From Mycoemilia scoparia (Eukaryota > Kickxellomycota > Kickxellomycetes > Kickxellales > Kickxellaceae): a stretch of 64,000 nt of DNA. The stretch covers positions 1 through 64,000 of the forward strand of contig JANBPU010000045.1 of the NCBI GenBank assembly GCA_027575805.1. The letters are read 5' to 3'. Of this stretch, positions 1-64,000 are shown piece after piece (position 1 is the stretch's first letter; each line of letters begins with the position of its first letter). The notes beneath the pieces were generated by a model, which saw only the letters and a program-made list of their open reading frames with translations, ran no database searches and was not told where the DNA came from. The position numbers and the translations under genes were made by a program.

Positions 1-756
1 GTTTCTGTCGAATTCGACCACTATTCCTGCCCCTTTGTCGAGGCCATTCCCATGCCCATTTCTCCCAAGGCCTTGGAAGCTCCAGGCAAGGTCCACTTTG
101 ATGCCAACTATAGCTCTGCTGGCGATGTTGACGACAGCTCGCTCCGGAAACGCAGGGTGTCATTCAACCTCCAAAACAACGACGTTGTGTACATCCCATC
201 CAACAAGACCATCAAGCAGATGGTCAAGGCCCGCGAGTCAGGTGCCGCACAACAGCCAGCTCTAAAGGGGAAGAAGGGCTCCTCACAGCCACAGCTTGAT
301 CCCGAACTTCTTGACCCAAGTGTTCCAATAACAGGTTTGTTCATGCGGAGAGGAAGCCTGTGCCTTGTTTCATCACCTCATTCCCCACCAACTCCAATAT
401 CGGGTCCAGAGGCCCCGAGTTCCTCCCCATTGCACTCGCCAACGAGCCCAGGCCCATTTGGTGCCATCAAAGGTGTACTGAAGAAGTCTAAGAACAACGA
501 TAACCAAGCAACCACAGAGGCTCCTGGGGAGGATTTTCTGGCAATTGATTCACCACTTGCACTCTGTCCAGGGCTCGTTCCAGACCACAGCAGCGACGAG
601 TCCGATGACTATGCCTCTGACGAGCTTCTGGACTACAACAGGCTCTACGAGTATAGCTTCCCACCTACCCAAAAACTCGATCCAAAGAGCTTGAAGAGAA
701 AGGACAAGCTATCCAAGATGCATCGTCTTAGAAAGAAGACAAACATCTTCCGCTAA
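1..756 (+). CDS. C-terminal part of a basic RVxF-motif protein, possibly Rrp1/Nop52-like (partial)
   Basis: The reading frame is open to the left edge, so the 5' end lies outside the window and the ATG at 52 is probably internal. What is seen: a KRRVSFNLQNN block near position 150, a Ser/Pro-rich low-complexity middle, a GVLKKSKN block, an acidic patch, and a very basic tail ending KKTNIFR that looks like a nuclear or nucleolar signal. The R-V-S-F motif fits the consensus for docking to protein phosphatase 1. Nop52/Rrp1 ribosome-biogenesis proteins of animals and plants carry a similar C-terminal arrangement of a V-x-F-x-L block followed by GVLK. That assignment is inference from motif order. 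It could instead be an unrelated nuclear protein with a PP1-docking site. Confidence 0.5.
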   Translation, partial: VSVEFDHYSCPFVEAIPMPISPKALEAPGKVHFDANYSSAGDVDDSSLRKRRVSFNLQNNDVVYIPSNKTIKQMVKARESGAAQQPALKGKKGSSQPQLDPELLDPSVPITGLFMRRGSLCLVSSPHSPPTPISGPEAPSSSPLHSPTSPGPFGAIKGVLKKSKNNDNQATTEAPGEDFLAIDSPLALCPGLVPDHSSDESDDYASDELLDYNRLYEYSFPPTQKLDPKSLKRKDKLSKMHRLRKKTNIFR

Positions 757-1288
757 AATCTACCACGTATTTGTATAAAAACTGTAACAACACTGCCATT
801 ATCACAATAATCGCCCGTATTTTTATCATCCTCCTTCCCTTATTTAAAAAAGCAAAAAACCATATGATTGTACACTTTATAGTAGCAGCATTGAGACCAC
901 TTTTTTGATCTATTTGTGTACTTCAATCATGCTGCCAATACTTTCTGTATAACAAAAAGAGATCCCACTTCTCTGACCAACCAAGTTGTATTTGAGTGCA
1001 TTTTGTGGATGTTTAAATAAACTTGATTTACCACATTAATTATGCTTGATGTTTGGGTGTTTGACTGGATTTATTCATTTTAGAATACAAAATAAAAGAA
1101 AGCTATAACCCACATGATGTTATAAAGTATACTAGAACATTCAATAAAAGAAACGACGCACCAAACTAAGCACAAGTAAAGTTGGTTAGTCGAGTGCGTA
1201 ACAGGCTAAAGACATTGACATCACAGTCAATTGCCAAAGAAACTAAAACGATAAAATGGAGGTCACACAGTAAGTACAGAGAAAAGTT
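757..1288. other. Convergent 3' intergenic region
   Basis: AT-rich spacer between two converging genes. It holds several AATAAA-like stretches on both strands (for example near 1014 and 1144) that could serve as polyadenylation signals. No gene or RNA is recognisable. Confidence 0.6.
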
Positions 1289-2371
1289 TTAACCAAATAT
1301 TTGGACTTTGACAGATTTGGACTTGGGATCGCTGGCTGTTTCGAAGGCCTTGACAGAGTCTTTCAGATCAAAACGGTGTGTGACAAGGTCTTTTATTTTA
1401 ATCTGGCCGCTGGCTACCATACGGATTCCTTTTTCCCAAGCGTTCATGTACCTGAATGTCCCCTTGAGGGTGATTTGGCGGACAATAATATCAACAATCG
1501 GGACCTTTATTTCTGGCTTACCCATGCCAACAAGAACGATAGTAGCGCCGCTCCTAGCCGTGTAGATGGCTGTTTGGGTCGAAGGCTCGGCACCACTGCA
1601 TTCAAAGACAAAGTAGGGCTCATAGCCAAGCTCCTTTCTGAAGACCTCGCTTTGCTCCTTAGGAGTCAATTTGGTGGATACAAGGCAGGTCTTTTGAACA
1701 CCTTGACCTTTAGCGAACTCCAGACGAGATGAGTCGATATCTGTTATCATGACTGGCGATGCGCCAGCTGCTTGTGCGCACAATGCAGTCAATAGACCTA
1801 CTGGTCCAGCACCAAGAACTAGGGCCGGCTGACCAGGCTCGATTTGACCAGCATGTGTGGCCTGTAGTGCCACAGCCAGAGGTTCAATAAGCGCACCCTC
1901 TTCCAAGGAGACGTTGTCTGGGAGCTTATAGCAGAACTCGGCTGGCTGGCAAATATAATTTGCTAGAGTTCCATGGTACGGTGGTGTTGCTGCAAATTTC
2001 ATGTCTGGGCAGAGGTTGTAGGTGCCCTCGCGACAATGTAAGCAACCACGACCAAAACATGGCCATCCTGGCTCAAGCGCAACTCTATCGCCGACTTTAA
2101 GGTTTGCTACTCCTTCCCCAACACCAGTCACGATACCTGCACTTTCATGGCCCAGGATCATTTCGCCCTTAACCACGAAGTCTCCAATACGACCTTCCTT
2201 CCAGTAGTGTACATCACTGCCGCATATACCTGTCACCTTTACATTTATTTGAACCTCGCCTGGTCTGGGTACGGGTATGTCAGAAAAGGTCATGTCAATA
2301 TTGTTGGCGGATCTCAGGAGGCAAACCATGTTTTCGCCATCCTTGTTTTCCTTGAATACGGTTTCGGCCAT
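1289..2371 (-). CDS. NAD-dependent xylitol/sorbitol dehydrogenase (zinc MDR family)
   Basis: A 360-residue single-exon protein of the polyol dehydrogenase branch of medium-chain dehydrogenases. It oxidises xylitol or sorbitol to the ketose in the cytosol. Catalytic zinc ligands are the Cys of GICGSDVHYW and the His-Glu of LGHES. The structural-zinc loop is present as CLHCREGTYNLC. The Rossmann motif GAGPVGLL is followed by an acidic residue in ITDIDSSR, which predicts NAD rather than NADP. The start at 2371 was chosen because MAETVF matches the family N-terminus and length. The frame stays open 109 codons further upstream, but that part is low-complexity and unlike the family. Sequence alone does not separate xylitol, sorbitol and L-arabinitol preference. 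Confidence 0.92.
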   Translation of the reverse strand: MAETVFKENKDGENMVCLLRSANNIDMTFSDIPVPRPGEVQINVKVTGICGSDVHYWKEGRIGDFVVKGEMILGHESAGIVTGVGEGVANLKVGDRVALEPGWPCFGRGCLHCREGTYNLCPDMKFAATPPYHGTLANYICQPAEFCYKLPDNVSLEEGALIEPLAVALQATHAGQIEPGQPALVLGAGPVGLLTALCAQAAGASPVMITDIDSSRLEFAKGQGVQKTCLVSTKLTPKEQSEVFRKELGYEPYFVFECSGAEPSTQTAIYTARSGATIVLVGMGKPEIKVPIVDIIVRQITLKGTFRYMNAWEKGIRMVASGQIKIKDLVTHRFDLKDSVKAFETASDPKSKSVKVQIFG

Positions 2372-2958
2372 GGTAACAGCTTGGATATATCTATTTATAT
2401 ATAATAGAGTCGGAGATAGTGGGTTTGTTATACAAATGTCTATAATGTTTGAGATTTGGTGGTAGTAATAATGGTTAAAGAAAGCTGCTTTTTTGAGATT
2501 GAGACGAGATGAGCTGTGCGCTAGTAGTTTAAATAGCTTGATCGATGGAACAGACAATGTTTCTGACCGCCAGGATCTCCCCGAGCCCCTAATCCAACCG
2601 AAAACATAAGTCACTTTTTCTTGGATAAGCCTAATTGTGAGAGAGAGAGAGAGAGATTCTGAGTCATGTGCCTCCTTGTTTATGCAACTATACAACATGG
2701 GCGAATGTATTTACTAGTTGCGCATAGTGTGCCCCCTACTTTGGATACCATAGACAGGCTAACATTGAGCAACTCGACTCCAGTAGTCGGTCAGTGCTTA
2801 AAGAGTTGGTTTCTGAAAATCCCAAAGTCAGAGGTGCTGATCTAATTACACGATCACGAAACATGATCTTGAACTTTTCATCTCATCAAGCTTTTGGGTT
2901 TGTATCAGATTTTGCTTTGGATTTTTGTTTCTTTAAACACATATACACATATATAATA
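2372..2958. promoter_or_regulatory. Divergent promoter region between the polyol dehydrogenase and C1D genes
   Basis: A 587-bp spacer between two genes transcribed away from each other. It contains a GA/CT dinucleotide tract at 2639-2656 and AT-rich stretches just upstream of both starts. No further gene is supported. Confidence 0.5.
2639..2656. repeat. (GA)9 dinucleotide tract
   Basis: Nine GA units, reading as CT on the strand of the polyol dehydrogenase gene and lying about 270 bp upstream of its start. CT-rich tracts are common near fungal transcription starts, so a promoter role is possible. Confidence 0.85.
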
Positions 2959-3626
2959 ATGTCCTCATTACCAGACACCTTGGAGCAGCTGGAGGCTACT
3001 ATTGTCGAAGTAGAGAAAACCTTGAGCCCATTGTTTTCACAGCCTTTGCCCGATCTTTTAGCAAAATTGAGTCCAATTGAACGCTGCAAATTGCAGGCAT
3101 TTGTAGCTTATTCTATCAATACTTTATTTTTCAGTAAGTACAGTGGTTACTACTATGGTAGTTTTGGTAGGCTTATTCAGAAATATGAATGTATTTTAGT
3201 CAGTTCAAACGATGCTAATAATATTGAACATTTTTAGTTTACATAAAGCTTAATGGCATTTCACCTCGTCGCCATAAAATTATGAGTGAACTGGTAAGCA
3301 AACTACAATTATGATGATACTTCTTTTGTTTTAAAAGTTGTACTTAATTTATAATGTCGTGATAATTTGTATTTATAGCAACGTGTTCAAGCATACATTA
3401 AAAAGATCAACAATGCTGAAGGCAAAAAAGAGCAGCGTAAGGATTGTGATAATTTATATGATGATATAAAATATAATTCACATATTTTCATTTGCATTAA
3501 CTGATTGGTATCATTTATTGTTATTACAAAGGGAGACTCGCGGTTAATAAAGAGGCAGCAGGAAGATTCATTAAACATGGAATTTCCAGCAATCAAAAAA
3601 GTAATGAATCTGGCTCTAAAGATTAG
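2959..3626 (+). CDS. LRP1: C1D/Lrp1 (Rrp47) nuclear exosome cofactor
   Basis: Four exons (2959-3133, 3238-3293, 3379-3436, 3532-3626) join in phase to give 127 residues. All introns are GT-AG. The protein has the Sas10/Utp3/C1D-family helical domain: an N-terminal LEQLEATIVEVEKTL helix, a LSPIERCKLQAFVAYSIN block, then the splice-spanning IYIKLNGI segment, and a basic C-terminus reading VNKEAAGRFIKHGISSN that is diagnostic of C1D/Rrp47. Family members bind Rrp6 and structured RNA and help the nuclear exosome trim rRNA, snoRNA and other 3' ends. It is the first of three closely spaced plus-strand genes. The family match is clear although no single open frame covers it. Confidence 0.9.
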
Positions 3627-3857
3627 ATAAATCTAGTTCCTTTTCCGGATATTTCTACACTATAATAAAAGCCTTGTACTATAGTCATTGCGTCCTACAA
3701 TTATTCTAATATTGGCCATGAGATGTTGCCTTTATTTTTAAGCCTTTTTCCTGGCAGATATAAGGAAAGGTCACCCATAATTAGTGCTTACTATGGCATA
3801 ATTTATACTTGTCCAAAGTGGTCAATAGAAACGTGGTTTAATAGCGAATTAATATCA

Positions 3858-5478
3858 ATGAAAACGGCTGAACAAGATCCACTAGAATCATGCCAAATTT
3901 TAGTTGTAGGAGCAGGTGGCTTGGGATGTGAAATACTAAAGAATCTGGCAACATCTGGGTTTAAAAATATAACAGTGGTCGACATGGATAGTATTGAGGT
4001 CACCAATCTTAACAGACAGTTCTTGTTCAGGTAACTGCAATATCAGCGAGATATTGTTTTAATTACATATTTATTGAACCAGCATTGAAATTTATTGTAA
4101 ATTCAAGTGATATAGATGTAGGGAAGCCTAAAGCTACAGTTAGCGCAGAGAAAATCAATAGTAAATTTCCTCATATAAATATAGAGCCGTGAGTATTACA
4201 TATCAACTATGTCATCCTAAAGTGTGTCTTTATATGATTGCCTAATAATTATTTGCCTTTTTTTGCAGCGTTTGTGCTAGGATAGAAGAGTTGAGCAGAG
4301 AGTTTTATCAAAGATTCAACCTTATAATCTGCGGCCTTGATTCTATCGAAGCTCGAAGGTGGATTAATTCATATATCGTAAAGCTGAATAGTGAAGAAAG
4401 TAGTGATACTGCAATTCCTATAGTTGATGGTGGGGTTGAAGGTAATGAGCATATTAAGCTGAACACTCATTTGTTATTAAAACCAATTACTGAAGGGAGT
4501 TTTTAGCGTATACAAATGTTAGTTTATAAACTTATTCCTCACTACCATTCTTTTCTAGGATTAATGGGCCAAGCGAGAGTTATAATTCCTCGAATCAGTA
4601 GTTGCTATGAGTGCACTGTGGACTTGAATCAAAGCGACCAGCAATTTCCAATATGTACAATATCAAACACGCCTCGATTGCCAGAACATTGTATAGAATG
4701 GGCTTTTATGGTTGAGTGGTCAGAAAGCTTTCAAGGTAAGTTTTAACTATTGTATTTAATTGTAAGAATTTCGGTTCCATTATTAGTAGTAGTAACAACC
4801 GCCACTATCAAAACCATCATTTTAGATAGTGATCCTGATTTGGATAATCTGGATCATATTTCATGGATTTATGAGGCTGCTCTAAAGAGAGCAGAAAAAT
4901 TTGGGATATCCGGGGTTACTTTTGAGCTGACGGAAAATGTTATCAAGCGCTCAATACCATCTCTTGCTTCAACGAATGCTGTCATTGCTGGGTTATGTAC
5001 AAACGAAGCATATAAGCTAGTCATTGGCGATTTGCCATTGTTAGACAACTTTTTAATGTATAATGGAAATAGTGGTATATTTACGCAATCTTTGTCGCTC
5101 GAAAAGGATGACCAATGTCCTGTTTGTTCAACCCAGGAGCACAAATTACCTATGCCACATGTATCAACTCTACAAGATTTACTCGATAAGCTAAAAGGGC
5201 CAGAATAGTAAGTTATCGAATATGCACATTATCTGATACAAGACATTTTAAGACAAACTAATGAATATACGCCGTGAATATATAGTAACCTTGTTTCACC
5301 AAGTATCTGGGAGAGTGTTAGGCTGCTTTACACTTCGGATTCGATAACTTTAGAAGAAAAGACCCGACCTAATTTAGCAAAGTGCCTCAAAGACCTGTTT
5401 CCTTCTGGGACCTCATTGGTAGCCATTGATGATGCCTCATCAATTGAGCTTTCTCTTGTAGTAATCTTTCAGTCATGA
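3858..5478 (+). CDS. UBA3: NEDD8-activating enzyme E1 catalytic subunit UBA3
   Basis: Six exons (3858-4030, 4108-4188, 4269-4441, 4559-4735, 4826-5207, 5286-5478) join in phase to 392 residues. It adenylates NEDD8 and carries it as a thioester for transfer to Ubc12. Seen in order: the nucleotide-binding GAGGLGCE motif, NLNRQFLF, the GGVEG turn, a zinc CxxC pair (CYEC with CPVC later), and the catalytic-cysteine segment [16 protein letters not shown] that marks UBA3 rather than UBA2. The last exon encodes the C-terminal ubiquitin-fold region that recruits the E2. The start is not certain: the frame continues up to an ATG at 3723, but that stretch is unlike the family. Yeast Uba3 also begins just before its nucleotide loop, so 3858 was preferred. 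Confidence 0.9.
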
Positions 5479-5723
5479 CAGTTATATGTTTTTTTGTGAA
5501 CCATTTTTTATTATTTCTTTGTAATATCAATTTAAAGTTGCTTTTGCTGTAGTTTAATTTGCTATGCTAATTGTAGAATAGATTCAATTCTGCTAAAGTC
5601 ACAAATGAATCTCCCATAAATACCCATGACGACATCGTTAAATGATAAATCGGTATCATGGTATTTTTAGATATGTATCTTAAATTGTTGCTTGAAAGAA
5701 TAAGATAAATAAATCGAGAGAAA

Positions 5724-8700
5724 ATGGATGTTACTGTGGGCCAATATCTCTCTAATAATGATGTAGTACTAACTCCATCAAACCATGTAATTTTCCCATC
5801 ACAGTCAAAAATTGTGATTATGGTATGTAACTTTAAATCTTAGCAATATATATATATATACCAAACTTCATTCAGCATTTGTCGTTACTCATTCGAATTG
5901 TAATCTAGACATATTACAACAAACTAGCCGAAGGAAAATATGAAAAAGCATTTACTTTTGCACAGCCTGATAACAATGCTGGTAGGTATCCAATTATGTA
6001 AAAAATGGTAAATGTTGTTTTCAATAGTGGAGAGATATTAACTAGCAGTTGTGTGAATACTTATTAGTTATAATTTCCTACTGCTGGGTTCCAATTGCTG
6101 GGTCAGATGATGGGTTAGTTGAAATATATCTGTAAAACTAATTATCCAAGAAGAAAGATATGCCAAGAATTTTGTTATACTTTGCTTTGTTTGCATATTT
6201 ACAGATTGCACGGAGAATTTATACTGGCCGCTTGTAGCGATGGAAGTATTTGTACACTTTCTGCAAAAACTAATCCTGATAACTCCGAATGGCATGAAGT
6301 ATGTATACATATAAATCTGTATGTAATATTCAAACTGAAAATCAGACAAAAAAGTATCAAATCTATGATTGATTATATAGGTATCTAGCTTCAAAACCGA
6401 AAACTCAAAAAGGAATTGTAAGTTGTAAAACTATGCTATCATGCAAATCCCATTTCTGCATAAATCTTTTCATATATAACACTTATATTTATTGCTAAAT
6501 TTTAGTCATGAGCGTTGCTTCGGTGAATCACTCCGGATCAAGGTTTGCTCTTCTTGCTGTGGGAAATGAAAACGGAGAGGTGCTATTTTACAAGTATGTT
6601 GAAAGACTATAAAACTGTATTTATCACCAAGGCGAATTCATGCCAAACTAATCAATTCGCTGTCTTTTTAGTTTTTCCTACGATTTCTCTGAAGAGGTTG
6701 AATTGATTTCCAAAATACAAGCAAGTGATACGGGGATACACAAAGTAACTTGGCTTTCAGGATATACAATTTCCTCTGGTAAGCCACATGCAACCAGAAA
6801 TCCACCAATTTTATCCTACGATCCATATGCAATTATATTAATTTGTGGCATTAATTTGTATATAATAGCTGAGCGCTTCCTGATTACTAGTTCTATTGAC
6901 GGTACTTGTAAGCTTTGGAAAATCTCTTGGTCTGGAAATGGCCCTGACTTCAAATTGGAATGCAAGTCCATTGGATCGCTATTTATTCGAGATTACCGTG
7001 AGGTTAGCAAAGTTTGTCATGGCGATGTAAGTTAAAAACAGCAAATTCTATAGATATACTAAGCGAACTAGTATTTGAATATTATTATCTAATCCACATC
7101 TATACATCCATATGGTATAGGAAAATACTGTTCTGATCATCAAACCATCAAAAGTTGCCATACTGGAAAACTGGGATTCCAGCGAAATCTCTCTGACGAT
7201 ATTGGATATTCCAATGTCCCATACAATAACTGGTAAAGATACACACATTAAATACGACACTTAATTCTAGGATTAATGATCTTGAGTACCTACTCCTAAA
7301 TTTATTATGTAGGTTGTGTTTATATTCCGCAAAAGAATTATTTTATATTGACCTCGTTCGACTCAAAGATATTTGTTGTACAAACTCCATCCGGCTCAAA
7401 TGACGAGAAAGGAGAATCCGATGCTTCGCCAGGGTGGGTAATTAACGGCGACGAAGCCAAAGTTATAGAAAGCGAGGTTAGGAAGAGTCTGCTAAATCAT
7501 CTAGATGGCTATACTGCAAGAAAATCTTTCTTCACCAGAGGCTTGGTGGTTTCGGCAGACAAGAGATATATTGGAATATGTATAGAGTAAGTGATGGGCT
7601 ATCTGATAATTTAGGTACATATGTGTGCAAGGTGACTAACTGAATGTTATTTTTTGGTTCCTAATAGCAATAATCTCGAACATGAGTATACGGCTGATAT
7701 CTATCATATTACACAGATACACTTTATTAGAATGTTTGATTATACTACAGAACACGCTCTTGGTGTTATTCATAAGCTGCTGGATGGTGACTACTTTGGT
7801 GAGTGCCAAAATAATATGAGACGAATTTATATGTATGATCAGAAGCTGTAAATGACTTCTAATTTTAAATATTTTACTACATGTAATTCATAATAGGGGA
7901 AATACGAAATTACCTTTGGGGATTTTTATCGGATGCACCTCAGTCAAGATTTGAAGAACTTATCCAAGCCATATTTAAAGTAGCTGATGAACAGTAAGTT
8001 CTGATATATCACTGCTAATGCTGGTGAACAATTTTAGAACCATGCTGACCAAAATTTGAAAATGTTATGGATTTGCAGGCCCAGTAAATTCAACAAGTTG
8101 ATATATTATCAGATCATGAATAACATAATGTCGTACTTCCAGGTAGGTATTGTTATACTGTTTAGAAAAATAACAGTCGATTTTTTTTGCAAGTTTAGAT
8201 AGAATAACAAATGCATAATTTTATTTCTAATCGTGCTGTAGACAAATATTCCTTCCTCGATACAACCCAAAGTTCCAGAATTCAGAAATAAAGCAATGGA
8301 ACTCCACATACACAGGCTAGGCCAATTTTTTGCAGATTCTTCAAATGCAGATATTCAAACAGGTAAGAAATTACTTTTGATATTTATTTGAAAAATTGCT
8401 TTTGCAACAAGTAAATTAATGCAACAAAGTGTCTGCTTTTGTATACATATATTTAGATGTTGATGTTCAGTGGATTACTCAGTTAAAGCAATTTATGGAA
8501 ATGCCTCAGTGGAGTGATCCGATGTCCAAAGAGCTACTGTCTGTCCTAAACCGTAGAGAAGTAAAACCCCCTAAAGATAGTGTCCAGCAAAAATGTCCTA
8601 TCTGTGCAAAAGGTATTGTAGTAAATAAATAAAAATAAACACGTCTGAGCAAGAGGTGTTTTTTATCTTGAAAATCCCTCTGTCACTAAAAAGGATTAAT

Positions 8701-9066
8701 AATGCAAAACGATCTGTATAGATATAAGATTTGTTAGCAAGTTCAAAGCCAGATGCGAAAAGAATCATCCAATAGGTAATTATCAGAGAAGCAGAAGCCA
8801 GGTCGGCTCTATATATATATATATGGACAAATTCGCAGATGTTGTTGCGTGCTTTTACATATTTACATATTGTTTTACTCTGTTGTCAAGATCTATGCAT
8901 AGTTACTCTAATGGTTTTATCAAACCCCAATATCCGTACATGTACGATGTGCCGATCTAAGGCTTGGAACCTTGACCAATGGCCTAAGGGCACTTTGATT
9001 CGCTCGGTCCTTACTCAGCACTCGCTTTGTCCCCTCTGCAATAACAAGATGTACAAACTATTTTGA
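5724..9066 (+). CDS. TFIIIC subunit with beta-propeller and C-terminal zinc finger (GTF3C4-like)
   Basis: Seventeen exons (5724-5822, 5909-5981, 6068-6113, 6205-6298, 6381-6417, 6506-6593, 6672-6778, 6869-7026, 7121-7232, 7313-7586, 7668-7798, 7897-7993, 8079-8142, 8242-8362, 8457-8612, 8722-8775, 8891-9066) all join in phase to 628 residues. The N-terminal half has WD-like blades (ILAACSDGSICTLS, FLITSSIDGTCKLWK). The C-terminus is the putative TFIIIC zinc-finger module: CPIC, then a conserved C-x3-H-P pattern (CEKNHPIDLC), then CTMC and CPLC before the end. Such subunits belong to the factor that recruits TFIIIB and RNA polymerase III to tRNA and 5S genes. Introns are strikingly uniform at 78 to 115 bases. 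The call rests on architecture and the finger, and the blades themselves are divergent. Confidence 0.78.
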
Positions 9067-9394
9067 GCCATATAATACACTACTAGTAGTCTGGTTACTG
9101 ACATTTCATTATTATTATTATAATTATAATAAACACATCGAATGCACCACTGGGATGCAAGCTTCAAATACCATTATCAGTAAAGAAAAAGATAGGAATA
9201 TAGATAGAGAAATGACACTACGAATGTGTAGTAAGATTGTAAATAATGTCAGCAGAAGAAATAGCAGCTCTAGAGTTTCTTCTACATCCTATTCTTTAAG
9301 GAAACAATAAAAATAAGAAAATGAAAAGAATTTGGGGTGGGGTGGGCTGGCGGGCAGACATTAGTAATTGTTAATCTGCGTCTGTGCGTAAATG
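9067..9394. other. Convergent 3' intergenic region
   Basis: AT-rich 328-bp spacer between the converging TFIIIC and GSH1 genes, with an ATT-rich simple stretch near 9107-9134. Nothing else is recognisable. Confidence 0.6.
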
Positions 9395-12066
9395 TTACAA
9401 GAGGGTTCCATAAAGTTCTGGTGGCTTGGATTGGCCATCGACAATGTCTTTTATAGCACTAAGGAGGTCATAGTTGATCTTTGGTGATACAACAGAGTCG
9501 GATTTATAATCAGGATGCGAGCGAACAAATTTGCGGATCCAAGCAGCATTGGTCACAAGGGCACCACTGGCACGAAGAGAGAGCAACCTTATATACTCCA
9601 TCAGCTTACTTTTTGTGCCTGGCTCAACGGTAATTGTATCTAGATAGCGAAGAACAATGGGTATAAGTCCGACAAATCCACCATCGTGCCCATTGATAAT
9701 TTCATCGAGAGATTTTTCAGAGAACTGGCTCTTGTTGGGTCGGCCAGCAGATCCATTCGTAGTGTGGCCATTGGTGTACCCGTTGGTGTACCCGTTGGTA
9801 TGGCCATTGGCTGCGCTGACACTGTCGCTGTCCTTGGGGAACACATTGTTGCGGAAATAGAACTTTTCTCTGTTTACGGCGTCCCGGCGGTGAGCGCGCT
9901 CCATGTTCTCATCCATCCGAGTGATCGGAATGTAGAAGTTCAGGTTGAAAGCAACAATTGCCCGCGCAAGCAGGTTGACGAAGATGGCAAGAGCAGCGTT
10001 TTCGAATTCAGTGAACTGGATCTCGCCGGTGCGGAACTCGACACGCCATCCGATAGAGGAGTTTGGTGGAGGTGGCTTGAAGCGCACATTCTGCCAATTG
10101 GTAGACTGGATGTTCTCAAAGTGGTCAGAAGAGGCGGTGTTGTCCTGGTTCAAAAGCTCTTCGAAAATGACAATGGGGTCACGGATAAACAGGTGGGCTA
10201 TGTGGCGAGCAAGCTCCTCATCAACGCCATTCCCAACGAGCTGCTTGTAATACCTCTCGTCATATACTAGGTCGAGATCGTTATACGCCTTGTCGAAATG
10301 GCCGTCATCAGAACCAAGGAAGGTATCGATAGTGGCATATCGAGACTTGGGTATCACGAACTTATCAGTGGTCAGTGGCTATAAAAGGATGATGGTGAGA
10401 GGGTATTTGTCAGTGGGCTGTTGCCAACTTGGCACGCATTATAGTATGCTGGCGGAATCTGATTTTCAGCCAGTACTTACTTCGATACCACGCTCCTGCA
10501 AAGTCCTGCAGTCGACAGATGCGCTGATCACGTTCCAGCGACAATCGATATCTGACACATAGCCGCGATAAAGGGGGGTGGAGGCTGAAAGGGCCATCTA
10601 AGCAAATGATGCGTATATTTTGTAAAGGCATTAGTAATCACTTGGGCGTAATTCCAGATAGGCTTTTCCAAAACTAAATGGGGCATGCCAACAATGAGGG
10701 TGTGGTCCTTACCAATATGGCTCCGACTGGCGCAAGGTGGTCATAGAGCTTTCTTGCTTGCTGGATGGATCCAGCCTGGAAGGTCATTTGAATGCAGCAG
10801 CAACCCATACCGAACCCCATTGCATCCATGTAGATGTGGTCAGGGAGAGCCGCCCCCTTATCGCATTCCTCTATCAAACCAAGCTTGCTGCACTTGGCAA
10901 CTTCGGGATCAATGAAGGGATTGGGGGTCGACTTGTCATGGAATATGGGGACATTGATCTTGACCTTGGAACCACGGCGCTTACGAATGTTTCCAGATAG
11001 GGTGCTAGCAGATCAGTGAGAAATAGATTGTTTTAGAATAGAGTATCAAATTAGCCTCAGCGTTTGTATCACTTCATCCGTGCAATAGGATGGTTTGATT
11101 GGCTAGGCATTTAAAACTTACCCAAATCGAGGGTGGGGATACATGACAGCATCTGGAACAAATAAGCTGCGAAGAACAGGTCCAAAGGGTTTTTCAGAAG
11201 AATCGACGAACCCTGGCGCGCCAAAAAGCGGGAAATTACCAATAGGCAGTGCGTCTTCATTGTCATTTAGGGTCTCGTTGGCCCTGATGCGCCTGAGCCG
11301 CATATTTGGCTCAACCTGAAGCAGGCTCTCAATGGAGTGGCTATATGGGACTCCGGGCGTAGCTATAAGGAACATATTCATTGCAATGTTTCAGGAGGAT
11401 CAGCATTGGCTGATGCTTTGGGTGACTGCTAATGAATTTAAAATAGTGATGTAACTTTGACATACCTTCAAGCATAAAGGAGCCATACTCGGGGCGCCAC
11501 AGGGTTTCGAGAGTGCCGCCATTTTCGCTAATGTCCATACACGTTCATAAGCAGGGGTGGTTTAAGTTGTTAGTTGAGAACAGCACCAGGGTCACGCCAG
11601 ACTTCATGCATGTGGGCATTGCTTTTATACACTTGCCTGTTATCGTCGTTAGCCAGGGCGTCCATTTCTTCCTGCTGAAGAACTTTTATCGATTTGGCTG
11701 CATCCAAAGAGATATGTGCTGTTTGATCCTTGGGATTGAACTTGACAACAATGTATTCTAACTGCAAAGATTAGATATAAGTGCATCAGAATACCTTGGA
11801 AAATCACGACAGAGCAACAATTATGGCGTATTGCTTTATTTTTGGAATTGTGGCCACCAATCGTCTCCAAGACAACCAACAAGCATTCCAAAAAGGCAGA
11901 ACTGCAATGGCCTTACCTCATCTCCCCACACAAAGGGCTCGGCGCTGCTGTCCTTGGTCTGGCGCCAGATGCTGATAAACTGCTCAATCCCGTTCTTCCG
12001 GACATGTTCGGCATACTTCTTTGCTTCCTCCCACTGCAAAGGAGTGCCAAGCGATAGAAGGCCCAT
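9395..12066 (-). CDS. GSH1: Glutamate-cysteine ligase (gamma-glutamylcysteine synthetase)
   Basis: Seven exons on the minus strand (12066-11917, 11761-11637, 11527-11466, 11362-11122, 11004-10713, 10597-10481, 10378-9395) give 656 residues. It catalyses the first and limiting step of glutathione synthesis, joining glutamate and cysteine with ATP. Family landmarks are [14 protein letters not shown] at the start, [12 protein letters not shown], a VPIFHDK block, [17 protein letters not shown], and [20 protein letters not shown]. Intron 2 is best explained by a GC-AG boundary (AG|GCAAGT); a weak GT donor four codons' worth downstream in the same phase is the alternative. An Asn-Gly-rich repeat interrupts the C-terminal third. 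The gene diverges from the SZT2-like gene. Length and blocks match the eukaryotic catalytic subunit, and I saw no modifier subunit in the window. Confidence 0.94.
9766..9810 (-). repeat. In-frame 12-bp tandem repeat in GSH1
   Basis: About four 12-bp units encode N-G-(H/Y)-T steps inside the coding exon. The repeat keeps frame and probably forms a flexible surface loop. Confidence 0.8.
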
Positions 12067-13542
12067 TTTATAAAAATTTCCAGTAAAAGCGAATGGATAT
12101 GTGTATGTGTGCGAGTTTGCTGTCCGGCGACAAGTAACGACGAGATCGGCAAGGCTTTAGGCTACCTGGGAGAGCAGAGGCAAAGGAAGGTTGAGATAAG
12201 CCCAAGTGGCAGACAGATAGAGCCAGAGAAAATATCTGAGACAGAAAGAAAATAGGGATGGAAAAGCTGGAGTGGTGGTGGGACCAGTAGCAGCTTATAA
12301 GCCAGATCTTTTAAATGTTCTGACAAATCAAAACGATGGCAAGGACGAGGGCTATTGGATTTTCGTTTGTGATGCAATGATTCAGTCGGCTTAAAGACGT
12401 GGAGAGCCTGGCAGGGGTGAGATTTGTGGGATACAAAAGGCTGAGTTTTTAGACTGGCAGTCGGCCATTTATAAACTTTTCACTTGACCTCTCTGTGACC
12501 CGATGGCGCAATCATCCGACAAGTATGGCCAATTCCCGACCCGCATATCCTCATTAGCATCTGGTTAAGAGTGACTCTTGCAGTATAGTTGCCATGCAAA
12601 GGCACGCCTATCCCAGGCTAAGCGCTTGGTGGTATCCAACATAGCAGACCCCACGCGGTGTAACCAATTAATAAGCTCCTTAAAGGCACCCTTATACCCA
12701 ACATGCTCTAATTATAGGTTGTAGAGTCCACAGAGCCAGGGTTCTAGAGCCAAGAACTGCAGTAGTTTACAACAGCAGCAGCTTGCATTTCATACGCCCT
12801 ATGCATGGAGCTTTTTTGCCTTTCATTCCCGAATCCTTGAGACTGTAAATGGCTCTTTGGAATTTGGACACCAGCTGGGCAGCTGATTTGGCTATCGATC
12901 TACCAACGCGCTCCTGGCTTCATTATCTCGACATCTCTTTAGAAAAAGAACCCCAACTTTGCGCTGATCGTCGCACTCTTTACCACCAAATTTGTGGAAA
13001 ATCTTATTTTTCGATCCACTGGTTTAGGACTTATGAAACACAGTGAAAAATCCAAAAACCAAGTTTCGATCAAATCAAATTACTGCAAGTCAGCTCTCAT
13101 CATCATCATCACACACATTCATAACATCAAAGTAATGCTTGCTTGTGTTGTTTGGTGAGGAGCACGATTGTGTACAACTTTTATTTAGCTTTGTTTTAAC
13201 CTTGAGACTTGGTTACCACCACCACAGAGTCAGTCTCTCAAAAAGCGCTACGTGTTGCCTTCGCAACGCAAGAAATACAGTGTGCTTTCTTCCTAATTCT
13301 CTATTGTTATTGCCAATCGCCGAAACCATTTAATTTTGACATGCCAACGTGCATGTGTCTCTACGTATATATTTTGCACCCGATATCAGCTACGTGCTAG
13401 CAGACAATTTTTGGTAAACCCGACAATATATTTCGTTAGACATACAGTTGATAAACCGAGATGCAACGGAGAAAGGTATAGTATATAGCAGGGCTATGTA
13501 TTTTGAGCATACAATGTATATATATATATATATACACAAATT
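12067..13542. promoter_or_regulatory. Divergent promoter region of GSH1 and the SZT2-like gene
   Basis: A 1.5-kb region without a supportable gene. It contains a TGACTC half-site at about 12570, a CAT trinucleotide patch near 13097 and an alternating TA tract near 13517-13532 just before the SZT2-like start. A short ATG-initiated exon at about 13461 might belong to the SZT2-like gene. Short open frames here have no family features. Confidence 0.45.
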
Positions 13543-16500
13543 ATGCCAAAATGCTTACTAAATATCCTTATGTATTTATCTGTGATAAAGTCTCAGAACA
13601 ACGAGCCTAAGGGCACAGACGTTCAGTGTGCGATCCTGACGCTGCCTTCAACGCCATATATGCGGCGTGCCGATTTCACGATATGGCTTCTAGACCTTTT
13701 GTACAAACCGAGCACTCTGCAAGAGATTCAGGTAAGCCGCAATGATACTACAACACAATTAGCACTGTTACTACGCCGCCCAGCAAATTTTTCAGGCAAT
13801 TCCCTAATGCGCTTTTGATATAAATTCCCTAGGGAGACAACGTTAGCGTGATTGATCTTATTCCAGAGACCAAGATACCCAGCTACATGAGCAGAAAGAG
13901 TAACACAGCATCAAAGGTCAATTCGCATTCTGGGTCGCTGGAAAGCCTTCCAGCGCTTGCCGAAATGCTTGATCGTAAATACATATTCACAGAGAACACA
14001 ACCTACCATATCCTACATGACCAATATAAAGTTGTGTTTGTATTGGATGCAAGCCAAAGCATGTACACGCTTGACTCGGACACAAACAAACTTTTAATTG
14101 ACATCAGTCTTGAGACCTTGGAAAAGTGCTTGCGAGGGATGGCCCAATCCGCACGGATTCGTAGTCCGCCAGGGCCAACGTACACAGAGTTCAAGCCTAG
14201 TATATGTATCAGTGTTATGGCATACAATCCCCGCTGGGACCTCGAACCCAGCCTGCATTCCAACCGCTCAAAGTTCCACTACTGTCATACGCTTTTGCAC
14301 TGCGCATGGCTAAACTATCCGTCGATTCCAGACATGATGAATATGATCCGCCAAAGATTAAGGGAGTTTGAGGAGCTCATACGAAGAGAGTCTGAAAAGA
14401 TAAGCGAATCCCTTCAATGTGCCAGCCAAGAGAGTTCAGCGGAAGCTGGCAACAGCAAAGACTCTGAAACTAGAAGCAGCGATGTACCCAACACTAACCA
14501 AGCCGAAGTTCTCGATATCGATTCCACAGAGCCGGCCCTTATACATTGTTTGCAATTGGGCGATTACACTTTGAGACTCTTGCCCGAGAATTGTGCTTCG
14601 TCGCTGGTCTTTATTACTGATGGCGTTATGCGCTCCAATTTCAGTGTCGGTAATGTTTTCGAGTCGGCCAGTAGGCTAGTTCGCCACGATACAAGATTCA
14701 CTATAATCCAGGTTGGTGGGGGTGGGGGATTCAACCCATCCGCAAACTTTGGCTATGTTGTAGATAATGAGCTCCTGAGATACGCAGCCGCCGCGTTGTC
14801 AGGCAGGATGGTCTACTCGAGCGATTTTCCCGAGAATGTTGCAAAGAACCAGGTCAATTTTTACCACGAATGCTTCCTTATAAGGGAGTTCAAGTACACA
14901 AAGAACCAGTCTATTAACCGATATCACTATGTACATCCCGGCCCAATGCGAATAAGCGATACTCCTAGAGAGGTGGCTGCCTCAAGCCAAGAAGAGCACC
15001 CATGGGAAGGTGCCAGCTCCTCAAACTATGGCTTCCCCTGGGATGCATCATCATCTCCACTAAAGGTAGAGACTACCTCAGTAAACTATGACCAATATTT
15101 TTTACCCATCGGACTTAACCTAATAATTGAGCGCCGAATATCCGAAGGTTTCACTTTGAGATCCATTTCTATAAAGTCAAAGGGCTCGTCCCCACTAGAG
15201 AGAATAAAAATTACTCTCGAGCTCCCATGGCATCAAAATGTTACTATTCAATACAAGATCACTAGTTTCTACAGCTACTCTCCGACATTTACTACAGATA
15301 AGACTCGTAAGCAGAGCAATGCTGAGGATCATAGCGAGATGGTCGATATTTTTAAGGGCAATGATGATCGGGAGCATGGTGATAAAAATTCCACTGAGAA
15401 GCAAATCAATGAGGGTGAGCCAATAAAAAACACTGTGCTGCTGGAACCGCAGGTTGGAAGCATAATGGAGAGGTCTCAGTGCGTAGAAAATAATATAAAG
15501 ATAAATGTGTCTGCATACTCGGTCTTTGCCCACATGTTTATGCAGCAGCGCCCCGATATAAAGGGAGATTATCCTATTATAAAAAAGGTTCGTGAGATCC
15601 ACAAGTTCCTTAGACAGCTTAGGAGTAGAGACTCCATTCTTGAAAGCCTTTACACGAATCCGTTCCCTCGGTCCTTTATAAAAAACCGACAGGGCACAGA
15701 CTCAAGTAGATCCTCGCCACAGCAGCTTTCTATATTTGCCGCCCCTTCGAGCAAGAAGACGTCCGTCTTTAGCAATGCCGAAACGCGGAGACAAGATTGG
15801 TCAGAATACCAGAATCAGGTCTTTGGAGTTGCAAAGCAATTGTATCCAAATGAATCCAGTCCCGATACGAGGGTTTCTGGATATCGCCATGTCACAACAT
15901 TACTTATTCGCTCCAGTGCTTTCAAGCATTACATGGACAGGCTGAGCATCGAGTTCATGCGCAATTTTGTCTATTCCTTGATAAGAGAATTCTGTGAAGG
16001 CTTTTTCGATCAGGAAAACTGGGTTTCATGGGATTCGAATAATTTTACTTTCTTTCCCACATCTTTTCGGCTTCACCGGGACACTCCTGCATTTACCATT
16101 GTTTCCTGGGAGAGAGTGACAGATTGGACTGCCCGAATAACCATTTCTTTGTATAATACGAATCCATATGCAAGAGAGCAGGTCATAAAGAGCTTTTCAA
16201 ACCAGATTAATGATTTCCGCTCACGAAGCACAAATAACCCTTACAGCGAAAGGTTGATGGTACAGGCCGTGCGTCCTCTCCACCTGCTCCCAATTAACAC
16301 CAACAAACACACCATCAACCCCCAAAACATATTCGGCATTGGTGACCTGGACTCAGTAAACACAGAGTTTCTTGAGTGGGTGTGGGAATATAAACCAAAA
16401 CCCAACAATATAGCTGCAGAGATAGCCGATCCAAAGAATCGGACTGAGGCTCTTGAAGCACTAAAAAGAATCGCTACTGCTCTCTATAGGAACAAACTGA

Positions 16501-19500
16501 GGAACGAGTTTTCTTTGGTATATGCGACGAGACCCAACTGGGGGAAAAACACAGACCCATTTTCTACACCTGGATACCTTGAGTCGGATATAGAAACCCA
16601 GCTGGATATCAATAGTGTTGTGTCATTCTATCAAGAGATCTACAGCCAAGACAATGAGTGTTTACCGGTTGCTTGCTACTACTCAGTTATCATAGACCCA
16701 GAAAATAGCTGTGTTCGATCGAGGGTATGGTGTGAACCAAACTCACCAAATCTTCTTCACTTTATATTCCAGAGTGAGAGACAGTCTTGTGCATCGACGA
16801 TTACTTTCTTCAAAATACTCCGTCCAATGTGGAATATTGAGCTCAAGTATACATCGTCTCCAAATAACGTTGTTACCACGATCAATTTGTATTCACCAAT
16901 GTCCATCATCAATATGGCCCGTTTTATGCTGAGACAGCTACGCACACCCCTTATGACACCTAGTTACCCTGTAGTATACAGAGCAGACAGCTCGGAATCT
17001 GTAGAGTACGATATTCCTGCTCCTGAGCCTGGTACCGTCATCTCTCACCCTAAATCATCGCATCCTTTGCCAGACATCGCAAAGAAGGGAGTTTCATTTA
17101 TAGCTGAAAAGGAAGAAATATTGCGAATCAAAGCCGCAACTGTCTCTCTTGCCACTCACCTCAAAAAATACCTATTTTGCGAATACAATCCGCTGCTGCA
17201 TTCTAAGATGAAGCCCAGTTTTTATGCATTCGAACGGGAGCCAGATTATACTGAGCTCTGGTTAACTACGGGTGACTTTTCACAGGTAGTATTTAGGTCC
17301 TTCTTGGAGGAAGCCCTATTTGAATATAGTGATGCAGTTTCAATCCCGCTTGAAAGATTCCACAAATTCCAATTTTCTGACAAAATAATGAGTGACCTAA
17401 AGGAGCTTGAGCCCAACTTAAGGAAAGCAGCTCTGCCCCCCAATGATCTTGATACCAAGCCTTTGCTTGATAAGTGGTACGTTCGTCGTTTGGAGAAAAA
17501 GAACACATTCCTTTACATTGGGTTCCCACACCTTATAACCGAGATTGGTACCAAGAGCGAACCTAATTCCGAGCTCTCTAACTGTGGAGATGAAATGAGC
17601 AATGTATCGGAAAAGGAGATCGATCAGTCTGCTCCTGTAGACAATGTCCAGAATGAAGAAGGCGCAGAGTGTAGCGAAGTCTTGAAGTCTCCAACTGAAC
17701 TTGAGCAGGATGCGCAAAAAGCGGACTTATCTGCCAACGACTTTCAGAGCCCAGATTGTGAAGAAATTGAGACAATGCAGATCCAAGCTGCTGGTATTGA
17801 AGATCGATCTACTTTGTCAGATGACAATTCTGGCAGGGATTGTAGCTTGGATATCGACCTAACTGGCACAACAACTACAGATGGTCTATTCGACGATTCC
17901 CAACGACAGGATCCCAATAAAACCTTCCAAAACTACGTATTTGTCTTTGAGTGTGGTTTTGACAGTGAAGACCTTCGCAATCAAAGTGTATTTGAGCAAC
18001 CACTTACCAATCGTGCTAACCACAAGATGCAGCTTCACCTGAAGAGTATGGCATACCCTCAGAATCGTTATGACGGAGGTGCGGCGTATACAGGATGTAT
18101 CTCAATGACGGATTGCGCCTTACCGTTTTCCACAGAGGCCCACACAGAGCTCATAAAGTTGGAAGATATATATGCAAAATCGTTTGCCCGCTCAGTTTAC
18201 TTTGGCTTGATGATGGGTAGAAAACCCACCACAGTGGATATACGTGATGCTCTCAGCCCTAGTAGACTGAAAAAGAATACTGTAACCAAAGACATTACAA
18301 TATTCTTGCAAAGTCAAGATACTATATACAGATCTCGCTGGTCCTCTATGCAAAGGAAACTTAGAAGTGAGTTTGAGGCTGTTACCTCGCAATTCTTTTC
18401 TAGGGTGCCCATGGTTCATGAAAATGGGCAATACTACTACTGTTACACTAAAGACTTCAAATCTTGGAGAACTCCACTCAAGATGGAGTTTTGCCAGACA
18501 CCTTTGTATGTATACTTTCAGTGTACAGTCAAAAATATTAATACTGAAGATGGCATTGAAGATATGGTTACATTCCCATTACACGAACTACCACTCTCGT
18601 TGTCTGAACTAGTAACAAAGGCAGGGTTTAATACCAGCGATACTGATCAGAAATTTGAATCTAGCTCACGAATCAAGGTATATCTTCACATGAACTACCT
18701 CCACTACTTTTGGACCAGAGATTCGCAAGCTAAGCCAACTGGACAAAGCACGCGAATTTCAGAGATAAAAGGGTTTGGGGCAACATCTAACTCTGGGCAA
18801 CTTGCTTGTATCCCTGAAACTCAAGCACCATTTGAACAAGATGAAGCCTTGGTCACCCCTGACGCAATATCTGTTACCCACCAGGATTTGCTCCAACGGT
18901 TCCATAAGGGGATCATAAGATTCTTCAACCGCAGATCCATAAGCACTTTGTTTGACTTTGAGCCGGTAACTCCATATTTGCTCGACGAAGTGTGGAAAAT
19001 GATGACCGATTCGACTGACAAGGACATTGTATCTAACAGCAAAGAATTTGAAGAACACAGTTTCTCGCTGCAGTTTTCTGCTATTGGTCCGAATACTACT
19101 GCTGGTATTCGCTCTTTAATAAACGAAGTGATAAAAGAGCTTAATGGGACTTCGTGCTTCTTTTCCTCCTTTACACATGTGGGTGATGTGTTGCATGTTA
19201 AGGAATTGATTCCAAGTGATGATGCTTTCTCCCCACTGAATTTCGTAAAGTCAAAGCAGCAATCCCAGACCATGGTCAGCCAAGACAAAAATGGTAGCCC
19301 CTCAGCACCATCTCCTTCTCCAAAAGACACGCCAAACAACCAAAAGGACCCATTATGGATTATTTTGAAGCCAGACTTCGTTAATAGCAAGATGCTTTGT
19401 GCTTTTTATTCGCCTCAGCGAATGAAACAGTCAAAGCGCGCTTTAACTGCCAAAGCCATCAGAGCTCTGGTCATGCAGGCCCGAGATACCATCATTACTC

Positions 19501-22500
19501 GCCACTTGTTAGCACGATTTGCTGAAACCCGCGAATTTGACTTTAACATTACATTGCACCAGCTGCCTGATGAAAGCCAAATCCATAGTGCCACCCACAA
19601 CAGGTTCAATCAAAACTTGGTTCCATATAGTCGCTTTCCTGGGGATCCCTACGACAATACAACATCTTCTGTTTCATATGTCGATCAGGATGATCAATAC
19701 CGTTTCCATTGTTCAGAGATCTTTAGCCACAAGTTCTGTTTACATCGAAGATTAAACCCTCAGAAGGCACTGTCTGTGGTCGTTGAGAGAACTTTCGGCA
19801 ACAACAAGGTTAAAAACTGTCCAAACATGTTTGTTTTTAAGGTCGATGGATGCGTGTTTTACATTACTCTGACTTGTGATACTGGTCACCCTGATTCAGG
19901 AAGCACCGTCCCGATGGCTCCACCTAACACTGCAATACTACCTCATAAGGACACTTCTATGGCGACGCCGATACAACCAGTCATCCCAACCATTGTGCAT
20001 GGTGCAGGATCTACTGACCAGAGTGGTATATACTCACCACATCATCCAGATCCAGCTTTAGCAAACTTCAAAATCCAAGGATCTCGTATAGATCAAAAGC
20101 CAAGCATCAATACTATCCGCAGCGAGATGCATCTTGTAAAGCCAGGAATTATGCTGACCACAACAGCTTCAGCTCCAAGCTCCCCTGTTCTTGGAGGCGC
20201 CGCATTCACTACAAGCGTTGAGTACCCAGGTCTGCCTGCTCATAAAAAAGAGCCCTCACCCCAATTCATGCCAACTATATCTGCCCGCGGCTCGGCCGAA
20301 TCTTCTCCAAAAACTACATACCATAGCTATTCGCCTGCACTAATGAAGTCTACGAACTCGGTCTCTCCTCATAGGCATTGGAATGCGGTTGGTGGCCGGC
20401 ATCGCAACAGGCCATCTGTATTTTCCCCGCATGTAGAGTCAACTCCTCCACCACCATCACATCCTCAGCCACAGCCACCAGCACCTACTTTGACTATGGC
20501 TAGTTTGTCACCACAGTATGCTGCACTATCTCAATCAACACATTCTTTACCTTTTGGCTCCATTATAACCACCGAGATAGCAAATCCTCCTGTCTACTCC
20601 ACGGATGCTTTTTCCCAGGGTCCCTTGGTTTCTCCCAAGCCAGTGGATGCATCAACGATGTCTATGGCCTCGTCTGCTTTCCTAACCACGACCCCACATC
20701 TGAATATTCGCCCGCACTTTGGTGCGGTAGAAAATCCAAAACCAACCCAGCTGACACCATACAATGTGATGGTGTCCCATACAAGTACTATGTATGGTGG
20801 GCAATATCATGATACAAAGGGGTTGGATGCTAGCCCACAAAGCACTGCCCAAGATACTAGCCCCCGAAGCTATACAAAGTCTCACCAAAGCATTCCCTCA
20901 ATAATGCTCCGTGTTTACTGCATTGACCCGATAAGCAAGGAAACCCTCAGCCAGCTGGTTGACACAATAAATGGCCAGGCAATAATGCATGTCATCTTGC
21001 CTCACATAGCAACCACGTTGACTAGACAAATTAAACTCAACGAAGATGATTTGCAATTCCTATTTCCTGATAGGTACTCAAATCCCACTAGGAACAAGCC
21101 ATGGGTCATATCCCACCCAATTCCCTCATTCGTTTCGAATGTTGAAAAGCTGCTCTACCATTATCGAAACTCGATGCTGGCGAGATTTTCTCAACTAAAG
21201 AAGTCTCGTCACCTCATCCCTGCTCTTATCAAGGCAGGGATGGCTTTGAACGACGACCAGGACATTACGGATTTTTTCCCAGGATGTGATGAGGAAATCA
21301 TGCCGCTTGATGAGCTTACTTTCTACTATACTGATCACTTGAACACTCAAAGTGGAAGAAAGAGGTTGATTCTGGACCAGGGGATTGCTTCAATAGTTTC
21401 GTGTCCTATAAATTTGGACGGAAAGATATGCCGCTCTATGAAACTTTGTTCAGTTTCCGACAAATCGACTTCCAAAGCTGACGACGGCTCTTGCAAATGC
21501 ACTACACCTAATAAAAACTTTGTTGGCAGTGTCGAGGACTTTATTTCTAATATCTATGGACCAAACTGTTTGATAGATGAAGACTGGTCAAAGTTCCCAA
21601 GGCCATGTCAGTGGCACCTAGAAGAGTGCAAGAAGAAATGCCTAATTGGTCTTATCTCTGTGAACATTTGGCCAGTAGGATTAGTCAAAAAGGATAAAGT
21701 GATGGAAATAATCCAAGATCGTTGGTCTGAGTCTCTAACTAAATATTTGGCACAGGAGGTTATGTCACCGATGTTAGCACATTTGACGATATCAAGTCTA
21801 GAGGAAAGGGGCTTTAGGCTTTCTAGATCATTTACTGATGACACCCGACATTTGGCAGGGAGCGACAAGGTGCTTCCATGCTGGGCGCCAAAATATATTA
21901 ATCGCAATGACATCGAGTTCCCTTGGGATCAGATAGGCCCTTGTGGCTCAGCTGTGGATGGCCCATCTTTGAAATGGCTTCACTTAACGTCCTGTAGACT
22001 ATCAGTAGCAAAGGGCGAGCACTTCAAGGCATTGGAAATACCTTTGCGGGGGGACCGTAATATAAATTGCAGTAATGTTTCCTTTGATCTAGAAGAGCTA
22101 CTTCATAGCCTAAGTAAAGAATTTACTGTAACTACCCACAAAATATTTGAGGATGCTGATGGTAAACCTCCAACCAAAAAGCAGGATCTTGCTGATGACC
22201 TGATATCAGATATCCCTGGTGAAGTGACAGAATGTAGTAGCAATTCACCAAAATGCACTGACCATATAGTAACTGGTATTATCTATTACGGAAAGCAGCA
22301 GTCGGGAAGCGCTGATACCCCAGTGCCACATGGAAAAGAGATCTCATCTACCAGCAGCGTACACAATTTCTCACACAACAATAAAGGTCAGAGAGCCTCA
22401 TCTACTTGTGGCACCGCAGGTAGCCATACTGGTCCGCTTACGGGTCTGGGGCTTGACCCTGGGCCCAAGCCTCAAGGCGATATTTGTAAGACTCCACAAA

Positions 22501-23297
22501 TACCTCCAATGCAAGCTAGCAGCAGCGGCCAGGGCATTGGAGAGCATTCTGCGTATAACGCACTGCCGGTCACAGCCAGCCGCATCACTCAACTGCCAAA
22601 CTTACAGCCCCAAATTGGATTATCTCATGAGCCCCACTCGTCACTACAAGAACGAGGAATACAAGCCAGAAGGTCCTCTGTGGACGTTACTAGTATGGGT
22701 GAAATGTCGAGAGTTCACAGTCATGTTTCTACTCCCAATATCCTCACCAGCAGTGGCGGAAACAGTCATTCTGGGAGCCCAGCACCAGATTCTGTCAATG
22801 CCTATGGAGGCAGTCCCATTGATACACAGGTGGCAAGACCTACCGTTGTGCCTGTTCGCCGCCCGCTCATTAAAAATGGACCGCCATCTGGGCTATCTTA
22901 CACTCCAACAATCCGTGCCGCCCAACCATCGTCTAGGCATTTCGATGGAAGTCCTTCTCCGGTGATCCCATCATTATCAGGGGATGGGCAAAAAGCTCGT
23001 GGTTCGTATACAATGGGGAATACAAGGTTGTCTATCGAGCCGGATTTGTCTTCTATCAAAAAGAGATACTCTATTCCTGATGCATCGCATTCAAACACAT
23101 CAACACCGCCCATCAACTTTGGGGATATAAACAATAACGAAAAGACAACGCTGTGGGCCTGGGTTTCTATTTGGCTCCAGAAGGACAGGCTCAATATCGT
23201 GGCTAACAACATCCCAGACTTTATCTGGACAGTCTTAACCGATTCCCTTTTGGCCAAATACTCAGAAAAATCCTCCACAAGGACTCCCCAAAACTAA
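13543..23297 (+). CDS. SZT2: SZT2-like giant protein (KICSTOR scaffold family)
   Basis: Two exons (13543-13731 and 13833-23297) give about 3,217 residues. SZT2 is known as the scaffold of the animal KICSTOR complex, which holds GATOR1 on the lysosome to restrain TORC1 under amino-acid limitation. The N-terminus has a YMRRADFTIWLLD block and then a von-Willebrand-like strand FVLDASQSMYTLD near residue 127. A second block, LVFITDGVMRSNFSVGN, near residue 320 is followed by IIQVGGG and a LLRYAAAALSGRMVYSSDF segment. This order and spacing match the SZT2 N-terminus. Long Ser/Pro-rich stretches separate conserved blocks near residues 2100-2440 and 2900-3130. The start is uncertain: a tiny upstream exon with an ATG at about 13461, spliced to 13592, is possible. 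Family assignment is good, but the function in a fungus is inference. Confidence 0.78.
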
Positions 23298-23645
23298 CTT
23301 CTGGTCTCTCTGTAACTATTACACAAACATTCCGTACTTTTAATATTAATATTTTTCTTTCATTTCCTACTATGTAATGTTTTTTCTTAATAAAAATAGC
23401 TTTGCAACAATCCAATACTATTTTTCAACTCGGGTAAAAGTCGTTTAAATGCGTAATTTAGAATCATGGTTGTGCCATGGCGTGGAGGTGTCATAAACCA
23501 ATTTCAAAACCTTTGATAGTAGTTTATAAAAGACATAAAGGCAACTAAAATAAGCATGACCATGAAAAATAAAGATAGCCAATAAACGAAGCCGTTTAAA
23601 GATAAAAAACAAAGAAAAGGTATAAAATTCATGACCAAAGTTCGT
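23298..23645. other. Convergent 3' intergenic region
   Basis: AT-rich spacer between the SZT2-like gene and TFG1. It has AATAAA near 23387 for the plus strand. No gene is recognisable. Confidence 0.6.
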
Positions 23646-25589
23646 TTACCGCTGATAGGCATTCTTAAGGGTTAGTATACCGCCAGTGGTAAGCTTGGAT
23701 ACCTTCTTTACAATACCAAGGAAGTGCTTCTTGCTTTCATCACCACCAATCCTGCTGCGGAAGTGATTGATGAGATCTGTTGACCTAAGTTCAGGGTGGC
23801 CACGAATGAATCTGATCACCTCCTCCTCCCTAACGGGCTTTTGCTCCTTTGTGCCACTGGTCTTCCTCTTTTCAGATTTGGCTGTCTTTTGACTTGGGCC
23901 ATCCTTGCCCTGGGTCATGCTAGCGACACGCTTGCGCTTGGCGCTTTGTTTGTTTCCAGATGATGCTGATGACTTGGGTTTGGACCCAGATAAAGATGGT
24001 GTTCCAGGAGACTGTGACCCAGCAGAGGTCGGGGATGATGCGCCAGTCGGGGAATCGGTGTGTAATTTTGATCTGTGTTTTGAGTGAGCGTGGGATTGAG
24101 ACTCCTGTGTAGATTTGCTACCTCCACTTTCGCCCTTTTTGTCGGGGTTGGAGGAGTCATTGCCGTTGTCTTTCTTGGCGCTTGGTGACTCGTCTTCCTC
24201 AAACTCGCCATCCGAGTCGCTCTCGATGTCAGATTTATCCAAATAGGGGTTATCGTCCGAATCAGATCCGTAATTTTTGTTCTGCTCTCTTTTGAACATG
24301 AGTTTTTTCATCTCCCTGCCACTTGAGCCAAGTTTGCTTTCATCTGCATCCTCAAACTCTTCATCGTCAGAATTGCCAAGACCAACTCCTCCAGTGTTTG
24401 GTTTGGTGTCCTTTTCTGCCTCATCGCCAGCAAATAAATCTTCGGGCATTTCCTCGTCGTCTTCAAATACTTCATCAAAGTCAACCTCTTCAATATCACC
24501 GTGCTTTGTATTGCGGGTGCTACTACGCTTCTTGCTGGAGCCAGCACCACCATCGACATCATCATCAAACTCATCATATTCGGCAGTATATTCAACAAGC
24601 GATGAGTTAGCATCGCCACCATTACCGAAGGGCTTCCTGTCCTCTTCGAACGCAAGATCCTCGGGCTTAACATCTTGAGGCCCATTGTTCTTGTCTTCCT
24701 TTTCCTTGTTTTTCATTAACCAACGGGATGTCTGTTCTGCCTTTGCTCCTTTGGTGGCCTTTATGTATTCCTCCTCAGCCTCCTCAATAGTCAGGGTTCT
24801 ATACTTTAACTTCTGTCTAAAGTTATACCATCTATCAACGGGAACCACTTTAAACCCGTCGTCAATAAGCACAAACAAGAAATAGTTGGATTTTTGGCCA
24901 CCTTCAAGTGTTCCTGTCCAACTGTTCTGTGCATCATAATCTTCAAACATCCAAGGGCGCGATTCTTCTATATTTAGACGACGCTGATTCTCATCAGCAA
25001 AGAACACCTGCTTTGTTCTCTTTTTAAATAGCATTTGCTTATTCCGAGTGGCTCCACCAAATGGCGCTATAATAGAAGTATCGGCCTTAGTCTGAACTCC
25101 CCTTCCTCCACGAGCCGCCTTTCCACCAGCTTGAGTTCCGGCAGCATTTCCAGCTGGTGTACTTGTACCAGCCGATGTGCCAGCGGTCTGCTGCTTGTCA
25201 GAAGAACTCTGTGATTGTGCATCATCCTTTGCAGAAGCTGCCTGTGAGCCCCTTTCGCGACGCTTCAGCTTCAATGGCGGTGTAAATGTGGTCAAATCAA
25301 CTGGCTTATCATGGGTTAGGCGCATAATGTTATGAGTTCTGATCTTGTTAACGGAAACTAACCGATAGTCATTATATTCAGGCATTGGTTGCGTAGACTG
25401 CTGCCCTATGCCTTCAGAATCATTGGGAAGCCCCTTTTCTTTTTTTACGTTCTTTATTAAAGGGGCTTGTGCTTCCTTTATAGGCTGGGTTTTCACTGGT
25501 GGTTTTTTGGGCGGTATTTTAACTGGCCTCTTCCCACTTCTCCTGAATAAAGTGCTGGTTGGGTTACCCTTTTTCGGGTCTGGGGCCAT
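23646..25589 (-). CDS. TFG1: TFIIF alpha subunit (RAP74/Tfg1)
   Basis: A single-exon 647-residue protein. TFIIF binds RNA polymerase II, stabilises the preinitiation complex and stimulates elongation. The N-terminal dimerisation region is seen in EYNDYRLVSVNKIRTHNIMR, in the FKKRTKQVFFAD block and in RPWMFEDYDAQNSWTGTLEG, which pairs with TFIIF beta. A highly acidic and Ser-rich charged middle follows (residues about 290-530). The C-terminus (EEVIRFIRGHPELRSTDLI to GGILTLKNAYQR) is the winged-helix domain that binds the Fcp1 phosphatase in relatives. The order is typical of RAP74. It converges with the SZT2-like gene and diverges from MDM35. Confidence 0.93.
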   Translation of the reverse strand: MAPDPKKGNPTSTLFRRSGKRPVKIPPKKPPVKTQPIKEAQAPLIKNVKKEKGLPNDSEGIGQQSTQPMPEYNDYRLVSVNKIRTHNIMRLTHDKPVDLTTFTPPLKLKRRERGSQAASAKDDAQSQSSSDKQQTAGTSAGTSTPAGNAAGTQAGGKAARGGRGVQTKADTSIIAPFGGATRNKQMLFKKRTKQVFFADENQRRLNIEESRPWMFEDYDAQNSWTGTLEGGQKSNYFLFVLIDDGFKVVPVDRWYNFRQKLKYRTLTIEEAEEEYIKATKGAKAEQTSRWLMKNKEKEDKNNGPQDVKPEDLAFEEDRKPFGNGGDANSSLVEYTAEYDEFDDDVDGGAGSSKKRSSTRNTKHGDIEEVDFDEVFEDDEEMPEDLFAGDEAEKDTKPNTGGVGLGNSDDEEFEDADESKLGSSGREMKKLMFKREQNKNYGSDSDDNPYLDKSDIESDSDGEFEEDESPSAKKDNGNDSSNPDKKGESGGSKSTQESQSHAHSKHRSKLHTDSPTGASSPTSAGSQSPGTPSLSGSKPKSSASSGNKQSAKRKRVASMTQGKDGPSQKTAKSEKRKTSGTKEQKPVREEEVIRFIRGHPELRSTDLINHFRSRIGGDESKKHFLGIVKKVSKLTTGGILTLKNAYQR

Positions 25590-26305
<716 letters not shown>

Positions 26306-26672
26306 ACCCAACTCTGCAAACACTTGTTTATTTCGAATGTTTTTTCATTACAAGCATCGCTGATCAATGTACATTTTCATAAATATTAGAGTCCTGCACA
26401 ATGGTTTTTAAATACATAGATCTAAAACTATTACATCTGCTAGCTATAAAACAACAGTTTGAGCTACAAGAAGATTATGGATGGGTTTTCAAACAATCAG
26501 CTTTGCTTATGAAATCAACATTGAGTAGTCGAAAGAGGTGATCCCAATGAAGTGAATATTTAATAAGCTCATTTTGTTAATTGATCTAAAACATAAGATC
26601 CTCAACTGATAATGTTAATTATCGGCAGGTAGTTTAACATATTAATTAAAATGGTTTACCCAAGTATCACAG
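26306..26672. other. Convergent 3' intergenic region
   Basis: AT-rich 367-bp spacer between MDM35 and the dynein light chain. No gene features are seen. Confidence 0.55.
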
Positions 26673-27393
26673 CTAGTATAAACACAAAATGTAGGCTGTA
26701 ACCAAAATTATCACAGACTTGTTTTCAAACTGGTAGGAAACCATTCCTAATAACATAAAAATATGTCAAATATTAGAACTCATATATATGATCCAACATT
26801 GTTAAAAATACTTTGCCCAATTCCTCAACCTACCATCAGTCTTTTGGTCCCAATGGGTGGACGAAAATACATGGAAACCAGCTCCCTTGTTTTGGACTAT
26901 TGAGCAAGTAACTAAATAAAGAGGGAAAACATAAGGGTTAATAGCGATACATCTTGGATAGTAATATGTTATTTAGAGTTACTGGCAACCTACCAATATA
27001 CTTGTGAGGCTTTTGAATATGCGAGTTGAGCTTCTTAGTACAATAGCTCACAATATTCTTTTCGAGCTCATTTACCATTCCAACCTGGTACTCTCCGTCA
27101 CCGATTGCCAGCTCCACTGACTATATTAAATTAAACATTAAGGGTTATTTCTATCAATATAATTGGTTCTCTTCAAGCTTAAAAAGCCACGCTTAGATAC
27201 TCACTGCTTTCAGATAGCGCTGAACTTGGGCTTCGTCATAAATCTTTAAAACAACACAGAAAAATGTTTGGAAAGTTTAGTTGTGAAGTGGCATTAGTAA
27301 TAAATTAAAGGCTGTCACGGTTCCCTGGTTGTATACCAATAGGCTATTTAAATTTACCTTTGTGTTTTCTGAGCTAGAATCAATCTGTGCCAT
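26673..27393 (-). CDS. Tctex-type dynein light chain (DYNLT family)
   Basis: Five small exons on the minus strand (27393-27358, 27243-27205, 27120-26994, 26911-26834, 26746-26673) join in phase to 117 residues, close to the 113 of animal DYNLT1. No single open frame shows this gene. Diagnostic segments are HIQKPHKYIVTCSIVQNKG, the FHVFSSTHWDQKTDG turn, and a final strand FENKSVIILVTAY that mirrors the family C-terminus WENKTMYCIVSAF. Such light chains dimerise at the base of cytoplasmic dynein, bind the intermediate chain and help attach cargo. It lies tandem to NEDD1, another microtubule gene. All four introns are GT-AG with clean phases. Confidence 0.9.
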
Positions 27394-27974
27394 CTTTTCT
27401 GCAATTTTACTTTCAAATGTTTATTTACTTTTGCTTGAGTGTTATCATTTTTGAATATTTGTTTATGCGAATCTAAATTTATATATTATGGTTTAAAGTC
27501 CAAAATTCATTGTATTTTGGGTAAAAGCCTAGTAAATGATCTACTAAGATGTTTAATTAACACATAAGCCACACTATTAAAAGACTTATTCTAATGGTAT
27601 ACGGCTTTATTTCACAAGTTATTAGGTATAAATGGTCCCCCAAAAATGACTATCAAAAATGTGTTTGCTATATGCGAGTCTCCTCTAGAAGTGTACTGGA
27701 ATAATCCCTCCCTCCCTCCGATGCTCCCCCCAAAAATACATGGCTTATAGGCCAAGCTTTCAGGAATGTATGAGGGTACAGGAGTGTTCCCTTTTGATAA
27801 AGAACCTGACATATAGCAAGAGGCAAACCTCAAAAGTATGCATTACAACATCAGGTTTATCATAAACAAATGAGGTGTTTATAATTGAAGTTAAGCGAAA
27901 TAAAATAAATCAAAACAAATTACAAATGCATAATTTAACCATAAAGGGATATGAAACGTTTGAGGAGATGAAGA
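27394..27974. promoter_or_regulatory. Intergenic region upstream of the dynein light chain
   Basis: 581 bp of AT-rich DNA between NEDD1's 3' end and the dynein light-chain start, both genes on the minus strand. A 73-codon open frame at 27612-27833 has no recognisable features. Confidence 0.5.
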
Positions 27975-30598
27975 CTAATAAAATGATGGATCTCGGTTTT
28001 CGCGATCAGACATGAGATTAGAATAGGGTATATATTTTCGGAGAAGTTCATTTTCAGCTGTCAATCTTTCAACTTCCTTTCTTAGTTGTCTTGCTTCTTC
28101 ACTGACCTTATTCAGTAACGACAGCTGTTGCTAAAAGAAATAAAGGTGAAGTGGTTGGATACAATTGTAAAAACTATGAATGTGATGTTAGGTATATGCT
28201 TGTACATAATGTTATTGATGAAACTTACCACCTGTTCGTTGTTTTGCCGAATTATATCAAGATGAAGGTTCAGCATGTCGTTCCTTAATTGCTGACAGAA
28301 TGGAGAAAGTGAATCTTGGACTGTTTGGCGTATAATGTCAGCCGACAACGAGTTGTGTAGACCAACAGAGGTTGTTTTGGGCTGAACATTAGGGATTTCA
28401 GACACCCTTGTATTATACACTGGCTGAGGGAACGGCGAGGGAGCATCAACGGACACTGGCTCAATATTTTTTAGTGGACCAGCCTTTTCTGTATTTTCTG
28501 GTACTTGAGGCTTGAGCTCTGTATGGGTCTCTTTGACTGCTGGTGCTGGAGTTTTTGGTTGCAGTAGTCTCTGAAGGACGTTAAAAGCAGGTGCCTTTTG
28601 GCTTTGAAGTATCGATGCTGGCTGTCCGGATCTTTTCTGCTCCTTTGGTGTGAAGAGTTCCATAATTGAATCGCCAGCAGACGGAGGAGGCGTCTCAAAC
28701 GTATTAGCTTTCTTTGAAAGCTCAGATTTAGAATCATCATTTTCGTGTTTTACTTCTGGAGAATAGCCAGGGCTAAGGTGGTCTTTTAGAATCTGCTCCG
28801 GAGTCTTTTCATTCTTAAGCTGTCTTGACAAAAAGGATTGGCTACCAGAATCCCTTGCTGGAGAAAACAATTCCATATAGCTACGGTCTTTTTGCAGAAC
28901 AGATTCATTTGGCATATCTTTTGGGACATGCTTATCATTACTGCTAGGAAGCACTTCGGGCTTTGGGTGCTGCAGTGGTGATTTGACATGACTAGTTGGA
29001 ATTGGTGGCCGTGATGAAGATGCAGCGCTGTTTGTATTTAGAGGAACCGGCCTTTTTGTTACTCCGCTCAATGGTAATTTGGGTTGGCGGGAAACAGAAT
29101 CTGCCCTTGAGCCTGTAGAGGCAGACCTCGTAATACCAGATATACTGGGTTTTTTATCCTCAGAAGTGCTTAACGTGTCAGATCCATGAGATGAAGATAC
29201 AGATGCTCTTATAGATCTAGCGCCCATGGGTGCAGTAGTAGATGATGCAAAAGATAGAGATCCAACACTTTTGCCCTTCTCAAGGGTTGCGTTCCAGAAC
29301 GGCTGCTTTGGATTCCTGCTGTCGTATACTCTCGCCTCTCCATCAATCGACCCGACAGCTATCCATCCAAATACCGAATCGCAAGCAATGGAGGTCAGTG
29401 GTGATCCGACATCAGCGAAGAGGCTAGCACCGGACCGCATGGCATCGTCGATTCTGCATATTTTCTTGTCAAGCCCTGAAGAGTAGGCAATGCGTCGCTC
29501 AACGAATGAGTACGATACACCTCTTATAGGTGCATCGTGTGTCGATTTCCATGCTCTGACTGGTACTTGACCAGGGCGGCTGGTATCAAATAGTTGAAGG
29601 CTTCCATCATCAGCTCCAGCAAGAATTGATGCCCGATACCCAGGAGACAAATCCAACGCGTGAATTGGCTACACTCATTCGAGTTGGAAAAATTCAATAT
29701 AAGCAAGGATTTTTTTGATTTAGGTGGAATTGAAGCGCCTCTTACCTGTTTGGATACCAGCTTGTATTCACTTTTAGTTCTCTGCTCTCTGTTGAATAAG
29801 TTAATTTCACCTCCCTTCTCGGCACCTGTAGCTATAAACTTCAGATTCGTGCTTAAAGCCATGCATGATATTGGATACTTCGGCCCCTAAGATAAATCGA
29901 ATGGTAAAATCAGTTAGAGATGGCAACACACCAACGAAGCTGAAAATTTCTAGAAAACACTTGCCTCGTATTTTTCAATAATACGCTGTTTCTTTCGATC
30001 CCAAACAGAAACAGTCATTTCTGAGGAATTTGCTAATAACAATGCATCAGAGTCTTTTCCAAGGAATTTTATATCAGCCAATTTTGTTTCCTGTAATTTA
30101 TAGTCATAAAAAAGAAGTAATATTATTGACATAAGGCCTATTTTCCAGATATAATTTTGAAGATTTTGGACAATATTATGAGGCTGCCTACCGTTTCCAT
30201 ATTCTTCGAAGTTTGAATATAAGTTATATCGTCGCTTTCTAAGTCTACTATTGCGGCCTTTGGTCCCACTCCACCAATTGCCAGCATGTTTCCTATAGTT
30301 AATTAGCGCATTGTTTAGTATCCTGTTACACACAATTACTTTCGAACTCTAACATATACAAGCGCAACTAACCCTTGTCAGATATGCTCACACATTGTGC
30401 TTTGCAAAGCTCAAAGTCTGAATCCTGCGTAGATAGGCAATACTCTGCATGTGGTTCTGATATGTCTTGATGTCTGTCTGAAGCTTGACTTAGTGGCCTG
30501 GAATTTCGAATACTCTTTGGTCGAGCTGTCTGGCCAATTGGGCCATCCACATTCCACAGCTTTACAACTGTATCTGCTGCAGCCGTTAATAGTACCAT
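27975..30598 (-). CDS. NEDD1: NEDD1 (GCP-WD), gamma-tubulin ring complex targeting factor
   Basis: Six exons (30598-30373, 30292-30192, 30090-29965, 29886-29746, 29668-28229, 28130-27975) join in phase to 729 residues. The N-terminal half is a WD40 propeller, with VVKLWNVDG, SVWDRKKQRIIEKYE and THDAPIRGVSYS followed by SSGLDKKICRIDD, the NEDD1-like blade. A Ser/Pro-rich linker follows. The C-terminus is a short helical domain, LRNDMLNLHLDIIRQNNEQV, leading to a coiled coil that ends ERLTAENELLRKYI. In animals and plants this C-terminal region binds the gamma-tubulin complex and sends it to spindle poles and microtubules. Intron 3 fits a GC-AG boundary (GAG|GCAAGT). The gene is divergent from ALG3 across 275 bp. 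The call is strong from combined propeller and tail. Confidence 0.85.
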
Positions 30599-30873
30599 TT
30601 TGTTTACAATGGTTTCTATTCTGTATATCTTTATATTGGTAGCAAATTATAAATAAACAAAGTCAATGTTTTTTGTTTTTGTTGAAACGCCTTAACCCAA
30701 ACCAATGTTTGTTTTGATTATAGCTTAGATTTAATTATTATGATCCCGGATCATTTTTATTGTTCAGCCTTTATAGAGTCTTAAAAATGCTGTAAAGCGG
30801 GGAACATTGATGTATCAATCACCTTACATGCTTTCACCTACTATCTATTTTACATTCGACATACAAATTCCAA

Positions 30874-32829
30874 ATGAGACTTTTCAATCTTTTCAGGGAG
30901 TTCCTGACAAACCCGAAATACATTTGCTACATTGCATTGCCTCTCCTTCTTTTCGAGCTAGCTATCAATACGCTGATAATATATAAAGTTCCATGTAAGC
31001 ATGGCACTTGCCATTATAGATATAATATCATAATGCCAGCAAGAATCGTATAACAATAGGAAGATCTATTTTTATTCTGTGCTGGTATAGATACAGAAAT
31101 AGATTGGAAAACATATATGCAACAGATCACAAAGATTTCTAATGGTGAACGGAATTATTCAAAAGTATACGGTGATACTGGGCCTCTTGTGTATGTGCTA
31201 TTCATTAATAAACCTGTTTTTTGTATGAATTGATGATAAATGACTGAATATATCTGTGTATATTTGTTAGATACCCTGCTGGTTTTGTCTGGTTCTACTG
31301 GATTCTCAGTTTCCTGACAGAAAATGGTCAAAATATCTTTCGTGGCCAACTTATATTCATGACCATTTACATTATAAACTTCTTGACAGTATTGTACATT
31401 TATCAAAGAGGGTCAAAGGTAGATTTATGGATGATTACAAGTACAAACAGACATTTTTCATATCCATATCATGGTTTTAAAGCATTGGTCTGCGATAATT
31501 TAATGTTTAGATACCTTCATTTGCTGCGATCCTCATATCTCTGTCCAAGAGACTGCACTCCATCTATGTTCTCCGACTTTTTAATGATCCTGTATCAACA
31601 ATGTTTTCGTTAATAGCCATTGCTATGCTTCTATCTAAGAGGCCAATGTTGGCAACAATATTACTCAGGTATCTATTGTAATTTGAGCATACAAAGTTAA
31701 TAACAGCAACAAATCTAAAGCTGTATATTTCTGTCAAATAGCTTTGGTGTGTCTATAAAGATGAGTGCTCTTCTCTGGGCTCCTGGGCTCTTTTGGGTAT
31801 TATGGAATCTTCAAGGGATTATGCTGTGTTTGAAGGCAGTCGCAGTGTTAGTATTATCACAGGTATACAAGATGGTTATTTATTTTTGATAATTAGAGCT
31901 ATCAAATATCTTTTGATATTAATTTTGCCTTCATTTTGTGAAAATAGGTGGTAATAGCAGCCCCATTCTTGTTGGCATACCCAAGAGAATACCTCACTGG
32001 TGCATTTGAATTTGGAAGAGTGTTCCTGTTCAAATGGACTGTGAATTGGAAGTTCTTGGACCCCGACATGTTTGTTAGCAAAGAATTATCATCACTGTTG
32101 CTTGCATTGCATGGCACAGCTCTTGTTCTCTTTGCAACACTAGTCTGGTCAAGGTAAATTACTGCCTTTGTGTTTTAGGAGGAATTGGTTCCTTCTAAAT
32201 GAAAATTTATATATAAATAATTGATTCTATAAATATCTTGTACTCTATTTAGATATTCTGGAGGACTCTGGACGACTATTTGTCAGGGATTTGCCGGAAT
32301 CTCCCACCACAGGACCCATCTTACCCCTCACCGCAAGTATTCTTTGGTACCCTTGCTCTAGTGCTTTACTTTCTTTAATTACTAAAAATCGTTCTTGGCT
32401 ATTCTAAATTCATTAGAAATAACTATGATCATGTTTACCAGCAACTTCATTGGAGTCATCTTTGCGAGATCGCTTCACTACCAATTCTATTCATGGTATT
32501 GTCAGACATTGCCATATCTGATATTCTCTGCAACAGACTCAAATGTATTAGGGTAAGCTTTGATAACATAATTCATTGTCCTGAGTGTCTATCATCTTTA
32601 GCTTATTGACCTTGAGATTGACTTTGTTTACATCTTCAGAGTACTCATATGGCTTGCAGTCGAGTATTGCTGGAATGTGTATCCCGCGACTCCGTTTTCA
32701 TCTGGATTGCTTTTATCAGCCCACTCCTTGTTGCTGATCCTACTATTTTTCAAAGGCATTTGTAGCAAGAGCAGCAACATCAGCGATACCAGCAAAAGAT
32801 CTGAACCCCTGTCAAAGAAAGATGATTAA
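30874..32829 (+). CDS. ALG3: ALG3, Dol-P-Man-dependent alpha-1,3-mannosyltransferase
   Basis: Nine exons (30874-30994, 31091-31190, 31271-31418, 31511-31668, 31742-31862, 31948-32153, 32253-32332, 32417-32552, 32640-32829) join in phase to 419 residues. This ER membrane enzyme adds the first lumenal mannose to the Man5 dolichol-linked oligosaccharide. Family motifs run in order: [67 protein letters not shown] and [10 protein letters not shown]. There are many hydrophobic spans. Intron 7 must be GC-AG (CAC C|GCAAGT), because no GT donor in that exon keeps the frame of the conserved [10 protein letters not shown] exon. The C-terminal tail is Ser/Lys-rich and cytosolic in style, ending KKDD, which resembles a di-lysine ER-retention neighbourhood but is not a canonical KKxx. 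Confidence 0.93.
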
Positions 32830-33406
32830 ACTGACATGAAGTCTATGATTGAGTCTCATCCGAAAAGGGGTGCTAGAGTTACTTCTCACTTACTGTTTAA
32901 ATTTCGCTGCTTCCTAATTAAAAGGATAAGGACGGCTGTTGAGATCTAAAAGGATTTTCAACATGATAGCTAGCTGGCGTTTACATAGAGAACTTGTCAA
33001 ATATACTTTACACCGCTGTTTATTTGTTTCCATTATTTTTTTTTAATAACACCTTGTCCAATATAATACAGGTGACTCCTGACCTTACCAAGCCGATTTC
33101 TTTAAACATCATTGGTTCGGCAAACTCCAGTTTCCAGTATACCAGTCGGTCTTTACAATTCTGGTGATTAGTCAAGGTGCTAGAGTTGACTAATCAGATG
33201 ATTTTTTGTGCCATGCCACATGGAATATCACCAGAACCATTGTTTATACAATTTCACAACTTTAAAAAGCCTAGTGGATAAATCCCCTGCCTCTATTATT
33301 TTAAACACGCAAGACCATCTTTCCTATTTCTGTTATCTTATCTCTTCATAATTTTCTGGTATATAATTAAAACCAGGAAATTTGAATTTTAATACTTGAA
33401 ATAACA
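32830..33406. promoter_or_regulatory. Promoter region of the CBS/PB1 gene
   Basis: 577 bp between ALG3 and the next plus-strand gene. It holds a strong inverted repeat (listed separately) and a wider mirrored pair, TTCTGGTGAT near 33159 and ATCACCAGAA near 33228. No gene is supported. Confidence 0.55.
33165..33196. promoter_or_regulatory. Inverted repeat with two TGACTAA sites
   Basis: Two perfect 11-base arms, TGATTAGTCAA and TTGACTAATCA, flank a 10-base spacer about 210 bp upstream of the CBS/PB1 start. Each arm holds TGACTAA or its complement, the recognition element of Yap1/Pap1-type bZIP factors. A paired binding site is plausible, and a transcribed hairpin is the other option. Confidence 0.6.
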
Positions 33407-35615
33407 ATGGCCAGACCCTCCAGAGAAAGCAGCGCAGGCGTTTCGGACCAGGCTCGTCAGCGCCAAAATCGTCGCGATGAGGTAAACCTTAGTCTAAATG
33501 CTAATGACACTGTTTGAGACTCGTATGGGCATTCAGCCGGCCAATAAACTATATTAACATGTGCACCCTCACATATTTTAGGCAATTAGAAAGAAGGCAG
33601 AACTTGATATCAACAAAAAGAAGAGCCAAAATCGCCAGAACCGAAGTGGGCCACCGGGAAGCGGCAACAGTGACTTGCCCACTACTCCAAACAGCGCAGA
33701 TCGTAGGCCACGCGGCTATAACCAACAGAGGAAATATGCCCCAGGAACCGTGGCAGCGCTCCGACCTGCAGTTGCTTTGACCGTTCCTGATGACATAAAC
33801 ATTGTTGAAGCCGCACAGCTGATGGCAGCCAAGAGAGCTGACTCTGTGTTGGTTGTTGGCGAGGACGAGAGGTTGTCTGGAATTTTCACAGCAAAAGATG
33901 TTGCCTTCCGTGTAGTGGCTGAAGGCCTTAATGCAAGGTCAACGCTGGTAAGAGATATCGCAACACCGAACCCATTGTGCGTTACCACAGACACCCAGGC
34001 CACCGACGCCCTAAATACCATGGTCGACAGAGGATTCCGCCACCTGCCTGTTTGCAACGATGAAGGCGATGTCGTTGGTCTGCTGGATGTAATCAAATGC
34101 ATGTACGAGGCCCTTGACAAGATGGACAGAGCTTACCAGACATCAAAGGCGCTTTATGAGGCACTGGAGGGCGTTGAGAAGGAGTGGAGTGTGAACCCAT
34201 CTCACCTTGTATCATTTGTCGACTCAATGCGTGACCAAATGTCGTGCCCAACCCTTGGGTCTCTCATTGATGGAAGCGCACCAATCATGGTTTCTCCAAG
34301 AACAAATGTTCAAGAAATTGCAAGGCTTATGAGGGCAAACAGAACCACGGCCAGCTTGGTCATGGAGGAGAACGGAGATCGAATTGCGGGAATATTTACT
34401 AGCAAGGATCTTGTCCTGCGAGTAGTTGCAGCTGGTCTAAACCCCTCGAACTGCAGTGTAGTCCGTGTGATGACCCCTCACCCTGACACAGTACCACCTG
34501 AAACCTCTATCATTGATGCCCTCAAGCGCATGTACGAGCGTCATTATCTCAACTTACCTGTCGTCAGCCCGGACAGCGAAATTCTCGGCGTCATAGATGT
34601 CCTCAGGCTTTGCTATGCCACCCTTGAGCAAATGAAGACCATTCAGAGGAAGAAACAGGAAGAGCATGGTGGCGGCAGTAGCCAAGTTGGTGCCGAGAGT
34701 GATATAAATGGTGGTCCAATGTGGTCCCGATTCTTCAACGGTACATTACCTGCTGAGCTTGACAATCGCTCTGATACTGGCCACTCCGTTGGCCCCCAGG
34801 GATCTTATCTCGAAAGGTACTCGAACTCACAAATCCCAGAAGTATTCCCCAATGACTCTGCCTCGGTTGCTGAGGACATAAGATCCGCTGTTAATTCTCG
34901 TGTTGGTGAGCAAGAGGCCTTCCCTCCTGGCTTTACCTCTCCAACATACCCCAGTGGAATGCCAATTCCTGCTCACATGCTTACCAATACTGGAAGCCAC
35001 CCTCAATCTGCAACTGCTGCTTCTCAGCTCACCAGCAGCATGAACAAGCCTCCACCCAATGTTCCCGAAGGTCATTATACCTTCAAGTTCAAGTCCCCCA
35101 GTGGAAAGACTCATAGATTCACTTCGCCTAAGGACGATATTGGCAAGCTTCGCAGTACCTTGATAAAGTTAACTACCCAAGACGGAACACAAAATGTTGA
35201 AGAGCTGATCGAAAAGGTAGGAATTGCTTACATTGACGATGAGGGCGATGCTGTTAACCTTTCCACCACCGAGGATCTTCAGCATGCTGTCCAAACTGCT
35301 GAGCAGCTATTCACCTACCGTGTGTCCATACAATTCAATCCCCAGGCCTTAGATCAGTATACCAAAGCCAAAGAAAAGGCGGCCAAGGAAGCACAGGAGG
35401 AAGAACAAAGGAAAAAGGAAGCAGCCTCTGCTGCTGCTGCTGCTGCTGCTGCTAGCCAACCTCCTGCCGCACCCACACCCAAAGCCGTTGATAACGTTGT
35501 TAATATAGGACCATTCGGAGTTCCTGAAAAATATCTCCTACCCACAGCACTGGGTGGTGGATTTGCAGCCGCATTGGTTGTTGTCTTTATTGCTTCAAGG
35601 CTTGCCAAGAACTAG
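33407..35615 (+). CDS. Four-CBS-domain, PB1-domain, tail-anchored membrane protein
   Basis: Two exons (33407-33481 and 33582-35615) give 702 residues. After a basic, low-complexity N-terminus come two CBS pairs, with segments such as DSVLVVGEDERLSGIFTAKD, FRHLPVCNDEGDVVGLLDV, then SLVMEENGDRIAGIFTSKD and LNLPVVSPDSEILGVIDV. A PB1 domain follows (YTFKFKSPSGKTHRFTSP to LYYTYRV-like strand near residue 580). Then comes an Ala tract encoded by eight GCT codons. The last 25 residues, LLPTALGGGFAAALVVVFIA plus a short basic tail, form a single C-terminal membrane anchor. This layout is known in fungi as the Mug70-type family, where CBS pairs may sense adenine nucleotides and PB1 mediates pairing with other PB1 proteins. 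The specific function is unknown. Confidence 0.85.
35430..35453 (+). repeat. (GCT)8 codon repeat encoding poly-Ala
   Basis: Eight GCT codons in frame between the PB1 domain and the membrane anchor of the CBS protein. It is likely a flexible linker and prone to length variation. Confidence 0.9.
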
Positions 35616-35956
35616 GACATGTGCCTTTCTATTGTTGTTATCAAATAATCTCGTTAGTATAATCAGCTAGACGTATTTGGATTCATCTGTTATTATTGAC
35701 AACTACTTTTTATTAACACTGCACACCAGCCCTACCAGTACCTCTCAATCACCTTTATAAAGCATTAGTTACAGCCTGTTAGCTATCCACAGTTTATCAT
35801 CATCATCACCATTATTATTATCATCATCATAGTTTGTCAAGTCCAATTTTAAGCATAGTATAAAATAGTTTCAATCAAAAATGATATTAGCTAAATGTGA
35901 TATTCAAAACAATGGCGTTTAAAAAACATTGGAAAAATGAACTATTGGTCAAGATT
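35616..35956. other. Convergent 3' intergenic region with ATC/ATT repeats
   Basis: 341 bp between converging genes. An imperfect ATC/ATT trinucleotide tract lies at about 35798-35830. No gene is recognisable. Confidence 0.6.
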
Positions 35957-38113
35957 TTAGTCATGTTTCAAGACTAGAGCAGTGCGAGAAGGCAAATATA
36001 CTAAAAGAGAGTGAGCTCTGTTGTTCCAAGGCTCATCCTTTGTGAAAAACTGTGTGCTGTTATCTATGCGACCGTGCCCGCCAAAGTGCTTGTCGTCAGA
36101 ATCAAGGGCAACGGTATACTTTCCAGACCATTCTGTGCCAACCTTATAGTCTGTGTACGAATTGGTGTGATGGAAATTGAACAACCAAAGCAGATTTCCT
36201 TTTTCAAAGACAAGGACCTTATCGCCTTCATTTTTGAGCGACACATATTGGTCTTGAGGCGACGAGAGCCAGTGGAACTTGTCTTCGAGGTGCTGCATGG
36301 CCTTGTCGAAACGATAAAGGTACTTGTATCTGAGCAAGTCATCATCAATAAGGTTGAATTGGCGTCTGGCATAGTGGAATGAGTTTCCGTTGCCTTCGCG
36401 TGGGAAATCAAGCCATTCGGGATGCCCAAATTCATTGCCTTCAAAGTTCAGGTATCCCTCTCCTCCAAGACCTATGGTCACAAGGCGGATCATCTTGTGA
36501 AGTGCAATACCGCGATCGATAATTGGGGTGCGATCGGTCAGATCAGACATGTTGGTGTACATCTCCTTGTCCATGAGCCAGAATGCCAGTGTCTTGTCTC
36601 CAACCAGAGCCTGATCGTGGCTCTCACAGTATGTGATGGTCCTTTCCTGCCAGCGTCTGTTTGTCAGCTGGAAGGAAATGTGGCTCAAGTCCCAGTCATC
36701 GTCACTCTTTTCCTTGAGCAGCTTAATCCACATATCAGGAATCGCCATACTAAGGCGGTAGTCGAAGCCAACACCACCATCTTCAGCTGGGCAGCACAGA
36801 GATGGCATTCCAGAGACATCTTCGGCAATAGTAACAAAGCCAGGGTATAGTTTGTGGCACATGTAGTTGGCAAGCATGAGATACGCTACAGCCTCTTCGT
36901 CGGTATTTCCAGTAAAGTATTCATTGTAATCGCCGCTGAAGCCATAGGCAATTCCGTGGTGCTTGTACATCATCGATGTCACGCCATCAAACCTGAAGCC
37001 ATCGAATCCATAAACCTCGATCCAGTAGCGAAGGTTGGACAAAAGGTAGCGAGTGACCTCGTGGCTTTGGTAGTTGAAGAGACGGCTGTTCCACAAGTCG
37101 TGGCGACCTCTTCCGCCCTCGTGGAAGTAGCATGAGTCGGTGCCATCAAACATGTTAAGGCCATCCTCAACATTGTTGCAAGAGTGCGAGTGGACGACAT
37201 CCAAGAAAACAACCAAACCCATCCCATGGGCTTCGTCGATCAAGCGCTTGAGATCGTCGGGAGGCCCATATCGCGAGGATGGTGCAAAGAAGGATGTGAC
37301 CTGGTAACCAAATGATGCGTAGTAAGGGTGTTCCATGATTGCCATCAACTGTACAGTGTTGTAACCCAAATCTTTGATGCGGGGCAAAACATCTCTTGTA
37401 AACTCATTGAAAGTGCCGACTCTGCCCTCGGGGGTTGAGATACCGACATGTGCTTCGTATATTCTGAGGTCTTTTGGAGGAATAGGCTTCTTGTTTTTGA
37501 ATACATATGGCTGCGGAGGGTTATAGAAGACCGCGTCATATATGGGGCTGACGCTTAGGTCCTGTACGACATACTGACTCCAGGCAGACAGCCTATAAAT
37601 TCTCTCTCCACTTGGGGTCACCATGGTGATCTTGACCTTGGATCCGTGCTTGATCCCAGGTGAGCCATCAGGCTTATTGGGTACGTGGCATGTCCAGACA
37701 CCAAACTGGTCCTTGGTCATTGGGTTTGCCGTGACATCCCAGTTGTTAAAATCACCCACCAGGCTGGCCTCCTTGACACCAGGTGCCCACTCACGATAAG
37801 TGATACCATCCTCGTTGGGCACCAATCCAAAGCGCTCGTAAGCACGACTAAACTTGTCTAAGCCGCCCTCATGCTGGTCGATATGCTTTACCCACTTTCT
37901 GAAGCTGTTGAAGCGGTTCTTGAAGTAGCCGCGATGAGGCTCGAGGTAGGGGTCGTCCTTGAACACGGTAGTGCCATCGGCATCGTCGAGCTCAGAGGTT
38001 GGAGGTGTAGGAGAGCGCTCAAAGTTACCTTTCTTCTTGTGACCCTGCTGGGCCAAGACCAATGTAGCGCCGTTAATGGCAGCAACCGGAGAGGTTGGCT
38101 TATGTTTCGGCAT
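35957..38113 (-). CDS. GLC3: 1,4-alpha-glucan (glycogen) branching enzyme
   Basis: A 718-residue single-exon enzyme of GH13 subfamily 8. It cuts alpha-1,4 chains and rejoins them as alpha-1,6 branches during glycogen synthesis. An N-terminal CBM48 region ([20 protein letters not shown]) precedes the catalytic barrel. Barrel motifs seen are [23 protein letters not shown] with the nucleophile Asp, TIAEDVSG with the acid/base Glu, and [13 protein letters not shown] with the transition-state Asp. [20 protein letters not shown] is also typical. The C-terminal all-beta domain ends near [15 protein letters not shown]. The N-terminus has about 60 extra residues of low complexity before the conserved part, common in fungi. 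Its long upstream region suggests regulated expression. Confidence 0.96.
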
Positions 38114-39711
38114 TTGCGAATAGGATATTTGAAAAGCTTTAAAATAGAATAACTAGGCAAATGTGGGAAAGAAAGGATGGAGGGAGAGATCAATTTAAAG
38201 AAGCCATGATGCACGAATCCAAGCGCCTTTTGTTTGAAAATCAAAGACAACTGGCGATGGTGACGAAATCGCTTTAGATTGGCAGCTTTGCAGCCATTTC
38301 GCAACTAAAGCGGAATCAGCCCTAGCCCAACGCACACCATCCTTCTTTGACTATCGCAATCAATCCATCTCCCCATCAACTTGACAAAGGCCGTCTCTCT
38401 CTCTGACTTTTCAAATGCACAATGTATATTATGTTGGCTGATTGCTCCGGGCCATTGTTGTTGATATAATGCTCTACCACTGTAGCCTGTTTTCTTTTTC
38501 TCAAAGTCTCTCAGATCCTGTTCGGCTTACAAGGCCTGCAGGGTCTCAGCTTATTGGACGGTTGCGGTAAGAGTTTAGGAAGTTGAGTCTTGGGTTGCTT
38601 GATCTATCCCCGTCCTCTCCCCTACTCCTGCGCAAGGCCCACACACTAGCCTTGCTTCCTCACTATCGGTCCAGTTCCCACTACACTCTGCTCATCCCCA
38701 TTATATAATGCTACTTTTGTCCTTGTGTGTAGAAAACCACCAGCTGCAATGCAGATGACTGGATGTTGGATGCAGAAATCCCATGTTGACCTTTAATTTA
38801 AACGAGATGCAATAACACTATTCAGGCTGAGGACTGCTAAAAATCGCTGCTCCAATAGGCTAACATATCTTGGGGAACTGGGATTCCAAGCAACGAATCG
38901 CGATGTCCCTGTTTAGTAAATATCTCTCGCACACAATCACTGCACCGAGTTGCAATGGTTTTAAAGTAAGCCTCTATAGAATAGACAGCAGCTTGCATAC
39001 CTACGCATTCTTATTGCTATCGGCCGATCCTCTCAGAATACGTTAAACCAGACTAATTTAGCTGCAGCGCTCCTGCTATAATTTTCTTGTGCGATCTAAA
39101 AGAATCAGGCCAAGCAACTATTGAGCTTGGAATATGCAGGCATTTGTTGTCTACTATGCTAGATGATAGATGTGTGAATGCAATACATTATGCTACAGCA
39201 TAAACGTGAATGCAAATGTTTGATTTCTGCAAAGGTGCTTTATAATATAGTTGTTTGGCTTGGACCACAAACCGCAAAGGGACCCGCAAATACCTCTTTT
39301 TGTTGGAGTATATTTCCAAAACAAATATTAATCATATTTAGACATTTTCTTTCAAAAAGCACACATTCAACTAAACGCACTGCAAGATGCCGTTGGTTTA
39401 AGGGTTTTATAATTTTTTATACTTCAAAATTCAAATGTAAACGAAACTACTTATGCTGGTGCTGCTCTGCTGCTATTACTACTGCTACTACTACGGCTAC
39501 TGTTATTCTTTCGATTGGTCAAGTGGTGCAGCTATAATCCTAGAAAGGTACGTGTGACTGATCTTAATAAAAACAGATGGATGAAAATAATAATGAAAAG
39601 GAAGGCTTTGTGTTCTCTGTAAAACTAGTGTTTCCACTAGGAGTTGTGATAAATTACGCGCCTTGGACCGGCACTGTTGATTTTGCCTTGGCAAAAGGGC
39701 TTCTACTGCCA
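38114..39711. promoter_or_regulatory. Long upstream region of the branching-enzyme gene
   Basis: 1.6 kb with no supportable gene. The part near 38114 is the GLC3 promoter and leader, and the part near 39711 is the chitinase 3' region. CT-rich and pyrimidine tracts occur near 38340-38410, typical of fungal promoters. Short frames at 39178-39537 and elsewhere are low-complexity. A regulatory role fits the glycogen and cell-wall neighbours. Confidence 0.45.
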
Positions 39712-41268
39712 TTACTTTGTCTGGGCTCCACAATAAATCTGATTGTCTCCTGACTGATAGCATCCAGTTCCTGAGCCACACGGCATAGATATCCAGGAGC
39801 CATTGGAACAGACCTTGAATGTGGTGTCTTTGCCATTGCTATCCTTGCCAGACGAGCATGTCATCTGTCCTGACACTGTGCAAGTGCCGCCTTGAGCTGG
39901 GGGCGCAGTGGTGGGTGGTTGTTGGGGAGCGGGGCTAGAGGAACCACCGCCAGAGGGATTGGATGGCTGAGTGGGATTCTTGTTTGGAGGGGCGCTAGAA
40001 GTAGTGCCGTCAAGGTGGCACAGGGGTCCGATAGTGTTGAGGGCGTCAAGGAGCTCATCCTGATAGTCTCCGTTCAGCGACCAGGTCATCATTCCCTTGA
40101 GTCCCTTGTTCCTGGCATACTCGGCCTTGTGCTTCAATGACTGTGGATCATCATAGGAAATAAAGTAGGAAGTTGAAGGGTTGAAGAGCCAGGGGGTCTG
40201 CGACTTTTCGTCAAAGGTGCGGATCCATTCTCCCCCGGCTTGAGTAGGCGAGGTGAGAAGGCCCTGTCCGCGAAGATTAGCGTACTGCCACACACCAGAG
40301 AGCGAATTTGTGCGTGCGCAAGTATCGTACCAGTACGCATCGTCTTTGTCTCCGTGTGGAACGCCAGACTTCTTTGCTACATACATGTTTCCAGTATCTT
40401 TGGACATATCTTGAGTGGTTTCGACGGCACGTCCGTAAAATGCTGTTCCAGCAACAAGTTTGTCAGCAGGCCACTTAGCAGCAAGCCACTGGTCAATTGC
40501 TTGCTTGAACGAGTAGCTCAATCCCTTTCCAGGAATGTATTCAAATGGAGCATTGGGTCCCGTGGTATCGCTCCACGCACCGTTGATGTCAAAAGCCATA
40601 ACTGAAGCAAAGTCAACAGACTCAGCAATTCCTGAGACGTCATCAAGTGGGCCATTGGGGCCGTCGAAAGGAGTCACTCTGACAGCCAGAGAAATGAGCT
40701 TTCGGGTCGTGGGATCAGTCCCAAACTCTTTGTCCAAAGCCCCGCGCAGATCACGAAGATATTTCTCGAAATTGGGGGTATCGTTCTGGGGGTCAAACAC
40801 ATTGCAGTCATTTCCGAGACGGCCAGGATACTCCCAGTCTATATCTACTCCGTCAAGGCCGTTCTTTCGGATATAGTCGACAATGGAACTAGTCATGGTA
40901 GACTTGGCTGAATCGCTCTTCATGATGGTAGAAAAGAGGTTGGAGCCAGTCCAGCCTCCAATGGACAGGGTAACCCGGACTTTGTTGTCGTGGGCCTGCT
41001 GCACGACCTGGGGAGTGAACCAGTCACCTTCGAATGAAAAGGAGCCATCGGACTTTGGAATTCCAAATGCGAGCTGGAGATGAGTTAGCTTGTTCCAGCT
41101 AAGGTTCTGCATCGCAGCGCGCTTCCAAGATGGGTAGTAGCCAACAATGTAATGGCCATCAGACCCACAGTCTGCACTGACTAGAGAAGGAACCGCCAGC
41201 ATAGAGGCCGTAGCAATTGTCATGAGAAGCCAGGATATGGTCTTCTTGGACTTGATCTGGGATAACAT
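39712..41268 (-). CDS. Secreted GH18 chitinase with C-terminal chitin-binding module
   Basis: A 518-residue single-exon protein. A signal peptide (hydrophobic core WLLMTIATASMLAVPSLVSA) precedes the mature enzyme. The GH18 barrel has the SIGGWTGSN strand and the catalytic DGVDIDWEYPG, with the acid/base Glu in the D-x-x-D-x-D-x-E motif intact, plus MAFDINGAW and MTWSLNGDY strands. It resembles bacterial-type (class V) chitinases. A Pro/Ser/Thr-rich linker (about residues 420-460) leads to a small cysteine-rich C-terminal domain. Its Cys-x-x-G...W...PCGSGTGC pattern fits a CBM19-like chitin-binding module. It probably acts in wall remodelling, hyphal growth or foraging on chitin. No GPI-anchor signal is seen. 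Confidence 0.93.
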   Translation of the reverse strand: MLSQIKSKKTISWLLMTIATASMLAVPSLVSADCGSDGHYIVGYYPSWKRAAMQNLSWNKLTHLQLAFGIPKSDGSFSFEGDWFTPQVVQQAHDNKVRVTLSIGGWTGSNLFSTIMKSDSAKSTMTSSIVDYIRKNGLDGVDIDWEYPGRLGNDCNVFDPQNDTPNFEKYLRDLRGALDKEFGTDPTTRKLISLAVRVTPFDGPNGPLDDVSGIAESVDFASVMAFDINGAWSDTTGPNAPFEYIPGKGLSYSFKQAIDQWLAAKWPADKLVAGTAFYGRAVETTQDMSKDTGNMYVAKKSGVPHGDKDDAYWYDTCARTNSLSGVWQYANLRGQGLLTSPTQAGGEWIRTFDEKSQTPWLFNPSTSYFISYDDPQSLKHKAEYARNKGLKGMMTWSLNGDYQDELLDALNTIGPLCHLDGTTSSAPPNKNPTQPSNPSGGGSSSPAPQQPPTTAPPAQGGTCTVSGQMTCSSGKDSNGKDTTFKVCSNGSWISMPCGSGTGCYQSGDNQIYCGAQTK

Positions 41269-42785
41269 TTATGATATGATGTCGTGTCAAGCAATATGAG
41301 TAGAGAACCGGCTGAAGTTCAAGAGAGAAGAAATTAGAAGAAATAGTTGCTAGTGAGCTGTAGATGTTGAGTCAGATGAAAGGGGAGAGGGAGGAGGTAG
41401 CAGGTTTAAGTACCTTTTTGGAAACAGAGGCATTCCCTGGTCAGGATAGAGCGAATGTGATGAAGAGTCGGAAGAAAACGCTGGTGTCAGGAGTCAGTCA
41501 GGCTGGGACATCCCGCGCATCGCTATTGTTTTGAGTTAGATAGTAAAGCATCTCGGATAGTCAGGGTTTAGAGTATATACGGGAGCCAACACGGTAGTAG
41601 TCAATGAGGCTCCATGAGGTGCATGTACAGACAGAGTGATAGGGAACTGAAGGAATCCAACATCCAACTGACAAAAAGAATAATAAAAACAAAGGGTCAT
41701 CTGGGCAGTATCACGGCAGGAACAGTTACAGCTCTATTACTATCACTACTACCTTCTTGAATGAGATGTTGCCAGTTTTCGGATCATAAAACAACGCACT
41801 TGCTCTAGCAAAAGTGCTATGGAGGCGTACCATACAATCCAGCTTCGTGTTTAAATGCGGGGAGTATAACCAATTAGAAATGTCTAGAAATATCACGGAT
41901 TAATTTGTAAGATATTTCAGTGACCAGGCTTGCATATCTCAAGGTTGGTTTTGGGCGCAATTTCCAAATATTTAAATTGGAATTGTTCCCACAGGTGGTA
42001 TGCTTCATGACAAAAACAATGTCTAATACAATACCGAGGATTTATTTATTGGTTGAGATGGGTTAGTGGTGATTATTTTGTCAAATACCGCAACTGAAGT
42101 GCATGAACAAGTGGTGGGCCATGTGAAAGTGGACAGCTGGCGCTTAGCCTGGCTGCTGGGTAAGCCCATCCATTGGCCGCTGTGACTCTTCAGCCTCCTC
42201 ACCACCATAAAGCGTGCTAATTGGGACTCCTGAGTGGTGGATAGCAGTTGGCAATGACCACCACCCTTGCTAGATGGATCGAGCTCCAAATTCCTGAAAT
42301 TCTAAAAATGACCAAATCCCACATATCAAGCAAGCTAAATTATACAATCAATTAGAATTCAGTATTTTGGCGAGAGCACATAAAAATGCTATTATTCATT
42401 TGGATAGCGCTAAAATTCAGCAACACTTTAAAATGAATCACAGGTAAAAACACAAATATAACGCTGATAGCAATGATGATGTTAGAAATGGTGATTATTA
42501 CTTCCACTACTACTACTGCTACTACCAATAAAATAAAAATACCAAGATTATTGTTGCTAGCAATGATGATCCTTTGAAGGCCAAGATCACAGAGCAAATG
42601 ATTCAGAATAGAGTGTTGTTGTGTTTAAGTGGACAAATTATAGGGGGAGTTATGACTTCACATGTAAACATGGAAAGATACGGAGGAGGATCCATGAGCA
42701 ATCACTACTACAACGCTTGCAACGCCAGCTACCATATTCAATGGATGCCGTATCGGACCATTGTCTATTGCCTGCTCCCACTCAC
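41269..42785. promoter_or_regulatory. Long upstream region of the chitinase gene
   Basis: 1.5 kb between the chitinase start and the 3' end of the next minus-strand gene. GA-rich and simple TAC/ACT trinucleotide patches lie near 41735-41750 and 42500-42530. An 88-codon minus-strand frame at 42023-42289 is not convincing. Nothing else is supported. Confidence 0.45.
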
Positions 42786-43760
42786 TTATTCGTTGTCAAG
42801 AGACTCGTTGACACGGACAGTTTTCCAATGGCCACCAGTAGGAAGAACACGATGGTCCTCGATGTTGGAGGCAGCCTTCATAGCTTCACGAGCCTGAGAA
42901 CGCTCGTACCAGACGGCCTCGTGGTTGTTGGCAAGATCTTCGGAGAAAGCAATAAAATCGGCCCCTGAAGGGTCGCTATTGTTGTTATCCAAGATACCGG
43001 AACTTATTTCGTGGTCATGGGCATAGTGAGAGGCTGCGCTGCTAACTGCACTGATGTGAGAGGAGTATGGTGAATAGTACGAGTCTACCACAACACCTTC
43101 AAGGGAGCCATCCCCTGCTCCTCCTTGCTCATTGTCTTGGTCAGCAAAGTATGACCATGTCCTTGCGTCATGTGAAGCATTTCTTCCTTTGTGCTGGTAG
43201 TCCTTGGCGATGCTGCCTGAAGTCGAGAACCACCTTGCGGGCTGCTGCATTTTATTAGCAGTGTGTAGTGGAGAAAGAGTCGAGGCAGCGGTGGTGGCTG
43301 ATCCTGCACCTGTTGCAGCTGAAATACCTGAATGGCGGGTGAAAGTCAGAATAGGGCTGGCGAAGCAGCCAAGTGCTGCAGACCTTCCTCTGTGCATAGG
43401 GTGTGAGTTGTACAGAAGAGTATACTTGGTCCACTTTTCGGAGATTGGGCCCATCGTTGGAGGGCTGTAGTTGCCTGGAATGTGTTGATGTTTCTCCTGA
43501 CCTCTACGACGCCCGTAGTGATCTGCCCATTTTCTGCTGTTGCTGCTGCTGCCGCCGTCAGAGGCACACTCGGTTGAAATCGAGCATTGGAGGATATCTC
43601 TGTTCTGAGATCCGTAGTCTTGAAGAAAAGCCGAGGCTGGGAATTGGTGGTAACTGGGAAGGGGTGCATAGGAGGTCGTTGAAAATGACGAGGTCAGAGC
43701 ACGGAGCGAGCGCATCTGCTTGAGGGATTTGGAGAAAACACGGGGTATAGCACTATCCAT
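42786..43760 (-). CDS. Unrecognised 324-residue protein, possible mitochondrial presequence
   Basis: I do not recognise this protein. It is a single open frame of 324 codons with no frameshift. The first 40 residues are basic and Ser-rich with almost no acidic residues, and contain the RALTSSFSTTSYAPL stretch, compatible with a mitochondrial targeting presequence. The middle is rich in Ser, His and Gly and looks disordered. The last 45 residues, including DLANNHEAVWYERSQAREAM and LPTGGHWKTVRVN, are more ordered and are the best handle for a search. It lies tandem between the chitinase and the Mdm1-type gene. A missed splice site or a lineage-specific gene both remain possible. Confidence 0.55.
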   Translation of the reverse strand: MDSAIPRVFSKSLKQMRSLRALTSSFSTTSYAPLPSYHQFPASAFLQDYGSQNRDILQCSISTECASDGGSSSNSRKWADHYGRRRGQEKHQHIPGNYSPPTMGPISEKWTKYTLLYNSHPMHRGRSAALGCFASPILTFTRHSGISAATGAGSATTAASTLSPLHTANKMQQPARWFSTSGSIAKDYQHKGRNASHDARTWSYFADQDNEQGGAGDGSLEGVVVDSYYSPYSSHISAVSSAASHYAHDHEISSGILDNNNSDPSGADFIAFSEDLANNHEAVWYERSQAREAMKAASNIEDHRVLPTGGHWKTVRVNESLDNE

Positions 43761-45096
43761 TGCTTGTGCGTGTATAAATATAAGAATGGGGCCGATGGAA
43801 TTAGGGGGGTAATAGTGGCAGCAGAACTTGCGAGAGAGAGAAAGAGTTGAGACCTGTTGTTGGACAATATAAGAGCAGCCGTGTAGAAAAGAAGAACTCC
43901 AAGTATTGGTGATGGTGGAGGCGATTTCTGTGACAGAGAGCAGTAGAAGAAGAAGGAATCTGGTCGGAGCTCAAGGGCGGCCTGAAGCATTAAATAGTTG
44001 CTGTGGATGCATGGTGGATATGATGCGATGCTGAGACCAAGAAAAGGGCACTCTCTAGCCATACCTCTTCGTTTGTTTGCAAGTGACGCAAAGGCAAACC
44101 CGTGTATGCAAACCATCACATTCGCCTACACTCGCCTTGGTCAAACGAGTGGCGATTAAGGACTGCTTTTGCTGTTTTTGGACTTCCCCACTCTAACGAC
44201 TGGGCAAGACAATTTTCCCTTTGCCACCGGATTGGCAATTCTGCTCTGTGGTTGCTGTTATTACAAACCATCAGAAACTGTTTTATCCGCCCTCCGTTGC
44301 CCACCTGTCATTACGAGTGGTCCACAGCAACTGAAGAAGATACTCAACGGGTCCTCTGTCGAAGCCCCTTTTGTATTCTTCTGGAAAGATTGCTGTAATA
44401 CTGTGATGCTCATGCAACACGCACAAATTTATTATCGCCACCCCTGAGTTATTGCCAACGTCCCCTTCTCTCTGACTCTATACTAGTTTTTGATTCTTTA
44501 GCAATAGTCTAGCCAGAAGCCAATTTCTGCACCTCATGCACCCAATTGTCTAAGCAGCAACCACTATAGCCAAACTCCGCCGTTATTTGACCAATTGCAT
44601 TCATCCCTTTGACCTTTGACCTGCTGCTTAAACTATGCACCGAGGCATCCTTGTTCACATTCCTTTCATTCTAACTCCAATAGCCATTGTTGTCTTTTAG
44701 AGGGCATTTTCTCTGCATTAAAATTTATTGACTGCATAAGGAAAATTAACGCTTGTTTTTATAAGATAAAACTATGAAAAATTAATGGCAAAACGTGGTG
44801 CTGATTAACAAATGTGAAGAAAGTAGTGCCTACTAGGTGGCTATGCTGATGATAGAATATTCTTGTGGCGGTATTGGGATGTTATTACCAACAAGCCTTG
44901 TTCGAAGTGCAATCCAAAATATATAATTGTGATGATAACAGTAGCAGTAGAAGCAGTCAGTAATGATCATGCCGTAATAATGGTGGCCGTGATGGTAGTA
45001 GTGTGATGAGCAAATGTTGTGGCGTACGGTCACGTGCAATGTGAGAAAAAGATGTATACAGACTCAGAGATATCCACCACACCAACTGTTTGCACA
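43761..45096. promoter_or_regulatory. Intergenic region upstream of the unrecognised gene
   Basis: 1.3 kb between the Mdm1-type gene 3' end and the start of the unrecognised gene, both on the minus strand. It contains short trinucleotide patches near 44940-45000. Open frames here (for example 44102-44398) are not supported by any family feature. Confidence 0.45.
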
Positions 45097-48000
45097 CTAA
45101 AATGTATTCAGACGACTACGCGGTAGGGGAGAAAAGTTACGCTGGACAGGCCTGGCTAGTGGAGACACAGAAGGCGAGGCAAATGGAGACCCTATACCGA
45201 AGTTTCCAGAGTTTTTCTGACTATTGCTGCTTCCTCGTCTGAGCTCGGGGAATAGCTCAAGTACCAAATCATCGAGAACGTACAGCACAAGTTGGAGGTT
45301 AAGCCTGCGATGCTGCAGGACTTCAAGAAGCCTTGTGGCTCCCTTCTCAGCATTCTTTCGGCCCACCATCGATCCAAGCACATTTGGCAGATAGAATAAC
45401 AGCTTCTGCTGGGCCTTTTGATATGTATCGCTTCTCTCACTATCCGTGCGTGGCACTGGCGCTGTGAACTTCTGCTGATGTGGCCAAAAGATGTTTGTCA
45501 CCTCTGTAAGATGGTTTGCCAACTGAGATTCACTGACCAGTGATGTCACAATGTCTTTGACCCTGCGCTCCATAGCACCTCCAAAAATATGGCGGAGAAG
45601 GATATTTATTGCCTGTCTGCGCAGCCAGTTGTTCTTATCTTTGAGTTCAAATATCTCTATGAATAGGTCACAGAGAGGCTCACTGAGGTTAGCATAGGTT
45701 GGTGTGGACACCTCTACTGAGCCAGCTGTTGAGACATAAGATGAAAGGAAGCTCAACGAGTCCGAGTAGCCATCATCAGGAGGCGACGTCGCGGATTGTG
45801 AATCTGTCTGCGCATTTTCTGCATCTGGATGCAATACATCAGGATCTCCCTTGGCAATCTGGGCGCTGAGCTGCTTTGTGATCTTGTCTAGCATGGTACC
45901 ATCGCCCGTAATGTCGTTAATATCACGGCTTATAGACTCGTAGAGTTGGCCCATCCATGGGTCGTTGTTATCAAGTGTAGCAGGGTTAGCTGTAGCTGAT
46001 GCAGGATTCTGAATGTCGGGCAAGGTCTCCTGCTTTGGTGGTGGATGCTGAGACAAAAAGAGTCTGAGTGGCACAGACCGACACGCATCATTATGTTGGA
46101 TGAGGCGATTGAGGTATGATTCAAGTGCAGCTCTCCGAGATTCGATATGGGATTTTTTAAACTTTAAAAAAGGGTTCTTTGCTGGGAACTCATTGTGTTT
46201 CATCATTTCGGGGAATAGGGCCTTCATTTTCTCATGCAGCTCCAAAAACTCTCTGTACCTGTGTGTTATGATCCAGCTGTACTTGATCTTTCCGTTAATG
46301 TCAGTCTTTAAAACTTCGATGCTGTATTGAACATACTTTTTCCCGCTTTTTCTTGTGATTAGTTCTGGTGATCTACCTTTTAGGCCCGGTGATCTCCTTA
46401 TTCCTAAAAGAGTTGGACTTCCGCTAAGGAATGATGGTCTACGCAGTGGGTTAATAGCATCCTTCATTCGGGACCCAATCTGAGACCTGATAGAGGTACT
46501 CGGATTCCGTTGCTTGTCTTTAGGTGGTATAATTGGGGCTGAGATAGATGTCCTTGGTATGCGTATCAGTGTTCTTGACGGTACAAGTTTATTCTCAAGT
46601 GCTTGTGTTTCATACTCCTTGCGCTGGTTCAGAAGCTGCTTGGTTTCTTTGATCAATTGGACTTGACTTGCCTTCAAAATCCTCTGCTCATTTTCTTGCC
46701 CCTTACTTTCTACACGGACCAGCAATGCATTTACAATGGCTATTTGCTGGCGTTTGGTGTCTATAAGTGCATTAAGACCAAAAGCCCTTTCTGAAAGGAA
46801 TAGATCGCCAAGCGAGGCAACTTGAACAGATTTTTGTGCAGTTTTATAGCTTGAATGGCTATAACTATCCATGCTGCTCCCTATATCTAAATCAGATACA
46901 TCACTGTTGTCATCGTATACAGATAAGTCCTCTTCATCAGATATATCCTCTTCCTCAAGCAACTCAGTCTTGCTCTTCAGTGAGATTTGTGTCGAATCTG
47001 CCAAAGTTGGCTCAAAATCTTTAGATAGGCTACGAGCATTAGTCTTGACAGGACCATCTTTTCCAGAAAGTGGTTCCAGGGATTTTAGCCCAAGAGCTCG
47101 CAGATCATTTGTACTTCTTGCTCTGCCTTTATCCATAGAGCTGAAGGCTTTACTAATACCAAATGTGCGACTTGTTTTCGGTGTATAGAATAGGGCCTGA
47201 TCAGATGTGGAGTCACCAGGTATTCTTGGGGGTGCGGATGTCCCGCTGGATTCCATATTCTCATTTTTGTGTAGCATACCATCAAGGACTGCTTCAACTG
47301 CATCAACCTGATGAGAAGACAATAAATCCGAATCTTGGATATTGGCCGCATCAGTGGCATCTTGTGGGAAATCCTCCAGGTCCTGTTTATCACTCTGGGC
47401 TAAATCCTTAGGTTCTTCACCAATTGGTTGTATTTTTGGTTCAGCATCACCTTGGGACCCTGACTTAAATAATGAACTCCCCCAATTTCCGAACATATCC
47501 AAATAGGAGTGGTAACCTCCCTGGGCCAAAGTGTCATCTCTAGGAACATTATCACCAGATGCAAGTTTCCCACTGACTTGAGGGTGTATATCATTGGCTA
47601 TGGGCTCTCCGCTACCACGAGGATCGTCCTCAGAAATTGTATATAGCGCATTGCTAACCTTCGGGACCATTGATGATTCTCTTGTCAAGGTGCGGGCTGG
47701 CGCTGAGGTGTTGGTTCCAGCGGGATTCGCCATCGAATCAGCTATACTATTTGCCGATGACCCAATGTTGCTTTGGTCAAGGGATATATTCGTCTGGACT
47801 GACTGAGTGCTTCCTGGTGCAAATAACTGGTTTTGAACATGAGTCTTGTGGGATGTCATGACATAGGTGCTAAGGAAGCGGCGGTATAAAGTGCTTCTCA
47901 AAAAGTTGGGGTACTCTCGCTGCTCTATTTTGTGGAATAGGTCATTCTGGACTCGGCACATTAAATCAAAAGATTTGTCCAAAACTTCCTGGCCAGCTTT

Positions 48001-50007
48001 TTCGAGATCAATATCAAGAACATTAGACATCCTATATGGCTTTAAAAGCTTTTGTACAGGGCTGATAACATCTTCGCTGGCGCCAAGTTCGTCTACACGC
48101 AAAGTGAAATACATTTTCCAAAGAGAATTGATGACTGTGGGTGTGATGATGGGGACACCATTATTCGGTGCCTTCTTAAGCCCCTCAATGTTAAGCCAGT
48201 ATTCCAGAATAAAGCTTTTGCCAATCAAATCCATGTACTCGGCAAATGCCGATAACGCCGAAACATCGGTGATTATTTCAATAAGACTGAACTGTGGGGG
48301 AGATATTGTGACCGGATCATCGCGTTGCTCGTAGTAGACAGAATGCCGAGATGTTTTTGTTGTGTTAACAGTATTGTTCCGGGGAATTGGACCACCATCT
48401 ACACTATATGATAGTCTAATCGGCACTTGTGCCCCTTGGTTCTGACTTAGTAGTCTTATACGCTTCTCTGCCACCTTCTTGGCAACATACAATCTGTTTA
48501 TATAGAATATCATATCTTTTACGTTTTCGCCATGAACAATATCGCCCTTGTTCTTTCCCATGATCAGAATACGCTTCTTCCTTATCTGGGAAACAATATT
48601 TTCGCTGATCGATGTTAGCATGCCAAGATCTTGGCAAGTCTTTATCATCTCGATGAATTCTTCGAATGTCCGTGTGGGCTGAAAACCTTTTCCATCGCCC
48701 AAGTCACCTTCTTGTGAGCCAATACCTCCTGACTGCAGGTCCAATGCCTGCCTCAGCTTGGTAACCATTCTTTGCTCCTCAATGATCCGTGTTAGCTGCA
48801 TATCTATCAGTCTGTTTGAGGTATCCGGGTCTATTACCGCTCCTACTACAGATGTCAAAAGAGTGGATGCCAATATCTCACGTATAATAGTTTTGTGCGG
48901 GCCAAAATTGAGTGATTCCTTTGCAATTATAAGCTCCAAAAGCTCATCGACAATAGATCTGAGATAATTCGCAATGGCTATTTTCTCTTGGTCCAGCATC
49001 TCTTCTTTGGATTCGCCGCTTTTTGACCTGGGCTTTGGCTTTTCGCTGTGATTAGGATGACTGTTTTTCTCACTTGAAGCGACCGATGCGCCTGGTGGAT
49101 TGCTAATAAGGCTACGAAGAGCTGGATGCTGTCTCAATTTGAAGTAATTGTCAATTATAAGCAAATTTGTGCTTTCTTGCTCTGCAGCAGATGTAGCTTC
49201 ACTATTTCCTGCATTAACAGTCTTTGAGCGAGGCCTTTTTCCACCCTTACTGGAAGACAAAGATAGACCTTGGATGGTATTGCTTCTTCCTGAGCGCGTA
49301 ACGGGGCTGGTATTTTCAGTGGCTGCCTTTTCGGCTCTTCGATAGTCATGAAGGTGCCTGGAAATAGCAGGCACTATGCGTGCCATAAAGAAGTGTGACA
49401 AGTCAAGCTTCTCCACCCGAACAACAACATGTCTCAAAATGGATGCAATCTCTGCTTTAACAGATTGTCCGAATGACGGGTCAGCAGATATGGTTCTAAA
49501 CCACGACTGAATAAAGTCGCGAACTACCAGATCCAGCAGGTTTTGCAAAGCCCTCTCAGTGCTAGGCAGGAATGGCAATATTGCCAGCTCGTTGGCAAGC
49601 TCCTCAGGCTCAATGCTCCTATCCATCTTGTCAACCCAGTAGCTTCTGGTGTACTTTGTTGGAAAGAACGAGGAATCAAGGCGTAGCGAACCATCCTTGC
49701 GAGCAAAGTCGAGGACAGGAATCCTTCTGACTGGTGGGGAGGTGCCAAAGCTTCCTATGGAGAATGGATTAGTCCCAGCAACATCGAATAGAACAATGCC
49801 AGGCTTTTTTTCGCCCTCGGACCTTGCGTGGCTGTACGTTGACGGGCCGAGAATTGACAGTCTACGGTGATACCAGTACGATGTGACAATGTTGGTAAAT
49901 AAGAGAACGATGCAGAGAGATGCTACAAGGAAGGGGAATAGCAAAGCATAGGAGAGAATTGACTTCAGCCATAAAGTGGTGACCTCTAATAGCTCTACCG
50001 CAAGCAT
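45097..50007 (-). CDS. MDM1: Mdm1/SNX13-type sorting nexin (PXA-RGS-PX-Nexin_C)
   Basis: A 1,636-residue single-exon protein. Two adjacent hydrophobic stretches near residues 13-45 give an N-terminal ER membrane anchor. A PXA domain follows (about residues 125-395, e.g. ERALQNLLDLVVRDFIQSWF). An RGS fold lies at about 570-712 (LIEIITDVSALSAFAEYMDL to FLRSTLYRRFLST). A PX domain lies at about 1220-1317 (IITHRYREFLELHEKMKALFP), where the Arg-Tyr-Arg pattern fits phosphoinositide binding. A Nexin_C domain follows at about 1433-1590. Known family members tether the ER to the vacuole or lysosome and influence lipid droplets. Two long Ser-rich linkers separate the domains and make this protein longer than yeast Mdm1 (1,127 residues). 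It diverges from BUD6. Confidence 0.92.
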   Translation of the reverse strand: MLAVELLEVTTLWLKSILSYALLFPFLVASLCIVLLFTNIVTSYWYHRRLSILGPSTYSHARSEGEKKPGIVLFDVAGTNPFSIGSFGTSPPVRRIPVLDFARKDGSLRLDSSFFPTKYTRSYWVDKMDRSIEPEELANELAILPFLPSTERALQNLLDLVVRDFIQSWFRTISADPSFGQSVKAEIASILRHVVVRVEKLDLSHFFMARIVPAISRHLHDYRRAEKAATENTSPVTRSGRSNTIQGLSLSSSKGGKRPRSKTVNAGNSEATSAAEQESTNLLIIDNYFKLRQHPALRSLISNPPGASVASSEKNSHPNHSEKPKPRSKSGESKEEMLDQEKIAIANYLRSIVDELLELIIAKESLNFGPHKTIIREILASTLLTSVVGAVIDPDTSNRLIDMQLTRIIEEQRMVTKLRQALDLQSGGIGSQEGDLGDGKGFQPTRTFEEFIEMIKTCQDLGMLTSISENIVSQIRKKRILIMGKNKGDIVHGENVKDMIFYINRLYVAKKVAEKRIRLLSQNQGAQVPIRLSYSVDGGPIPRNNTVNTTKTSRHSVYYEQRDDPVTISPPQFSLIEIITDVSALSAFAEYMDLIGKSFILEYWLNIEGLKKAPNNGVPIITPTVINSLWKMYFTLRVDELGASEDVISPVQKLLKPYRMSNVLDIDLEKAGQEVLDKSFDLMCRVQNDLFHKIEQREYPNFLRSTLYRRFLSTYVMTSHKTHVQNQLFAPGSTQSVQTNISLDQSNIGSSANSIADSMANPAGTNTSAPARTLTRESSMVPKVSNALYTISEDDPRGSGEPIANDIHPQVSGKLASGDNVPRDDTLAQGGYHSYLDMFGNWGSSLFKSGSQGDAEPKIQPIGEEPKDLAQSDKQDLEDFPQDATDAANIQDSDLLSSHQVDAVEAVLDGMLHKNENMESSGTSAPPRIPGDSTSDQALFYTPKTSRTFGISKAFSSMDKGRARSTNDLRALGLKSLEPLSGKDGPVKTNARSLSKDFEPTLADSTQISLKSKTELLEEEDISDEEDLSVYDDNSDVSDLDIGSSMDSYSHSSYKTAQKSVQVASLGDLFLSERAFGLNALIDTKRQQIAIVNALLVRVESKGQENEQRILKASQVQLIKETKQLLNQRKEYETQALENKLVPSRTLIRIPRTSISAPIIPPKDKQRNPSTSIRSQIGSRMKDAINPLRRPSFLSGSPTLLGIRRSPGLKGRSPELITRKSGKKYVQYSIEVLKTDINGKIKYSWIITHRYREFLELHEKMKALFPEMMKHNEFPAKNPFLKFKKSHIESRRAALESYLNRLIQHNDACRSVPLRLFLSQHPPPKQETLPDIQNPASATANPATLDNNDPWMGQLYESISRDINDITGDGTMLDKITKQLSAQIAKGDPDVLHPDAENAQTDSQSATSPPDDGYSDSLSFLSSYVSTAGSVEVSTPTYANLSEPLCDLFIEIFELKDKNNWLRRQAINILLRHIFGGAMERRVKDIVTSLVSESQLANHLTEVTNIFWPHQQKFTAPVPRTDSERSDTYQKAQQKLLFYLPNVLGSMVGRKNAEKGATRLLEVLQHRRLNLQLVLYVLDDLVLELFPELRRGSSNSQKNSGNFGIGSPFASPSVSPLARPVQRNFSPLPRSRLNTF

Positions 50008-50855
50008 GAGGTTAATTTGGGCGCTCTTTTATAATATATATGAGCTAGATAGAGGGTAAAAGTAATAGCATGACAAAAAGTTTTGTGTAGTGACAGCACT
50101 GACGCACAAGCCTCTTGTGCTTATAACTAAAAGAGTGTTGTTATGGGAATGACACCCATCCGTCTTGCTGCAGCAGCAGCGCTTTTCTATGTTTGTTTGG
50201 GAAATTGCTTTGTTTGGTTGTGTCCTCTAAAAGTACACAACATCCAGCTCCAAAATCCAAGCAAGCTGGCTTGAGCACTGATAACTTGGAACCAAAAATT
50301 CCCACAAATGTGGCTACTAACAAATCATGTGAAATTTGTCTCAGTCTCCACAGCTCGCTCAAACATGGTGGTAAATTAGCCATGCTTGTCTAATATATAA
50401 TAAGACCATCGCAGTATGAGCAAAAGGGCTGGGATGCGCCTCTTTGGTGTGACAAAATGTAATCCTTCTTGTAGCTTTTTCCTGTATTTGTCTAGTTAAT
50501 GTGAGGCGGCATTCACAGATAGGTTAAAACAAAGAGCACAGAGCAGAGCAACCTAAAGAGCCGTGCGTTGATCAGTTGATGCAAAGGATCCTCTAAACCT
50601 TTGGTGGGTAACCTCCCTTTTTGTGGCCGTTTAAGGCTGATTTAGACTCGGCACACTCTTTGACAATTAAACCCCAATTGTCTGTTATAAAAATAGACTG
50701 GCCGCGTGAGACTAAGCGTGTTATAAAAGTAACTTTAATTCTCTCAACTACCTTTCTCACACTCACTTTCATTCCACCTGTGCCCCTCTTTTTAACATTA
50801 GATTGCCTTCAAGTGACCGCATTGCATTAGCTGCCAACAGACGCTCTCTTTATAA
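50008..50855. promoter_or_regulatory. Divergent promoter region of MDM1 and BUD6
   Basis: 848 bp between two divergently transcribed genes. No gene is supported; short frames on both strands have no family features. The stretch from about 50740 to 50810, just before BUD6, is pyrimidine-rich, as in many fungal promoters. Confidence 0.5.
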
Positions 50856-52840
50856 ATGGGATACGATTCATTCTATCATGAGGAAGACAACCAGCTTTTA
50901 AACATGAACGTCAACCTTAGTCTTCGTAGGGCAAGGCCAGTACGCTCATTACGCCGCAATCCAGACTCGGCTTCAACAAGCCCTGAGGCCCCCAAAAGCG
51001 AGAAGACATTCAGGACCTCAGCGGACTCTAATGACAGAATTCAAAGAGCTCAGCTAGTAACCTCAGCACCCACTGGCGGTATGGTTGAGCCCCTTCCAAT
51101 CAAACGAACTGTTACTACCACAGAAGCAAGGCTAGTCAATACGGGCTTTATTGAAAGCAGCAACATCGCTGAGCTTTCCAGCACCTGCACATCTCCTTCG
51201 ACAAGATCCCCAATCAGCCTACGCAACCGCAATAGCAGCGGCAGCAATGGTGCTCCATCCTCCCGCTATCATGGTACGTAAACATACATTTGGCACCGAG
51301 TATTATCATCTTATGCAATGCATGAAAGTTTTTGTTAACATCCGGTTTATTATTTTTTAACATAGTGTCGCCCATCTCCGGGTCGGCTCCTACATCTCCA
51401 ATCGCCCGAATGGCTCTTTTCCTTGAGTTGCAAGGCCAAGTTAAAAGGGTCGTTTTCACAGAAAAGATGACCATGGATGGTCTAAGGTCGCAATTCCTTC
51501 AAAGATTTGCTAGCAATTTCGATGGTTCTGATCATGATTCTGGCTCTTTATATATGCGAGACCAAGAAACCAACATTGTCTACTTGCTTGAAGATTTAAG
51601 CGATGTGGGAAACAACTCGTACTTAATATGGAAGCCTGAAGAAGCCCCCGAAAAAGAAGAGCCAGCCCCTCTTGTTACTTTGCCAACTTCTCCTGCAGAG
51701 TTGAAGGATAGCCAAAACGACACAATTATCAAAGATGAGATGCAATCTCTGCGGGCTGTTATAGAAGGGCTATCAGCAAAGCTTGATGGACTTTCTGTCG
51801 AAATCGCAAAGAACAACAGCAAGAATTTGCACCCCCCAGGTGACAACAAAAATACTTCAAAAGATACCAACGTAGAGGAAGGACCGGATTCAGCCCCCCA
51901 GGGATCAATAAAATCTTCATCTCTATCCAGTTCGGATGGAGAGGAAGTAGCTGCGCTTAAAAAAGAACTCAAACAGGTCCGTAATGAATTGTACCAAATT
52001 CGCGAGGAGAAGGCAAGTCTTGAGAAGGAAACTGAATCCAAGATAAAAGCCCTGCAAGACGAACTTGCTGATGCAAATAAGAAAATCAAATCCAACCCTA
52101 ATGCTCGCCGTTCTAAGCTAGAGGAAGATCTTGAGCATCTCAAGAATACCTACAATGAGCTAGGAAACCAGCACGCTGACATTGAATCATCGATGCAGTT
52201 AATGCGCAAGGACACGACAGATCGTGGCGTCATCCCATCCCAGGCTAGAATGGACCTTACAAGAAAGGAATTAGAGTATATTGAAAACACATCCAAAGAA
52301 TTACTCAAGTTCATTGACGACAATGGGTCTATCTGGAAACGTACTTGGGAGTCTGAGCTTCACGGAATTGTTCAGGAACAGCAGTTCTCTAAAGATGCCG
52401 GAAAACTAATAAAAGAGCTACGCGAAGACACGAAGCCGCTTCGAGAGCTATTCAATATGCTGGAGAAAATTGTTGATCTAAAAACCAAGCAGCGCGAAGC
52501 CCAGAGGAATGGCGGTGAGCCCTCAACACCAAAGTTCTTTGATGTCGTCCCGGCCGAAGAAGTAGGTGAGGTTCGAAACGAGATGATGAGCGAAATCCAG
52601 TGCATTGAAGTAAACCACGAACGCCGCCTTAAGGCCCTGGATATGGCTATAAAATCGCGCGAAAAGGAGCTCGCAAACAAAGTGGATGAGTTTGAAAAGG
52701 AGCTCGGTGACTATGTCGCTAACCAAAAATTACGTAAAACTGGCGGCACTGAGGAACTAGAAAAGCGACTCAGAAAGAAGGAGGAAGAGGTTTTAAAGGC
52801 CATGCTTACTAGCATGGCTGAGGCTTCGGTAAGACGCTAG
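50856..52840 (+). CDS. BUD6: Bud6/Aip3 actin- and formin-interacting polarity protein
   Basis: Two exons (50856-51273 and 51366-52840) join in phase to 630 residues. The first exon is a Ser-rich disordered leader. The second carries the AIP3/Bud6 module: LFLELQGQVKRVVFTEKMTMDGLRSQFLQ (given here as its start, residues about 155-185), then LYMRDQETNIVYLLEDLSDV, long coiled coils at about residues 350-430, and the conserved ELEYIENTSKELLKFIDDN core. In yeasts Bud6 works with formins at growth sites to nucleate actin cables. The C-terminal Lys/Glu-rich helix ends just before the stop. Its role here would be tip polarity. The match is clear by motif order. Confidence 0.88.
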
Positions 52841-53244
52841 GCTAGTCTAAACTTTACCCCACCACACATTCATTTTAGCAACGACCATTCATTACATATA
52901 ATTGTAGAGTTGATTTATTTACATGCACATGTTATTTGATGCCTTTTAATGCCATTACTAAGGATTTTATGAATTTTATAATTAAAATACACCAATTTTT
53001 ATGAACATTGGCATTGCACTGCACCAATATCTTGCAGAGCTCATTTGTTTCTAAAACAGCCTTTTACTCTACAAGTTCTGAGTGACAAGTCCATCAATGT
53101 GACTGTTTGGTACATGTTTTATTAAATAGGCAAAGTATATAAAAAATTGACAAGGTTGCGGCTACATAAAGAGGTGTGTTTTGATTACACGTCAAGCCAA
53201 AGGGTTTGATTTACATATGTATACACAAACACCCTATGGACCAC
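52841..53244. other. Convergent 3' intergenic region
   Basis: 404 bp of AT-rich spacer between BUD6 and PNS1. No gene features are seen. Confidence 0.6.
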
Positions 53245-54972
53245 TTATGCAAGCTGATGATAGTCATTGTTGTTGAGATGACTCAAATATGGTGGTGGAT
53301 TGCCCAACTGGAATTTTTGTGGATAGTATCTGCTAAGAGCAGCAGCAAGATCGGGGTCAGCTTCAGCAACGCTGTAGTGGTCCTCAGCAACACAAACGAA
53401 TGTGGCTTTTGCGCCTGATTTGATAGCAGTGGTGGCAATTGTTGAGATTGAAAGGCCAATAAGGAAAGCAATGATGACTATCGGAACGGTGTAAGAACCA
53501 GTGGAGTTGTACTTGGGCTTGACAACCGATACATAGACATATGCAGCAACGGCACATAGAGTGGCACAGAAGAATCCACCAAGCATCAGCACATTGCCAA
53601 TAAGACTATCGTTGGCAATCGCATCTATACCTGTGCTTGAGAGCATCCTGAATGTGCTTCGGGCCGAATCAATGAACGACCTTCCATAGAAACTAACATA
53701 CACATAGGCATAATCAGTGATGTAGTTGATTATGCCCTCAATACAGCCAAGAATGCAGTCCAAGCACATTGCAAGTATTTGGCAAACAAAGTTGTCATCA
53801 GAATGGGCAAGATTACGGGCAATGGCACGGATGGTCTGAATGACAGCAATGATGAGGGATCCAAAGCAGATGCTTCCAAAGGAGTATGTAAGAGATCTAC
53901 GCAAAGCTGAAAGCATGGGGCTCTTGTATGGATAGTCGTTGCGTGGGAAAAAGAACCTTGTAGCGAAGACACCACAGATGGCTGTGTGTTGGACGCTTGA
54001 GATGACCTGGATTATCCAATAGAAAGAGAAGGCCATATAAACCCAGGTCACATATTGCACAGCGTTTGTGCACGACTGATACACTCTTCCATTGCGATCT
54101 CTATTTTGGGTGCACGACTCGTACTTTTTCAGGTAGGGGAACGACCCAGCGAAAACAAGAGTCCACAGTGCACCAAAGAGAGAGCTGATGATGATAAAGC
54201 CAAGGCTTACAAACATTGTTGACTTGAATTTGCTGATGGTTCCGACGACCGATTCAAGCACCGCCTTCGAGAAAGGGATGTACTTTTTCCAGAAGAACCA
54301 ACTGAGGGCATAAAGCAGCCCAAATATAATGAGAATTATACCAGCAAACCATATACGGACCGCCAGGTAGTAGGCACCACCACCCAAGGTGAAAAGAACT
54401 GACCCCCAGAAGGATATAACCAAAATCGGGCCAGCCACAAACTTTATTAGCATGAGATAGCAAATGCTAACCACGAAACCAACCACAATAAATACCGCTA
54501 GCATTACAACAGTGGTCCAGGAATAAAATTCGCTATCGTTTGCGCGCGACCCGTTGCTATTGAACATGCTGGATGGAAGTGCTCTAATGAATAGCACTGA
54601 GAGGACAACAAATAATGCCAGGTTTAGCAGGAATACTATTGCTGCCCACTTATCCTGGAACTTTGGCTTGGAACTCCTCGCGGACTCAAGCTGCTTAGAT
54701 GCCGGAGTATAATTTGGTGGGTGTGGTTCGTAGAAAACAAAGTGCTTGTCGTCTAGCGGCTCTGAGGGTTCTGCCATATCCTGGCCATAGTGTGGATTAT
54801 AGCCTTGTTGTTGCTGTTGAGTGTACTGGGGTTGATATTGCTGTTGTTGAGAAGGTGGATATTGTGGTGGGGGAGGAGGAGGTGGTGGTGGTGGTGGTGG
54901 GCCTCCACCATAGCTGTTGTAGTTGTTGTACTCGTATCCATATTGTGGATTGGACTGCGGATACTGGTTCAT
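53245..54972 (-). CDS. PNS1: Pns1/choline-transporter-like (CTL) membrane protein
   Basis: A 575-residue single-exon protein. The cytosolic N-terminus (about residues 1-95) is rich in Asn, Tyr, Gln and Pro, with a run of twelve prolines. About ten membrane spans follow. CTL-family marks are the KFVAGPILVISFWGS span, the WVYMAFSFYWIIQVISSVQH segment, SFGSICFGSLIIAVIQTIR, and the YAYVYVSFYGRSFIDSARST signature, followed by a final hydrophobic pair. Animal CTLs move choline or ethanolamine; the substrate of fungal Pns1 is not established. The conserved block ending with a Cys-rich CQILAMCLDCILGCIEGIIN loop is typical. It is divergent from FRS2. Confidence 0.92.
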   Translation of the reverse strand: MNQYPQSNPQYGYEYNNYNSYGGGPPPPPPPPPPPPQYPPSQQQQYQPQYTQQQQQGYNPHYGQDMAEPSEPLDDKHFVFYEPHPPNYTPASKQLESARSSKPKFQDKWAAIVFLLNLALFVVLSVLFIRALPSSMFNSNGSRANDSEFYSWTTVVMLAVFIVVGFVVSICYLMLIKFVAGPILVISFWGSVLFTLGGGAYYLAVRIWFAGIILIIFGLLYALSWFFWKKYIPFSKAVLESVVGTISKFKSTMFVSLGFIIISSLFGALWTLVFAGSFPYLKKYESCTQNRDRNGRVYQSCTNAVQYVTWVYMAFSFYWIIQVISSVQHTAICGVFATRFFFPRNDYPYKSPMLSALRRSLTYSFGSICFGSLIIAVIQTIRAIARNLAHSDDNFVCQILAMCLDCILGCIEGIINYITDYAYVYVSFYGRSFIDSARSTFRMLSSTGIDAIANDSLIGNVLMLGGFFCATLCAVAAYVYVSVVKPKYNSTGSYTVPIVIIAFLIGLSISTIATTAIKSGAKATFVCVAEDHYSVAEADPDLAAALSRYYPQKFQLGNPPPYLSHLNNNDYHQLA

Positions 54973-55588
54973 TTTGAACTCTAGTTATGTTGGGTATTTT
55001 ATTGTATTAGAAAGGAGCAGTAGCAAGCGTTGTTTTAATACTGGAAATGTGGTAATAGTAATGAGAATAAAAGTAGAATAAAAGGGCATTTGAAATTCAG
55101 GCTCCCCACCTTCCTAATTGCCCTCGCATCTAACCCATAACGTTAACTTTTACTTTAGCTTTAGATTTTTCCAATCATCGTGCATTTTCAAGTTCTTTAT
55201 GCCACTACAAACGATTAATTGCTTTGTGAAACCACACCAAAAGTAGCGATTATCCAGAATCTACGAATATCTTGTGTCATCCAAAGCTGGTGCCTTGTGT
55301 AATCATTTTGGTGAATCAGTTTGGTTAATTCGCACTGGTTTTGATTCTTTTTCTTGATCATAAGATTGAAATTTTGGCGCGAAACTTAATCCTAATTAAG
55401 GCCGTTCTAATCTGTTTGTAAAAAGTCAGTCCAATGTGAGTCAATATTGTCAGTTTATTAGTTTTGATTTGGGCTTTTCCTTTGCATTAAAACTCGTTAC
55501 TACAACTACTTCAAATATCCCTTCATACCAACCGGTCTATTCTGACACACAAATTAGCTAAAGCATCGGAAGCACGCAATTTATCTCG
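54973..55588. promoter_or_regulatory. Divergent promoter region of PNS1 and FRS2
   Basis: 616 bp between divergent genes. AT-rich, with CT-rich patches before FRS2. No gene is supported. Confidence 0.5.
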
Positions 55589-57397
55589 ATGTCCGTCAAA
55601 GCCGAAGAAATTCAGAGCAAAATTCTTAGCTCGCTAGACAAAACCAATGGAATTCCCAACACTGCCAAAGATTCATACTTCAAGAGTCTTGACATAGAGC
55701 AAGTAGAAAATGTGCTCAAGAGTCTTTCAAGCAGAAATGTAAGCTATATTTTTATTTATCCATAATGATATTTTCAATAGTACCAATTTCGTAAATCAAA
55801 TGCGTATGTGTGTGTGTGTGCGCGCGCGCATGGGTATACATGCTTAGACCCACAAATTATGAATCCAAAATAACCTCTGTTATTGTTTTTATTGTTGGTA
55901 TTAGATGGTTGCTTACAAGCGCCTAGAGGAAGAGGTCTGGGACCTAACCAAGGAAGGCCAAGAGATTGCAGAGAACGGCAGTCACGAAGTCCGCGTCTTT
56001 AACTTTATTCCCACAGGCGAAGAGGGTATTCCTCTTGCTGAAGTCCAGAAAAACTTTGGAAAGATTGCCGCAATTGGTCAAGGAAAGGCCTTCAAGAACA
56101 AATGGATTAAAAAGAATGGCTCTAACCTTGTCCGCCTAGTTGATTCTGTTGAAGATCAAGTCCAGAAAAGCCTGATCATCCTTCAGGAAACCCACGCCAG
56201 CTCCGACAAAGCCGCCCTAAAGGAGCTCAAGAGCAGAAAACTTGTTGAGCCAAAGAAGCTTGTTTCCTTCCAGATCGAGAAGGGACCCGAGTTTTCACTT
56301 GAAGTCAAGAAGCAGGCCACTGATCTAACCTTGGAAATGCTGCAAAGCGGTGAATGGAAGTCCCTCGAGTTCAAGAAATACAACTTTGATGCTGAGGGAA
56401 TTCCCACTGCTGGTGGACATTTGCACCCACTTTTGAAGGTCCGTGAAGAGTTCCGTCAGATCTTCTTTGAAATGGGTTTCGAGGAAATGCCTAGCAACTG
56501 CTTCGTTGATAGCTCCTTCTGGAACTTTGATACCCTGTATGTTCCCCAGCAGCACCCGGCAAGAGACTTGCAAGACACCTTCTTCATTAAAGACCCAGCA
56601 ACCTGCGGGCCCCTTCCTGATTTCATAGACAAGGTCAAGCAAGCCCACGAGTCTGGTGTTGACGGATCTATTGGCTACCGCTATGACTGGTCAGAAGCCG
56701 AAGCCAAGAAGCTTGTTTTGCGCACCCACACCACTGCTGTTAGCGGACTGATGCTCAACAGGCTGTCAAAGGTCAAACCATTCCGCCCTGCCAAGTATTT
56801 CTCCATTGATCGGGTATACAGAAACGAGGCTGTTGATGCAACCCACTTGGCTGAGTTCCACCAGGTCGAGGGCGTCATTGCTGACAAAAACATGACCCTT
56901 GGTCATCTCATTAGCTTCATGGATATTTTCTTCAAGAAGATGGGTATCACCAACCTTAGATTCAAGCCCGCCTATAATCCCTACACAGAACCTAGCTTGG
57001 AAATCTTCTCGTGGCACGAAGGTAATGCCAATGGTGCTATTAATGAAATGACTCATAATCTTGCTTATTATTTCTTACTTATTAACACATGAGAATGAAT
57101 TCGCAATTTGGGTATATAGGATTCCAGAAGTGGGTAGAAATCGGAAACTCTGGGATGTTCCGTCCAGAAATGCTGATTCCTTTGGGACTGGATCCCGATG
57201 TTCGTGTTGCTGGATGGGGCCTTTCACTTGAGCGCCCCACTATGATCAAATACGGAATTGACAACATTCGTGCTCTTGTTGGACACAAGGTCGACCTTTC
57301 TATGATCAAGTCCAACCCATCTTGCCGTCTTGACAAAAAGATGGGTCGCGAGGTCTTTGGTATTCAGGAGGAGGCTGAAGTAACAGCATCTTCCTAA
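55589..57397 (+). CDS. FRS2: Cytosolic phenylalanyl-tRNA synthetase alpha subunit
   Basis: Three exons (55589-55738, 55905-57021, 57120-57397) join in phase to 514 residues. It is the catalytic subunit of the alpha2-beta2 class II enzyme that charges tRNA-Phe. Winged-helix-like N-terminal domains precede the catalytic core. Motif 2 is seen as [20 protein letters not shown], and motif 3 as [16 protein letters not shown] near the end. [17 protein letters not shown] lies in the substrate pocket region. The split across intron 2 ([16 protein letters not shown]) exactly matches the uninterrupted family sequence, so the last 92 residues must come from the third exon. It converges on NSE3. Confidence 0.95.
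55800..55832. repeat. Alternating purine-pyrimidine tract (TG/CG) in FRS2 intron 1
   Basis: About 33 bases strictly alternate pyrimidine and purine, first TG then CG steps. Such tracts can adopt Z-DNA under supercoiling. It lies wholly inside the first intron, about 190 bp after the transcribed start codon. Confidence 0.85.
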
Positions 57398-57608
57398 AAG
57401 AAAAGCAAAAAAAGTTTCTAATATAAACACAATTCGCTATTCAAATATATATGTATGTGTGTGTGTGTGTTTACATCTGGTTTATTTTATCTTTACAACA
57501 ATAATAAAAAACACGATTTATTGACAACTATTGGTATCGCTTTGTGTGATAATTTTTACAAAATTTGTGATTAGGAGAGCTTGGCCAATTATTTTTATGG
57601 TTATTGTT
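57398..57608. other. Convergent 3' intergenic region with TG repeat
   Basis: 211 bp between FRS2 and NSE3. It has a short TG repeat near 57455-57470 and AATAAA-like motifs. No gene is seen. Confidence 0.6.
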
Positions 57609-58775
57609 TTAGGTGTTGGCAGTACTTTGATCTTGTTCATTATTGGGTTCAGGATACAATGGATCTTTGCCAATCTTCTCTCCTCTGGCTCGTCCAACAC
57701 GATCAAGAAATTCTGCATTACACTCTTCACCGGACAGCTCAGCTATAATTTCAGCAATATCGCGTGGAGAAAACTCGACCTTTGCTCGTGGTCCCCAGTA
57801 ATAATGGAATAACATGTCTTCTGTGGCTTGTGTCTGAGTTTGGGTAGACACGCTAGCTTGTGTGACTGTAGAATTTACTTTGTTCAAATAGCCAGCCTTG
57901 ATGAAATTACTTAGTATCTGTCGTATATACGCTTCGGTATCGCCTTGAACCATATTCTCAAACCCTTTTAGTTTGGGTACTCCCAGTTCCTTCAAATAGT
58001 ACGTCAGTGCGTCTACATGTATGTATGTATGTATGCAAGTACACATTATTATATAACACCACATAATTCTGGCTTGTAACCACATATAAGCGCAAAGCAA
58101 ATAGCGATATCTAAACCATAGTATATACAATACCTTCGGGCAAATTACTATTATTAACAAAAATCAGAGATAGCACAACAACCAAGAGTCCCATTGTTTT
58201 TTCTTTCTCTTCATCTAATGGAATTGGTAAAGCTTGTCTCGTTTGTGCAGGCAAAATGCTTTGAAGAACCCATGTCTGGACAGTCTTGCTTGATTGTTTT
58301 TCTTTGGCTCCTATGAATATACATTGGTATTTGTAATTGATGACCATTAAGAGGAAGCTGTATGAGAATATATTGATCGTTGGTTCCAGTTACCTGTTTT
58401 TGTGGCCCCTCCGCGTTCATTTGCAGGTAACTCGACTAACTGCAGGCCAAAAGTAACCTTGAGTATATTTTGTGCATGTGCCAAAATACCATTAAATGCT
58501 GACTTGTGGTGATCTGCCAAGACTATACATAATAAAGTCACCCGCATAATTAGTTTCTCTGTTTGTAGGCCATTAGGATAGATAGACTATACATATATAC
58601 GTATCCGTGTAATTGGAACTAACCTTTTGTTCGAATATCTTCACGCTTTATTGTCTTTTTTGAGGCTTGACATGCCAGGGCATATCTTACCAAATCTTGG
58701 GCCAGTCTTTCTAAGTTTGATGAACCCTATTTTCGTTAAGTGGTCGAAATTAAATATGGTCAGAGTTTTGTATAT

Positions 58776-58807
<32 letters not shown>

Positions 58808-58847
58808 CTGTGTATTTTCCACCTACTGTTGAATCCGTCTGACTCAT
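57609..58847 (-). CDS. NSE3: Nse3, MAGE-domain subunit of the Smc5/6 complex
   Basis: Five exons on the minus strand (58847-58827, 58726-58624, 58522-58394, 58310-58134, 58012-57609) join in phase to 277 residues. It forms part of the Nse1-Nse3-Nse4 module that bridges Smc5/6 heads and binds DNA during recombination repair. MAGE homology is clear: LERLAQDLVRYALACQ, IKREDIRTK, then AQNILKVTFGLQLVELP, TMGLLVVVLSLIFVNN, and YWGPRAKVEFSPRDIAEIIA at the end of the winged-helix pair. Exon 1 encodes only seven residues, and intron 1 carries an AT dinucleotide tract. The spacer to the next gene is only 301 bp. All introns are GT-AG and in phase. Confidence 0.9.
58019..58034. repeat. GTAT tetranucleotide repeat in NSE3 intron 4
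   Basis: About four GTAT/TATG units directly next to the acceptor side of NSE3 intron 4. Simple sequence, no further function seen. Confidence 0.75.
58782..58806. repeat. (AT)12 tract in NSE3 intron 1
   Basis: About twelve AT units between the tiny first exon and exon 2. It will make the intron length variable between strains. Confidence 0.85.
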
Positions 58848-59148
58848 TGTGTGTATTTTTTGTATTAAAAAATTGGAATAACGATTACAAAGATTTCTCT
58901 ATGATCTAAATGAGTAACGAAAGCCATGACGTGACCTCTTATGGGCAATCATCTATCAAATCCAAAAAATAATAAAAAGTGTGTTTATAAATGCTAAATA
59001 ACATCTCATTTTTAATTATAAGCAGTACATACGTGGTAATAAAGCTACAAGATATTCAATTTAATAGAATAAAAAAGTAAACTAGTACAGACAGATTAAA
59101 TGTGTTGGAAAAAAGGCGTGTAGTAGTGGTAATAGAAAATGAAAGAAG
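58848..59148. promoter_or_regulatory. Short tandem intergenic region upstream of NSE3
   Basis: 301 bp holding both the 3' end of the PFK2/FBPase2 gene and the NSE3 promoter. AT-rich, with nothing else recognisable. Confidence 0.5.
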
Positions 59149-61345
59149 CTAAGCATCCCCAATCGAAGCAGGAGTCATCAGTGGAGCAGGGCCAATTCTC
59201 AGAGCAGACTTTGTATCAATCTTGATAAACTTGTCATCATTTTCCAGATATTTCCAAACAGTCAGGTGATTTCCAAATGGCCTTGGCTCACAAGCATAGA
59301 CATAGCCAAGCGGGACATCCATATCGGGCATGTGTGTTGATGGAATATCCATGAAGTATGACAGCAGTGTCCTGACCATGGCTCTGTGGCTGATTATTGT
59401 AACAGAATGTCGCTTGCGTTCCAGTTCGACAATTATTTGCTGCAGTTTTTGAACAACATCTGCATATGACTCTCCGCCTATACCAGGGTACCGGTAATAG
59501 AACTTGTTTCTCATTCGGGCTTCATATTCTTCTGGATACAACTTTTTGATTTCTTCGTAGGTCATGCCTTCGCGCTTTCCAGCATAAATTTCGTTGAGGG
59601 CTCGAAGATTTCGGATGGTAAATTCTTCTGGATCAAAGAACGCAGACGTCTGCATGGATCTTTTAAGCATCGATGTCCATATCTCGCACTTTTGCTGTGT
59701 GGTTTCATTTACAGACGATGTGTCTGAGGTGGCTGCGGAGCTATTGAACATTGGTTCTGGGTCTGGCTCATGTACTGAATTTGTATTCGAAGAGCCGTCA
59801 TAGCCCATTTCACAATGTTCAAATCCCTTTTCATCCGAACTTAAAAGCAACTTTTGTCTCTGTTGTTGTAGCCTCTGCTGCTGGAGGCGATCCGAAAATT
59901 CAGACATCTGCTGTTTAATGAATTTTGCTAGGGCAGCAGCGTATTTGTGTCCTTTTGCGGAAAGTGGTGCGTCGCCGCCGATCCTACCCAACACATTGTC
60001 CTCGCTCTGACCATGCCTCGATATAAAAATGATACGTGGTTGGAGATTTATGTTCATTAGATAAAATACACATTGGCTCTCGATATATCCTTGGATATTG
60101 TGAGCAATTACTTTTTTGCCGACATCTACTATTTTACAATACTGTGCGTCTCGATTTTCCTCATAGTCACCAAGGGGTGTGTATGCACGCTCATAATTCT
60201 TTAGTCGGGCTCTAAAATCGGCCTCCGCAATGGCAGGGTCTACGCCAATATAGTCGGGACCCTTGGTCTTTAGTTTTATATTTCGACTTATGATGTCCTG
60301 ATCATTACATATACTTTCCACAAAGAGGACATTGATGTCAGGCTCTAGATCAAGTCTGTTTAAAATTTCTCGCCTCCGTGGGATTGTGGAATTGGTGGCA
60401 TCATGTATAGCAATTTGGCCGCCAGATTGCAGCCACCTAATAAGGTCTTCCAGAACATCCATGGCAACTTTATTTCGAATATACCGAGCCTTTTCGTTGT
60501 TTGGATCAAAGAATGCAGACGAATGCCTCCGCCCTCTACCTCCACACTCACCATCGCTTTGGCACTGACTACACGGCGATCCATCTCTTTGGAAAACCTC
60601 CGGTGATATATATGATTTATTCGTTTTGTTTAAAAGGCCCTTTTGCAATATTTTTTGTGGTACAATATCCGTATCCATTGCAGCATCGGCAATGTTACCA
60701 GAATCTGTCCGACTAGCAGTGGCAGTGACACTAGTATCAGCAATTGAACTTGCGCCTGCACCTGCAGCAACAGCAGCAGCATCGTCAGCAACAAGGCGGC
60801 GTCGATCACCAACATTAAAAATCTAAAACATCCACATAAAAAAGTAAATTAGAATCTAAGCCACATGATCAAAGTAGCAGAAGAAAAGAAATAAAACAAT
60901 TTTGGGTTATTGTGAAATTCATAAATACCTTTGTGTTGAACCCAAGCCACGATAAATACCGCTTGAGTTTTTTGACGATATAGCTTTTTCCTCTGGCGGG
61001 GAGACCAACCATTATAACGACCAATTTGTGGTCTCCTTCCTGATAAGACGACCCAGGGCCTAAACACACACAAACACACGTACATACATACATACATCAA
61101 TATATTTAAAAATGCCAGACTTATCATGACAATATATAATGATGCATAAGAAATGCAGAGCCAAGGGAAAGGAGGGCAGCATAACAGTACCCAAAACTCG
61201 GAAAACCGATGCACATGTACACATATTTTTGTTGGCAAAATGGGATGATGATGTGATGATGGTACTAACCATAGCGCTGGACCGGCACATGTAGCGAGCC
61301 AAGATAAGGAACGGGCGATATATTATATGCTACCGGAGATGGCAT
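59149..61345 (-). CDS. 6-phosphofructo-2-kinase / fructose-2,6-bisphosphatase
   Basis: Three coding exons on the minus strand (61345-61270, 61059-60929, 60822-59149) join in phase to 626 residues. The enzyme makes and degrades fructose 2,6-bisphosphate, the switch between glycolysis and gluconeogenesis. The kinase half has the Walker A motif [10 protein letters not shown], then FNVGDRRR, and after an insertion [16 protein letters not shown] and FVESICND. The phosphatase half keeps the catalytic histidine in [11 protein letters not shown], the [16 protein letters not shown] block and a second His in ISHRAM. Yeast Pfk26 has lost that first His, so this copy should be bifunctional. About 90 residues of Ala/Ser-rich and basic sequence (near residues 75-170) are inserted inside the kinase domain. 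A Gln-rich stretch sits in the phosphatase half. A likely 5' UTR intron lies upstream. Confidence 0.92.
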
Positions 61346-64000
61346 ATTTAGGAAACAAAAAGGAGGATAGTAATACCAATGACAAAGGCGGTTACAGCAG
61401 CGGCTATAGTAGTTATATTTAATAGCTGAGGCGATGTGACCTAAAAGAAAAGTTAATCCATCATGTTAGTATAATTTTAATCCAGAACTCAGAGTCTGAA
61501 GAAGCACAGGTGTGAATCATTTAATCAATTTGCTCAAGCGTAGTGGATATAGCTTTGGGCGCAGCCAGTGCAAAAGTGCATGCATCAATACAATCGAGCC
61601 AGAAGAGCAGCACTACCAACTAGGAGAAAACCACCTAAATCGTAATGAAGATCGCTGCAGCCAAGAGAAGCGCTTACCTTGACTAAAGAGAACACAAGTG
61701 CAGGCCTATCTAGAAAATGGGTCGAATTCCAGACTAGAAGTGGAAACGAAATGAGCCAAAAATACAGAAAAAAGAATCAAAGAAGCAAGAAAGCCCAGGA
61801 TGATAATAGACTGAGACCTCAAAAATAAAGGACAAGGTGCAAGAAAGGAAATGTTTTGAACAAAGACAGACAGGCACACGGGCGGAACAAAATGGCGGTG
61901 TGTCCTATAATACTTTGCCAATAAGGCAGCAAGCGATGGACGTCCCAGATATGCGTACTTGGCCCAATATGGTATGAGAGCCAGGCAGAATCAATTACAA
62001 AGTTTGCTTCCAATAGGCTTGACAGAAAGAAAGAATTGCAACCAAAGTGGAGCGGAGAGCAAGAGGATAGCTGTAACTGTTAGAGTGAAATAGTTGAAAG
62101 GGCAGCGATGAGACGATTCAAAAAGGAACCAGTCAGATCGAGAACAAGAAGGGCCTATTTATTGGTGTTGGGCCATAGCATATCCACGCGCACACGTACA
62201 AGGGCAATCCCAAGTCCACAGACGCCAGCCGAACATATCAAACCCATCTCGAATTCCTGTTGCCAAGCACTTGTGAATGGCTCAGAAATTGGGCAGTGAT
62301 GTGGCTAGGAATTGGGGTGCCGATTGATGGGCTGATAAAAATTTGACTGCTGCTGCTGTCGTCTTTGTTTCTTGACTCTCTCTTGGGGGTTGAGTAGCCA
62401 GCTGCCTGGCCGGCATGTGCACGGCTGGCCCTTACTGAACTGTGCCCGCAGCCAAGGCCTATTCTGGAGCCCAAGAACATGTTTTTTCTGCTGTTAGGAC
62501 TATTGTGTGGCTGATATTTGCAAAGCGCCGTTCTTTCAGCCCACTTTCTATCATAGAACTCTCTCTCTCTCCAGATATTTCAAACAAGCATATGGCGGGT
62601 ACTCCACCGAAAGGGAACAGGCTGGCAACCTTATGCATTCCCTGCAAATAAGCCCGCAAGCTGTGCATTTAAGCTGGAGTCTCGGTGATGGCTGGCTAGT
62701 ATCAGAGGGAATATCCTAGTACTGCCCTTTTGGAGGAGACTGTACTGCCATATAGGAGGGCGCTTGTGACTCAGGAGACAAGGATGGGACAATGCCTTGG
62801 CTCCAAAGCCCAGGAGCCCTGCAAGCTAGTCGGCGGATAGTGAAGCTCAGGCTTCTGCAGAGGCAGCATCACAACACATGAGATCCATTCAGGGCCCCTG
62901 CAATCGGGCTCTCGCCAGGGTGGCGCTGTCGTGTGCTGTCCATTGTTGTGCTGGCAGATCACCGTAAGCCTTTGTTTTCTGTTTTTCCGCCCTCGCTTAT
63001 AAGGATTGTTATTACTGTCGCTCTTGCTGATGACTCTTGTTTGGTACAATCAGCAACATCCAACACAAATAGCCAGCATGGCAATCCGTTGCTTTCGCTT
63101 TGCTTTGAAGGCCTTCCTCTCTGACCTCTGGGCTCAGATGTTGCTATTGCGTCTGGCTGCCTGCTTATCTCTCCATCGTAAATCATGTAGAATCTTGGCC
63201 ATTCAATCATGCTTCCCACACTGCTATGGTTCTGCCAGGGCTAATGCCCAAGCCTGTTGCACTAGACTTTTCTTTACATAATTAGGCTCATATGCTTCCT
63301 CGGGCCCGTGTGTCTGAGAATCCATTGGGTTTACCGAGCAACGGCCTTATTGCCAGGCGGCACAGCTCGTCACGTAGCCCACCTTCCTTCTATTTCTCCG
63401 GACACATGTCTCACCCTTCAATGGCTGGGCTGACCCCACACACTATCCACGTCGAGTATAATACGAAGCCAGCCACGCTACAAACAAATGTCCCAATAAC
63501 AAATTTAACAACAGCCCCCATCGTCCCCAATCCTCCACACGCGATCACTTTTGGGGTCTGCCATGGTTTGATGCAACAAAGCGGCACATGAATCACCCGC
63601 CTGGCTATTCCAAAGAAGGTTGCATGGCGTCTGCACTATGGAGACTACTAGTGGGAACCCCATACAGCCAAAGTGAGTCAAGTTACATGCTGTTGTAGTC
63701 GCCTTGCAGCAGCTGCTGGTATATCAGATATTGCCAGTAATTACCCTCCCACATTCTCCCATACCACACCCAAATTACCAGCTGCAGAGCTGTGCGTGCC
63801 ATATGCTGCTATTCGTGCACAAAGTATGTGGTGGCTGGTCATTGAAAGTTATTACCATTCTGTTTCTGTTACTACCACCACCCCTCCTCAGCAAGCGATG
63901 AGGTGGCACGTATTTTAGGCTGCTGCCAGCTTTTTCTTCAATCTATCGGCTCCATCAATCGTGGATGGGCAACTGTGAGTTTTACAATGCATTGGTATTG
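61346..64000. promoter_or_regulatory. Long non-coding region upstream of the PFK2/FBPase2 gene
   Basis: 2.65 kb with no supportable gene up to the right edge. It includes the PFK2 leader and promoter and perhaps the promoter of a gene beyond the window. A canonical TGACTCA bZIP site lies at 62767-62773. Open frames of up to 99 codons (for example 63292-63591) are low-complexity and have no family features. Confidence 0.45.
61441..61677 (-). other. Candidate 5' UTR intron of the PFK2/FBPase2 gene
   Basis: On the minus strand a strong donor (AAG|GTAAGC) at 61677 pairs with a pyrimidine-rich acceptor ending at 61441. The joined leader has no ATG before the start at 61345 and has an in-frame stop upstream, so the intron would be untranslated. 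Confidence 0.5.

Follow-up and report, generated by a model that had tools for sequence, protein, structure and literature searches.

The window analysed here is a stretch of 64,000 nucleotides. It opens a contig of 101 kb, of which it covers the first 64 kb; the assembly comprises 21.2 Mb in 466 contigs. A gene predicted to encode an SZT2 homologue of 3,206 residues occupies positions 13461-23297 of the plus strand in three exons. Splicing of these exons gives exactly, over 3,206 aa, a deposited protein of Mycoemilia scoparia (Kickxellomycota, Kickxellales), here designated P0001, which carries the database names hypothetical protein and VWFA domain-containing protein. The two introns (13476-13590, 115 b, and 13732-13832, 101 b) are both bounded by GT..AG. 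A preliminary description of this DNA had the gene start at 13543. That start does give an open two-exon model; however, the public protein is reproduced exactly by the three-exon model from 13461.

The giant open frame that had been described within 13543..23297 is real. Positions 13833-23297 (+) contain no stop over 3,154 codons, an outcome with a chance probability of about 10^-75 under the stretch's own base composition with bases treated as independent, and the remaining two forward frames across the exon 3 region contain 149 and 230 stops. The motifs reported earlier follow one another in this frame in the order proposed, at coordinates computed from the frame: FVLDASQSMY (14037-14066), ITDGV (14613-14627) and QVGGG (14709-14723). 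The end at 23297 likewise holds for the frame as it stands, all three forward frames downstream closing soon. An AATAAA begins at 23389, between the end of the SZT2 homologue and the next gene, TFIIF-alpha, which lies 348 bases away. The coordinates of the features are collected in Table 1. Tandem repeats were not found within 13400-23700, nor were RNA families or tRNAs detected across the window. Three other frames were recorded in the window: a frame of 646 aa carrying four CBS stretches together with a PB1 domain (33675-35615, +), a 1,636-aa frame of the sorting-nexin type with PXA, RGS, PX and Nexin_C domains (45097-50007, -), and a 514-aa frame with zero Pfam matches at E 1e-4 (28112-29656, -).

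Table 1. Features of the SZT2 homologue and the neighbouring gene (window positions; residues are those of P0001 unless another protein is named)
Feature	Position	Strand	Basis
Exon 1 (MQRRK)	13461..13475	+	Deposited model
Exon 2 (short N-terminal lead)	13591..13731	+	Deposited model
Exon 3, giant open frame (3,154 codons and a stop)	13833..23297	+	ORF and deposited model
VWA-like region and following segment, residues 102-529	13980..15263	+	Insect SZT2 83-460, E 4.7e-11; human SZT2 7.5e-14 over part
Residues 599-1286, conserved with Coemansia P0002	15471..17534	+	blastp 26% identity, E 3.25e-66
SZT2 middle region, residues 1489-2074	18141..19898	+	Insect SZT2 1298-1978, profile E 2.1e-12
Residues 2404-2504, final segment with detectable animal SZT2 counterpart	20886..21188	+	Insect 2035-2132, E 0.014, weak
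Residues 2528-3132, declining aligned fraction and identity to Coemansia	21258..23072	+	Window-by-window comparison
Residues 3133-3199, weak island like P0004 3031-3097	23073..23273	+	Profile E 0.0047-0.019 by query length; marginal
TFIIF-alpha, neighbour gene	23646..25589	-	Pfam PF05793, E 1.2e-22

When P0001 was compared by phmmer with 177,635 distinct PDB sequences, the matches at E <= 1 were human SZT2 chains only (3/3, best E 7.5e-14). The match spans frame residues 46-367, which are protein residues 98-419. No Pfam family was matched by P0001 at E <= 1. When the whole frame served as query in a protein search, the matches included P0001 itself and one Coemansia protein. A two-sequence profile built from P0001 and a Coemansia protein brought together at least six proteins: P0001, four Coemansia homologues (P0002-P0005) and an insect "SZT2-like" protein from Belonocnema kinseyi (P0006). 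That search scored 1,486 candidates, and further SZT2 relatives may exist. The best BLASTP alignment in the retrieval of the insect protein covered 13% of the query. As it was retrieved by a search with two of the same proteins, the insect SZT2 is not an independent discovery.

A five-protein profile (P0001 and the four Coemansia proteins) gave three matches to the insect SZT2, which lie in the same order in both proteins. In control comparisons the reversed insect protein reached a best E of 0.10 (0.12 with a Coemansia-only profile), and four shuffles gave 0.27-0.61. The VWA-like region has the motifs DASQS and TDG in P0001, as against DLSPS and TDG in insect and human SZT2. The best insect match is to residues 1489-2074 and therefore lies outside the VWA segment, where the preliminary description had asked for an alignment as a test of its proposal. 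With the Coemansia-only profile there were five insect matches in order, at E values from 3.1e-7 to 0.014, including one (E 0.0068) in the C-terminal stretch. Direct comparison by blastp of P0001 with the insect protein yields two alignable pieces only, at about 23-25% identity. The two-sequence profile aligned to six human SZT2 segments in PDB in order, of which the first two are weak (E 0.019 and 0.0041) and the other four, including 2158-2214, the human counterpart of P0001 residues 2404-2504, are individually non-significant.

P0001 thus resembles the SZT2 of animal KICSTOR (human PDB 9v0j, 9o5a and 9o5d; insect P0006) in its N-terminal VWA-like region and in the order of its middle regions. 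Its overall size is also close to that of the two animal proteins (3,206 residues versus 3,352 and 3,432). On this comparison of sequences P0001 is an SZT2 homologue, with similarity extending past the VWA segment. The SZT2-type identity first proposed for the giant protein is borne out by the human SZT2 match and the ordered insect matches.

The source database label, VWFA domain-containing protein, invites the view that P0001 is an unrelated VWA-domain protein whose resemblance to SZT2 is confined to that segment. Fold comparison points the same way at first sight. AlphaFold models of the N-terminal and middle regions were made from six-row alignments, and Foldseek with the N-terminal model placed other VWA-containing entries on top, including Ku, Rpn10 and TFIIH. 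None of the 6 matches at E <= 0.001 was KICSTOR, a KICSTOR chain appearing at rank 23 (E 6.3e-3). The middle model had zero matches at E <= 0.001, with KICSTOR chains at E 0.33 and 0.99. Both models are of low quality (mean pLDDT 36.4 and 41.2), so these fold searches were given little weight, and for the same reason the middle domains are without structural support. Against a similarity limited to the VWA segment stand the three ordered matches to insect SZT2, the strongest of them outside that segment, and the absence of any rival family at E <= 1 from Pfam and from PDB sequences. Because the profile matches are ordered, and because the reversed and shuffled controls argue against spurious alignment, we regard the unrelated-protein explanation as refuted, with a barely appreciable residual probability.

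Coemansia belongs to the same phylum as Mycoemilia. The four Coemansia homologues are 4,762-5,297 aa long and are deposited as hypothetical proteins. By blastp, P0001 is 26-34% identical to them in pieces up to residue ~1325 and more weakly similar beyond. In every 200-residue window to ~2530 the identity is 20-39% with 82-99% of columns aligned. Past this residue the aligned columns fall to about half and then to 8-31%, and the percentages beyond Coemansia residue ~2800 (the 8-31% of columns in the full-length alignment) are not counted as homology. P0001 keeps pace with the Coemansia proteins up to ~2530, but they have about 1,670-1,730 extra C-terminal residues (P0004 and P0002), parts of which are well conserved within the genus. 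When two blocks of this tail, selected for their conservation, were combined into 393 columns, the mean column identity across the four proteins was 84% and the identity to the first row 74-75%.

A stretch of the Coemansia tail is common to animal SZT2, with E 0.0021-0.0068 against the insect protein. In PDB its only matches were human SZT2 chains, but at E 0.25-0.79. The C-terminal stretch with the motif H-x-x-SF-x-YDF-x-LR, which SZT2 proteins usually have, is present in Coemansia and absent from P0001, whose frame ends earlier. Relative to animal SZT2, the C-terminal stretch that P0001 lacks lies around human residues 3021-3055. P0001 is filed as SZT2 by descent, independently of the C-terminal stretch. 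From about residue 2800 its composition is poor in hydrophobic residues. Beyond the counterpart of the weak terminal island (Table 1), P0004 runs on for 1,665 residues and P0001 stops. Full-length MAFFT alignments had placed the C-terminus of P0001 at the distal end of the Coemansia proteins; they were set aside in favour of local profile comparison. On the question raised at the outset, whether the fungal SZT2 ends earlier than the animal one, the answer is yes for M. scoparia but no for Coemansia, in which the C-terminal stretch shared with animals is kept. Two PDB entries, 25ge_C and 25gf, hold an SZT2 construct of 1,245 residues, which by its numbering would be a C-terminal fragment of the human protein and which includes the stretch missing in Mycoemilia.

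The C-terminal tail has probably been lost from the M. scoparia SZT2. The assembly was searched with 886 aa of joined P0004 tail pieces and with 393 aa of joined P0005 tail blocks, and both queries returned zero candidates. A contiguous 1,057-aa query from the middle of P0004 served as the control. Its only match was the window gene, recovered as three segments with 27-32% identity, which indicates that the assembly search works at this level of identity; a second SZT2 gene was not seen. An assembly or gene-model artefact, or a tail encoded by its own gene that the assembly lacks, is an unlikely explanation of the short C-terminus. In its favour, the completeness of a 466-contig assembly is uncertain, an empty tail search lacking a known positive proves nothing, and a tail divided among short exons could be missed. 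However, the end of the gene is internal to a 101-kb contig, with an AATAAA ahead of the close neighbouring gene, and the 348 bases to TFIIF-alpha leave no space for the missing stretch. In addition, the tail blocks used as a query are 74-75% identical, as compared with 54-64% pairwise in the windows behind the successful middle query.

The Pfam models of all three GATOR1 subunits match the M. scoparia genome: DEPDC5/IML1 on C201 (E 2.1e-96), NPRL2 on C333 (E 2.0e-23) and NPRL3 on C68 (E 4.4e-27). Rag GTPase family matches were found on C112 and C424, with a weaker one on C465. The match on C424 (L013, 54105-54551) contains a single in-frame TAG that may mark an intron. The DEPDC5/IML1 match (L001, C201:106184-107032) sits within one uninterrupted frame 2,889 codons long; human DEPDC5, at about 1,600 residues, is far below this. 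The NPRL3 matches (L007-L009, C68:143972-146479) fall within an open frame of 2,009 codons, more than three times the length of human NPRL3. M. scoparia may commonly carry large insertions in its GATOR1 subunits.

The partners of SZT2 in animal KICSTOR were not found. No candidates in the assembly were obtained with the models of KICS2 (C12orf66; PF09404), ITFG2 (PF15907) or Sestrin, each of which also matched 0/14 control genomes. These negatives are suggestive only, because the GATOR1 models, which match here, also matched 0/14 control genomes. An approximate human KPTN query gave a 34-residue match on C456 (E 0.003), which is antisense to a 427-aa frame and was taken as chance; the translation of that frame resembles what we take to be a metal peptidase or deacylase. 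A search with human KICS2 for a fungal seed found no fungus among the best 120 of 236 matches, where the placeable named rows are all vertebrate and several rows are nameless. Of the partner genes named at the outset, NPRL2, NPRL3 and DEPDC5 are thus matched by their family models, but in these uncalibrated searches of the M. scoparia genome KICS2 and ITFG2 gave nothing and KPTN no credible match.

In mammals GATOR1 reaches the lysosome through KICSTOR and there inactivates RagA/B and hence TORC1, as set out in PMC12904710 and PMC11836306. The latter (Barua et al. 2025) also describes KICSTOR components including SZT2 in non-Dikarya fungi, a fungal SZT2 as is found here. The scaffold is therefore not new to fungi. 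The earlier proposal of a fungal SZT2/KICSTOR scaffold is supported as to SZT2 homology but not as to novelty, such a scaffold having been reported in 2025 (PMC11836306). Its suggestion that the scaffold is older than animals fits SZT2 homology in a fungus; its further suggestion, that the scaffold still works in some fungi, may hold for P0001. Among the open-licence papers searched, only PMC11836306 has Kickxellomycota and SZT2 together, and only a splicing-factor paper names Mycoemilia scoparia. The main text of PMC11836306 does not contain the words Coemansia or Mycoemilia, and the passages of it that were consulted describe no C-terminally short SZT2. No paper on a short fungal SZT2 appeared among the matches listed in searches of open-licence papers; the C-terminally short form of the M. 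scoparia protein is the aspect not found there.

GATOR1 and Rag are present and SZT2 is constrained, so the likeliest role is the mammalian one, on the vacuole. With the C-terminus reduced and partners undetected, a smaller complex is plausible. We consider it likely that P0001 is a C-terminally reduced SZT2 acting as a GATOR1 scaffold within a reduced KICSTOR. By analogy with animals, SZT2 would hold GATOR1 (DEPDC5-NPRL2-NPRL3) at the vacuolar membrane under nutrient scarcity. The tethered GATOR1 would switch the Rag GTPases off, and with them TORC1. The lineage would have lost the C-terminal stretch kept by Coemansia and animals, with SZT2 probably acting in a reduced KICSTOR. Membrane tethering, GATOR1 binding, the starvation response and the choice of partners are all inferred from the animal system. 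This explanation is weakened by the KICS2, ITFG2, Sestrin and KPTN negatives, by the weak third insect segment (E 0.014), by the absence of a Pfam match to P0001 and by the poor AlphaFold models with their fold searches.

The same gene could truly descend from SZT2 but have ceased to serve GATOR1 and be decaying or repurposed, its tail gone and its partners apparently missing. The diverged C-terminal part, the tail not found in the assembly and the undetected KICS2 and ITFG2 would all agree with this. We nevertheless find it doubtful, since a frame stop-free over 3,154 codons and the identity to Coemansia sustained in each 200-residue window to ~2530 point to continuing constraint, and the GATOR1 and Rag genes are retained. 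A more specific and tentative reading has somewhat less than an even chance. P0001 could be a naturally minimal SZT2, its N-terminal ~2,500 residues constrained alongside a complete GATOR1, and the C-terminal stretch, KICS2, ITFG2 and perhaps KPTN gone.

In people, SZT2 mutations lead to severe epileptic encephalopathy, according to the abstract of PMC8534408. The shortened M. scoparia SZT2 beside the long Coemansia ones amounts to a natural deletion experiment on the parts of the scaffold that are needed. It also joins the published evidence that fungal TORC1 control can be judged from S. cerevisiae, a yeast without KICSTOR, only to a limited extent. If the minimal form is real, it would identify the part of SZT2 that is enough for GATOR1 regulation without the rest of KICSTOR.
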